The position numbers and the translations under genes were made by a program. Positions 1 through 40,804 of a DNA stretch of 40,804 bases are shown here, piece by piece. The stretch covers positions 1-40,804 of IMG/VR virus record IMGVR_UViG_3300045303_000171; one strand, 5' to 3'. The DNA is from a virus. The notes beneath the pieces were generated by a model. The model was not told the DNA's origin, searched no databases, and saw only the letters and a program-made list of their open reading frames with translations. The stretch's first letter is position 1. Each line of letters begins with the position of its first letter.

Positions 1-1407
1 CAGCCCCTCCCCCTCGCCGTACGTGGTGCCGGTCCCGAACGCGCCCTGCCCCATCGTCCCGGTCGCCGCCTTCACCCGCCGGGTGCCGACCAGCACGCAG
101 CCCTCCGTATGCGACAGCACCACGTTCGCAGGCCACCGACCCGCCGCCGCCGACTCAAACTCCCGCGTCGCCTCCGCGCCCTCGCCGCCCGGCGCGAACC
201 CCTCCGTCCCCGCCTTGTGCCGTCCCCGCAGGTGCGTGTTGTCGGCCAGGTTCCCGCCGTTCACGACCGTGTGCTCGATCCGGCACCCATCGATGTTCAG
301 CGCCCCCGTGCCGTGCGCCAGCACGTTCCCGGCCACCGTCCCGATCAGCGGCTTACGGGCCACCACGATCGGCTCGTGCGCAGGCTTCAACGCCGTCCCC
401 CACCCGTCGGGCACCATCGGTTTGCCGCACCGTCCGCAAACCGGCCATGCTCCGCCAGCTTGTGCGAGCGGTTGTCCGGCCACATCTCCAGGTTCGCCGG
501 ATCGTTCCGGAGCGGGTCGTGGTCCCGATGGTGCACGACTTCCGTCCGCTCCAGCAGGCGGCCGACCATCGTCGCCATCACCAGCCGGTGCTCCATCACG
601 TAGCCGTCCCTCCGGGACATCGGCAGCGCCCAGTCCGGGCAGCGCACGTACCTCGCCCCCACGTGGTTCCCGTGCTGCCGCCGGTACGTCACGCCGCCCT
701 TCCACGCCGGATTCAGCGGCCCCTTCATCTTCGCCGCCGCTCGCACGTAGCTCTCCGGCGTCCGCGCCACGTGACCCTTCGCCCCGTGCGTCGCCCACTC
801 CCGCCCGCGCGCCAGCCCGTTGCACCGGCGCGAGCAGTGCGGCTCCTTCGCCCGCGTCGCATGACTCGGCGGGCGCGTGAAGGTCGTCCCGCACTCCGCG
901 CAGGTCAGCGTCACCGGCATGGCTGTACGGTACTGGACACTCACATCGGATGCCCGCGAGCGCCTTGGACACGTTGAGCGATTTCGGAAACCCCGAGCCG
1001 TATCCCCAGTGGATCATGTCGCGGATCTCAAACCCGGCGTCCTCGACCGCCGACGCGAGCCGGTGGAAGGTGCGCGTGCCGCCGAACGCGAGCAGGTGCC
1101 CGCCCGGCTTCAGCACCCGCAGAGCCTCCCGCGCCCACACCTCGTGCCACTCCTGCATCGGCCGCCCGGCCTGGTACGAGTTCACGCCGCCGCCCCGGCC
1201 GTACGGCACCTGCGCGTCCGGCCGGTCCGTGATCCGGCCGCGCTCGTTGTAGCCCGGCTGGCCCGACAACTTGTCCCACTCGCGGCCCATGAACTCCAGC
1301 CCGTACGGCGGGTCGGTCACGACCGCATCGACGGACGCATCCGGCATCCCGCGCATCACGTCCACGCAGTCGCCGTGCAGAATCTCCCAGGCCGCCACGA
1401 GCGGCAT
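1..1407 (-). CDS. DNA amino-methyltransferase (partial; runs off left edge; HNH gene nested inside)
   Basis: The frame is open from ATG at 1407 to base 1 (469 codons) with no stop. The N-terminal part (residues 1-150) has the S-adenosylmethionine-dependent amino-methyltransferase motif IV (TDPPYGLEF, near residue 31), then LRVLKPGGHLLAFGG and FPKSLNVSKAL. The last part (from about residue 342) has GWGTALKPAHEPIVVARKPL and ALNIDGCRI, typical of phage N6-adenine or N4-cytosine methyltransferases with motif order IV before I; motif I should lie left of the window. Between them about 185 residues look unlike a methyltransferase, and the same DNA encodes an HNH endonuclease in another frame. It may protect phage DNA from host restriction. 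It follows the 1433-2116 gene after a palindromic box and has no clear ribosome-binding site. Whether the product is active, or the middle is spliced out, cannot be seen. Confidence 0.85.
   Translation of the reverse strand, partial: MPLVAAWEILHGDCVDVMRGMPDASVDAVVTDPPYGLEFMGREWDKLSGQPGYNERGRITDRPDAQVPYGRGGGVNSYQAGRPMQEWHEVWAREALRVLKPGGHLLAFGGTRTFHRLASAVEDAGFEIRDMIHWGYGSGFPKSLNVSKALAGIRCECPVPYSHAGDADLRGVRDDLHAPAESCDAGEGAALLAPVQRAGARAGVGDARGEGSRGADAGELRASGGEDEGAAESGVEGRRDVPAAAREPRGGEVRALPGLGAADVPEGRLRDGAPAGDGDDGRPPAGADGSRAPSGPRPAPERSGEPGDVAGQPLAQAGGAWPVCGRCGKPMVPDGWGTALKPAHEPIVVARKPLIGTVAGNVLAHGTGALNIDGCRIEHTVVNGGNLADNTHLRGRHKAGTEGFAPGGEGAEATREFESAAAGRWPANVVLSHTEGCVLVGTRRVKAATGTMGQGAFGTGTTYGEGEGL
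387..920 (-). CDS. HNH homing endonuclease nested in the methyltransferase gene
   Basis: About 177 residues from ATG at 920 (a GTG at 944 is an alternative; neither has a clear ribosome-binding site). The N-terminus has a four-cysteine zinc-finger pattern (CAEC about residues 6-9, then CSRRC). A GPLNPAWKGGV segment common in HNH homing enzymes follows, and then the nuclease core with VVHHRDHDPLRNDPANLEMW and a later SHKLAEH, giving the expected H-H, N and H positions. The gene lies entirely within the methyltransferase reading frame but in a different frame, between its two conserved halves. Its C-terminus reads into the downstream methyltransferase block. HNH homing enzymes nick or cut a target allele and promote spread of their own gene; that role here is inferred. 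Confidence 0.85.
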   Translation of the reverse strand: MPVTLTCAECGTTFTRPPSHATRAKEPHCSRRCNGLARGREWATHGAKGHVARTPESYVRAAAKMKGPLNPAWKGGVTYRRQHGNHVGARYVRCPDWALPMSRRDGYVMEHRLVMATMVGRLLERTEVVHHRDHDPLRNDPANLEMWPDNRSHKLAEHGRFADGAANRWCPTGGGRR

Positions 1408-1432
1408 CGTACCTTAGCTCACGTCGTGCGCG

Positions 1433-2116
1433 TCACCCGCCCGCGGCGACCGTGAGGTCGTACGTTGCAGCGATCGAGTCCCCGGACGCCAGCGTGATGG
1501 CTGCGAACATGGTGCGGTCGAGCAGGGTGCCTGCGGTGGCGGCGCTGAACACGCCGTGTTCGCGGATCGCGCCGCCCGGGGTGGCGTCCACGGTGATCGT
1601 GCCGACGCTGCGGTAGACGGTCGGGCCGTTGTTCGTCTGGGAGCCGGTCGGGCGGGTGTTGTCGGGCGAGTATTCGGTGGTCAGTTCGGTGCCGAGCGCT
1701 ACGTCTCCGATGGCCTCTGCGCCGGAGCCGGTGCCGATGCCGTGGAACTTGAAGTTCTGGCCGGTCGTCACGTCGTTGGCGCGGAGGAAGTCCACGAGCT
1801 TCGTGACGCCCGCCGTGGTCACGACCTTGTGGCCGACCAGGCCGAGCGGGACGATCTCGCCGTCGGCGCGAATCACGGTCAGGTACAGCGAGCCGTACAC
1901 GACCGGTGCGCCGATCATCTTCGCGACGGCGACCTTCCGCAGCGAGCGCAGGTAGTGCCTCCGGTTCGTGCGTCGCCAGTCGCGCACCTCCGGCGACAGG
2001 CCGCGGTGCGGCAGTGCCTCGTGCAGCATCTCCCGTACCGTGAGCGGTCGCTCGGGGAGGCGCGGCGTGATGCGCTCCAGCACTAGCGATCCGCCCATGT
2101 CCGTCGTGCCACTCAT
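1433..2116 (-). CDS. putative virion-associated protein
   Basis: Product of 227 residues. ATG at 2116 is chosen because an AGGAGG lies 6 bases upstream. The N-terminal third is charged and Arg-rich. The C-terminal two thirds (from about residue 90) is rich in Gly, Thr and Val with a repetitive beta character (FHGIGTGSGAEAIGD, TELTTEYSPDNTRPTGS, ending TYDLTVAAGG), resembling phage head or tail accessory structural proteins. No catalytic motif is visible. It lies next to another virion-like gene (2174-2584), away from the main structural cluster, and may have its own promoter in the 2137-2177 region. Its stop is followed directly by the palindromic box before the methyltransferase. Confidence 0.6.
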   Translation of the reverse strand: MSGTTDMGGSLVLERITPRLPERPLTVREMLHEALPHRGLSPEVRDWRRTNRRHYLRSLRKVAVAKMIGAPVVYGSLYLTVIRADGEIVPLGLVGHKVVTTAGVTKLVDFLRANDVTTGQNFKFHGIGTGSGAEAIGDVALGTELTTEYSPDNTRPTGSQTNNGPTVYRSVGTITVDATPGGAIREHGVFSAATAGTLLDRTMFAAITLASGDSIAATYDLTVAAGG

Positions 2117-2136
2117 CCCGTCCTCCTGCGCAGAGT

Positions 2137-2177
2137 CGTCTGCGTGGGAGTATGGCACTCGCAGACGGGACTGTCAG
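2137..2177 (-). promoter_or_regulatory. Candidate promoter with inverted repeat around the -10
   Basis: On the minus strand CTGACA (2177-2172) and CATACT (2154-2149, preceded by TGC) are spaced 17 bases, close to a sigma-70 promoter with an extended -10. The -35 overlaps the stop codon of the 2174-2584 gene. A perfect 8-bp inverted repeat (CGTCTGCG 2137-2144 and CGCAGACG 2160-2167) flanks the -10. It could be an operator, or a terminator hairpin for the upstream gene. It would drive the 1433-2116 gene. Confidence 0.45.
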
Positions 2178-2584
2178 ACGACAGTGAGCGCGAAGATGCG
2201 CTCAGGACCCGGATCGTGCTGCATCAGGACGGGGCCGCCCTGCGGCTCCAGGTAGAACCCGTCGATGTACGCGACGAGCGGACTGGTCGCCGGGTTGCCG
2301 GTGTCCCGGTAGAGCACGTAGGCGGTGATCGCGCCGCCCGCAGGGACTGACGCCACGCTCGTGTCGAGGGCGTCGAACACGCCCTGCTCTGGCACGTTCG
2401 TCGTCTTCCCGGCCACGACGGCCGGTGCGCCGCGCTTCGCGTTGTCGGGCACGTCCGCGAGGAACTTGTGGGCCGGGTCGTAGTCGAAGCCCTGCGCGAG
2501 AAGCTGGAGTCGGATCGGGTCGTTCAGTAGCGACACCGTTCCTTCCAGCATCGCCTGCTTGTACGACGGGTACAGCGCACTCAT
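2174..2584 (-). CDS. putative minor virion protein
   Basis: Product of 136 residues beginning MSALYPSYKQAML; an ATG three codons upstream (2593) is equally possible and neither has a strong ribosome-binding site. The sequence (ALYPSYKQAMLEG, HKFLADVP, YVLYRDTGNPATSPLVAYID, near C-terminal RIFALTVV) follows a pattern I recall from small proteins of tailed-phage structural regions, of unknown role. No membrane segment, cysteine cluster or catalytic motif is seen. It precedes the virion-like 1433-2116 gene, so the two may work together, for example as decoration or fibre-associated proteins. Confidence 0.6.
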   Translation of the reverse strand: MSALYPSYKQAMLEGTVSLLNDPIRLQLLAQGFDYDPAHKFLADVPDNAKRGAPAVVAGKTTNVPEQGVFDALDTSVASVPAGGAITAYVLYRDTGNPATSPLVAYIDGFYLEPQGGPVLMQHDPGPERIFALTVV

Positions 2585-2594
2585 GCGCCGCATT

Positions 2595-2948
2595 CTACGA
2601 CTGTCGGCCGTCCTCGCGCAGTCGGACGCCTTCCGGCAGCAGGATCCCGGGACGCGGCACCGGCACCGGCGGCGTCTTCGCGCGGCGCACCATCTCGACC
2701 TTCTCCAGGATGCCTCGCGCTAGCTGCTCGGCGTGGTCGGGGTCGAAGGCTAGCTCCACGATCCCGCCCGCGTAGTGCAGCGGGCCGGTGGCGACCGGCT
2801 CCCCGTCGGCGGTCATCTCCCAGCCGTCGGGCTTCGGCAGCACGTCGGTGTGGTGCTCGACCGCCCACACCTCCGTGGCCTGCAGGACGATCCGGTCGCC
2901 CTCGATCGCGAGTTCGGTGCCGAGCCTGCCGTCCAGCCGTATTCTCAC
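2595..2948 (-). CDS. hypothetical protein, translationally coupled to the excisionase-like gene
   Basis: Product of 117 residues. GTG at 2948 is chosen because it forms a GTGA overlap with the TGA of the preceding gene (2945). The sequence begins VRIRLDGRLG and contains ELAIEGDRIVLQATEVWAVE and VELAFDPDHAEQLARGILEK, a mixed beta/alpha pattern like small phage accessory proteins that bind other proteins. The C-terminus is Pro- and Arg-rich. I do not recognise the family. The coupling suggests co-expression with the DNA-binding protein upstream. Confidence 0.6.
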   Translation of the reverse strand: MRIRLDGRLGTELAIEGDRIVLQATEVWAVEHHTDVLPKPDGWEMTADGEPVATGPLHYAGGIVELAFDPDHAEQLARGILEKVEMVRRAKTPPVPVPRPGILLPEGVRLREDGRQS

Positions 2949-3334
2949 GCGGCGTCGGCAGGTCGGCCGGTGCGGTTGCGTCGCCGGGCGTCCGCCTCGG
3001 GCACGGCCGCCTCGATCTGCGACCTGAGCCAGATCGGTCCGCTGGCGGTGTCTGCGAGGGGAGTCGGGATCACGCCGTTGCGTCGCCACTTCGCGATGCG
3101 CGGACGCTCCACGCGCAGGATCTCCGCCGCTTCGGCGGTCCCTACGAGCGTGTCGTCGTCCAGCGGGAGCCGGTCGATCACGCTCGTGATCCGCACCTGC
3201 TTCACGCCCTTGTCCTGCTTCTCCACGAGCCACTGGCGGACCGACCCGAGCAGCGGCGTCATCGACGCCTCGATTGTCGTGGTCGTTTCATCCATGTCCG
3301 GATCGTAACACACATCGTGGGTTATAGCGGTCAT
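2945..3334 (-). CDS. MerR/excisionase-like helix-turn-helix DNA-binding protein
   Basis: Product of 129 residues from ATG at 3334 (ATGA overlap with the 3331-4536 gene), or 116 residues from an internal ATG at 3295. The central block (VGTAEAAEILRVERPRIAKWRR then NGVIPTPLADTASGPIWLRS) is the winged-helix pattern of MerR-like and excisionase-type domains: an AAEIL helix, a recognition helix, then a wing with a Trp before the closing helix. The C-terminus is basic. A box and extended -10 inside the first codons would make 3295 a leaderless start. Likely roles are transcription control or excision; which one is not visible. Confidence 0.7.
   Translation of the reverse strand: MTAITHDVCYDPDMDETTTTIEASMTPLLGSVRQWLVEKQDKGVKQVRITSVIDRLPLDDDTLVGTAEAAEILRVERPRIAKWRRNGVIPTPLADTASGPIWLRSQIEAAVPEADARRRNRTGRPADAA
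3302..3326 (-). promoter_or_regulatory. Internal box with extended -10, probable leaderless promoter
   Basis: On the minus strand TAACCCACGATGTGTGT leads into TACGAT (3307-3302). This matches the recurring box promoter before the 15153 gene nearly base for base. The ATG at 3295 begins 6 bases after the -10, near the expected transcription start, so this transcript would be leaderless. It lies inside the first codons of the longer 2945-3334 frame. Confidence 0.5.
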
Positions 3335-4536
3335 CGTGAGTCCCCCGTGTGCTCCTTGTAGATGGGCCGACCCTTCCAGGGCGCACCGGGCGGCCCCTTC
3401 ACGTACGCGGCCACCCACACGCAGCGAGCCTCCTTCGCGTCGATCCACCGCGCGTGCTCAGCGTGTGACACACGCCAGTGGCCGCGCACCAGGAACCGCA
3501 CCGTCAGGTGCTGGCCCGTCTCGTCCTTCGCGTCGCCGGTGGCCGTCGCGATCGACACGTCGTACAGGCGCGACCCGAACCGTCCGCCCGGCGCGACGCG
3601 ATCCATCTGCCGGTGCGCCTTGCGGCCGAGAGAGAACTCGCGTCGATCGACGTTGCGGGCCGTCACCACGTCCGCCAGCACGACGCCCCAGGCCAGCATC
3701 GCGCCTCGGTACGCGCCCTCGGACGCCGACACTACCCCGTCGTCGTCGTCGCGCTGCGCGAAGATGCCGCCCGCGCTGCTCGGCACGAGCAGGTTCATCT
3801 CCTCGACCGACACCCGCTCGTACCGCAGCGAGGTCAGCCAGTCGCCCTCCTGGAACTTCTCCGTGCCGCGCCGCAGCGCGTCGGCCTCAAGCTGGTACGA
3901 CCAGTCCGACTTGCGGACGGCCAGCATCCCCCACGTGTGGCCGGGGATGATCTCAGTCACGGCCAGGCCCCAAAGCTCGCGGGAGTCCGGGCCGTTCCAC
4001 GACCCCTCCGGCGGCTCGGTGTCCCACAGCGCCACCGGCTCGCCGTGCTCCCCGCGCGCCTCAAACCACATGCGCGGGTACGGCAGCGGCGGAAGCTCCG
4101 TCAGCGGCAGCCCGCCCCACACGGAGTCGAGCACGCCCTTGATCCCGTCCTCGCCGCCGTCCAGCCGGTAGACGCCGCCGGTGCTCATCACGATCTTCGC
4201 GTAGAGCATCACGTCGCCGGACACTTCCATATCGACCTGATCGGTCAGGTAGCGGCGCAGGTCGGGCGGCACGTTCGCCACCATCTCCGGCGTGATCTGC
4301 ACCGAGGTCGCCGACCACGGCTCCGAAAAGCTCTGGTCGTCCGACGCCCAGATCGTGTGGCCGCCGTCCAGGATCACCTTCGGGTTGGCCGAACGGAGCG
4401 CGGCGTTGCGCGCCTCGCGCCGCCGGACGATCGCGGGCGGCTCGTTCAGCATCTCCAGGCCAGCCAGCACCGCAGCCTCTCGGTGAGGCAGGTGCATACC
4501 CTTCGCGAGCAGTAGGTTCTCTACGAGCAGCGCCAT
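3331..4536 (-). CDS. hypothetical regulator-like protein
   Basis: Product of 401 residues from ATG at 4536, preceded by a full box promoter, leader hairpin and GAGAGGAG. The N-terminal half is mixed and acidic. The C-terminal end (VRFLVRGHWRVSHAEHAR, then VWVAAYVKGPPGAPWKGRP) resembles a signature at the end of plasmid and phage AcaB-like regulatory proteins of actinobacteria; this comparison is from memory and weak. No enzyme motif is seen. It is the first gene of a short operon with the excisionase-like gene and the 2595-2948 gene, which fits a regulatory unit. Confidence 0.55.
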   Translation of the reverse strand: MALLVENLLLAKGMHLPHREAAVLAGLEMLNEPPAIVRRREARNAALRSANPKVILDGGHTIWASDDQSFSEPWSATSVQITPEMVANVPPDLRRYLTDQVDMEVSGDVMLYAKIVMSTGGVYRLDGGEDGIKGVLDSVWGGLPLTELPPLPYPRMWFEARGEHGEPVALWDTEPPEGSWNGPDSRELWGLAVTEIIPGHTWGMLAVRKSDWSYQLEADALRRGTEKFQEGDWLTSLRYERVSVEEMNLLVPSSAGGIFAQRDDDDGVVSASEGAYRGAMLAWGVVLADVVTARNVDRREFSLGRKAHRQMDRVAPGGRFGSRLYDVSIATATGDAKDETGQHLTVRFLVRGHWRVSHAEHARWIDAKEARCVWVAAYVKGPPGAPWKGRPIYKEHTGDSR

Positions 4537-4540
4537 GCTG

Positions 4541-4610
4541 CCCTCCTCTCTGCCGAGAGTCCCCGGCTACCTCAGTATACCACGTCGTGCGCTACGGCTC
4601 ACGTCGTGAG
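4541..4610 (-). promoter_or_regulatory. Box promoter with leader hairpin, copy 1 (double palindrome)
   Basis: Minus strand, in order: a perfect 13-bp palindrome CTCACGACGTGAG (4610-4598) covering the stop codon of the 4599-5114 gene; a second CACGACGTG (4589-4581); extended -10 TGGTATACT (hexamer 4579-4574); a leader hairpin GCCGGG/CTCGGC; then GAGAGGAG before the ATG at 4536. The stem bases differ from the other copies, yet pairing is kept. Confidence 0.7.
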
Positions 4611-5114
4611 TCTCACGCCCGGCTTGCGGGTCGGCAGTCCAGCCGCCTCCAGCGCGAGGTTCAATCCGCCGAACCGCTTCGTCACGGTGTGCAGAGACGG
4701 CATGTCGCCGTCCCGGTGGAATCGCTCCGCAAGCTCAGGGCGGCCGGTCTTGCGCGCCATCGCCGGACTCAGGTCGGTCGCGCGCGGCCCGTGCCCGTAC
4801 CGCTCGTTGAACCGCAGGAACGCCTCCACGACCGCCTCCTGCGTCCACCGCTGCGGCTGCGCCCTCCACCCCTCGGCCGTCAGGCACGACCTGCACATGC
4901 CGGTCGTGGACCGCCGCTCGATCGGCGTGTGACACCCCTTGCAGCGCGCCGACCCGCGGCTCGGGATCTCCACGTCGCGGACGATCACCGACACGCGCTG
5001 GTGCGACAGGCCCTCGCCGCGCGCGATCCGCTTCAGCGTCCACCCGGCAGCGCGACGCGAGCGCATCCTCGCGTTGCGCGCCTGGTACTGCGGGAGCTTC
5101 GTCACACATGGCAC
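4599..5114 (-). CDS. DNA-binding protein with helix-turn-helix, zinc ribbon and HNH-associated repeat
   Basis: Product of 171 residues; GTG at 5114 is taken, though no good ribosome-binding site is seen and a GTG at 5105 is possible. Residues about 17-48 form a helix-turn-helix (GWTLKRIARGEGLSHQRVSV). Residues about 58-77 hold a zinc ribbon (CKGC, then CRSC). The C-terminal 70 residues (FNERYGHGPRATDL, then PSLHTVTKRFGGLNLALEAA) match the repeat often found next to HNH homing nucleases, where it binds DNA. No nuclease core is present, so this is probably a stand-alone DNA-binding protein or the remains of a homing enzyme. Confidence 0.7.
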   Translation of the reverse strand: MPCVTKLPQYQARNARMRSRRAAGWTLKRIARGEGLSHQRVSVIVRDVEIPSRGSARCKGCHTPIERRSTTGMCRSCLTAEGWRAQPQRWTQEAVVEAFLRFNERYGHGPRATDLSPAMARKTGRPELAERFHRDGDMPSLHTVTKRFGGLNLALEAAGLPTRKPGVRLTT

Positions 5115-5115
5115 G

Positions 5116-5322
5116 CTAGTCGTAGATGACGATCGTGTCGGTCGGCGTCAACTCGCGCACCGGCACCGTCACCTCGCCGAGCTTGCCGAAGTAGACGACC
5201 GCGTGCGTGCCGAGCAGCGTCTGCACGACGCCGTTCAGCGGCCCGGTCGGTCGCTGCCACCACACGCGCGCGCCGACGCTCAGCCCGCCTTCCATCTCGC
5301 CCAGCGTCCGCCACTCAGCCAT
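5116..5322 (-). CDS. small hypothetical protein with SH3-like beta pattern
   Basis: Product of 68 residues from ATG at 5322, overlapping the 5315-5734 gene by 8 bases. The sequence (SVGARVWWQRPTGPLNGVV, HAVVYFGKLGEVTVPVREL, ending TIVIYD) alternates hydrophobic and polar residues like a small SH3-like barrel. Function unknown. It shares an operon with the genes up to 6843. Confidence 0.6.
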   Translation of the reverse strand: MAEWRTLGEMEGGLSVGARVWWQRPTGPLNGVVQTLLGTHAVVYFGKLGEVTVPVRELTPTDTIVIYD

Positions 5323-5734
5323 CGGGGGCCTCCCCGTCGTCCTCGTTGTCCGGCAGCGCCAGCGTCTCCACCAGGTGGAACAGCGCCTGGTGCACGTCCG
5401 CCGACTCGCCCGTCTCCAGCGCATCCTTCGCGGCGAACACGAGGTCGTCCAGCACGCCCGTCTCCGCCTCGTCGCAGGCCAGCCGCAGCAGCCGCTCGCG
5501 CACCGGGTTAGCGGGCGCGTCCGTCTCGGCGTAGTAGTGCTCCAGCGCCGTGATGACGGCCTCCGGGAAGTCGTACTCGCCCCGATCCATCCGGGTGCCG
5601 TACACGTCGCGCCAGTGGGCCAGGTCGCCGAGCAGGTCGATCAGGTGGAACCCCTCGCCCGGCATCGCGTCGGTGTACGCCTCGACCGCGACGTGCGCGC
5701 GGTCGGCGCGCTCACGAGTCGTCTGCAATCCCAT
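5315..5734 (-). CDS. hypothetical acidic protein
   Basis: Product of 139 residues from ATG at 5734, with AGGGAGAGG upstream and a 23-base overlap with the 5712-6137 gene. Mostly helical, with HLIDLLGDLAHWRDVYGTRM, then LEHYYAE, and an acidic C-terminus (NEDDGEAPDG). No membrane segment or metal motif. I do not recognise it. Probably one of the small early host-interaction proteins of the 4.6-6.8 kb operon. Confidence 0.6.
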   Translation of the reverse strand: MGLQTTRERADRAHVAVEAYTDAMPGEGFHLIDLLGDLAHWRDVYGTRMDRGEYDFPEAVITALEHYYAETDAPANPVRERLLRLACDEAETGVLDDLVFAAKDALETGESADVHQALFHLVETLALPDNEDDGEAPDG

Positions 5735-6137
5735 CGTCCTCTCCCTTCGTTGTGACTGTCAGCAGGTGCTTGGCGATGGCATCTGCCATCGGCCAGTAGT
5801 CGCCGAAGGGGCCTGAGCCGGTGCGCACCTCGATCACTTCCACCGGCTCGTGCACGACCCGGAACTCGCCGTCCGGCAGATCCTCGCAGCGGTCCTGTGG
5901 GCGGGTGATCGTGAACCGCCAGAACTGCGCCGGGTGTGCCGACACCTCGACCTTCACCGTCGTCGCCGGGCGGAACGGGTTGTGCGGGTCGTCCGGCGTT
6001 GCGGCCTTCGCTGGCAGCACCTCGACCGTGCCGACGTGCGTCCAGTCGTTGCCGAAGCCGGTCGTGCGCAGCCCCAGCCGCGTCATCAGCGGCACGTCTG
6101 CGCGGTACGCCATCACAGGCTCTCCGAAGCGCCGCAT
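5712..6137 (-). CDS. hypothetical protein, paralogue of the adjacent gene (HVGTVEVL family)
   Basis: Product of 141 residues; ATG at 6137 shares one base with the preceding TGA. A block near residue 33 reads WTHVGTVEVLPAKAATPDDP, and the adjacent upstream gene begins with KHVGTVEVLRARTYRIDP. Both then show a Gly-x-Phe segment and a SGPFGDYW or SASYGPDEW stretch, so they look like diverged duplicates. The function is unknown. The fold is probably mostly beta, with no metal motif. Confidence 0.6.
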   Translation of the reverse strand: MRRFGEPVMAYRADVPLMTRLGLRTTGFGNDWTHVGTVEVLPAKAATPDDPHNPFRPATTVKVEVSAHPAQFWRFTITRPQDRCEDLPDGEFRVVHEPVEVIEVRTGSGPFGDYWPMADAIAKHLLTVTTKGEDDGIADDS

Positions 6138-6490
6138 CACAGCGTCTCCTCGGTGATGCGCAGGCGCTGCTCGTCCCCGGGCAGGGCGACCGGATCGTTC
6201 AGCATCGCCGCCCACTCGTCCGGGCCGTAGCTCGCGGACGGAAAGGTGACCGTCAGTCCGTCCAGCGGCATGTCGTTCGGGCTGGCGATGAACATGCCGT
6301 CGCCGCGTCGCAGGAAGCTGCCGTTGAGGGTGCCGGTCATCAGCCAGATGCGGGTGAAGCCGTCGCTCAGCAACGGATACGCGCCCGGCATGACGATCGC
6401 CTCCGTGGCGATCCTATCTCGGTTCGTCGGGTCGATCCGGTACGTCCGTGCCCGCAGAACTTCGACGGTGCCGACATGCTTGAAGCTCAC
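6137..6490 (-). CDS. hypothetical protein (HVGTVEVL family, first copy)
   Basis: Product of 117 residues. The start is GTG at 6490, forming a GTGA overlap with the stop of the 6487-6843 gene, with AGGAAG upstream. The N-terminus KHVGTVEVLRARTYRIDP is shared with the next gene; later TRIWLMTGTLNGSFLRRGDG and SYGPDEWAAMLND align loosely with it. Paralogy is inferred by eye. Function unknown. Confidence 0.6.
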   Translation of the reverse strand: MSFKHVGTVEVLRARTYRIDPTNRDRIATEAIVMPGAYPLLSDGFTRIWLMTGTLNGSFLRRGDGMFIASPNDMPLDGLTVTFPSASYGPDEWAAMLNDPVALPGDEQRLRITEETL

Positions 6491-6843
6491 AGCGGCTTCC
6501 TTTCGGTCAGGCCGACAACCTCGGCCATCGACTCGGGACCGTCCCCGCCGCGCGAACATGTCGCGCCGACAGAGCCGGTCACCGCCGCCATCGTGATCGC
6601 TTCCTCGATGCAGCGCTCCGCCTCGGGGCCAGAGAACTTCTTCACCAGCCACAGCGAGGTGCCGCGCACGATCGGCGCGTACGGCTCGTGCGGCAGCATC
6701 GCCTCGTACGGCAGGCCGTCGCCGCGGGCGAGGCACAGGAACGTGTCGTCCTGCTCCTGGAGCACGAGGTTCCAGCCGTACTCCTCGTTCGCCATGCGCG
6801 TTCGGTAGATCGGGTGGCCGCAGAAGCGGCAGCACATCTCCAT
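6487..6843 (-). CDS. small protein with N-terminal zinc-binding motif
   Basis: Product of 118 residues from ATG at 6843, right behind a box promoter and leader hairpin. It begins MEMCCRFCGHPIYRTRM: a CxxC knuckle within 8 residues of the start, with no obvious second pair nearby, so a full zinc site would need later cysteines (FLCLAR, ERCIEE, ATCSRG). The rest is mixed, with RGTSLWLVKKFSGPEAERC. It heads the operon 6843 to 4599. Function unknown. Confidence 0.6.
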   Translation of the reverse strand: MEMCCRFCGHPIYRTRMANEEYGWNLVLQEQDDTFLCLARGDGLPYEAMLPHEPYAPIVRGTSLWLVKKFSGPEAERCIEEAITMAAVTGSVGATCSRGGDGPESMAEVVGLTERKPL

Positions 6844-6849
6844 CGCCTA

Positions 6850-6909
6850 GTCCTCTCTGCGGGGGGACGATTCCCTCCCCGCACCCTGAGTGTATCACGA
6901 CGTGAGCTA
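6850..6909 (-). promoter_or_regulatory. Box promoter with leader hairpin, copy 2
   Basis: Minus strand: TAGCTCACGTCGTGA (the TAG is the stop of the 6907-7359 gene), extended -10 TGATACACT (hexamer 6894-6889), leader hairpin TGCGGGG/CCCCGCA with a 12-base loop, then GAGAGGA before the ATG at 6843. The palindromic core is TCACGACGTGA. Confidence 0.75.
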
Positions 6910-7359
6910 GACGGCGCTAGTCCAGCGAGGCACCGGCGGCTCCTCCATGTCCCACGCGATCAGGTCGCCGACCGTCGCCGCCGGAGGCTGCCTGATCCGA
7001 ATGTGGATCGCGTTGATCGACGCCCACTCGCACGTCACGAGCAGCGCCGACAGCGCCCCGTGCCGCCACACGACGCCCTCGCAGCCCTCCACCACCGCCA
7101 TCCCGCGACTGACCCCGAGGCGCATCGGGTACGCCTCCGCCGACTCGCGCAACAGGCCCTCGCTGAGGCCGGTGCCGTAGTGCGACTTCGGGCGCTCGCG
7201 CAGCACATGCACGTGCACCTCGATCGGCCCCGGCAGCATCCCCTCGACCTCGGGCGAGGTGGTCGCTCCGATCACCTCGCGCACCGCCTCCCGCACGACC
7301 TCCTGCAGGGTGCTGACGATCGTCAGGTCGAGCACGAGCAGTGGATCGTCGGCGGTCAT
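6907..7359 (-). CDS. hypothetical protein
   Basis: Product of 150 residues; ATG at 7359 makes an ATGA overlap with the zinc-finger gene upstream. The sequence has a helical N-terminus (LQEVVREAVREVIGATTSPEV), a GPIEVHVHVLRERPKSH segment and a C-terminus ending PPVPRWTSAV. There is no recognised domain. It is the last gene of the replication-associated operon (10010 to 6907). Its TAG lies in the box of the next promoter. Confidence 0.6.
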   Translation of the reverse strand: MTADDPLLVLDLTIVSTLQEVVREAVREVIGATTSPEVEGMLPGPIEVHVHVLRERPKSHYGTGLSEGLLRESAEAYPMRLGVSRGMAVVEGCEGVVWRHGALSALLVTCEWASINAIHIRIRQPPAATVGDLIAWDMEEPPVPRWTSAV

Positions 7360-7565
7360 GCCGCCTCCCAGTACGCGCGGCACTCCTGAATCGCCGCCCG
7401 GTGCGCATCCGACCCCTGCCCGTCGCCGCCGTCCCACGCCGCGTACAGCCGGTTGCGCAGCACCTTCGGCAGGTCGTGATAGTGCCGCCTGCACGCCAGC
7501 ATGTGGTGAGGCACCCGCTTCGTGCAGCCCGGGGCCGGGCACTCGTGCGTCGAATCGTCGTTCAT
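7356..7565 (-). CDS. small zinc-finger protein
   Basis: Product of 69 residues from ATG at 7565, with GAAAGGGAGCG in front. The pattern CPAPGCTKRVPHHMLACRRH (Cys-x4-Cys, then Cys-x2-His) is the signature of small phage zinc proteins; it is followed by LPKVLRNRLYAAW, a conserved helix in that family. The role is unknown, perhaps as a DNA- or RNA-binding adaptor. It sits between the RusA-like resolvase and a hypothetical gene and is coupled to the latter. Confidence 0.75.
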   Translation of the reverse strand: MNDDSTHECPAPGCTKRVPHHMLACRRHYHDLPKVLRNRLYAAWDGGDGQGSDAHRAAIQECRAYWEAA

Positions 7566-7574
7566 CGCTCCCTT

Positions 7575-8456
7575 TCAGAGCAGCGTCAACGCGCTGCCCA
7601 CCTGTTCCTTGCACTCTGGCGAGCACCACGTTACCTGCATCGTCTTCCGCGGCGGAGCCTTGAATGGCTCGCCGCATCCCGCACAGCGCGGCAGGTAGTG
7701 CGACCCGCGCGGCATCGCCTCGTCCTCGTAGCCGAGCACGCTGATCACCGTCCGCGGGTGCGTCCGGTCGAGCGTTACCTTCGTGACGATCGTCGTCACC
7801 TGCGAGTCGTCCTCCCACAGCGCCCCGTCGTTCCCGGCGTCCAGCACCAGCTTCGTCAGGTTGTCGGCGTCCACCCGGCGCATCGTCCCCAGGTGAAACA
7901 CGCAGCCCAGCGCCACGTTCCGGCGGAACGTCGGCAGCGTCGCGAACCGGCACCCGAGCCGCTGCTCCGCCTTCGCCACCCGGCTCGGCGTGAACGACCG
8001 GCCGCCAACCGAGTTGTCCCGGCCCGCCCGCACCCACGCCACCGGCTCACCCGGCACGGTGATCACGAGCGGCTGGCCGACGAACTGGCCCGCCACCACC
8101 CACGACAGCCCGAGGCCGGTCGTCCCGTCCCGCTGCACGGTGATGCCGTCGTCCAGCAACTGCGTAGCGCCGAGCTTGTCTGTCGCGCCGATCCGGAAGG
8201 CGCGCTGCACGATCGACAGCCACGGCCGCTCCAAGTCCTGCGTCGCCAGGTACGCCACCTCGCCCAGCGAGTAGTGGCGACGGATCTGCGCGTCCTCGCG
8301 TGGCGTGAAGCCGTGCTTGTCGGACGCCCACAGGCCCGCCTTCCGCAGCCGCCCCTCCAGGCTCGCGCGCTGCACCCCAAGGCTCGCCGCAGCCAGCCCC
8401 AGGTGGCCCCACGCCTCCACCGCTGCCACCACCTCGTCAATCGTCTGCCGTGGCAT
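7575..8456 (-). CDS. RusA-like Holliday junction resolvase with HTH and zinc-ribbon extensions
   Basis: Product of 293 residues. The centre (about residues 130-245) fits RusA: ITVPGEPVAWVRAGRD, a SFTP segment, then RVDADNLTKLVLDAGNDGAL and WEDDSQVTT with the acidic residues that bind metal in RusA enzymes. RusA cuts four-way and branched DNA during replication, recombination or packaging. The N-terminal 70 residues look like helix-turn-helix domains (VVAAVEAWGHLGLAAASLGVQ). The C-terminus has a zinc-ribbon pair (CAGC, then WCSPEC), absent from standard RusA of about 120 residues. It overlaps the upstream gene by 20 bases and belongs to the replication operon. Confidence 0.85.
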   Translation of the reverse strand: MPRQTIDEVVAAVEAWGHLGLAAASLGVQRASLEGRLRKAGLWASDKHGFTPREDAQIRRHYSLGEVAYLATQDLERPWLSIVQRAFRIGATDKLGATQLLDDGITVQRDGTTGLGLSWVVAGQFVGQPLVITVPGEPVAWVRAGRDNSVGGRSFTPSRVAKAEQRLGCRFATLPTFRRNVALGCVFHLGTMRRVDADNLTKLVLDAGNDGALWEDDSQVTTIVTKVTLDRTHPRTVISVLGYEDEAMPRGSHYLPRCAGCGEPFKAPPRKTMQVTWCSPECKEQVGSALTLL

Positions 8457-9159
8457 CGTCCACCTCCTCGGGCGACGCTACCACGCCGTCCCGACCCATA
8501 GCCAGGTCCGGCACCTTGAACGGCGACCCCTCCGGCAACTCCGGCCGCTGCGCCACCCACCGCCGCACGAACTCGTCGTCATCCTCCAACGCCGGAGGCA
8601 GCGCCAGCCGCGTCGGGCCGCCCACGATCTCCGGCAGCCGCTCGCCCGTCGTCGCGCGGTGCCGCAACAGCGCCTTCACCGCCCGCCGGAACCGCTCGTC
8701 CCGCTCCGGGATCAGGTTCTTCGGGAACGCCTCGCCCTCCGCCGCCGCGCCGCCGTTCGGGGTCAGCCCCCAGTCCTTCCACGACCCCGACGCCTGCAAC
8801 ACCGCCGCGCCGATGATCGGGTCGCTGAACTCCGGCATCGGCCGGTAGAAGCAGCCGCCGCCCTGCCCGACCTCGGCGTACACCTCGGCCAGCCACGCAT
8901 TGGCGGTCACGTCCGGGTCGTCGCCGGAGCCGGTCGTGCGCTCCGTCCACCGCTTCGCGATCTCCGGCCACGACGGCGGAAACGGCGACCCGCGCCGGAA
9001 GAACTCGTCCACGACCACCAGCGCGTGCTCCACCGTCACGTCCGGCGGCAGCGCGCTCGCGACGGCCCGCGCCGCCTCCTGATCGAACGGATCGACCAGC
9101 CTCGGCGGCCACAGCGTCTTGATCCGGGCGTGCACCTTCACCGCGTCGCTCGGCTTCAT
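8437..9159 (-). CDS. putative helicase loader or replication accessory protein
   Basis: Product of 240 residues; ATG at 9159 overlaps the stop of the winged-helix gene (ATGA). The N-terminal region (VKVHARIKTLWPPRLVDPFDQ, then HALVVVDEFFRRGSPFPPSWPEIAKRW) resembles the N-terminal domain of phage helicase loader/inhibitor proteins such as SPP1 G39P, with a final FPP-x-EI segment. The second half is disordered or helical with an acidic C-terminus. Position directly after the replication initiator supports a replication role; identity is tentative. Confidence 0.55.
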   Translation of the reverse strand: MKPSDAVKVHARIKTLWPPRLVDPFDQEAARAVASALPPDVTVEHALVVVDEFFRRGSPFPPSWPEIAKRWTERTTGSGDDPDVTANAWLAEVYAEVGQGGGCFYRPMPEFSDPIIGAAVLQASGSWKDWGLTPNGGAAAEGEAFPKNLIPERDERFRRAVKALLRHRATTGERLPEIVGGPTRLALPPALEDDDEFVRRWVAQRPELPEGSPFKVPDLAMGRDGVVASPEEVDDATADD

Positions 9160-10010
9160 TGCCCCTCGGCCTCCAGCCGGTCAGCCATCTCCACCAGGTC
9201 GGCGAGCGACTGCCCCGGTTGCCGCCTCCCCGGCTTCGACCCGGCTGGCCTGTCGGGGTTCCACTCCCGGCCGCGCTCCAGCGCGATGTGGAACACCCGT
9301 GGCGAGAAGATCACGTTCAGCGACGGCGGCCCGTCCCACCACGGCTCCGCCAGGTTCGCCTCGATCACCCGATCCCACTCGGATGCCTGCAACTCCGGAT
9401 GCTCGCGAACCCGGCCCAGCACCAGCCGCACATGCTCCCTCGGCTTGAGCGTCACCTTCGTCCCGGCCAGCCGGTTGAACGAGCGCACCACGATGTGCAC
9501 GATCTCCAACTCCCCCGACGTGAACCGCCTCCCGAGCAGCACCTTGCCGACGTGCCGACCGCCGCCCAGCATCGGCTCAGGCCCGGCCTCACGCGCGCGA
9601 CCCGCCTCATCCAGAGAGTTCTCATCGAACAGAGCCGTATCCTCTCGTTCTGGTCCCGCACGTCCTGCGGGGTCACCCCGCACCTCCTGCGGGGCCGACC
9701 CAGAAGGATCAGGCCGGTCGATGCGCAGGCGGTACAAGTTCTCCCTTCGACTGCCGTTCGCCCGGGTGCGCTCCTCGCGAGTGATCGCACCGCCATCCTG
9801 GAGCGCCTTCAAGGCCATCTGCACAGACCTCTCGCTGATCCCAGCGCGAGCCGCGATCGTCGCCACCTTCGGATGGCACGAGCGGTCGTCATCGAACCGA
9901 GCGTACGACGCCAGCGCGAAGTAGACCAGCACCGCGTGCGGTCCTAGCTCGGCCACCCAGACAGGCACGATCGCGAACGGCGTCTGCACGACTTGATCAC
10001 CATCAGCCAC
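9156..10010 (-). CDS. winged-helix replication initiation protein
   Basis: Product of 284 residues. The start is GTG at 10010, with GGGAG 7 bases upstream. Residues about 15-95 form a phage replication-type winged helix: VWVAELGPHAVLVYFALAS, SCHPKVATIAARAGISERSV, then LKALQDGGAITREERTR, as in O-like initiators that bind the origin. A disordered linker and a second helical domain (about 165-250, RVIEANLAEPWWDGPPSLN) follow, the usual place for helicase-loader contact. It is the first gene after the dyad-rich non-coding region 10011-10358. That neighbourhood supports an initiator role, though no origin repeats were proven. Confidence 0.75.
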   Translation of the reverse strand: MADGDQVVQTPFAIVPVWVAELGPHAVLVYFALASYARFDDDRSCHPKVATIAARAGISERSVQMALKALQDGGAITREERTRANGSRRENLYRLRIDRPDPSGSAPQEVRGDPAGRAGPEREDTALFDENSLDEAGRAREAGPEPMLGGGRHVGKVLLGRRFTSGELEIVHIVVRSFNRLAGTKVTLKPREHVRLVLGRVREHPELQASEWDRVIEANLAEPWWDGPPSLNVIFSPRVFHIALERGREWNPDRPAGSKPGRRQPGQSLADLVEMADRLEAEGQ

Positions 10011-10030
10011 GGACTAGCTCCCATCTTGTG

Positions 10031-10116
10031 CGACGGGTGCCTGAGTTGGTACTCTGTCCCCGTCGCGTTGGTAAAGCGCCGGGGGAGGGTTAGTGGCCCT
10101 ACGATCCCGGCGCTTT
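10031..10116 (-). promoter_or_regulatory. Two tandem hairpins in the leader of the replication gene
   Basis: Perfect 11-bp inverted repeat AAAGCGCCGGG (10073-10083) with CCCGGCGCTTT (10106-10116), and a 7-bp repeat CGACGGG (10031-10037) with CCCGTCG (10059-10065). Both lie in the predicted 5' leader of the 9156-10010 transcript. The first starts at the expected transcription start, so it may be an operator, attenuator or structured leader. Confidence 0.5.
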
Positions 10117-10118
10117 GC

Positions 10119-10147
10119 GTTCTACGCCCACCACGCGGACGTGTCAA
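10119..10147 (-). promoter_or_regulatory. Sigma-70-like promoter for the replication operon
   Basis: Minus strand TTGACA (10147-10142) and TAGAAC (10124-10119) with exactly 17 bases between them. The -35 is a perfect consensus, and the -10 matches 4 of 6. It differs from the box promoters elsewhere in the window. It would drive the 9156-10010 gene after a leader of about 100 bases. Confidence 0.55.
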
Positions 10148-10177
10148 CGCAAAGTCCTCGCAACGTGCGGGGAAAGC

Positions 10178-10237
10178 GGCGGCGGAGGGAGCTTTTCCGA
10201 CCCGCCTGGTTGGGGTCGGCCCCGTCCCCCCGCCGCC
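10178..10237. repeat. Large nested inverted repeat in non-coding DNA
   Basis: Outer arms GGCGGCGGAGGG (10178-10189) and CCCCCCGCCGCC (10226-10237) pair over 12 bases with one mismatch. Inner arms CCGACCC (10197-10203) and GGGTCGG (10213-10219) pair perfectly, with a TTTT run beside them. It lies just upstream of the replication promoter. It could be an origin structure or a terminator. Confidence 0.5.
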
Positions 10238-10280
10238 TAGCTGAGTGTTCAGGCCAGCCTGCGCGCAATCCTACAGACGA

Positions 10281-10333
10281 GCGGCCCCCGGAGGAACTAG
10301 GATCGGTAGATGAGGGATCCGTCCGGGGGCCGC
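10281..10333. terminator. 12-bp perfect hairpin downstream of the 10359 gene
   Basis: GCGGCCCCCGGA (10281-10292) pairs perfectly with TCCGGGGGCCGC (10322-10333). A nested GGATC/GATCC pair lies in the 29-base loop. It begins 26 bases past the stop of the 10359-10763 gene on the minus strand. No U-run is seen, so it is either an intrinsic-like terminator or part of an origin region. Confidence 0.5.
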
Positions 10334-10358
10334 CGCAGTCAGGGGTTGACCGCCGAGT

Positions 10359-10763
10359 TTACTCCTCGACCCGCCGGACGCGAACCATCCGCATCTTGTG
10401 GCGACGCTCCGTCGCCTCCACGTAGCCGTCCTTCCCGAGGTGGTCCACGAACTCCACCGACGTGACGCGGCCCTCGACCCAGACGCGCACCAGGTCGCCC
10501 TTGTCGAACTCGCCCTCCACCGGCAGCGTCCCGCCGAGCAGCTTCAGGCTCGCCGTCTCCGGAGCCTCGCCGCCAGCGTTCAGCGAAAGCTCACCGACGG
10601 TGCCCGGGATCGGAAGCTGACCGATCTGCTTCTCGATCTCGTCCGCCTGGTCCGCGATCGACGCCTCCGGTTCGCCCTTCGTGTCGCCGCCGTCTCCGCC
10701 GTCGCCGTTGTCGCCCGTGCCCGTGTCGTCCTCGGTGTCGGTGCTGGCCTTCGCCATCTGCAT
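10359..10763 (-). CDS. hypothetical acidic protein
   Basis: Product of 134 residues; ATG at 10763 is chosen for the GGGAGG just upstream (a second ATG lies two codons later). The N-terminal third is very acidic (TDTEDDTGTGDNGDGGD). Then come helices (IADQADEIEKQIGQL) and a beta region (VEGEFDKGDLVRVWVEGRVTSVEFVD) like a small barrel, with a basic C-terminus. The pattern resembles single-domain phage proteins of unknown role. It stands alone between a weak box promoter and a strong hairpin, so it is probably its own transcription unit. Confidence 0.6.
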   Translation of the reverse strand: MQMAKASTDTEDDTGTGDNGDGGDGGDTKGEPEASIADQADEIEKQIGQLPIPGTVGELSLNAGGEAPETASLKLLGGTLPVEGEFDKGDLVRVWVEGRVTSVEFVDHLGKDGYVEATERRHKMRMVRVRRVEE

Positions 10764-10838
10764 CACGCCTCCCGCAGTCAGCAACGCGCAAACGCACGTC
10801 GCGGCCCGCATCCTCCCACCAGCCGAGAGCATGGTCAA

Positions 10839-10859
10839 GCTGTAACGCAGCGTGAGCTA
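10839..10859 (-). promoter_or_regulatory. Degenerate box promoter
   Basis: Minus strand TAGCTCACGCTGCG followed by TTACAGC. The left part matches the recurring box, but the extended -10 TG is displaced, so promoter strength is doubtful. It lies 76 bases upstream of the 10763 start. Confidence 0.4.
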
Positions 10860-10895
10860 TCGGTGGTGCTAGACTCGCCCAGCGGCCCGCCGCCA

Positions 10896-11150
10896 ATGCA
10901 CCCGTCGCCCACCGCGCCCCAGGCCGATACACCCTGGTGCCACCTCCAGTGCGGTACGGGATCCCCGCTCGGCGGCGGGCCGCAGCTATGCTCTCGCCAC
11001 GCACGCGATGGGCAGCCGGTGCCCGCTCCGCTCACACCGGGGTGTACCCGTTCAAGCCGGGTCGCGTGCATGGCCTACTGCCGGACGAGCGACCGCCACA
11101 CCCGCATCGGCCGAGCGTGGTTCACGACCATCGAGGACTGCCGGTGCTGA
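10896..11150 (+). CDS. possible plus-strand Cys-rich small protein
   Basis: An 84-residue frame on the plus strand (ATG at 10896), the only plausible gene on this strand. It has scattered Cys and His (WCHLQC, LCSRH, VACMAYC, a final EDCRC) and third-position GC of about 85% by my count, like real genes here. Against it: no ribosome-binding site or promoter is visible, and the last 76 bases run antisense to the well-conserved end of the 11075-11623 gene. If it is not a gene, 10860-11074 (about 215 bases) holds nothing I can assign. Confidence 0.25.
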   Translation: MHPSPTAPQADTPWCHLQCGTGSPLGGGPQLCSRHARDGQPVPAPLTPGCTRSSRVACMAYCRTSDRHTRIGRAWFTTIEDCRC

Positions 11151-11623
11151 TCGGTCGGCTCGATCCACCCCTTGGCGCGCGCCGACTGCATCAGCGGCCC
11201 CATCGCCCGCGGCTCCTCCGGCACCTCCCGCGCCTCCACCCACACGTCCTCTGCCGTCAACTCGGCCTGCCGCTCAGCGACCCTACGAAGGGCCGCTAGC
11301 GCCCTCATCTTCCACGCCGGGTCAGCGGCCGTGTCCACCCTCGCAATCGCCTCGTCGCGCGCCTGCACGGCCCCCACGGCGTCCCTGACAGGCCCAGCGC
11401 CCCGATCAGGCGCGTCGAAGTCGAAGCGCCCATCGAACTCGGCCTTCAACTCGTGCGCCAACCTCGCCGCCCGGTACGCCTCCCGCAGCGCCTCCGACAC
11501 CTTCCCGGTGCGCAGGAACTCCGTGTAGTCCTGCCCCAGGATCATCCCCCGGATCTCGCGTTCCTCCTCCGGCGTGTACCACGCCGCCGACAGCCCCGGC
11601 GGGCGCACCATCCGGCCGGTCAC
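11075..11623 (-). CDS. conserved phage protein with C-terminal winged-helix-like domain
   Basis: Product of 182 residues; GTG at 11623 gives a GTGA overlap with the gene before it. The C-terminal 80 residues (ALRRVAERQAELTAEDVWVE, then PRAMGPLMQSARAKGWIEPT and HARPMRVWRSL) match a motif common in actinobacterial phages and mobile elements, probably a winged helix ending in RPVRVWRS. The N-terminal half is helical and charged (YTPEEEREIRGMIL). The family seems to have no settled function; DNA binding is inferred. It ends the run of small genes that begins near 13651. Confidence 0.65.
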   Translation of the reverse strand: MTGRMVRPPGLSAAWYTPEEEREIRGMILGQDYTEFLRTGKVSEALREAYRAARLAHELKAEFDGRFDFDAPDRGAGPVRDAVGAVQARDEAIARVDTAADPAWKMRALAALRRVAERQAELTAEDVWVEAREVPEEPRAMGPLMQSARAKGWIEPTDQHRQSSMVVNHARPMRVWRSLVRQ

Positions 11624-11802
11624 AGGCCCGCCTCTCCCTTCGCGATCGAGTACGACGTGTCCGTCTGCTCCCGGATGCAGTCGCCGACGTAGATCAGCGC
11701 CAGCACCTGCGCCTGCTCCAGGTTCCCAGGCTGCTCGCGCTGCGGATGAGCGAGCAGGGTCATAATCGCCGCCCGCGCCTCGTCAAGGTCTTCCTGGGTC
11801 AC
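11620..11802 (-). CDS. small hypothetical protein
   Basis: Product of 60 residues from GTG at 11802, which overlaps the stop of the next gene (GTGA); a GTG two codons upstream (11808) is also possible. The sequence is helical (TQEDLDEARAAIMTLLAHPQ, then LEQAQVLALIYVGDCIREQ). No domain is recognised. The double coupling on both sides supports it being real. Confidence 0.55.
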   Translation of the reverse strand: MTQEDLDEARAAIMTLLAHPQREQPGNLEQAQVLALIYVGDCIREQTDTSYSIAKGEAGL

Positions 11803-12047
11803 GTCCACGGCCGCTCCGCCTCCAGCGCGCGGATCGCCATGATGTGCCGCGCGACCTCGTTCCGGAAGTAGCCGCCCTTCGGCTGGTCCACCAGCAACCG
11901 CTTGATCGACTCGCGCTGCTCGACCACGCCGCCCACCTCGTCCAGCCCGAGCGGCGTCACGAACGCCACCGCGCACCACGCCGACAGCGTTGGCAGCCGC
12001 CGCCCATACGCCGTCCCGATCGACAGGTCACCGCTCACGCCGTCCAT
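11799..12047 (-). CDS. small hypothetical protein
   Basis: Product of 82 residues from ATG at 12047, sharing one base with the upstream TGA. A Gly-rich start (SGDLSIGTAYGRRLPTLSAW) is followed by a helical C-terminus (RESIKRLLVDQPKGGYFRNEVARHIM). The function is not recognised. Confidence 0.5.
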   Translation of the reverse strand: MDGVSGDLSIGTAYGRRLPTLSAWCAVAFVTPLGLDEVGGVVEQRESIKRLLVDQPKGGYFRNEVARHIMAIRALEAERPWT

Positions 12048-12301
12048 CAGACCTCCCGCTTCCGAGTCGCAGGGTTCGCGACGAACTCGCCGTTCGGCAT
12101 CGGCACCTCGCCGGTGACAAGCTGATCGATGTGGACCCGCAGGTGCTCGACCATCGCGCCACGGGATTCCGCCAACTCGCGCCAGTACGCCTCCCGCAGC
12201 CCCGCCGCCGCCAGGTTCCGCAGCGGCGTCTCCGCCGCCACGCCCAGGTTCCGCAGGTTCGCGAGCGCGGCCCGCTGCTCATCGGTGATCTCCAGCGCCA
12301 T
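12047..12301 (-). CDS. small hypothetical helical protein
   Basis: Product of 84 residues from ATG at 12301, overlapping the upstream stop. It starts MALEITDEQRAALANLRNLG and is helical through MVEHLRVHIDQLVTGE, ending in a basic tail. No known domain is seen. Confidence 0.55.
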   Translation of the reverse strand: MALEITDEQRAALANLRNLGVAAETPLRNLAAAGLREAYWRELAESRGAMVEHLRVHIDQLVTGEVPMPNGEFVANPATRKREV

Positions 12302-12519
12302 CAGCCCTGCCCCACTTCATCGTTGTCCGGCTCGTCGTCCGGCTCATCCCCATCCCACGGCTCAAACCCGCCGCCGAACGTCCCGCGCAGGTCGATCCAA
12401 CCGACGTACTCGCCGTCGCGTTCGACCTTCAGGTTCCCCAGGTCGTTGCCGATCAGCGTGTCCGTCGGGCGCAGCCGCCGGTCGGCGAGTAGCAGTAGGT
12501 GAAGCTGGCGCACCGTCAT
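12301..12519 (-). CDS. small hypothetical protein with acidic C-terminus
   Basis: Product of 72 residues. ATG at 12519 shares one base with the upstream stop. It starts MTVRQLHLLLLADRRLRPTD; the last 20 residues are strongly acidic (DGDEPDDEPDNDE). The start resembles small phage proteins whose hydrophobic first helix is followed by a beta strand (LKVERDGEYVGWIDL). Function unknown. Confidence 0.55.
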   Translation of the reverse strand: MTVRQLHLLLLADRRLRPTDTLIGNDLGNLKVERDGEYVGWIDLRGTFGGGFEPWDGDEPDDEPDNDEVGQG

Positions 12520-12791
12520 CAGCCGCTCCCCGGCATCGGCATGAACCCCAGGTCCTTCCCGTTCGCGCGGAAGATCGCGCGCAGGTGAAAGAACACGTTC
12601 GCCAGCGCCTCGGCGTCGTCCTCGTAGCCGTGCATCACCAGCCCACCCCGATGCTCGTCGTTCAGGAACACGACGCACTTCACGTCGTCGCCATACCCCG
12701 GCTGCAGGACCAGCGCACTCGTCATCGCATCGGCCAGCGTCGTCAGCCGATCGTGCGGCTTGTACGAGCGCGTCGGCCGCTCCTCGCTCAT
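12519..12791 (-). CDS. small hypothetical protein
   Basis: Product of 90 residues from ATG at 12791 (ATGA overlap with the membrane peptide gene). The sequence (DRLTTLADAMTSALVLQPG, VKCVVFLNDEHRGGLVMHGY, NVFFHLRAIFRANGKD) alternates helix and strand like a compact alpha/beta protein. No motif allows a function call. Confidence 0.55.
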   Translation of the reverse strand: MSEERPTRSYKPHDRLTTLADAMTSALVLQPGYGDDVKCVVFLNDEHRGGLVMHGYEDDAEALANVFFHLRAIFRANGKDLGFMPMPGSG

Positions 12792-12949
12792 GGCCGCCGC
12801 CCCAGTCGGCGCTGAGCCTCGCGCCGATCGCGGAGCAGGTGCCACGGCTTGATCCCGTAGCTCGTCCACCCGATCACGCTGACGCCGACCACGCACCCGA
12901 TCACGACGCCCGCCAGCCGCAGGCCCGCCTCTGCCAGCACGCCGCTCAC
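12788..12949 (-). CDS. 53-residue single-pass membrane protein
   Basis: Starts at GTG 12949 (GTGA overlap with the preceding stop) and ends in an ATGA overlap with the next gene. The first 30 residues contain one hydrophobic segment (LRLAGVVIGCVVGVSVIGW); the remainder is basic (HLLRDRREAQRRLGRRP). It is coupled on both sides, which strongly supports a real gene. It may be an inner-membrane anchored peptide; holin-like function is possible but unproven, as it is far from any lysis gene. Confidence 0.6.
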   Translation of the reverse strand: MSGVLAEAGLRLAGVVIGCVVGVSVIGWTSYGIKPWHLLRDRREAQRRLGRRP

Positions 12950-13161
12950 CGCAGGCCCCGCGTGCACAGGAAACAGAACCGCAACCCGTGCGGATACTCG
13001 CCGTCCGGCGCAGTCGCGTGCGCCTCGCCGCGGAACGTCTTCCCGCAGCCGTCACACCCGAACGTCACCTGCGCATGATGGCCGCGATGGCCGGGGTCGA
13101 GCTTGCACTCGCCCCCACCGCGCACCGCGCACCCGCAGACCGGAGCCATGATCACCGGCAT
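12946..13161 (-). CDS. small zinc-binding protein
   Basis: Product of 71 residues from ATG at 13161 (an internal ATG at residue 5 is an alternative). Two cysteine-rich parts: CGCAVRGGGECKLDPGHRGHH near the start, and CDGCGKTFRGEA with a later CFLC. The central CDGC...CFLC arrangement is a zinc ribbon. The GHxGxHH part is a motif of phage zinc proteins. Its partner is unknown. Confidence 0.65.
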   Translation of the reverse strand: MPVIMAPVCGCAVRGGGECKLDPGHRGHHAQVTFGCDGCGKTFRGEAHATAPDGEYPHGLRFCFLCTRGLR

Positions 13162-13325
13162 CAGACGGCCCTCCGCTCATCGGCCCGGTAAGCGTCCGGG
13201 TGGCCGTGCTCCGCCGCGTACACGCGAATCTTGTGCGGCGGGCGGCCGGTGCCCTTGCTGGTGCGGCACGGCTCGCCCGGCTCGCTCCGGCAGAAGGGAC
13301 ACGACACGATCAGCGCCTCGGCCAT
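13161..13325 (-). CDS. small zinc-finger protein
   Basis: Product of 54 residues from ATG at 13325, with TGATG-type junctions on both sides. The core VSCPFCRSEPGEPCRTSKG followed by PPHKIRVYAAE matches the zinc motif CPxC-x5-PC then His of a short actinobacterial zinc-finger family. Function unknown, probably nucleic-acid or protein binding. Confidence 0.65.
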   Translation of the reverse strand: MAEALIVSCPFCRSEPGEPCRTSKGTGRPPHKIRVYAAEHGHPDAYRADERRAV

Positions 13326-13651
13326 CAGAAGCCCCCCGCCGCCGCGCGCTCCGCGTACCACTCGGAACCGAAGGGCAGAAGCGCCTCCTCGCGCTCGCGC
13401 CGCTCCCGCGTCTGCTGCTCGCCCCACACCGCCGCATCGACCGCGTAGTACGAGCGCGTCTGCCGCTTCACGTCGCCCTCCCAGTCCGGCTCGTCGTTCG
13501 TGAAGTCGAAGCCGCCGTCGGCGTCGCAGTCCTGAGCGAACAGGATCGCCGCCTCCAGCGTCGCGGCCTCCGCGAACACCTCCGACTCGGACATGAACTC
13601 GCCCGTGTAGTAGCTCGTGAACCTCGCCTCGATCACTAGGGCCTGTGCCAT
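13325..13651 (-). CDS. hypothetical protein, first gene of the 13.65 kb operon
   Basis: Product of 108 residues from ATG at 13651, after a box promoter, leader hairpin and GAGAGGAG. It contains EARFTSYYTGEFMSESEVF, then acidic FDFTNDEPDWEGDVKR, and a helical end (TRERREREEALLPFGSEWYAE). No family is recognised. It heads about nine small coupled genes ending at 11075, a typical early host-takeover cassette. Confidence 0.6.
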   Translation of the reverse strand: MAQALVIEARFTSYYTGEFMSESEVFAEAATLEAAILFAQDCDADGGFDFTNDEPDWEGDVKRQTRSYYAVDAAVWGEQQTRERREREEALLPFGSEWYAERAAAGGF

Positions 13652-13654
13652 CTG

Positions 13655-13712
13655 GCGCTCCTCTCTCTGCGGGGCCTCTCCCCGCACTCCCATTGTACCA
13701 CGTCGTGAGCTA
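13655..13712 (-). promoter_or_regulatory. Box promoter with leader hairpin, copy 3
   Basis: Minus strand: CTAGCTCACGACGTG, with the TAG being the stop codon of the 13710-13988 gene; extended -10 TGGTACAAT (hexamer 13697-13692); leader hairpin TGCGGGG/CCCCGCA with a 5-base loop (13686-13668); then GAGAGAGGAG before ATG 13651. Confidence 0.75.
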
Positions 13713-13988
13713 GCGGGTGCCGTACTCGGTAGGCCCGACCAGCCCGCACGCACGCGCAGCGGCGATGCTGGTGACCGCCACCGGCTCGTGCTGGCGACCC
13801 GTGGTGGTGCACTCGCGGGTGCCGCGCTCGTTGTCCGGCTCGTCGTAGATGTAGATCGGCTCATCGTCGGGCCGCCCGTCGGCGAGCGCCCCGTACGCGG
13901 CGTCCTGCACGGCCGAGTCAAGCTCAAACACGTCGATCGACACCGGGCTGCCGTCGCCGGAGTCCCAGTAGTACCGGGTGCGGACCAT
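13710..13988 (-). CDS. small hypothetical protein
   Basis: Product of 92 residues from ATG at 13988, chosen for the GGAGG just upstream (the frame extends 14 codons further back, overlapping the gene before it). The sequence begins MVRTRYYWDSGDGSPVSIDV, has acidic DDEPIYIYDEPDNERG in the middle and a helical end. It has no recognised domain. Its TAG forms part of the next box. Confidence 0.55.
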   Translation of the reverse strand: MVRTRYYWDSGDGSPVSIDVFELDSAVQDAAYGALADGRPDDEPIYIYDEPDNERGTRECTTTGRQHEPVAVTSIAAARACGLVGPTEYGTR

Positions 13989-13990
13989 CG

Positions 13991-14254
13991 TCAGCCTCCA
14001 GCCCTGGGGCAGCGGCCCCAGAAGCTCCACTCGGTCAGCGCCGTCTCGACCTCGGCCTGGGTCAGGTTGAAGCCGGACACCTCGCCGATCTTGTCGTTCG
14101 CGCCGTACGGCCGGTTGCTCTGCCAGAGCCAGAACTTGCCGTCCCGGTCGAGCGACACGAACAGCGCCTCGCCGAACAGGTCGCGCGTCCCGCCGAGCCA
14201 GAACATCGTCGGCGAGTTCTCGCGCTGGTAGATCGGGAAGGTGCCGGTGGTCAT
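13991..14254 (-). CDS. small hypothetical protein behind its own box promoter
   Basis: Product of 87 residues from ATG at 14254. The sequence (FPIYQRENSPTMFWLGGTRD, then FVSLDRDGKFWLWQSNRPYG) is beta-rich with several Trp residues, like small phage proteins of unknown function. It shares a transcript with the 13710-13988 gene. Confidence 0.55.
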   Translation of the reverse strand: MTTGTFPIYQRENSPTMFWLGGTRDLFGEALFVSLDRDGKFWLWQSNRPYGANDKIGEVSGFNLTQAEVETALTEWSFWGRCPRAGG

Positions 14255-14257
14255 CTC

Positions 14258-14316
14258 GTGCTCCTCTCTCTGCGGGGTCCCTCCCCGCACCTCAAGTATA
14301 ACATGCCGTGAGCTAA
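14258..14316 (-). promoter_or_regulatory. Box promoter with leader hairpin, copy 4
   Basis: Minus strand: TTAGCTCACGGCATG, extended -10 TGTTATACT (hexamer about 14300-14295), TTGAGG, leader hairpin TGCGGGG/CCCCGCA with loop AGGGA, then GAGAGAGGAG before ATG 14254. It lies directly after the 14393-14424 terminator. Confidence 0.75.
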
Positions 14317-14392
14317 CACGACTCAGGGGGACGGGCGGGCGTTGAACCCGCCGGGTGCGACCCGAACCCGCCGGTGGAACCGTCCCCACGCT

Positions 14393-14424
14393 GCGGGCGG
14401 AAACCCCGCCGAGTTTCCGCCCGC
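14393..14424 (-). terminator. 12-bp perfect hairpin terminator
   Basis: GCGGGCGGAAAC (14393-14404) and GTTTCCGCCCGC (14413-14424) pair over 12 bp with an 8-base loop. It starts 6 bases beyond the stop of the 14430-14903 gene on the minus strand and is followed by the next promoter. No U-run is present. Two GAACCCGCCGG direct repeats lie just beyond. Confidence 0.6.
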
Positions 14425-14429
14425 TCACC

Positions 14430-14903
14430 CTACTGCGGCGGGCCGACCGCGCGCCAGCCGTCCGACTGCCGAGCATCCGGGCGGTACACCCGCACCCAGA
14501 CGTTCCCGCTCAGGCCCCGGCCGTTCCCGGCCAGCGTCACCTTCGCCTCAGCCACCTCGGTCACCTCGACCTCGCGGTAGCCGTGCTTCGCGAGCGTGGA
14601 CTCGCGCGCCGGGTTGACCGGCAGCCACTGGTCGGTCGAGTCGAGCCGCCAGCGGTAGCCGAAGCGCGTCTTCACCTCACGCGCATCCGTCGCCTCGCCG
14701 TCCAGCGTCACGAGCATCGTCCTCGCGAACGTCCACATGCCGCCAGCGTCCGCGACCTGCGCCTTCATCCGCAACTCCTGCGCGGTCAGACCCGCCGCCC
14801 ACTGGGACAGGAACCCGTCCGTGTCGCACCGCTGGAAGCTCTCCTCCGCAGCGCGGTCGCGCTCATTCGCCTGAGCGCGAAGCTGGTCACCGGTCATCGT
14901 CAT
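14430..14903 (-). CDS. hypothetical protein
   Basis: Product of 157 residues from ATG at 14903, preceded by a leader hairpin and GAGAGGAG but no clear promoter, so it shares the transcript of the 14938-15153 gene. The N-terminal half is helical (GDQLRAQANERDRAAEESFQ). The C-terminal half is beta-like, with FGYRWRLDSTDQWLPVNPAR and VWVRVYRPDARQSDGW. No family is recognised. A strong terminator follows. Confidence 0.6.
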   Translation of the reverse strand: MTMTGDQLRAQANERDRAAEESFQRCDTDGFLSQWAAGLTAQELRMKAQVADAGGMWTFARTMLVTLDGEATDAREVKTRFGYRWRLDSTDQWLPVNPARESTLAKHGYREVEVTEVAEAKVTLAGNGRGLSGNVWVRVYRPDARQSDGWRAVGPPQ

Positions 14904-14906
14904 GTC

Positions 14907-14940
14907 GAACTCCTCTCTGCAAGCCTCAGCCTGCGGGTTA
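14907..14940 (-). promoter_or_regulatory. Promoter-less leader hairpin
   Basis: Between the stop of the 14938-15153 gene and ATG 14903 the minus strand has GCAGGC-TGAG-GCTTGC (6-bp stem with one G-U) directly followed by AGAGAGGAG. The hairpin and ribosome-binding site match the leader module in layout, without box or -10, so the hairpin seems tied to translation of each gene rather than to transcription start. Confidence 0.5.
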
Positions 14941-15153
14941 CGCCGTCGTCCACTTCCAGTTCGTGTCCGGGCCGCGATGCTCTCGCGTCCAGTCGCCGTC
15001 CGGATCGACGGCGCGCAACTCGTTCTCGACCCTCTCCAGTTCAGCCCAGCCCCGCATCGCCTTGAAACCGGAGCCGTCCGTCGCCGTTGCCGCCTTGCGG
15101 CGCGCGACGTACAGCGCCTGGATGGTCGGGTCGGTGTTCCTCGCAAGTGCCAT
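14938..15153 (-). CDS. small hypothetical protein
   Basis: Product of 70 residues from ATG at 15153, behind a box promoter and hairpin. It is helical, with YVARRKAATATDGSGFKAM and WAELERVENELRAVDPDGDW, and ends TNWKWTTA. Function unknown. Confidence 0.55.
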   Translation of the reverse strand: MALARNTDPTIQALYVARRKAATATDGSGFKAMRGWAELERVENELRAVDPDGDWTREHRGPDTNWKWTTA

Positions 15154-15156
15154 CTT

Positions 15157-15216
15157 CGTGTCCTCTCTGCGGAGTTCCCCACCCCGCACCTCAAGTATAA
15201 CACGCATCGTGAGCTA
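15157..15216 (-). promoter_or_regulatory. Box promoter with leader hairpin, copy 5
   Basis: Minus strand: TTAGCTCACGATGCGTG (the TAG is the stop codon of the 15214-15552 gene), extended -10 TGTTATACT (hexamer 15199-15194), leader hairpin TGCGGGG/CTCCGCA with one G-U pair, then GAGAGGA before ATG 15153. Confidence 0.75.
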
Positions 15217-15552
15217 AGCGGGCACTCGTTCCTTCGCGCCGCAGTTCGGGCACGGCCCGTAGTACCCGCCGGTCGGCTCGTTCCCCGGCGGCACGATCGC
15301 CGTCCGGTACATCGCCTCGCACGCGCCGCACTGGTAGTCGATCCACCGCGTCAAGGCGGGCACCACCGCGAACCGCTCCACGAACTCGATGCCGTTCCCC
15401 TTCACCTGCGGGATCAGCCAGTAGGTCGAGGTGACCCGCCCGGCCCGCTCCAGCGCCTCGACCGTCCGCCGGGCACGACCGTTCAGCACGACCTTGCCCT
15501 CGCGGTTGACGCGCTCCAGCAGCGCCTCCTGCGGCTTCGTCAGCTTGGGCAT
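15214..15552 (-). CDS. zinc-ribbon protein
   Basis: Product of 112 residues from ATG at 15552, chosen because GGGAGGG lies 7 bases upstream (an ATG 8 codons earlier has no such site). The N-terminal half is helical (KPQEALLERVNREGKVVLNG, then RRTVEALERAGRV), like a winged helix. The C-terminal half has a zinc ribbon: CGACEAMY, then CPNCGAKE about 25 residues later. DNA binding is likely by analogy. It shares a short operon with the 15557-15766 gene. Confidence 0.65.
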   Translation of the reverse strand: MPKLTKPQEALLERVNREGKVVLNGRARRTVEALERAGRVTSTYWLIPQVKGNGIEFVERFAVVPALTRWIDYQCGACEAMYRTAIVPPGNEPTGGYYGPCPNCGAKERVPA

Positions 15553-15556
15553 CGCG

Positions 15557-15766
15557 TCACCCTCCCAGTCCGACATTCACCGCGAACCGGTCGGCCGCCT
15601 CGCGCAGCGTCTCCAGCGCCCTACGAACCTCAGCCAGGTCGGCGGGCACGCCCACCTCGTCCATCTCGGCCCCCAGGTCGCTCAGCCGGTCGCCGAGCAT
15701 CCCGAACGTGTCCAGCCCCAGGTGACGCTCCAGCAGCCCGTACATGGCGCGCATCTGCTCCGTCAT
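15557..15766 (-). CDS. small helical protein
   Basis: Product of 69 residues from ATG at 15766, with GAGAGGAG and a box promoter in front. Heptad-like helix (MYGLLERHLGLDTFGMLGDR, then RRALETLREAADRFAVNV), possibly a coiled coil. Function unknown. Confidence 0.55.
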   Translation of the reverse strand: MTEQMRAMYGLLERHLGLDTFGMLGDRLSDLGAEMDEVGVPADLAEVRRALETLREAADRFAVNVGLGG

Positions 15767-15769
15767 CGC

Positions 15770-15850
15770 CGTGCTCCTCTCTGCGGAGTCTGCTGAAGGC
15801 CAGCGGCCCACACAGCCCCGCACCCCAAGTATAACACGCGCCGTGAGTCA
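15770..15850 (-). promoter_or_regulatory. Box promoter with long leader hairpin, copy 6
   Basis: Minus strand: CTGACTCACGGCGCGTG, extended -10 TGTTATACT (hexamer 15833-15828), leader with TGCGGGG and CTCCGCA as stem ends separated by a longer loop than in the other copies, then GAGAGGAG before ATG 15766. Confidence 0.7.
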
Positions 15851-15859
15851 GGCCGCCGG

Positions 15860-16141
15860 TCAGAAGTCCAGCAGCCAGTGCTGCCGATCGTCGTCCTGAC
15901 AGCACTGACACGGGTTCGTCGCCTCGTCCACACACGTCCCCGAACTCAGCGCCCACGCCTCCGGATCGATCGCCACCGCATCCGCGATCACCTCCTCCAG
16001 CGTCATCGACCGCGGCGAGCACATCAGGCACCGGCCGATCGTCCGCAGCAACATCACCGACCGCGTATCGACACCCCGCCGATCCGCGTTCTTCCGCGCA
16101 GCCCAGCCGAGCAGCTTCGCCATCGTCTGCCCGTCGATCAC
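15860..16141 (-). CDS. small Cys-containing hypothetical protein
   Basis: Product of 93 residues. GTG at 16141 is chosen for its GTGA overlap with the preceding stop; an internal ATG lies at residue 7. CLMC near the middle and CQCCQDDD near the end may bind zinc. The rest is helical (MTLEEVIADAVAIDPEAWAL). I do not recognise the family. Confidence 0.55.
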   Translation of the reverse strand: MIDGQTMAKLLGWAARKNADRRGVDTRSVMLLRTIGRCLMCSPRSMTLEEVIADAVAIDPEAWALSSGTCVDEATNPCQCCQDDDRQHWLLDF

Positions 16142-16392
16142 AGCGCCTCGATGCTCGCCACGTGCCGCGGCTCGATCTCCATCGACAGCCGCACCCGAGA
16201 GTCCGGCCCCGGCCTCCACAGCGTCGCCCACCGCTCAGCCGGATCGGTCGGCGGCGGACTCGTCGCCTCCACGTCGAACGTCCACACCTCTCGCGCCTCG
16301 TCATGACGCGAGTTCAGCGCCGGATACAACTCCATGAAGGCGTCGCGCGGGATCGCGTTCAGCAACGCCCGCGTCACTGTCACCCGGTACAT
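16138..16392 (-). CDS. small hypothetical protein
   Basis: Product of 84 residues from ATG at 16392, sharing one base with the preceding stop. The start MYRVTVTRALLNAIPRDAFM suggests a beta strand followed by a helix; the rest has WTFDVEATSPPPTDPAERWA and a beta-like VRLSMEIEPRH. No motif is assigned. Confidence 0.55.
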   Translation of the reverse strand: MYRVTVTRALLNAIPRDAFMELYPALNSRHDEAREVWTFDVEATSPPPTDPAERWATLWRPGPDSRVRLSMEIEPRHVASIEAL

Positions 16393-17084
16393 CACAGCGC
16401 CGCCTTCGCCGAGTCGCCCTGCGCCATCCCGAAGCCGTGCGCCTCCGAGCACCGGAAGTGGTACGCAGGCATGTCGAAGCCCGGCGCGATTCCCGACTCC
16501 GACCAGCCGAACCGCTCACCGCAACCCGGACACCGCACCTTCCGCCACCGCTGCAACCGCTGCCACGGGATCACCTGCGGACGCATGTGCCGGAAGCACC
16601 ACTTGTTCATGTGCCGGAACCGCCACCACAGCCAGTAGTTCGCCCACGGCCGCCCCTCCCGGTACGCCGCAAGCTGCCGCGTCCGCACCGCCCGGCGGCA
16701 CGAGTCGTCATCGCCACCCACGTCCGGGTCCACGTGCCACACCGTCACCAGCGGCGGGAACCGCGCCTCCCACTCCCCGAACTGCCACGACGCCCACGTG
16801 AAGTACGGACGCCGCCGCGTCGGACACAACTCAAACCCCAGCCCATCGCAGTTCGGGCACCGATAGCCGACCGGCTCGTAGATGTAGCTCGGCTTCGGGT
16901 CAGGCACCTTCCCCGTCCCCTCACACACGTAGCACCGGAACTTCGACGCCCTGATGTTCAGCGGCCCGAAGCGCCGGTGCTGGTAGCCCGGCTCGCGCCG
17001 GTGCGGAGCGGCGTGATTCGGCCGCTTGCGCACGTCCGGCCACGGCCTCGGCACCTCAAACGCGACGCTCATCGGATCGTGCAT
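16392..17084 (-). CDS. multi-zinc-ribbon protein
   Basis: Product of 230 residues from ATG at 17084. Three zinc-type CxxC knuckles are spread along it: CYVCEGTGK and CPNCDGLGF in the first half (DnaJ-like CxxCxGxG) and CPGCGERFG near residue 195. Between them is a Trp-rich basic stretch (WASWQFGEWEARFPP, then WANYWLWWRFRHMNKW). A nucleic-acid or protein-binding role is likely. The box and -10 lie 6 bases before ATG, so the message may be leaderless. Confidence 0.65.
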   Translation of the reverse strand: MHDPMSVAFEVPRPWPDVRKRPNHAAPHRREPGYQHRRFGPLNIRASKFRCYVCEGTGKVPDPKPSYIYEPVGYRCPNCDGLGFELCPTRRRPYFTWASWQFGEWEARFPPLVTVWHVDPDVGGDDDSCRRAVRTRQLAAYREGRPWANYWLWWRFRHMNKWCFRHMRPQVIPWQRLQRWRKVRCPGCGERFGWSESGIAPGFDMPAYHFRCSEAHGFGMAQGDSAKAAL

Positions 17085-17090
17085 CGCACG

Positions 17091-17113
17091 AGCTTAGCAC
17101 TCGCCGAGAGCTA
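17091..17113 (-). promoter_or_regulatory. Box promoter giving a probable leaderless start
   Basis: Minus strand TAGCTCTCGGCGAG then TGCTAAGCT (hexamer 17096-17091). It aligns with the 15.8-kb copy over most positions. Only 6 bases separate the hexamer from ATG 17084, placing ATG at about +1. The TAG is the stop of the 31-residue gene upstream. Confidence 0.55.
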
Positions 17114-17206
17114 GTCCGTCACGATGCCGCGTCCCTTGCAGCGCGGACACACCGGCAGCGCCGGGGTCGAGCCGACCCCCTCGCAGCGCGGACACACCTT
17201 CGTCAT
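17111..17206 (-). CDS. 31-residue double CxxCxGxG zinc peptide
   Basis: ATG at 17206 overlaps the stop of the 17203-17583 gene (ATGA). The whole peptide is built of two DnaJ-like zinc half-sites, VCPRCEGVGS and VCPRCKGRGI, which together could bind one zinc. It is too short for usual gene callers. The exact overlap and the two matching motifs make it convincing. Function unknown; it may act as an adaptor, or with the following zinc-rich protein (16392-17084). Confidence 0.7.
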   Translation of the reverse strand: MTKVCPRCEGVGSTPALPVCPRCKGRGIVTD

Positions 17207-17583
17207 CCGTCGGCCCCGAGCGCTCGGTGGGAACCGTCAACGCCCTCCTGCCCGGGCGGGCTGAAGGTGATCGCCCCCTGCACGGTCATCTCGCGAATCC
17301 GCGCCTTCCCCCTCTCCGTCACCTGGAACTGGAACACGCCGTGCTCGTCCTGCTCGCACTTCATCCGACCCATGATCACGTTCGCGAGCAAGGCGTTCAG
17401 CGTCCCGTCCTCCTGATCGGTCACCTGCCGCGGATGCCACGGATACGACGGCGACCCGTCGAACGCCGCCGCCACCGCCGCCCACGTCTGACCGCCGCTC
17501 ACCCAGATCCGCAGCGTGCCGCCACCCTCGATCGGGTAGTCGCCCGGCTCGACCAGCGGGTTCTCCAGCGGGTTCTCATCCAT
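17203..17583 (-). CDS. hypothetical protein after the nuclease gene
   Basis: Product of 126 residues from ATG at 17583, overlapping the stop of the nuclease gene by 8 bases. The sequence (DYPIEGGGTLRIWVSGGQTW, LNALLANVIMGRMKCEQDE, HGVFQFQVTERGKARIREM) is mixed alpha/beta with the look of a compact winged-helix domain in its second half. No function is assigned, but its place after Red-beta and the nuclease suggests a recombination accessory protein. Confidence 0.55.
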   Translation of the reverse strand: MDENPLENPLVEPGDYPIEGGGTLRIWVSGGQTWAAVAAAFDGSPSYPWHPRQVTDQEDGTLNALLANVIMGRMKCEQDEHGVFQFQVTERGKARIREMTVQGAITFSPPGQEGVDGSHRALGADG

Positions 17584-18784
17584 CGCCGTTCCCCTTCCTC
17601 GCCTGCGCCTCCGCCAGCGCCCCCTCCAGCGCCGCCATCAGCACCACGTCCTCGTCCGTCGCCCGATCCTTCCGCGGCACGTGCTCCACGAACCGCGCCG
17701 TCAGCACCGTCCGGTACAGCTTGTCCACGTCCACATCCCCCGCCGCCAGCGCCCGCTCCAGCGCCTCCCGATCCGGCCGCCGCGTCTGCTCCGCCGCCAC
17801 GTACCCGTACACCCGAGGCCCCTTCGCGTCCTTGATCGGCACCGGCCCGTTGGAGTCAGCCCACGCCGCCAGCGCCGCCCGCGACTGCTTCGCGACCGCG
17901 TTGCCGACCACCAGTTGCCGCGCCACGATCGCCGCCTCATCCGCCGAGTCGATCTTCCCCTCTCGCCGCAGCTTCACCGGGATCGGACACCGCTCCGGCC
18001 GCAGGCAGTAGCCGCAGTGGTGGCCCGGCGACGGCGGGAACGTCTTCGTCGCGAACGCCCTGTCGTACCGTTCCACCAGCGCCGTCAACTCCGCCCGCAC
18101 GTCATCGATGTCCTCGCGGTGCAGCGTCGCCTCGCGCACCTCCGAGTAGCGCAGGTACACCTCGCGCAGCGTCACCCGCATGATCGTCGGGTACGTGATC
18201 ATCACCAGGAAGCCGTAGAAGCGCTGCTGGAAGTAGCCCTTGTGGCTCACCTCCGTCGCCGCCGGAAGGCCCCACGTGTCCTTCCAGTCGAGCACGATCG
18301 CGTGGTCTGCGCCCTCCACGAACAGCGCATCGATCTGGCCCGTCATCGCCCGCTCGACCGGATCACCGTTCGCGTCCGGGTACACGACCGGCGCGTACAG
18401 CCGCTCCTCGATCGCGACCAGGTTCTCGACCGACCACTCAAAGTCGTGCGCCCACTTCTTCACGACCCAGTAGAGGTCCTTCACCTCGTTCATCGGCACG
18501 TTGAGCAGTTCGGCGGGCGGCACGTCGTGCTGGCGCAGCGTCTCGTGCAGGATCGCCAGCGCCGCATCGACCGGGATCGACCCCTCGTGCATCCGCACCA
18601 TGTCGCGCAGGCACTTCCCGAGCACCCGGTGCACGAGCGACCCGCGCGCCTGCGGATGCGTCGCCCAGTTCTGGTTCCGCAAGGCCCGCTCCCACGACGC
18701 CGACAGCGCGCACCGGTCGAACGCCGACAGGTCCGACTGCCGGATCGCGTTCGTCCTCAGCGGCTCCAGGTCACGGGCTGCCAT
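17576..18784 (-). CDS. RecB/Cas4-like PD-(D/E)XK nuclease with Fe-S cysteines
   Basis: Product of 402 residues from ATG at 18784, overlapping the end of the annealing-protein gene by 14 bases. Nuclease core: RGSLVHRVL (His), MTGQIDALFVEG (Asp), IVLDWKDTWG (D-x-K) and QQRFYGFLV (Gln, Tyr) in the order of RecB-type PD-(D/E)XK enzymes. A single Cys near residue 25 (SAFDRCALSASW) plus CGYCLRPERC later reproduces the four-cysteine 4Fe-4S cluster of Cas4 and AddB nucleases. Paired with an annealing protein, it likely resects DNA ends to give 3' single strands for recombination. The cluster and activity are inferred from motifs. Confidence 0.85.
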   Translation of the reverse strand: MAARDLEPLRTNAIRQSDLSAFDRCALSASWERALRNQNWATHPQARGSLVHRVLGKCLRDMVRMHEGSIPVDAALAILHETLRQHDVPPAELLNVPMNEVKDLYWVVKKWAHDFEWSVENLVAIEERLYAPVVYPDANGDPVERAMTGQIDALFVEGADHAIVLDWKDTWGLPAATEVSHKGYFQQRFYGFLVMITYPTIMRVTLREVYLRYSEVREATLHREDIDDVRAELTALVERYDRAFATKTFPPSPGHHCGYCLRPERCPIPVKLRREGKIDSADEAAIVARQLVVGNAVAKQSRAALAAWADSNGPVPIKDAKGPRVYGYVAAEQTRRPDREALERALAAGDVDVDKLYRTVLTARFVEHVPRKDRATDEDVVLMAALEGALAEAQARKGNGDG

Positions 18785-19928
18785 CGTCGCCCCCGTCGAA
18801 GTCCAACTCCCCCTCGGGGATCTGCTCGACCGACTCGGCTTCCTCCGGCTCGCCATCCAGCAGACCCGACTGCTCCGGCGGCAGGCTCGCATCGAACCCC
18901 AGCGCCTTCCCTGCGCGCTCCGCCGCCTCCCGCACCGGATCGGACTCCTCCACCGGCAGCGCCAGCGTCTGGTTCATCGACTCCACCTGCTCCGGCGTGA
19001 ACCGCTCGGAGTCCGGCTCCGGCTGCGGCTCCGTCGGCTCCGGCTCCGGATTCGGCTGGCCCGGCTCGTCCGGCTCGTCCACCACGTCCGTCACCGTCTC
19101 CGCGACCACCCCGCCGCAGGCCACGATGAACGTCCGAAGCTCCTGCTCGATCTGCCCGAGCCGTTCCTCGCTCACGCCCGCCAGCATCAGCCGCTGCTTC
19201 GCCGGGGTGTAGGCGTCCTGGTCGAGCATCCGCGCCTGATCGAACAGCGACCTGATCCGGTCCACCATCTCCGGCGGCGCGTCCGGCTCGGGAGCCTCGA
19301 CCTGCGTGTCGAAGTGGTGCGCGACTTCCTCCTCCGCCACGATCCCGGTGATCGAGAACGCGCGCCGCAGCGCCCCCGCCTCCGCGCACTTCAGGATCAT
19401 CGTCCCAGGCCCCTTCGACCACTGCGAGTAGCTGCTCGCGCCGGACGGCTTGAAGTCCTCGATCGGCGCGTGGAAGTACGTCGGCAGCCGCCCCTCGCGC
19501 AGCACCACCGCGTACGCCGCCACCGGCTTCCCGCGCTCGCGGCCGTACCGGTGCGTGATCAGCCGCCGCCCATCCTCCAGCCGCTCCACCGCGAAGTCGT
19601 CGTTCTCGCGCACCACGTCGGAGTCCATCCCCCGGTAGTCCGGGTGCCGCTGCGCGATCTTCAGGAACCCGTCGCGGCCGACCATGATCATCACCTTGTC
19701 GGTCCGCGCCGACCCGTCCACCGCCTTCGGCACCGCGCACCAGATTTCCTTCGCGAACGGGTCTAGGTCGTACTTCGACGCAAGCTCCAGGAACATGAAC
19801 AACTGCGGGCGCGTCGCACCCTCCGCGACGGTCGCCGCGATCAGGTTGATCTGCTCCTCCGTCCACGCCGCTCGGCTGCGCTCAGTCACGCCCCCCGGTC
19901 GCGCCGGTTGGATCGCCTTCGATGCCAT
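18771..19928 (-). CDS. single-strand annealing recombinase (Red-beta/RecT-like)
   Basis: Product of 385 residues from ATG at 19928, with a GGGGG-rich Shine-Dalgarno stretch upstream. The N-terminal 200 residues fit the Red-beta family: FLELASKYDLDPFAKEIWC, then MVGRDGFLKIAQRHPDYRG, and finally SSYSQWSKGPGTMILKCAEA with GALRRAFS. A long acidic, Pro- and Glu-rich linker follows (about 255-310). Red-beta proteins coat single strands and anneal them during phage replication and recombination. The overlapping downstream nuclease is its expected partner. Confidence 0.88.
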   Translation of the reverse strand: MASKAIQPARPGGVTERSRAAWTEEQINLIAATVAEGATRPQLFMFLELASKYDLDPFAKEIWCAVPKAVDGSARTDKVMIMVGRDGFLKIAQRHPDYRGMDSDVVRENDDFAVERLEDGRRLITHRYGRERGKPVAAYAVVLREGRLPTYFHAPIEDFKPSGASSYSQWSKGPGTMILKCAEAGALRRAFSITGIVAEEEVAHHFDTQVEAPEPDAPPEMVDRIRSLFDQARMLDQDAYTPAKQRLMLAGVSEERLGQIEQELRTFIVACGGVVAETVTDVVDEPDEPGQPNPEPEPTEPQPEPDSERFTPEQVESMNQTLALPVEESDPVREAAERAGKALGFDASLPPEQSGLLDGEPEEAESVEQIPEGELDFDGGDDGSP

Positions 19929-19982
19929 CTGGACCCCCTCGGTCAAGGTGTCAGCCGCAAGCGTAGCGCGACCATCGGACGA

Positions 19983-19997
19983 CACGACGTGAGCCAA
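19983..19997 (-). promoter_or_regulatory. Box without clear -10 before the recombination operon
   Basis: Minus strand TTGGCTCACGTCGTG with the palindromic core CACGACGTG. The following bases do not give a good -10; the transcription start may lie nearer the ATG at 19928. It stands between the 20004-20036 terminator and the annealing gene, the same layout as other modules. Confidence 0.45.
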
Positions 19998-20003
19998 GAC
20001 GCA

Positions 20004-20036
20004 GACGGGGGCGGCCCGCTGAAGGCCGCCCCCGTC
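20004..20036 (-). terminator. 13-bp perfect hairpin terminator
   Basis: GACGGGGGCGGCC (20004-20016) and GGCCGCCCCCGTC (20024-20036) pair perfectly with a 7-base loop. It lies about 100 bases after the stop of the vWA gene and just before the next box. No U-run is present. It separates two transcription units. Confidence 0.6.
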
Positions 20037-20065
20037 ACCCGCCGCAGGCGATGCGCGGCGGGGTG

Positions 20066-20116
20066 GCGCGACCCTAGAGAGCGTGCGACAACCAACTCCC
20101 AACCGATGGGTCGCGC
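20066..20116. repeat. 9-bp inverted repeat downstream of the vWA gene
   Basis: GCGCGACCC (20066-20074) and GGGTCGCGC (20108-20116) are inverted copies with 33 bases between. With the 20004-20036 hairpin this gives two dyads in the 205-bp gap between the vWA and annealing genes. It may assist termination. Confidence 0.4.
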
Positions 20117-20133
20117 GACCCCGATCGTAGCGC

Positions 20134-20814
20134 CTACGGGGCTGTGCTGTCGGACGTGCTCACGGTCTTGGCGTCCTCGTCCTCGTCAGGCACGCTCGGC
20201 GGAGCCTCCTGCGTGAAGTTCGACACCGACGCCTGGTCGCCACCCAGATAGCTCCGCGTCGCGACCACGCCCTGATCGCCCATGTAGCCGATCCCGCGGG
20301 CGGACACGTTCCCCGCGCCCGCGCCGCGCGTCATGTTCGCGCTCGACACGCTCGTCAGTTCGGCCGCCAGGAACACGAACGTCCACCGGCCGGTCGCCGT
20401 GCGGAGCGCCATCATCTCCTTCAGCGCCTCCCACTCCGTCTCGCGGCTGGCGTTCTCCTGCCCGTCCGTGATCGCCACGAGCAGCGTCCGGTCGCGCTTG
20501 TCGTCCGTCTTGTCCAGCTTCCGGATCATCTGCGCCGTCGCGTCGTACAGCGCCGTCGCGCCGCGCGGATCGACGGCCAGTTCCGCGTACTCGGCCAGCG
20601 GCCGACGCGACACGAAGTCGAACTGGTCATCGAAGTAGATGACCCGCATGTCCGTCCGGTCGGTGCCCGGCGCACCCTTCACGCCGCGCAGCCACTTCAT
20701 CAGGTCGCGCGTCGCGTGCGGGTTCGTCTGCCGCATCGACCCCGAGCGGTCGATCACCAGCCCGATGTGGGTGTGTCCGGCGAACTCAGAGTTCTCGCCC
20801 TTGCCCTTGCCCAT
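20134..20814 (-). CDS. von Willebrand factor A domain protein
   Basis: Product of 226 residues from ATG at 20814, with GGAGG 5 bases upstream. Metal-site (MIDAS) motifs: IDRSGSMRQ near residue 22 (D-x-S-x-S), the threonine of RGATALYD, and TDGQEN. These bind Mg2+ or Mn2+ and mediate protein contacts. The C-terminal part is Gly/Ala-rich and ends with an acidic stretch. Such proteins occur in some phages and in metal-dependent stress or chaperone systems; the partner here is unknown. It follows a short coiled-coil gene and lies between the tail fibre and recombination genes. Confidence 0.8.
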   Translation of the reverse strand: MGKGKGENSEFAGHTHIGLVIDRSGSMRQTNPHATRDLMKWLRGVKGAPGTDRTDMRVIYFDDQFDFVSRRPLAEYAELAVDPRGATALYDATAQMIRKLDKTDDKRDRTLLVAITDGQENASRETEWEALKEMMALRTATGRWTFVFLAAELTSVSSANMTRGAGAGNVSARGIGYMGDQGVVATRSYLGGDQASVSNFTQEAPPSVPDEDEDAKTVSTSDSTAP

Positions 20815-21034
20815 CCGATCCTCCGATCGTCGTGGTTTCCTCTGGCCCCGGGTCAGGGTCGCCCCCGATCGCCGGGATGAACGGGTCGCGCTCCCGCAGG
20901 TACGCCACCGTCCGCTCAAGCTCCGCGACGTGATCGGCCAGCGCCGTGCTCACCGACCGCGCCTGCGCCAGCGCCACGGCCTGCCGACCGATCATCTCGT
21001 AAAGCTCGCGCACCTCATCGTACTCGTCGCTCAT
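20786..21034 (-). CDS. small coiled-coil protein
   Basis: Product of 82 residues from ATG at 21034, overlapping the vWA gene by 29 bases. The first 55 residues are helical and heptad-like (VRELYEMIGRQAVALAQARS, then VAELERTVAYLRERD); the C-terminus is Gly-, Pro- and acid-rich. It may pair with the vWA protein. The box sequence TAAGCTCACGGC overlaps its start codon region. Confidence 0.6.
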   Translation of the reverse strand: MSDEYDEVRELYEMIGRQAVALAQARSVSTALADHVAELERTVAYLRERDPFIPAIGGDPDPGPEETTTIGGSDGQGQGREL

Positions 21035-21043
21035 GCCGTGAGC

Positions 21044-22828
21044 TTACACGTTCCTCACCATGATCGTCAGGATCGTGTGGTTGATCGTGAAGTCCGAGCC
21101 TGTCTTGTCGAATCGCAGCATCGGCACAATCATCCCGTCCGGGAACGCTGGCATGGTGGCCCAGCCCGAATCGAGGCTGTGCCCGCCAGCGGCCTGCAAC
21201 CCCGTAGCGCCGACGACGGCGGTGATCGCCCCGATAACTCCGCCCAACGACCAAGACTGGAAGCGCAGACTCACAGTCAGCGCCGTCGGCGCTGTGCCCA
21301 CGATCCCGATCCACAGATACCACCGCCACTGGAGCGTCCCGCCGATCGCCGCCCACGAGCTACGCGGCGCGGGGAAGTTGGCGACATTGGAGCCGTTGGG
21401 AAGCCAGGTGTATCCGGGTTCGGCGTACATCTCCTTCCCGTTCACCTGCGCGTCCACCATAAGCCCGAAATCAGCCCACGTGAACACGGTCATCGGGTTC
21501 AGCCGCGACGCCGCCGCAGCCGGGTCGTAGATGCCCGGATCGTTCGCATGGCGGTGATCGGCCCGCGCCCACCGGCCGCTCACCCCGACCGCGGCTGTCG
21601 TAGCCACCGCCTGTGGATACTCCACCGACCCCTGCGCGGCCATGAAGTTCGACACGAACGCCGTCGTCGCCACGTTCCCGCTGACATCCGTCGAAGCCAC
21701 CGTCGGAGCAGTCAACGACGTGGCGGCCGAGATCGCGTTTCCCTGCAGCGACCCCGACAGCGCCATCACGCCCGCGCCGGTGCGCGTGATCGCCGCGTCC
21801 ACCCCCGCGCCGCCGCCCGGCCCGAACGCGACGAACCCCTCGCCGCCCGCGTTCACGCCAACCTCAGCGCGCGGCACCGTATCGCCCGTCACGAACACCC
21901 GCGTCGTCGCCCGCGTCGTCGCGTTCGGAGACACCACCTCCAGGAACCGCGCCGCTCCGGCACCATCGCCACGCACCCGGAAGTTGTCGTCCGTCCCCCA
22001 GGTATCCGGCGCGTGCCGGTACAGGTTCGTGTCCGGCGACGACGCCCCGCCAGGACCGGCCTCGACCAGCCCCGCCCCGGCCGCGCTGACCCCCAGCCGC
22101 AGCCGAGGCTGCGTGTCAGCCCCTTGCAGCACCCGCACAGACCCCGCCGTCGCCGCCGGTTCGTACAGGTCGATGAACCGCGCCGCCGCCGCCACGTCGC
22201 CGCGCACGCCGAAGTTGTCGTCCGTGCGCAGGCTGTCCACCGCGCCGCGGTACAGGTCGGTGTCCAGCGCACTCACCCCGCCCGGCCCCCACAGCAGCTT
22301 GCCGTCCGCCTGCCGCACGAACCGGTACGTCGTGTCGCCCGACACGCGCGACTGCATCGACACCGACGAGGCCGTCCCGAGCGTCTGGTCAGGTGGCGGC
22401 GTGCCCACGTCCAGCAGCACCCGCGTGATCGACGTACCGTCCCACTCGACCGTCCCGATCTGCCGCGAGAACGCCGCCGACGGGGTGCCGCTCGCGCGGA
22501 TCTCCAGCCCGAAGGTGTAGTTCGTCGTGTCCGACTCCGGCGGCCCCGGCAGATACGAGTTCGCGCCCGTCGTGAGCCACAGCGTGTGGATGCCCGCCGT
22601 GCCTCCCGGATCGGCCGCCGAGATGGTCGTCGTGATGTAGCGCCACTTCCCGCCGACCGCCGCACACACCTGCCCGTTGCCCGCGCTCGCGACGATCTGC
22701 AGCGCCGTCGCGCTCGACTGCACGACACGAAAGTTGGGCGACGCATACGTCCCGATGAACTCCTGAATCTGGTCCACGAACATCTCGGGGAGCGCATCGC
22801 CGTAGTTCAGATCGCGGTTCGCCGTCAT
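21044..22828 (-). CDS. tail fibre / receptor-binding protein
   Basis: Product of 594 residues from ATG at 22828, with AGGGGGA upstream. The N-terminus (residues 1-130) is a probable baseplate-attachment domain. Residues about 181-257 and 258-336 are tandem repeats of about 77 residues (GPGGVSALDTDLYR..., GPGGASSPDTNLYR...), each with TDDNF-x-VRGD and ending in GxG turns; a third copy starts at 337. The C-terminal third (from about 430) is a separate beta-rich head (ADFGLMVDAQVNGKEMYAEP, ending TILTIMVRNV). It is the last gene of the tail operon, the usual place for host-recognition proteins. Confidence 0.8.
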   Translation of the reverse strand: MTANRDLNYGDALPEMFVDQIQEFIGTYASPNFRVVQSSATALQIVASAGNGQVCAAVGGKWRYITTTISAADPGGTAGIHTLWLTTGANSYLPGPPESDTTNYTFGLEIRASGTPSAAFSRQIGTVEWDGTSITRVLLDVGTPPPDQTLGTASSVSMQSRVSGDTTYRFVRQADGKLLWGPGGVSALDTDLYRGAVDSLRTDDNFGVRGDVAAAARFIDLYEPAATAGSVRVLQGADTQPRLRLGVSAAGAGLVEAGPGGASSPDTNLYRHAPDTWGTDDNFRVRGDGAGAARFLEVVSPNATTRATTRVFVTGDTVPRAEVGVNAGGEGFVAFGPGGGAGVDAAITRTGAGVMALSGSLQGNAISAATSLTAPTVASTDVSGNVATTAFVSNFMAAQGSVEYPQAVATTAAVGVSGRWARADHRHANDPGIYDPAAAASRLNPMTVFTWADFGLMVDAQVNGKEMYAEPGYTWLPNGSNVANFPAPRSSWAAIGGTLQWRWYLWIGIVGTAPTALTVSLRFQSWSLGGVIGAITAVVGATGLQAAGGHSLDSGWATMPAFPDGMIVPMLRFDKTGSDFTINHTILTIMVRNV

Positions 22829-22837
22829 GCCATCCCC

Positions 22838-23422
22838 CTAGATTTGGCCCACGCCGATCGGGCTGATGCCGATGATGAACGAGCCGCCGCCGCCGCCGCC
22901 GCTGTACGTCACCACGATGTCGATGTGCGCTGGCGTGATCTGACGCGCCAGAGCCAGCACCGCCGTGGCCGTGATCGTCCCCGAGCCGTACGGGATCGTC
23001 AGCCGCACCGTGTAGTCGGCGTAGTCCTCGTCGTAGCCCCACGTGCCGGTGCCGAACCCCGCGTTCATCACCGACACCCAGTCCGCGCCCGTCTCCGCCG
23101 TGCGCTTCCGGATGTGCGACGTGACGATACTCCCGCGCTGGTCGGTGGTCATCCCTTGCGGCGCGATCGGCAGGCCCAGGTTGAACTCCCAGATGCTCAG
23201 GTACTCGTTCACCATGACGCCCGACATCCCGATGTCCGAGAACCACTGGTCGCACACCGTGTCGATCAGCGCCTCTACCCGCTCAAGCTCACGCGACACG
23301 GCATCGACGTAGCCGCGCACCTGTGGGTCGTCGCGGAAGTAGTGCGGCAGGTCCTCCAGTAGCAGCAGGCCCTGCTCGCTCATCACGCGCTGGCCGACAA
23401 CTGGGTCGAGCATCATCGTCAT
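22838..23422 (-). CDS. baseplate tail protein I / XkdU-like
   Basis: Product of 194 residues. The ATG at 23422 shares one base with the preceding stop. DLPHYFRDDPQVRGYVDAVS, then ERVEALIDTVCDQWFSDIGM and IWEFNLGLPIAPQGMT fit the Mu gp48/XkdU-like baseplate family, which links the wedge to fibres. The C-terminus is a beta domain with a run of six glycines (YSGGGGGGSF). It lies between the J-like gene and the fibre, as in PBSX. Confidence 0.8.
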   Translation of the reverse strand: MTMMLDPVVGQRVMSEQGLLLLEDLPHYFRDDPQVRGYVDAVSRELERVEALIDTVCDQWFSDIGMSGVMVNEYLSIWEFNLGLPIAPQGMTTDQRGSIVTSHIRKRTAETGADWVSVMNAGFGTGTWGYDEDYADYTVRLTIPYGSGTITATAVLALARQITPAHIDIVVTYSGGGGGGSFIIGISPIGVGQI

Positions 23423-24819
23423 CAGACGATCCCCGTCAGCCCGGTATCCACTGCCACCTCGCCCGGCGCAACCACCACGTTCGCCGCCGCTCCGTTCAGC
23501 GTCAGGCCCGTCACGTCTAGCACGCCGCTCACCGCGAAGAACCTTGCCAGCACGTGGTTGAGCACCACGTCGTCGCCGGGCGCAAGGTTCCCGAGGTAGT
23601 CGCGGATCGCCGCGTTCACGTTACCCCGGATCGCGACCGTGCCACCCACGCCGTCCATCGTGTAGCCCGGCTGCGGCGTGACCGTCGCGACCACCGCCAC
23701 GTTCTTGATCGCCGGAGTGCTCACAGCCACCACCGCCCCGATCGGAGCCAGCCCCTCGCCGTGGCCGCCCTGCACGACCGCCGTGCCCGCCGGAACCGTG
23801 CCCAGGCCGCCCGTGCAGCCCGTGAACGACGAGGCCGTCCGGCCGGTGTAGCTCACGACCTGCGGCCCGGCCGCGATCTTCACGATCAGCTTCCCGGCCG
23901 GATCGAACGCCGTCGCGCCGTTGGTCGCCACATTGAACGTGCCGCCGCCGGGCAGCGCCTGCGTACCGACGCTCGTGGTCTGCGCCGTCGGCGGATCGAT
24001 CATCGCCTGCACAGCGTCCACCTCCGCCAGCGTCGTGAACGGCCTGTTGAACGTGTCCGTGATCACGACACTGACCGTGCCCGGCCCGAACGCGAGCGGC
24101 GTCACCGCCGCCGCGCCGACCCCCGGATACGACGTGGCCCACCGCCGATAGTCGCCCGCCGTGCCCGAGCCGCCCGCCGAGCGCCACTCCGTCATGATCC
24201 GCTCGCGGAACACCTCGTCCGACTCGGCGTCCGCGCCGCCGCTCATCGCCGCATCGTTGTAGACCGACGCGATCCGATCCACCGGCGACAACAGGTCGTC
24301 CACCTGGTGCGCCGTCAGGTTCCCCTCCGACCCCGCCTCCTCCGCCTCCACGAGCAGGTTGATCGCCGTCGCGCCGACGGCAATCGTGCCGCCGACCGTG
24401 ACCCGGAACGCGATCGGGTCCTCGTCCGGCGACTGCTGCGTGCTCGCCACCAGCGTGCCCGGCGAGATGATGATCGGCGAGCCAACCACCGGCGACCCCG
24501 CATCGAACGTGACCGTGCCGGACGCCTCCGCTGCGTCCTTGCGCGTCAGGCCGACAAGCTCGCCGTGCGTGTCCAGGTAGTCGCCCCACGAGAACGCCGG
24601 GAACGTCGCCGCGATGGCCTCCGTGCTCACCAGGTCGTACAGCCGCCCGATCTCCAGGATCACCACCTGCGTCAGGTCGTAGAACATGCCGCCTTCCACG
24701 GTGTCCACGTACTCGGCGTCCGTCACCCCGAGGCCCGCGTTCACGTCCGCGTTGATCCGCCCCCGAATCGAGGCGACCGTCTCCGTGACGAGTGGCGTGA
24801 AGTCTGCGATATCGGGAAT
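23422..24819 (-). CDS. baseplate J-like protein (XkdT family), apparent ATT start
   Basis: Product of about 465 residues. The frame upstream of GTG 24744 has no ATG, GTG or TTG codon, but ATT at 24819 sits 7 bases after AGGAGGG. The 25 added residues (ending ETVASIRGRINADVNAGLG) complete the helical N-terminus expected of the family. The middle (FPAFSWGDYLDTHGELVG, YNDAAMSGGADAESDEVFRE, WRSAGGSGTAGDYRRWATS) is typical of baseplate J. J-like proteins build the wedge around the hub and trigger sheath contraction. The neighbour order matches PBSX xkdS-xkdT-xkdU. Confidence 0.85.
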   Translation of the reverse strand: MPDIADFTPLVTETVASIRGRINADVNAGLGVTDAEYVDTVEGGMFYDLTQVVILEIGRLYDLVSTEAIAATFPAFSWGDYLDTHGELVGLTRKDAAEASGTVTFDAGSPVVGSPIIISPGTLVASTQQSPDEDPIAFRVTVGGTIAVGATAINLLVEAEEAGSEGNLTAHQVDDLLSPVDRIASVYNDAAMSGGADAESDEVFRERIMTEWRSAGGSGTAGDYRRWATSYPGVGAAAVTPLAFGPGTVSVVITDTFNRPFTTLAEVDAVQAMIDPPTAQTTSVGTQALPGGGTFNVATNGATAFDPAGKLIVKIAAGPQVVSYTGRTASSFTGCTGGLGTVPAGTAVVQGGHGEGLAPIGAVVAVSTPAIKNVAVVATVTPQPGYTMDGVGGTVAIRGNVNAAIRDYLGNLAPGDDVVLNHVLARFFAVSGVLDVTGLTLNGAAANVVVAPGEVAVDTGLTGIV

Positions 24820-24831
24820 CGTTCAGCCCTC

Positions 24832-25407
24832 CTACTGGAGCCTCGTGGAGAACGGAATCACGTCGTCGTTGTCCAGGTGGATCGTGAACCTCACATCCAC
24901 ACCCTCCGCATCGTCCGGCGTCGGCGTTGCCGAGAACCCCTCGATGCCGATGATCTTCGGATGGAAGGTCACGCACTCCTCGATACGCCGCCGCAGGCTG
25001 GCGGCGGACGCGGCCGTGAACGGCCCCCCAACCAGCGAGTCGGGGTTCTCCAGCCCGTAGTCGTCTGGATGGATCGGCAGCGCCCCGCGCGGCGTGTAGA
25101 GCGCCTTCTCGACCCAGTTCTGGAGTTGCGGGATACCCGTCACCCCGATCGGCGAGCGCGCCCGCGAGCGGTCCGTCACGAACCGGCTCTGCGAGAAGTC
25201 GAACAGCCACGACCGGCCCAGCGTGTAGACCCGCGGCTCGGTGTCCAGCACCAGCGCGTCCGACTGCACCGCGTCGCCGAACAGCGCCGGGTCATCCAGC
25301 CGCTCCTCCAGGTCGTCCAGTTCCTCGGACGGCGACCAGCCGTCGTCGTCCGTCGGGACGATGCTGCCGTCGAAGTCCGCCTCCGGCTCTAGGAAATCCT
25401 CAGCCAT
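24832..25407 (-). CDS. baseplate wedge protein (XkdS/gp25-related)
   Basis: Product of 191 residues from ATG at 25407; the only good ribosome-binding site belongs to a mini-ORF in front (25400-25420). The start is very acidic. The core (VYTLGRSWLFDFSQSRFV, then VEKALYTPRGALPIHPDDYG and FTAASAASLRRRIEECV) matches the XkdS-type wedge family, distantly related to T4 gp25. It joins sheath and J-like protein in the baseplate. Confidence 0.78.
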   Translation of the reverse strand: MAEDFLEPEADFDGSIVPTDDDGWSPSEELDDLEERLDDPALFGDAVQSDALVLDTEPRVYTLGRSWLFDFSQSRFVTDRSRARSPIGVTGIPQLQNWVEKALYTPRGALPIHPDDYGLENPDSLVGGPFTAASAASLRRRIEECVTFHPKIIGIEGFSATPTPDDAEGVDVRFTIHLDNDDVIPFSTRLQ

Positions 25408-25420
25408 GCGCAGTGCTCAT
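25400..25420 (-). CDS. six-codon leader ORF overlapping the wedge start
   Basis: ATG at 25420 has GGGAG upstream; the frame reads MSTAHG then TGA at 25402. The wedge ATG (25407) lies inside it, out of frame. Ribosomes could end here and restart at 25407. Whether it is translated cannot be seen. Confidence 0.35.
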   Translation of the reverse strand: MSTAHG

Positions 25421-25434
25421 GTTAGTGCTCCCGC

Positions 25435-26580
25435 TCAGGTCTTGATCAGCCATAGCCCGGTGAAGAACGGCGACAGGTTGGAGTGCGGCTGCCCGCCGCC
25501 CTGCGACGGGATCGTGTGGCCGTGCGCCGTCTGCGTGACAGTGTGGCCGTGGATCGGCACCGTCACCGTATGCGCGTGTCCCACCGTCGTCAGCGTATGG
25601 GTGTGCGCGTTCAGCGAGTGCGCGTGCCCTCCTGTGCCCGCCCCCGTCGCGTTCGCGACCGTCGCCGTCAGCACGCCGCCGCCCTGCGCCAGCGACGCCG
25701 ACGGGCGACCCGCGTTGCCGCTCGTGCCGTCGTACCACACGGGCAGGCTGTGCTGATGCGAACCCGACGTATCCGTGGTCGTCGGAGTCGGGCCGCTCGT
25801 CGTAGCCGTGTCCGAGTTGGTCGATACCGACGCGCCGATCGCAGCCGCGTTGTCCACCGTCAGAGCCGCGTTCGCGGTGCCCGTCGCGCCCGCCCCGGTC
25901 GTCCCCGAGTGGCTATGCGCAGCCATCTCCGTGACCGTGATCGCCACGCCCTCCGTGCCGCCGTAGGAACCCCGCGTGTGCGCCGTCGAATCAGCCGCCT
26001 TCGTCGGCGCTGTGGCCGTCCCCGCCCCGATCAGCGACCGGCCCGTCCCGTCCGGCAGCCGGAACTGCGTCGCCACGTTCAGCGTGTCGCCCGCGACGTT
26101 GTAGACGCCCGGATTCACGCCGTCCGCACCCAGCGCCGCCGCCAGCGCCGGGTAGGCCGCGCGACTCTGCACCGACCCGTCCGCCAGCAGCCACCCGGCC
26201 GAAGCCGCCGCTCGCGCTGTCGGCTTCAGGTCGCCCGGCAGCCACGCGCCGTACCCGCCCGGATCAGGCGCAGGCGCAGGCGCACCCGTGGACGGGTCGG
26301 CCTCGTTCGCGACCACGCCCACCGCCAGGTACTCGCCCGACTCCATCGGCATCAGCGCCAGCGAGTCGCCCACCTCAAGCCCCACCTGCGCGTCGTACCG
26401 GCGCACCTCCTGCGTGACGACAAGCTCGTCCGAGTCGAGCACGTCGTTCGTGTGCCCAAGCTCGACCTGGAGCGGACTGACCGAGCGGACGACGCCGTAG
26501 TCCGCCTGGAGCACCTGCGCTAGCGCCCGCTCCACGTACGAGCGGACGGCCGCCGCAGCGTTGTCCGACTCCCTAGACAT
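25435..26580 (-). CDS. baseplate spike-like OB-fold domain fused to a tail-collar domain
   Basis: Product of 381 residues from ATG at 26580, overlapping the previous stop. Residues about 25-100 (DYGVVRSVSPLQVELGHTND, then VTQEVRRYDAQVGLEVGDSL) look like the OB-fold of XkdR-type proteins. From residue about 120 there is a phage tail-collar domain: GWLLADGSVQSRAAYPALAA, FRLPDGTGRSLIGAG. The C-terminal half has many HxH pairs (HAHSLNAHTHTL, GHAHTV, HGHTV), as in T4 fibre tips where histidines bind iron, and ends SNLSPFFTGLWLIKT. The combined gene may act as both hub-associated and fibre/tip protein. Confidence 0.7.
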   Translation of the reverse strand: MSRESDNAAAAVRSYVERALAQVLQADYGVVRSVSPLQVELGHTNDVLDSDELVVTQEVRRYDAQVGLEVGDSLALMPMESGEYLAVGVVANEADPSTGAPAPAPDPGGYGAWLPGDLKPTARAAASAGWLLADGSVQSRAAYPALAAALGADGVNPGVYNVAGDTLNVATQFRLPDGTGRSLIGAGTATAPTKAADSTAHTRGSYGGTEGVAITVTEMAAHSHSGTTGAGATGTANAALTVDNAAAIGASVSTNSDTATTSGPTPTTTDTSGSHQHSLPVWYDGTSGNAGRPSASLAQGGGVLTATVANATGAGTGGHAHSLNAHTHTLTTVGHAHTVTVPIHGHTVTQTAHGHTIPSQGGGQPHSNLSPFFTGLWLIKT

Positions 26581-28375
26581 GCACGCTCGGCCCCACCACG
26601 TCGCAGACCACCGTCAGGTTGTCCAACGCAGGGTCGCCCAGGTCCATGAACGCCCGCCGAGTCAGACTCATGTCCTCCGTCAGGTCGTCCGAGTCGGCGT
26701 GCACGTACACGTATACCGTCCGCGCCGTCGGCAGATCACGACGTGACACAGCCAGCCGCTCGCCCACCATCTCCGCCAGCGGCCCCGTCCGCGACACGAT
26801 CGCGAAGCTGCCGCGCCACGGATCGAACGACGAGCCGTGCCACCCGCACGACGCCGTGATCTGCTGCCCCTCCACGCCCGGAGCGGCAAGCTGCACCTGC
26901 GCCTCCGGCCACGGCAGCGACGCGAACAGCATCTCGTCCATCCCGGCCCGGTACTTCGTCAGCGGCACCACCACCGGCGCAAGCGTCAGAGCCTTCGCCA
27001 GCGTACCCCCCAGCGCCGCGCTGTTGATCGCGCCACCCATCGACAGCGGCTTCGTCTTCAACAGCAGCCCGGTCACTCCGAGCGCGGCCCCGAACGGCGT
27101 CGTCTTGGTCGTCTTCTTCGTCTGCGAGCTAGCCGGAGCGATCGAGCCGCCCGCTGTCACCTCTCCCGGGAGCGAGCCGCCTCCAAAGTCATCGAACACC
27201 GTGAACGTGAACGGATCGTTGTAGGTCAACAGCCCGATCTGACCGCCGGTCGGCATCGCCGTGTCGGTCGCCGCCACAAGCGCCTCCCACGACCCCGCGC
27301 CGTGCTTCCCGAACGCCGTGATCGTGGATCCCTTCACGCGGATACCGAGCGAGTCGCCGTCGGCTAGCGTGAAGCTCACCGGATCGCTGATGTTCACCCA
27401 CCAGCCCGAGCCGCCCGGCCCGTACCGCTGCAGCCGCACCTCGCCGTGAGTCGCGTCGATGTACCGATACCAGACCACGTACGCCTGCGGCAGCCCCCCG
27501 GACAGGTCAGAGCCGCGCGCCCAAATCTCGAAGTCCGACTTCACCTGCGGGACCCGGACGTACGCCTCGCAGTCGCTCCGGAACGTCTTCGCTTCCCACC
27601 AGTCCGACGCCTCCCCGCCGTCCCCAACGGTGATCGCCGAGCAGGCATTGGACTGCACCCACAGGTCCTCCGCCCCGGCCGAGCGCATGTCGCGCCGCCA
27701 GTTCGCGGTCCCATCGAGCGCCGCGTTGGCGCGGTTGAAGTTGTCCAGCACCCCCGCGTACGGGAACACCTCGATCGACCCGCCGCCGAAGTCGTCAAAC
27801 GCGCGCGAGCCGTCGTACGAATACAGGCCGATCTGCCCGCCGTTCGGGTGGACGCTGCTCGTGCACGACAGCACCCGCGCCCAGACCCCAGCCTTCCTCG
27901 CCCACGCCTCCACCGTGTTCCCGATGCAGCGAATGCCCACCTTGTCGCCGGTGGTCAACGGGTAGTTGACCGTGGACGTGCCCGGCAGGAAGTTGTAGCC
28001 AATGCCGCCGATGTCGTCGTACCGGAGCAGGGAGATGTTCCCCGACTCCTCCAGTGCCACCACGTAGGCTGCCGCCTTCGCCGTGCCAAGGTTAGAGCCG
28101 CGCGCCCACACCTGACACGAAACGTGAGACGGCGGCGAGAGCGCCCCCAGCGTCACGTACGCCTCGTTGTCGTCCCGGAAGACGGTGTTCCAGTACGCCG
28201 TCGCTGACTTCAGTCCGCCGGGCGTCGGCCCCCGCGCCGCATTCGACCGGACGGCCAGCCCCTGATTGCCCGCGCCCTCAAAGCGCATGTCGTTGTTCCA
28301 ACTCGCGCTCGGTGGCGGCCCCGAGTCAGCGCGATTGAAGTCGTCCAGAACTACCGTCGTCGGGAAAAGCTCCAT
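26573..28375 (-). CDS. large baseplate-associated protein with two lectin-like repeats
   Basis: Product of 600 residues from ATG at 28375 (the frame extends further back, but this ATG shares one base with the hub stop). Two tandem repeats of about 190 residues (9-200 and 209-401) each start with V-L-D-x-F-N-R-A and end with FDDFGGGS. Their pattern (W-x-R-D-M-R, then QIGL-x-(T/S)Y) suggests a jelly-roll, lectin-like sugar-binding fold. A short hydrophobic linker follows, then a C-terminal domain (GQQITASCGWHGSSFDP, ending TVVCDVVGPSVHV) vaguely like double-psi barrels. It is inserted between the XkdQ-like and XkdR-like genes, and may bind cell surface glycan. Confidence 0.6.
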   Translation of the reverse strand: MELFPTTVVLDDFNRADSGPPPSASWNNDMRFEGAGNQGLAVRSNAARGPTPGGLKSATAYWNTVFRDDNEAYVTLGALSPPSHVSCQVWARGSNLGTAKAAAYVVALEESGNISLLRYDDIGGIGYNFLPGTSTVNYPLTTGDKVGIRCIGNTVEAWARKAGVWARVLSCTSSVHPNGGQIGLYSYDGSRAFDDFGGGSIEVFPYAGVLDNFNRANAALDGTANWRRDMRSAGAEDLWVQSNACSAITVGDGGEASDWWEAKTFRSDCEAYVRVPQVKSDFEIWARGSDLSGGLPQAYVVWYRYIDATHGEVRLQRYGPGGSGWWVNISDPVSFTLADGDSLGIRVKGSTITAFGKHGAGSWEALVAATDTAMPTGGQIGLLTYNDPFTFTVFDDFGGGSLPGEVTAGGSIAPASSQTKKTTKTTPFGAALGVTGLLLKTKPLSMGGAINSAALGGTLAKALTLAPVVVPLTKYRAGMDEMLFASLPWPEAQVQLAAPGVEGQQITASCGWHGSSFDPWRGSFAIVSRTGPLAEMVGERLAVSRRDLPTARTVYVYVHADSDDLTEDMSLTRRAFMDLGDPALDNLTVVCDVVGPSVHV

Positions 28376-29634
28376 CAGCGCCTCGCTCTCGCTCTCGGCG
28401 ACGGCTTCGCCCGCGCCTTGCGCTTCGCCGCCGCCGCCTTCCGGCCCTTCGCGCGCGCCTTCGCGAACCGCTTCGCCGCCCGCTTGTCCGCCGCCGTCAG
28501 CTTGAACGGGTCGCTGAACGTGACCGTCACATCCATCGTGTAGCTCCCAGCCGACACGGCGTGACGCACCTCGGTCACCCAGCAGAGCATCCACGTCCCC
28601 TTGCTCGGGTCGCGCAGCCGCAGCCCCTGCCCGCGCCGGATCCCGAGCACCCCCGGGTGCGTGAACGTCAGCGTCCGATTCGGCTTCATCCGCTTCGCCA
28701 GGTCAGCCAGGCCCCGCTTCTTCGCCTCCGCCAGCGAGTCGATGCCCTTCATCGTCACGCTCTTGTGCACGATCCCGTACCGCGCCGTGAACGCCTTCCG
28801 TGTAACGCGCGATGTGATCTTCACCGTCTTGCGCTTCGTGTGGCCCTTGGCGTCCTTGCCCTTGCGCTTCGACCCCGTGCCGTGCAGCGTGATCACCGTC
28901 GCGTACGTCGCTCGCTTCGTGATCTCGTACGTGCCGTCCGCGATCGTTTCGCCAAGCTCGTAGAGCAACGCCGAGTGCGTCAGCCGCGTGATGTAGAGCT
29001 TCCCGCGCTTGAACCGGATCACGTACCGGACGCCCGTCTGCGTGCGCTCCGTCTTGTACGCATCCGTGATCGCATCGAGCGGGCTGCCGTTTTTCACGAT
29101 CTGCCGCTTGATCCGGTACTTCGTCGGCGTGATGGTGCCCACCTGGATGCCGTACTTCCGACACACGACGCGCGCCACCTCCGACGCCAGGAACCCCTGC
29201 TTGTGCGCCTTGCCGCGCACGAACCGGAAGTCGTCCCGCGAGTCCGCCAGGTTCTGCAGGTCATCCGTCAGGTTCCACGCGCGCGTCCCCGCCCGCAGCG
29301 ACAGGTTCGCGCTCTGCACCCGCATCCGCCACAACTCCGTGAACGACCCCTCCGTGCGGGAGCGGCCCATCAGCATGATCGTGTCCCCGAGGTTCACCCC
29401 GATCTTCCGCATCTGCGGATCCGGGTCCTGCTCCTGCAACTCACCGGCCAGCACCGGCCCGGAGTCCACCCACGACACGCTCACCGTCTCGTCGCTGATC
29501 TCGACCTGCTTGTTGCCCGGCTTGAGCAGGTACGTCTGGAACTCGTCCTGCGCCAGCGGCAGCGGCTTCTGCGCCACGTACGTCGGCTTCGCCGGATGCC
29601 GACTCTCCGCTCGCTTCGTCGCAGCGCTCGCCAT
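28375..29634 (-). CDS. baseplate hub protein (XkdQ-like)
   Basis: Product of 419 residues from ATG at 29634. VSVSWVDSGPVLAGELQEQD, LTDDLQNLADSRDDFRFVRG, FLASEVARVVCRKYGIQVGT, SPLDAITDAYKTERTQTG and PGVLGIRRGQGLRLRDPS follow the layout of the XkdQ/YqbQ hub family (related to T4 gp27 and Mu gp44). The C-terminal 60 residues are extremely Lys/Arg/Ala-rich. The hub closes the tail tube and carries the spike. The order after the LysM protein is the same as in PBSX. Confidence 0.82.
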   Translation of the reverse strand: MASAATKRAESRHPAKPTYVAQKPLPLAQDEFQTYLLKPGNKQVEISDETVSVSWVDSGPVLAGELQEQDPDPQMRKIGVNLGDTIMLMGRSRTEGSFTELWRMRVQSANLSLRAGTRAWNLTDDLQNLADSRDDFRFVRGKAHKQGFLASEVARVVCRKYGIQVGTITPTKYRIKRQIVKNGSPLDAITDAYKTERTQTGVRYVIRFKRGKLYITRLTHSALLYELGETIADGTYEITKRATYATVITLHGTGSKRKGKDAKGHTKRKTVKITSRVTRKAFTARYGIVHKSVTMKGIDSLAEAKKRGLADLAKRMKPNRTLTFTHPGVLGIRRGQGLRLRDPSKGTWMLCWVTEVRHAVSAGSYTMDVTVTFSDPFKLTAADKRAAKRFAKARAKGRKAAAAKRKARAKPSPRARARR

Positions 29635-29637
29635 GAG

Positions 29638-30570
29638 CTAGTGGCTCCCGACGGACGGCTGCGTCGGCGGCGACGTGGCCGCGGCCGACGGCGGCAGGTT
29701 CGGGATCAGGATCTGCGGGTGCCCCGCGAGCACCTTCTTCAGCCGCGCCGTCCGCACCGTCTGCCGCACCGTGCCGGTCGCGAGCGCTCTCAGGTTCTCG
29801 TTCCGCTCGATGCCTGCGGCCGTCAGCCAGGAGTTGCGGGCGAAGATCGGCTTGACCTTCGACGCATCTCCGTAGTAGAGCTTTGCCAGCCGCGCGACGG
29901 TGCACTGCGTAGCGGTCAGCGTCTTGATCGTCAGCTTCGCGCGGTAGCTGCCGGTCGTCTCCGCCCCCTTCACAGTGCCGCGCTTCGATGTCTTCATCTG
30001 CACCGTGTTGAACTCCGCGAACGTCGCCTGCACGTAGAGCGCGTCCGTCTCCCCGGCCCGCTCCTCCTGCCGGACGTTCCGCAGCGTCACCTCCACCGAC
30101 AACTCGTTACTGCCTGCCCCCACCGCCCCGAGAGAACCGCCGGGCGGCGCACGCAGCACCGACGAGTCCGCCATCGTCAGCACCATTGGCGACATCGCGT
30201 CCTGAATCGCCCGAAGCTGCGCCACCCGCACCTCCGGCGGCGCGAAGAACGGATGCGGCCCGCCGATCTTCTCAAGCTGAATCCCCGGCTCCACCCCGAG
30301 CGCGAGCAGGCTCGACACGTACACCTGCAACGCCGCCGGAACGTCCGCCATCAGGTAGTTCGTGAACACCGTGTCGAACACGTAGCTGGTCAACTGCTTG
30401 CCGACCGGCCGCGAGAACCTGACCCGCGACAGGGTGTCGTAGTCCGTGAACTCCACCGCCGTGTCGTAGTTGAAGTTCTCGATCGGCGCGGCCTGGAAGT
30501 AGAACGGCACCGCCAGGATCCCCGCCTTCGTGCGCGGCGAGCGCGACAGCACGCAGATCAGGCTGCTCAC
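29638..30570 (-). CDS. LysM-type tail protein (XkdP-like)
   Basis: Product of 310 residues; GTG at 30570 is chosen for its GTGA overlap with the tape-measure stop. The middle (DTAVEFTDYDTLSRVRFSRP, YVFDTVFTNYLMADVPAALQ) looks like hub-adjacent tail proteins. Residues about 225-292 resemble a LysM fold (LAKLYYGDASKVKPIFARNS ... HPQILIPNLP), matching XkdP. It may connect tape measure and hub, or bind cell wall. Confidence 0.72.
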   Translation of the reverse strand: MSSLICVLSRSPRTKAGILAVPFYFQAAPIENFNYDTAVEFTDYDTLSRVRFSRPVGKQLTSYVFDTVFTNYLMADVPAALQVYVSSLLALGVEPGIQLEKIGGPHPFFAPPEVRVAQLRAIQDAMSPMVLTMADSSVLRAPPGGSLGAVGAGSNELSVEVTLRNVRQEERAGETDALYVQATFAEFNTVQMKTSKRGTVKGAETTGSYRAKLTIKTLTATQCTVARLAKLYYGDASKVKPIFARNSWLTAAGIERNENLRALATGTVRQTVRTARLKKVLAGHPQILIPNLPPSAAATSPPTQPSVGSH

Positions 30571-33500
30571 GTCATCACCTCAGCGTCGTCCACCAGGCCC
30601 TGCGTCTCCAGCCGCCGCGCGAGCGACTGGAACGCCGCCTCAATCTCGCGCTGCACGTTGCCGCCGTGGTTCGTGATGTGCCCGATCTTCACCACGAACG
30701 TCGGGCCGCCACCGCCACCGCCGCCTCTCGACACGCTCACCGTCTCCCGGCCAGAGTCGCCGACCCCTATCAGCGTCGGCCGGTCGTACGTCGCCGTGCC
30801 GCCGCGACCGAACCAGCCACCGAACCCGACCCGGCCGCCCTTCGCGAAGCCCAGGCTGCCTGCCGTGTCCGCCGCCGCCGCCGCCTTGTTCAGCGCGCCC
30901 GCCTGCGCACCCGTCGCGCCAGCCGAGTACGCGCCGGGGAACCCGAACAGCCCCGAGTTCGTCGCCGTCAGCCGCAGCGCACCACCCGCACCACCGCCAC
31001 CCACCGCAGACCCCACGTCGCCGAGCGAGCCGGGGTTCGCGACGTGGTTCACCGAGAACCCCGACCGGATGCCGCCCGGGAACCAGCCCGCGCCGCCGGA
31101 CGGGTTCGCGGTGCTCGTCCCGAACGCGCGCCCGGCCAGCATCATGTAGACGTGCGACGGCGACGCGACGACGTTGATCCCGTGCGGGTCGTAGCCCTTC
31201 GCGCCCCACCGCATGAAGCTCGATGCCACCTGTGGTCCACCCAGTAGACCAGCCGCGCCGAGCACCGCCGACGTAGCCCCGGAGCAGTCGAAGCCGACGC
31301 CCATCGGCCCGCCGGTCGAGTGGCGAGTGCCGGACGACGGCACGCCGATCCGGCCGTGCCCGCCGCCCCAGGCGTACGGGTAGTGCATCGAGTCGATCGC
31401 GTTCGCCGCCCGCATCGCGCGCGCCAGCGGAGAGCCGCCCGACTGGCCGCCGGTCAGGTCGAGCGTCCCCGGGCCACGCGGAGCCGGGCGCGTCCGGCCG
31501 CCCTTCGCGAGGCCCGGCATCACGCCCGACTTGTCCTCGCCCGCCCAGTGAGGCTTGTCCTCCCGCGCCACCTCGCGCCCCAGCGACGTGCCCATCATCG
31601 ACAGCAGCCGGTTGATCCGCCCCTCCGTGTGCCGGTTCACGACCAACTCGCCCGGAGCCGCCATCTGCCCCGGCGCGATCGGCACCGTGTCCATCAGCCC
31701 GCTGCCGGGGATCCGCCCGCCGCGCGCCCGCTTGCTGCTCGGCTGCGCCGTCGATTGCACCTGCCCCTTCGCGTTCACCGGGTCGCCGCCCAGGAAGTAC
31801 GACCCCGTGGACTCACCCGTCGCCACGAACGCCTTCGCCTGCTGCGGGGTATACCCGAGGTCGCGCATGTGCTGGACGTACTTCGCCTGCGCCGTCGTCA
31901 TCGCCGCGTCCACAAGCTGCGCCACCTGCTCGCCCGGAGCGGCCAGCGCCTTCGCGAGGCCCTTCACGCCCTCGGCGGTGTTGTCAACGATCTTCTTGCC
32001 CTTCGCCTTGATATCGATGCCGAGCTTGTCGAACTTCCGGAGGATGTCCTTCTGGTCGCGATCGACCTGCCCCTTCAACTCCGGGTGTGCCTTCAACATC
32101 GCGTTGTCCGCGGCGATCCGAGCCAGCCCTGTCTTCCGCGCCTGAGCCGGGTCCGCGCTGCTCATCTGGCGAATGTCGAGCGCCGTCGCGGCCCGCAACT
32201 CGGCCCGCGTCCGCTTCGCGTTCTTGAGCTTCCCCGTCACAGGATCGACGCCCGCCGCGACCTTATCCGTCAGGCCCGCCGAGTACGTGGCCGTCGCCCG
32301 CCGCTTGTCCGTCCGCTCCTGCGAGCGCGTCGTCTTCAGGATCTCCTCGCGGTACGTCAACTCGGTCTGCAACCCGGAAATGAGCGCCTTCATCGCCTCG
32401 TTGTCCGCCGCTGCCTTCTCGCCCCGCGCCCTCGCCATGATCCCCTGAAGCGCCGCGATCTGCCCCGCCTGCCCCTGCGCGGTCGTCGGGTTCGCGGCCG
32501 TCGTCGCGGTGACCTGTTGCGCGTAGGACTGCTGCATCACCGGGGCCACCACCGTAGAGACGCCGTGCGCCCTCGCCGCTGTCGCCAGCGGCCGGTCAGC
32601 CGACGGTGCCACGCTCCGCTTCGCGACCTGCACCGGCTCGGCCGCCGTCGCGAGATTCGTCAGCACGTCCTGCCGCCGCTTCGCCTCCATCGCCCCGCCG
32701 CTGTATTGCGGGATCGCGCCGAACGTGGCCCCCGTCAGCGCCGCCGAGCCGGACTGCGCAGCCTGGTTCCAGAAGCCGCCCGTCCGCTCCGCGCTGTAGG
32801 CATCGAGCGCCGCCATCCCGGCCGCGATCGGCCACGCGAACTTCCCGATGCCGCGCGCCGCACCACCAGCGATCCGTCCCAGGCCGCCCACCTTCGCAGC
32901 AGCGCCCACAGCGCCCTCCGCGCGAGCCATCCCCGCCGGACCGGCCGCGAAGTCCGGCACGCCGCCGCGAGGCACCGGCGGACGCTTGCCGCGCCCGAAG
33001 ATGCGCCCGAAGATGCCCGGCCCGCCGCCGCCTGCGCCGCCCATCATCGTCGCCGCCGCCTCCGCCGCCGCAGCACGACCCGCCGCCGCGCCGACCAGGC
33101 CCCACGACGCCGCCAGGGCGCGCACAGCACCCGCCATCCGCATGATCCGCGACACCGCGAACGCCACCAGGATCGCCTGCCCCAGCCGCGGCACCGCATC
33201 GAGCAGCGAGTTGAACACGCCCAGGATCCGGTTCAGCAACCGCAGCGCCACCGTGAACGGCCCCACCATGTTCCCCGAGAGCAGTTCCATCGTCCGCGCG
33301 ATGTTCGTCAGGAGCACGCCGACCTCGGGGCCGAACGCCTTCTGGAAGTTCGTCAGGATCCGCTCCAGCGGCCCCACCAGGCCCCGCAGCGACCCCACCA
33401 GCGCCGCCGCGCCGCCCTGGTTCGCGCCGAGCCGCCCGAGCGCCTTCGTCACGTCCTGGACGAGGCCCCAAATCTGCACCAGCGTGTCGCGCGTCGAATC

Positions 33501-34694
33501 GAAGAACCGCCGCGTCGCCGTCTGCCCCCGAACCGACTCAGCGAAGTCCCGCCACGCCCTCGTCGCCCGCTCGATCCCGCCCCACAGCGTCTCCCCGAGC
33601 GGCGTCGCGGCGCGCAGCATGTCCCGCAGCGCGAAGTAGACGTTCTGCACGATCCGGCCGAACTGCTCCAGCGTCGTCCGCGCCCGCGCGAAGAACGCCT
33701 GCAGCTTCCCCGTCTCCCGGCCCGCCTTCGCCGCCGCGTCGATCCACCGCGTCCACCGGTACAGCGTCAGCGTCAGCCAGTCCGTGAACGGCCGCGCCGC
33801 CACCGCCACGTGCCGCAGCGCGTCCACCAGGTTCATCAGGCCCCGGCCCATCCGCGACACGATCCTGCCGCCCTGCTGGCCGATCGACAGGAAGTCCGCC
33901 AGGAACGAGCGCGAGGTGAACCGCGCCGACGCCTGCTGCGCCAGCTTCCCCAGCGTGTTGCCCATCATCGTGAGCAGCCGGTTGACCGTCGGAGCCGCCG
34001 TCTTCAGCCGCTCCAGCGACGCATCGAGGCCCTTGAACAGCCCGCCCTGCGCCGACTTCCGGAACTCGTCCACGAGCGGCTTCCACGACTTCAGCGTCTC
34101 CGTGAACCGCCGCGCCGCCGGAGTCAGCCGCGCCAACGCATCCGCGTTCCCGCCCATCGCCTTCGATATGTCCGAGAACGCCAGCTTCACCGTCGCCATC
34201 GCCAGGCCCAGCCCGGCGAACGTCGCCGGGAGCGCCCCGAGCAGCGCCCCTAACTGGCCGATCTTCGGGAGCAGCGATACCACCCCCGCGCCCAGCGCCG
34301 CGACCAGCGGGATCAACTGCGCGAAGCCGCCGATCATCAGCGGCAGCTTCATCAGCGCGAACACCTTCCCCAGCCCGCCGAACACGAGGATCATCTTCTT
34401 GCCGAACCGCTCCAGCGCCGTCCCGGACGAATCGACCTTCCGCTTGTGCGTGTCCAGCACCCGCGACTGCCGGTCTATCTCGCGCGACGCGGCAGTGGCC
34501 GACTTCGTGACCTTCGCCATGTTCGCGTCCAGCTTCGACAGGCCCTCGATGTGCTCCTTCGCGGTCACCTTGTCCAGCGACCGACCGAGCTTTTCCACAG
34601 CCCGATCGGCCGCCTTCGCGCGCCGCTCGATGTTCTCCAGCGTCCGCGACGCGCGGTCGATGATCCGGAAGGTGCCCTCGACAGAAACGGCCAC
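30567..34694 (-). CDS. tape measure protein with NlpC/P60-like domain
   Basis: Product of 1375 residues; GTG at 34694 follows the chaperone stop by 3 bases. The first 120 residues are coiled coil (RRAKAADRAVEKLGRSLDKV), then come membrane-like stretches (GGFAQLIPLVAALGAGVVSL, then AWPIAAGMAALDAY). Near residues 1110-1220 is an NlpC/P60-like peptidase: HYPYAWGGGHGRIG, the catalytic FDCSGATSAVLG and a later SPSHVYMMLAG supplying histidine. Tape measures set tail length, at about 0.15 nm per residue; the whole protein would suggest roughly 200 nm. The peptidase may open cell wall during injection. Confidence 0.9.
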   Translation of the reverse strand: MAVSVEGTFRIIDRASRTLENIERRAKAADRAVEKLGRSLDKVTAKEHIEGLSKLDANMAKVTKSATAASREIDRQSRVLDTHKRKVDSSGTALERFGKKMILVFGGLGKVFALMKLPLMIGGFAQLIPLVAALGAGVVSLLPKIGQLGALLGALPATFAGLGLAMATVKLAFSDISKAMGGNADALARLTPAARRFTETLKSWKPLVDEFRKSAQGGLFKGLDASLERLKTAAPTVNRLLTMMGNTLGKLAQQASARFTSRSFLADFLSIGQQGGRIVSRMGRGLMNLVDALRHVAVAARPFTDWLTLTLYRWTRWIDAAAKAGRETGKLQAFFARARTTLEQFGRIVQNVYFALRDMLRAATPLGETLWGGIERATRAWRDFAESVRGQTATRRFFDSTRDTLVQIWGLVQDVTKALGRLGANQGGAAALVGSLRGLVGPLERILTNFQKAFGPEVGVLLTNIARTMELLSGNMVGPFTVALRLLNRILGVFNSLLDAVPRLGQAILVAFAVSRIMRMAGAVRALAASWGLVGAAAGRAAAAEAAATMMGGAGGGGPGIFGRIFGRGKRPPVPRGGVPDFAAGPAGMARAEGAVGAAAKVGGLGRIAGGAARGIGKFAWPIAAGMAALDAYSAERTGGFWNQAAQSGSAALTGATFGAIPQYSGGAMEAKRRQDVLTNLATAAEPVQVAKRSVAPSADRPLATAARAHGVSTVVAPVMQQSYAQQVTATTAANPTTAQGQAGQIAALQGIMARARGEKAAADNEAMKALISGLQTELTYREEILKTTRSQERTDKRRATATYSAGLTDKVAAGVDPVTGKLKNAKRTRAELRAATALDIRQMSSADPAQARKTGLARIAADNAMLKAHPELKGQVDRDQKDILRKFDKLGIDIKAKGKKIVDNTAEGVKGLAKALAAPGEQVAQLVDAAMTTAQAKYVQHMRDLGYTPQQAKAFVATGESTGSYFLGGDPVNAKGQVQSTAQPSSKRARGGRIPGSGLMDTVPIAPGQMAAPGELVVNRHTEGRINRLLSMMGTSLGREVAREDKPHWAGEDKSGVMPGLAKGGRTRPAPRGPGTLDLTGGQSGGSPLARAMRAANAIDSMHYPYAWGGGHGRIGVPSSGTRHSTGGPMGVGFDCSGATSAVLGAAGLLGGPQVASSFMRWGAKGYDPHGINVVASPSHVYMMLAGRAFGTSTANPSGGAGWFPGGIRSGFSVNHVANPGSLGDVGSAVGGGGAGGALRLTATNSGLFGFPGAYSAGATGAQAGALNKAAAAADTAGSLGFAKGGRVGFGGWFGRGGTATYDRPTLIGVGDSGRETVSVSRGGGGGGGPTFVVKIGHITNHGGNVQREIEAAFQSLARRLETQGLVDDAEVMT

Positions 34695-34697
34695 GGC

Positions 34698-35485
34698 TCA
34701 GCCCCGGCTCGCTGTCTTCGCGCCCGCCATCTTCAACGCTTCCTCCTCGGCGAGCCGCGCGAAGCCGTAGATGAGGTGCCGAAGGCGGCCTGGGCGCGTC
34801 GGGGGCATGGGGTCGCCGCCTTCCCACGGCGTGTAGTCGTCACGCAAGCCGTGGTACAGGCGGTAGGGGTCATGCCCACCGTGCTTCCAAGCGAGGTACA
34901 GGAAATGCGCTTCACCCTTCCCAGCGCCTATGACTTTCCCGCCGACACTCCGCGCACGTCCTCGTCGTCGTAGCCGGACAGCCCGAACACGTCGTTCGCA
35001 AGCTGGATGATGATCCCCGGCTTCGCGCGGAACCGCCACGCGAGCACCTGCATCGGTGCCCACAGCGCGTCGCCGTGGGCGACCTGCACGCCCTTCGCCT
35101 TCGCCACCTCCACCAGGTCCGGCTTGACGGTCGCCGCCGCCACGATCCGGCGCGAGGCCAGGTCCGGATCGCGCTCGGTCGAGCCGACCCCGCGCCGCCC
35201 ACCCGCGCGCCCCTCCGACTGCTTGTTCAGCCGCCGGATCTCGTCCGCATCGAGCGCCCGGATCGTCCACGGAATCCACTTCGGCTCGTCGTCCGTGCCG
35301 ACGTTGAACTCCAGGTCGCGGGTGAACTGCGGCTCCTCGTCATCGAGGAACCACGCGAGGGCGGCGTCCTCCACGTCGTCCGGCAGATCGACCTTCTGCT
35401 TGCCGTCCAGCTTCGCGGCCTCTGCGACCGCCTCGTCCGGCGTGAGCTTCGCCTTGTCGTCCGTCGGTGCTGTCGTGCTTGCCAT
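34698..35485 (-). CDS. tail assembly chaperone, -1 frameshift product (gpGT-like)
   Basis: About 262 residues made by slippage at the GGGAAAG (34940-34934) near the end of the gpG-like frame. After AGK the -1 frame continues VIGAGKGEAHFLYLAWKHGG, then YRLYHGLRDDYTPWEGGD, and RLRHLIYGFARLAEEEALKM, ending 4 bases before the tape measure start. This extension has no start of its own. In lambda and many other phages such a fusion helps the tape measure fold and recruits tube subunits. The fusion is inferred from the site, frame and position. Confidence 0.8.
34928..35485 (-). CDS. tail assembly chaperone (gpG-like)
   Basis: Product of 185 residues. ATG at 35485 is chosen because AGGAGG lies 6 bases upstream (the frame extends 18 codons further without support). 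The sequence (KLTPDEAVAEAAKLDGKQKV, ALAWFLDDEEPQFTRDLEFN, WIPWTIRALDADEIRRLNKQ, ending GYDDEDVRGVSAGKS) fits XkdN-type chaperones. It ends at TAG 34928, three bases after a GGGAAAG slippery heptamer. It lies between tube and tape measure genes, its standard place. Confidence 0.85.
   Translation of the reverse strand: MASTTAPTDDKAKLTPDEAVAEAAKLDGKQKVDLPDDVEDAALAWFLDDEEPQFTRDLEFNVGTDDEPKWIPWTIRALDADEIRRLNKQSEGRAGGRRGVGSTERDPDLASRRIVAAATVKPDLVEVAKAKGVQVAHGDALWAPMQVLAWRFRAKPGIIIQLANDVFGLSGYDDEDVRGVSAGKS
34934..34940 (-). promoter_or_regulatory. -1 ribosomal frameshift heptamer GGGAAAG
   Basis: The minus strand reads gcG-GGA-AAG-TCA-TAG in the zero frame. Pairs GGA to GGG and AAG to AAA keep anticodon pairing after a -1 slip, and the next codons are GTC-ATA-GGC. 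The heptamer is the same one lambda uses for gpG-T. The zero-frame stop lies two codons on. Confidence 0.85.
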
Positions 35486-35535
35486 ACCCGCCTCCTGAGC
35501 GGTAGTGGGTTGCGGCGCATCTCGGTGCATAACGA

Positions 35536-35552
35536 CCACCCGCGCGGGGTGG
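35536..35552 (-). terminator. Short hairpin between tail genes
   Basis: CCACCC (35536-35541) and GGGTGG (35547-35552) pair with a 5-base loop, in the gap between the 35570-35764 gene and the chaperone gene. It is weak and lacks a U-run; it may modulate expression between tube and chaperone. Confidence 0.4.
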
Positions 35553-35569
35553 CGATAGAGGCCGTGCGC

Positions 35570-35764
35570 CTACGTGCTGATCACCTCGGCCGGTTCGTGC
35601 CACGCAACCGGCCCGGAGTCGAAGTTCCGCTCGTGGTCGTCCAGCGTGCACTCCAACTCGATCTCCACCATCGTCGCGAGCAGATCGCGCTTGCCGTGCG
35701 ACGGCTTCGACACGACCTCGGCCTTCAGCCGATGCCACGCTCTCTCCGCATCGAAGACCGGCAC
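35570..35764 (-). CDS. small protein between tube and chaperone
   Basis: Product of 64 residues. GTG at 35764 is taken as the start because it lies 4 bases after the tube stop; the frame is open further upstream. It reads PVFDAERAWHRLKAEVVSKP and then LLATMVEIELECTLDDHE. The family is not recognised. The position suggests a tail assembly accessory. Confidence 0.55.
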   Translation of the reverse strand: MPVFDAERAWHRLKAEVVSKPSHGKRDLLATMVEIELECTLDDHERNFDSGPVAWHEPAEVIST

Positions 35765-35768
35765 GGAA

Positions 35769-36299
35769 CTACGCGCCGGTCGTTGCCAGCGGCGAGGCCG
35801 TCGGGTTGCCCTCGCCGTCAACGTTGACGCGGAACGCCTTCAGGTAGTCCTCGTCCTCCCACGTGAACGGGAACTCGCGCTCCACCAGGTCGTCGCCGAT
35901 GGAGAACCCGATCGGCAGCCGCCACAGCAGGCAGCCGTCCAGCCGGATCTTCTCCTCGCCGAGCGCGTCCGGATCGTCGTACTCCAGTTCCAGCGAGAAC
36001 GGCTGCATCGGCACCTGCGTCCGGCGCGACTTGCGGTTCTTCAGGAAGTTCCAAATCTCGAACTCCCACTTGGAGTCGATCTTCTGGATGCGCAGCGTCC
36101 CCTCGCGCGTCTCGCGGCCGGGCTTATGGCCCATCCGCGTCTTGCCGACCAGCGGCACGTCGATGCGGTTGATCTCGACCGCGCCACTGACCTCGATCAC
36201 CTCGCCCAGCGGGATGTAGCCGAGCACGGGGTCGAGCTTGTACGCCAGGCCGTAAAGCCCGGAGAACCGGTACAGACCCTCGTTGGTAGCCGATGCCAT
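35769..36299 (-). CDS. tail tube protein
   Basis: Product of 176 residues from ATG at 36299, with a GAGGCGAA stretch upstream. It contains GLAYKLDPVLGYIPLGEVIE, NRIDVPLVGKTRMGHKPGRE and TLRIQKIDSKWEFEIWNFLK, the alternating strand pattern of XkdM-like tube proteins. It follows the sheath gene directly. Tube subunits polymerise as rings around the tape measure. Confidence 0.85.
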   Translation of the reverse strand: MASATNEGLYRFSGLYGLAYKLDPVLGYIPLGEVIEVSGAVEINRIDVPLVGKTRMGHKPGRETREGTLRIQKIDSKWEFEIWNFLKNRKSRRTQVPMQPFSLELEYDDPDALGEEKIRLDGCLLWRLPIGFSIGDDLVEREFPFTWEDEDYLKAFRVNVDGEGNPTASPLATTGA

Positions 36300-36329
36300 T
36301 TCGCCTCGCTTTCAGTCACACGGTCCGGG

Positions 36330-37781
36330 CTAGGACACCTGGATCGTGAAGAACACCTGCTCCACGGATCGGCCGAACGCGAAGCCGACCATGATCGCGA
36401 TGAAGTTGTCAGAGTCGGTCGGGGCCGGGTCAGGATCGACCATCACCGTGAAGCCCGGCTGGATCACGCCCAGGTCTGCGCGCTTCTGCGCTCGCGAGCG
36501 CGTCTCGCCGACCACGAAGTCGCGCGTCTTGTCGTTCACCGCAGTGCGGCCGATGATGTTGGAGTCCGACCACTCGGCCATCTCCATCTCAAAGCCCTGC
36601 ATGGTGCGGATGTTCTTCGGATCGCGGAACACGAGGTACGGCTTGTCCGCGTTCGACTTCGACGTGTACGTGGTCAGCGCCTTCTCGATCCGCACTGGCG
36701 CGTCCGGGTTGCTGTCACGCGACAGCACCATCACGCCAGCGTCGAACGCCTGATTGATCTCGGCCTCCGACGCGCCGAACAGGATGGAGACGCCCGCCAC
36801 CCGCGCGAACGTCATCGACTGCGCCTCGCCCTTCGCCGCCAGGATGCCCGCGATCCGGGGCGCAAGCTGAGCGCTCGACAGCACGCCAAGCTGCGCGTCC
36901 TGCACCGACCCCATCCCGAGCGTGATGATGTTCTCCGACGCCGCCGCCGCAGCGCGCGTCACGGCCGTCGTGATCGTCTCGTTCGCGAGGCCGCCGATCA
37001 CCGTCATGAACCGCTTGCCGTTCCGGTTCAGGTTCTCGCTCCACGTCTTCAGCGACGTGACGATCGTCGCGTCCGTCAGGTTCTCAAACGCGAGCGCAGC
37101 GAACCGTGCGTGCTCCAGCGCAGACATCGCCGCCGTGTAGTCGGCCGCCAGCAGCGTCCCGCCATCCGCACCGCTCGCGAACGACTGGTTCGCCACGACG
37201 CCGAGCGCGACGGTCGTGACCGTCGCCGTGGCCGTCACCCAGCCGGACCCGGCGTTGATCTGATCGACCAGGTTCTGGATGCCCGCGTCCGGGTACGTGA
37301 ACCGCTCCGCCTCCGAACCATCCACGAGGATGATCAGGTCGGAGTTTGCCGGGTTCGATGCGTTGTCCTGCACCGTCACCGTGATGCGGTTGCCGTACGA
37401 TCCGTCGCCCTTCGCCGTCAGCGTCAGGGCCGGGGCCGGGGTCGTGTTGGACAGCACCTTGGTCGCCTTCGCGCCCGCCGCGCCGACCATCCGGAACGCA
37501 ACCACTGCACCCGCGCCGCCGCGCCCGTCCAGCCCCTCGCCCTGGAACGCCTGCTTCACGGCCGCGAACCCCGGCGTGTTCTCAGACGGCCCGAACACCG
37601 CCTTGAACTCCCCGAGCGACTCGACTAGCACCGCCGTCTCCGACGGCCCCCAGTCGTGCGTGAAGGCCACGGCGACCGTGGAGCCGATGCTGGCCGGGAC
37701 CGTCGTGACATCCACCGACTCCCAGTTGACGTACGTGCCCGGCCGGGTCGGGCGGGCGCTCTTACTGAAAACTCCGGGCAC
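36330..37781 (-). CDS. contractile tail sheath protein
   Basis: Product of 483 residues. GTG at 37781 is the start, with AGGAGGAG about 6 bases upstream. It opens with MPGVFSKSARPTRPGTYVNW, a typical sheath N-terminus (GTY after a Pro-rich lead), and includes TVAVAFTHDWGPSETAVLVE, LVDGSEAERFTYPD, FASGADGGTLLAADYTAAMS and the C-terminal KNIRTMQGFEMEMAEWSDSN region. It defines this as a myovirus. The sheath contracts to drive the tube through the envelope. Confidence 0.93.
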   Translation of the reverse strand: MPGVFSKSARPTRPGTYVNWESVDVTTVPASIGSTVAVAFTHDWGPSETAVLVESLGEFKAVFGPSENTPGFAAVKQAFQGEGLDGRGGAGAVVAFRMVGAAGAKATKVLSNTTPAPALTLTAKGDGSYGNRITVTVQDNASNPANSDLIILVDGSEAERFTYPDAGIQNLVDQINAGSGWVTATATVTTVALGVVANQSFASGADGGTLLAADYTAAMSALEHARFAALAFENLTDATIVTSLKTWSENLNRNGKRFMTVIGGLANETITTAVTRAAAAASENIITLGMGSVQDAQLGVLSSAQLAPRIAGILAAKGEAQSMTFARVAGVSILFGASEAEINQAFDAGVMVLSRDSNPDAPVRIEKALTTYTSKSNADKPYLVFRDPKNIRTMQGFEMEMAEWSDSNIIGRTAVNDKTRDFVVGETRSRAQKRADLGVIQPGFTVMVDPDPAPTDSDNFIAIMVGFAFGRSVEQVFFTIQVS

Positions 37782-37784
37782 GGG

Positions 37785-38057
37785 TTACTCCTCCTCGGGC
37801 GGGTCAATCTCCCGCTTCAGCCATTCCTTCACGGCGGCCTTCGCGTCGGTCACGGTCATGTCGCCGCTGGCGTCGGACAGCGCCCCCGCCGCGACATACG
37901 ACTCGCAACCCAGGAACCCCGGGGCGTCGGCAACCAGCCGCTCGACCGAGTAGGTCGGCTTGTCCGACGCCGCCGCCCTGCTCGTCCTCGTCCGACGATC
38001 CTCGGCCTCGGCGCTCTCGCTCGCCTTGCCGTCCGACTTGTCGTCTCCTGCGGCCAT
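37785..38057 (-). CDS. small protein upstream of the sheath
   Basis: Product of 90 residues from ATG at 38057, with GGGGGAGG upstream. The first 30 residues are polar and charged (DDKSDGKASESAEAEDRRTR), then YSVERLVADAPGFLGCESYV and TVTDAKAAVKEWLKREIDPP, which resembles short XkdI-region proteins. Its role in tail assembly is inferred from place only. Confidence 0.6.
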   Translation of the reverse strand: MAAGDDKSDGKASESAEAEDRRTRTSRAAASDKPTYSVERLVADAPGFLGCESYVAAGALSDASGDMTVTDAKAAVKEWLKREIDPPEEE

Positions 38058-38069
38058 TCAAGCCTCCCC

Positions 38070-38687
38070 CTAAACCTTGGACGCCCTGGGACGCCCGAAC
38101 GTCACGTCGCTCGCGTCCAGCCCCGAGGGGTGAACCGCGTGCATGGCACCTTCAACCACAAACCTCTGTCGGAGAGATTGTAGGGCGTGGCCGCTGCGCA
38201 ATGCGGCTACGCGAGCAGTAGCACGCGACCACGCAGCGCGGAAGTCGCATACGACGATGATCCTGTGCTCATCCTGAGCGTCCGGCACACGGTTCAACTG
38301 CACGTCTGTCAGACGAAGATAGTCGTGCTCGTACCGCTCGTCGCTCGGCTGGTCGAGCGGCACCCCGTCGTAGTCGTACAGCGGCACCCTGTACGGCGTC
38401 AGGCCGCCCGCAAACGCCTCCCACAACTCGTCCGCGACCGCGTTGCCGTCCATCAGGCCCTGCTCAAACGACGCCGCCGGGCGCGGGTAGCAGTAGACCG
38501 TGATCGGCTGCGTCATCTGGACGTTCAGCGCCGCCTCCGACGACAGCGCCGGGCCGACCGCCGCCACGATCCCGTACGGGTAGCGCATCGTCCCGTCCTC
38601 CGGCGCGAGGCGAATCTCCCAGTCCGAGCCAAGCTCCGCCGCCACGTGCCGCTTCACCGATCGCACCGCGTCCGTCGGCGTCCTCAT
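38070..38687 (-). CDS. tail terminator protein (putative)
   Basis: Product of 205 residues from ATG at 38687 (ATGA overlap with the previous gene). TDAVRSVKRHVAAELGSDWE, PYGIVAAVGPALSSEAALNV and QMTQPITVYCYPRPAASF show the mixed alpha/beta fold of head-proximal tail terminators. The gene lies between the tail completion protein and the sheath. The function is assigned mainly by position. Confidence 0.6.
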   Translation of the reverse strand: MRTPTDAVRSVKRHVAAELGSDWEIRLAPEDGTMRYPYGIVAAVGPALSSEAALNVQMTQPITVYCYPRPAASFEQGLMDGNAVADELWEAFAGGLTPYRVPLYDYDGVPLDQPSDERYEHDYLRLTDVQLNRVPDAQDEHRIIVVCDFRAAWSRATARVAALRSGHALQSLRQRFVVEGAMHAVHPSGLDASDVTFGRPRASKV

Positions 38688-39193
38688 CGGCGCACCACCC
38701 GCTCCGACTCGCGCTTGAAGTGCTCAAGCTCCGGCTGTAACAAGCCGTGAGACACCTCGTGCTCGACCATCGCCGCGCCGATCCGGAACATCGCCTGCCC
38801 GGTCGTGCCCGGGTGATGCACGACGCGCGGGAACATCCACTTGCCGTCCTTCACGAACGCCAGCCGCCGGTTCGGCGGGATCGGCCGGATCTCGTGCGGC
38901 CGGGTGTTCCACTCCACGTGCGGAGCGATCGGGTCGTGCGTCTCGCACCCCGACTCGTACCCGTTCCGCGTCCGCACCACGGCCTTCTGCTCGATCGACT
39001 CGCGCAGCGTCCCGCGCGGACGCTTCCGCAGCCGCACCGCGCGCTCCACCGGATCCTGCGGCGGCGAGATGGGCGTGTTCATCTTCACCAGTTCCGTCAT
39101 CCGCTCGCCGCCGTGCCGCGCCATCATCTCCGCCGTCTCGCGCGCCAGCCGGGGCTTCACGATGCTCGCGATCTTCCCGCCGACGTACGGCAT
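38684..39193 (-). CDS. tail completion / HK97 gp10-like protein (putative)
   Basis: Product of 169 residues from ATG at 39193. LARETAEMMARHGGERMTEL, KMNTPISPP, RLRKRPRGTLRESIEQKAVV and THDPIAPHVEWNTRPHEIRP fit the gp10-like family, where the His-Val-Glu-x-G or HVEW motif faces a strand. It acts in the neck when head and tail join. Confidence 0.7.
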   Translation of the reverse strand: MPYVGGKIASIVKPRLARETAEMMARHGGERMTELVKMNTPISPPQDPVERAVRLRKRPRGTLRESIEQKAVVRTRNGYESGCETHDPIAPHVEWNTRPHEIRPIPPNRRLAFVKDGKWMFPRVVHHPGTTGQAMFRIGAAMVEHEVSHGLLQPELEHFKRESERVVRR

Positions 39194-39618
39194 CAGGCCA
39201 CCCCCGCCAGCGGCTCCGCAGCGTGGTCGGCGACGCGACGCATCGTCAGCATCCAGCCGATCACCTTGCGCTTCTTGCGGATCGGCTCGGGGTCTGCCGT
39301 CACCTCAAACAGCACCTCCACGCCCTCCCCGAACTGCTCCTTGGAGAACACGCCCAGCCGGTGCTCCGTCGTGATCACGACCGGCTGCCCCAACTCGTCC
39401 TTGTCCAGCACCATCAGCGTCGGCACGTTCGTCACCGCGCGCCGCCGACCCCGTGCAGGCTCATCGACCGACTCCGGCGACTGCGGCAGCGACAGGCGCG
39501 CGCGAATCAGCGGGCCGACGTACTCCGTCATGTGCGTCGATCCCTCTACGCGCTGCGCCGCGACCGGGCGTCGCGAATGAACGCGCACCCGATCGACCAA
39601 TGCTCCGCGTAGCGCCAT
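39193..39618 (-). CDS. head-tail connector / head closure protein (putative)
   Basis: Product of 141 residues from ATG at 39618, directly after the previous stop; an internal ATG at residue 30 is possible. The N-terminal 30 residues are basic. RAVTNVPTLMVLDKDELGQP and FGEGVEVLFEVTADPEPIRK suggest a small beta barrel like head-closure proteins. Assignment rests mainly on gene order. Confidence 0.5.
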   Translation of the reverse strand: MALRGALVDRVRVHSRRPVAAQRVEGSTHMTEYVGPLIRARLSLPQSPESVDEPARGRRRAVTNVPTLMVLDKDELGQPVVITTEHRLGVFSKEQFGEGVEVLFEVTADPEPIRKKRKVIGWMLTMRRVADHAAEPLAGVA

Positions 39619-40167
39619 CTATCCCGACTCCAAGTCTCCCCAGCCCGACTCGCCGCCGTACACACCCGGCACCGGCTCGTACGGGCCGTACCATCCGCCC
39701 CAGTCCACCTCGGTCGTCGCCATCGCGGGCGCGTTCTTGCCCGTCTCCAGCGCGTACCAGGCGTCCTGCTTTTCCTCCGTCATCAGCGACCACAGCGCGC
39801 GGTTCAGCGCCGGGTTCGCGTTCAGCGGCCCCATCTTGGAGCGCTTCTCCGGATCGACGCGCACCTCGCTGTAGTTACCCGCCGTGAACGACTGCACCAC
39901 GTCGTCCGCCGCCGTCTCCAGGTAGTCCTCCTGCGACTCGTACGCCAGCATCTCGGTCGTGTATTGCACGGCCGCCTGCGCGTTCGGCGTGTTCGTCGTG
40001 GAGTCCGGGAACGTGTCGTCCAGCATCCGCCCCGTCGTGGACTGCACGTAGGCGACCGCCCGATCCACTAGCACCTGTAGTGGATCGGGGTCCGTCGGTG
40101 GGTAGCCAAGGTCAACGAAGCTGACCTTGCTCCAGAGCCGCACGTCTTCTGCCGTGGGTGTAATCAC
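39619..40167 (-). CDS. head-tail adaptor (gp6-like, putative)
   Basis: Product of 182 residues from GTG at 40167, with GGGAGG upstream. The helical N-terminus (TAEDVRLWSKVSFVDLGYPP, then LQVLVDRAVAYVQSTTGRML, AQAAVQYTTEMLAYESQED) is the pattern of HK97 gp6/SPP1 gp15-like adaptors that bind the portal. The C-terminus is Gly/Trp/Tyr-rich. It comes first among the connector genes, as expected. Confidence 0.7.
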   Translation of the reverse strand: MITPTAEDVRLWSKVSFVDLGYPPTDPDPLQVLVDRAVAYVQSTTGRMLDDTFPDSTTNTPNAQAAVQYTTEMLAYESQEDYLETAADDVVQSFTAGNYSEVRVDPEKRSKMGPLNANPALNRALWSLMTEEKQDAWYALETGKNAPAMATTEVDWGGWYGPYEPVPGVYGGESGWGDLESG

Positions 40168-40177
40168 TACGCCTCCC

Positions 40178-40199
40178 GGCGCGACGCGCGACTCGCGCC
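40178..40199 (-). terminator. Short GC-rich hairpin between head genes
   Basis: GGCGCGA (40178-40184) and TCGCGCC (40193-40199) pair with an 8-base loop, in the gap after the 40201-40752 gene. It may reduce readthrough or protect the message end. No U-run. Confidence 0.4.
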
Positions 40200-40200
40200 G

Positions 40201-40752
40201 CTACTTGGACGACCGGCTTGCCTTCGTGGCCGTGGCCTCGGGTGCCGCGGCCTCCTCGGCGGCAGCCGCCGCTTCGGGACCGGAACCGGACGCCTCCGCC
40301 TGCGCGGACGCATCCTTCGCTGCCTGCTCCTCGGCTTCCTTCGCCGCCTTGTCGGCCTCGGCCTGCGCCTCGTCCGGATCAGCCGGGGCATCCGGCTCCG
40401 GCACGGCGACCTTCGGGCCGGACACCGGCTCGTTCTTGGACGACTTCTCCATCGCACCGGACGGAGCGTCCATGCGGCGCTTCACGTAGTTGCCGCGAGC
40501 GTCCTCGATCACGGCGATCACGTACGCACCGCGCACGGCCGCCGCGACCACTGTCTCGCCCTCGCCGACCTCCAGGCCCGACAGGTCGAGCGCGTTGGTC
40601 GCACCCTGGTCGATGTTCGTGAGGCTGGCCCGATGCAGGAGCGGGTCCTGCTGCTGCCGGTGCATCGTGATCAGTTCCTCTGCGTTCGGAGCATCGCCGT
40701 ACTGCGACTGAAGGTCTGCCGTCGCAGCGGCTGCATCGTTGCCTCTCGCCAT
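40201..40752 (-). CDS. capsid-region protein with Ala/Glu-rich tail
   Basis: Product of 183 residues from ATG at 40752, with AGGAGG upstream. The first 100 residues include LQSQYGDAPNAEELITMHRQ, then VGEGETVVAAAVRGAYVIAV and ARGNYVKRRMDAPSG. The rest is low complexity, rich in Ala, Glu, Pro and Asp, ending in a basic SRSSK. It likely lies just after the major capsid gene outside the window. Its role is not clear; a head accessory protein is most likely. Confidence 0.5.
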   Translation of the reverse strand: MARGNDAAAATADLQSQYGDAPNAEELITMHRQQQDPLLHRASLTNIDQGATNALDLSGLEVGEGETVVAAAVRGAYVIAVIEDARGNYVKRRMDAPSGAMEKSSKNEPVSGPKVAVPEPDAPADPDEAQAEADKAAKEAEEQAAKDASAQAEASGSGPEAAAAAEEAAAPEATATKASRSSK

Positions 40753-40779
40753 CTTGCTGGTCCTCCTAGTCGTGGGCGT

Positions 40780-40798
40780 CGCGCCGCGGTGCGGCGCG
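40780..40798 (-). terminator. Hairpin at the right edge
   Basis: CGCGCCGC (40780-40787) and GCGGCGCG (40791-40798) pair over 8 bp with a 3-base loop. It lies upstream of the 40752 gene, probably after an upstream capsid gene outside the window. Confidence 0.4.
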
Positions 40799-40804
40799 CC
40801 GCGC

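Follow-up and report, generated by a model that had tools for sequence, protein, structure and literature searches.

Near the left end of a viral contig, a gene for an HNH endonuclease lies inside a DNA methyltransferase (MTase) gene, in another reading frame, and no stop codon breaks the host frame across this insert. The question raised by this locus is how the host frame has stayed open: by chance in GC-rich DNA, by removal of the middle as an intron or intein, or by a constraint that keeps one stretch of DNA readable in two frames. The window (the whole stretch of DNA analysed, 40,804 bases) is the entire virus record, and its tail sheath (36333-37781, minus strand) and tape-measure (30570-34694, minus strand) genes identify the virus as a contractile-tailed phage. 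Very probably, the insert is a mobile HNH homing gene that occupies the +1 frame in the variable loop of the phage MTase, its codons and length being constrained such that the MTase frame remains free of stops.

Layout of the methyltransferase frame and the nested HNH gene

The frame of a beta-class N6/N4 DNA MTase spans positions 1-1407 on the minus strand, and its translation from the ATG at 1407 to the left contig edge comprises 469 codons with 0 stops, as the first-pass annotation had read it. The frame is matched by phrog_67 (DNA methyltransferase, E 2.7e-39) and by the Pfam family PF01555 (N6_N4_Mtase, E 3.6e-12). The N-terminal half includes catalytic motif IV (DPPY, 1303-1314, minus strand), which is nearly invariant in the alignment and is translated as ...VTDPPYGLEF... 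(motif IV, TDPPYGLEF); the last residues of this half are ...YGSGFPKSLNVSKA. After the HNH gene the same frame picks up as GWGTALKPAHEPIVVARKPL and carries ...DGWGTALKPAHEPIVV..., and the conserved MTase segment GWGTALKP (382-405, minus strand), which encloses the HNH stop codon, resumes in frame past the insertion. Translation thus bears out the earlier claim that the two conserved halves share one frame.

The position of the DPPY motif IV before motif I and a CcrM/RsrI-like fold are those of beta-class enzymes, motif I being off the window and scored on relatives. The absence of the MTase C-terminus, with the SAM motif I, is due solely to the end of the contig, the window being the whole record; a circular continuation at the opposite contig end was considered and rejected, as none is there. 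The MTase halves are largely intact in the relatives: in most members of class A, the window's class, in which the HNH gene lies in the MTase variable loop, the ORF is complete downstream and motif I (LDPFAGSG) is often recognised.

Between the two halves, and in the +1 frame relative to the MTase, lies the HNH endonuclease gene (387-920, minus strand) that the first-pass annotation had placed there. It is identified by a match to the HNH_3 profile (PF13392, E 1.6e-6) and by conserved His/Asn residues, and PHROGs agree with Pfam on both the MTase and the HNH. The start codon ATG 920-918, which overlaps the His codon of the MTase-frame “PYSH,” gives a product of 177 aa and is better conserved than the alternative GTG at 944 (185 aa); the gene ends with a TGA at 389-387. 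In the window copy no Shine-Dalgarno-like sequence is present upstream of ATG 920. Compared with uninterrupted MTases, the inserted segment (“VSKA” to “GWGTALKP,” 406-957, minus strand, plus or minus a few codons) stands in place of a hypervariable loop, the HNH site being the variable loop of the MTase between “GFPKS” and “GWGTALKP.”

Stop codons and selection across the nested loci

Viral contigs and one genome per bacterial species were searched with HNH and MTase queries, and loci were gathered by similarity to either protein, openness of the frame being no criterion. The arrangement recurs: both MTase halves lie in one frame in 104/105 HNH hits placed between MTase N- and C-terminal halves. 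A script flagged L074 and L096 as exceptions. In L096 the frame changes after the element. In L074 the frame is open across the hidden HNH, and the stops fall in a second, ordinary HNH insertion downstream (L074:3800-4500, near the ShiLan site described below); with about 13 MTase-frame stops in this insertion and none in the hidden HNH, the gene offers a natural contrast. Removal of copies more than 90% identical left 82 non-redundant loci, of which 79 relate the two frames as the window does and 3 resemble ShiLan; L045, L111, and L140, among the 82, have few codons each after trimming. These loci are viral and bacterial, with a GC content of 33-72%, and the bacterial genomes with nested copies include Cupriavidus, Antribacter, and MAGs of several phyla. 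A 126-kb viral contig (L019) carries several copies of the MTase N- and C-terminal halves in tandem and in shifting frames, and in Pectobacterium phage Koroua (L217:424-1149) an HNH ORF lies on the strand opposite a large CDS annotated as hypothetical, either as an antisense overlap or through misannotation.

As a null model, the HNH protein was kept, its own synonymous codons were shuffled, and stops in the MTase frame were counted. The window copy alone proves little, since only 1.34 stops are expected and 23% of the shuffles contain none [P(0 stops) = 0.23]; the chance of about 2% given earlier for such an open frame was too low for this copy. Across the 82 loci, however, 0 MTase-frame stops are observed over the HNH against 465 expected, with a joint shuffle probability of log10 about -218, which is not a true p-value because the loci are related. 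The plainest case for stop avoidance comes from low-GC copies, with 0 stops against 14.6 expected in L078 (33% GC) and 11.6 in L032 (41% GC); L062 likewise has 0 against 12.6. By contrast, stops are near expectation in the controls: these loci have 639 in their third frame where 589 are expected, and 19 non-nested HNH relatives have 210 in the equivalent frame where 239 are expected. The MTase frame is therefore actively kept open.

These counts bear directly on the reading that high GC and codon bias keep the host frame open incidentally, while the insertion does no more than break the MTase. The window copy, at 72% GC, is compatible with it, and for that single copy chance through high GC was not rejected; it was rejected for the family by the shuffle and the controls. 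Beside the absence of stops down to 33% GC, the MTase C-terminal halves are open and complete, many with a recognisable motif I, and the frame stays open even with two hidden HNHs: single MTase ORFs with an apparent second hidden HNH-like stretch (L060, L068, L087, L090, and L129) reach 800-1187 open codons. For the family this reading can hardly be credited and is already refuted. The same evidence, namely the missing stops, the normal counts in non-nested relatives and the third frame, and the complete C-terminal halves with motif I in many relatives, supports the first-pass suggestion that selection on the insertion preserved a readable host gene, whose product would be an MTase with a loop inside it. 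Relatives that share the middle segment but lack the HNH gene would have spoken against it, and none were seen: the loops of 68 uninterrupted MTases are short (3-147 aa) and unrelated.

Selection acts on the two frames unequally. In class A pairs of 50-60% identity, divergence at HNH codon positions follows the order 3>1>2 (0.54/0.38/0.35), and the HNH protein is therefore under purifying selection. Third positions of the HNH change less (0.54) than those of the MTase halves at equal identity (0.62-0.65). In overlap simulations that kept the HNH protein and forbade MTase-frame stops, the similarity of MTase-frame residues was nearly that of the real loci, 0.244 against 0.285 observed within class A and 0.233 against 0.246 observed between classes. 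Given so small an excess, strong selection on MTase-frame amino acids was rejected, and the host frame is mainly required to be free of stops. Within classes, identities of the HNH and of the MTase N-terminal half are uncorrelated (r -0.03, from pairwise identities, not trees). HNH and host histories are thus decoupled, as expected of mobile hidden HNHs, and this is consistent with a mobile gene and horizontal spread.

Anatomy of the loop and classes of insertion

In the MTase frame the window loop includes a CxC (Cys-Glu-Cys, 937-945, minus strand) and a CxxC (CGRC, 427-438, minus strand), the latter overprinted on the disordered tail of the HNH. A CxC just before the HNH and a CxxC near its end are found in 39/42 class A loops, and the pair is absent from all 68 uninterrupted loops and from the own loops of 34 class B loci (Fisher 1e-26, the relatedness of loci being ignored). 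Of the three class A loops without the pair, at least one (L101) may belong to class B and have been wrongly assigned. Both TGC and TGT are used for the cysteines, meaning that the protein and not a DNA word is conserved, and the CxC of the window, being upstream of ATG 920, is not accounted for by the HNH. Judged from its residue pattern, CxC...CxxC possibly binds zinc, as a clasp at the base of the loop. The second hidden HNH of L090 is likewise flanked by an MTase-frame CxC...CxxC.

For the complete class A MTase L031, AlphaFold2 models the core on both sides of the insertion with pLDDT >90 and most of the loop with <50, so that the MTase-frame loop is predicted to be disordered; confidence at the putative clasp is modest. 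Foldseek searches with the MTase model gave CcrM as the top match (6pbd, E 5.8e-12), and those with the HNH model matched solved HNH homing enzymes weakly (I-HmuI, 1u3e, E 1.2); a search by sequence for a solved relative of the HNH found none.

The overprinted loop might alternatively be a new target-recognition segment that alters MTase specificity, its MTase-frame sequence having an evolved function of its own. It occupies the site where, from the order of motifs, beta-class MTases are thought to carry variable recognition sequence, its cysteines are conserved, and class A similarity lies slightly above simulation (0.285 vs 0.244). However, that excess is small and nearly gone between classes, and the loop is predicted to be disordered, which makes such a function unlikely.

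Two further classes stand beside class A. In class B the same HNH family lies out of frame within an intein of the same MTase, inserted at YG^C...TGN^SGFPKS. These inteins carry blocks A, B, and G; Pfam missed them at its cut-off, and a PDB profile search found them, the intein profile matching the AceL NrdHF intein (6zgq, E 1.7e-6) and also a polymerase entry (9hth, E 4e-4). Such nesting was observed in L054, L056, L058, L061, L113, L127, and others, where the N-terminus of the HNH frame overlaps block B (TDQIVSRNHRC) and an SD-like sequence sometimes precedes its ATG. Class C has the ShiLan site and frame and is found in Cheoctovirus mycophages.

The first-pass annotation had also offered an intron for the middle segment. 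Group I introns commonly carry HNH ORFs, and the same HNH sits inside an intein in class B, both of which favour removal of the segment from the MTase by RNA or protein splicing. Yet Rfam gave 0 matches in the window (E<=1) and 0 in six nested loci (gathering threshold), the HNH ORF fills nearly all of the insert and leaves a ribozyme almost no room, and an intron has no need of an open host frame; an intron in the window was rejected and that part of the annotation is unsupported. An intein was rejected as well, since blocks A, B, and G are absent from the insert ends in the window and in class A, and Pfam finds only the MTase there. Self-splicing of either kind is very unlikely at this locus.

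How the HNH is expressed admits another reading, namely a fusion of the MTase N-terminal half to the HNH by +1 programmed frameshifting in place of separate synthesis. In its favour, every class A and class B copy has its HNH gene in the +1 frame of the MTase, and the window's HNH start lacks a ribosome-binding site. Against this, a conserved position (CCAtAnnCCATG) holds an ATG in several copies of class A, an SD-like sequence (AGGAG, GGAGG) precedes an ATG in several of class B, and class C uses the other frame. Frameshifting is therefore quite unlikely, and separate synthesis of the HNH the likelier course.

Proposed mechanism and comparison with known systems

As a mobile homing gene, the HNH would have an internal translation start of its own and would cut MTase alleles that lack the element, which could then spread by recombination in co-infections or prophages. 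A tolerant loop, a length that keeps the frame, and a host frame free of stops suggest that the MTase is read straight through as a single chain with a mostly disordered loop of about 185 residues and probably stays active, so that the element would cost its host little. In class A, the cysteines at the two loop ends may bind zinc and pin the loop base. Out-of-frame nesting would thus take the place of self-splicing as the means to a harmless insertion. The chances are about even for a broader proposition, that dual-coding homing endonucleases form a broad, largely unannotated class of phage mobile genes, which persist through a stop-free second host frame and not through splicing, occur in one MTase family at several kinds of site and frame (directly in the loop, inside an intein, at the ShiLan site; in some genes twice), and in class A add a host-frame zinc clasp, CxC...CxxC, at the loop base.

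A 2025 paper described hidden HNHs in phage methylases, both in ShiLan-type insertions and in Pacc40 (Arsenault, Gosselin, Gogarten; PMC11855218); it followed Gosselin et al. 2023 (PMC9957025), and an out-of-frame HNH-like ORF in a phage methylase has also been noted for Applejack gp54/gp55 (PMC12613952). The mycobacteriophage DNA methylases with a ShiLan insertion resemble the window: an out-of-frame HNH lies in the same MTase family, the host frame has no stop, signatures of an intron or intein are absent, the distribution is patchy, and the host-frame product is disordered (PMC11855218). However, the ShiLan insertion follows GWGTALKP..EPVCVA and its MTase is HNH+1, whereas the window insertion precedes GWGTALKP and its MTase is HNH+2, so the window departs from ShiLan proper in both site and frame. 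The ShiLan HNHs are also distant from that of the window (31-33% identity), and the window's class, unlike ShiLan, has CxC...CxxC at the loop ends, a GC range of 33-72%, and a spread over several bacterial phyla. Pacc40 gp60 shares the out-of-frame HNH-like ORF in a phage methylase and, by its authors' account, differs in being a divergent helicase-methylase with the insertion elsewhere (PMC11855218).

Inteins with an in-frame homing endonuclease are, as here, mobile insertions in the same MTase, but the window lacks intein blocks and the class B HNH is out of frame. With group I intron HNHs of the I-HmuI type the window shares the HNH fold and a putative homing role, but no intron RNA was found here by Rfam, and the structural match is weak (Foldseek 1u3e, E 1.2). 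In L040 (Mantra), an in-frame LAGLIDADG segment (YWLAGLIDGEGCF) occupies about positions 1100-1530 of the locus, between motif IV and the next block of an MTase gene that also holds a ShiLan-type hidden HNH; this segment is probably the one that PMC9957025 gives as a lone LAGLIDADG insertion. Among cultured phages no class A copy was recognised: tblastn with three HNHs in the phage collection returned class B or C copies and free-standing HNHs. The terms “selection” and “synonymous” do not occur in the 2025 ShiLan text (PMC11855218), and within the portion of the hidden-HNH literature covered, neither a selection test, nor a cysteine clasp, nor an out-of-frame HNH inside inteins was found.

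The comparative statistics describe a selfish gene held harmless by overprinting, with two frames of one stretch in use in place of RNA or protein splicing, and they offer a testable system for the maintenance of overlapping genes. They also explain why many phage methylases have long “hypothetical” loops, and they carry a warning for annotation, as HNH genes in such a setting are easily overlooked. With its alternative-frame HNH in a phage MTase, stop-free host frame, and freedom from intron or intein signatures, the window holds a hidden HNH of the kind described in PMC11855218, yet at another site, in another frame, with a wider spread, and now with a selection test.
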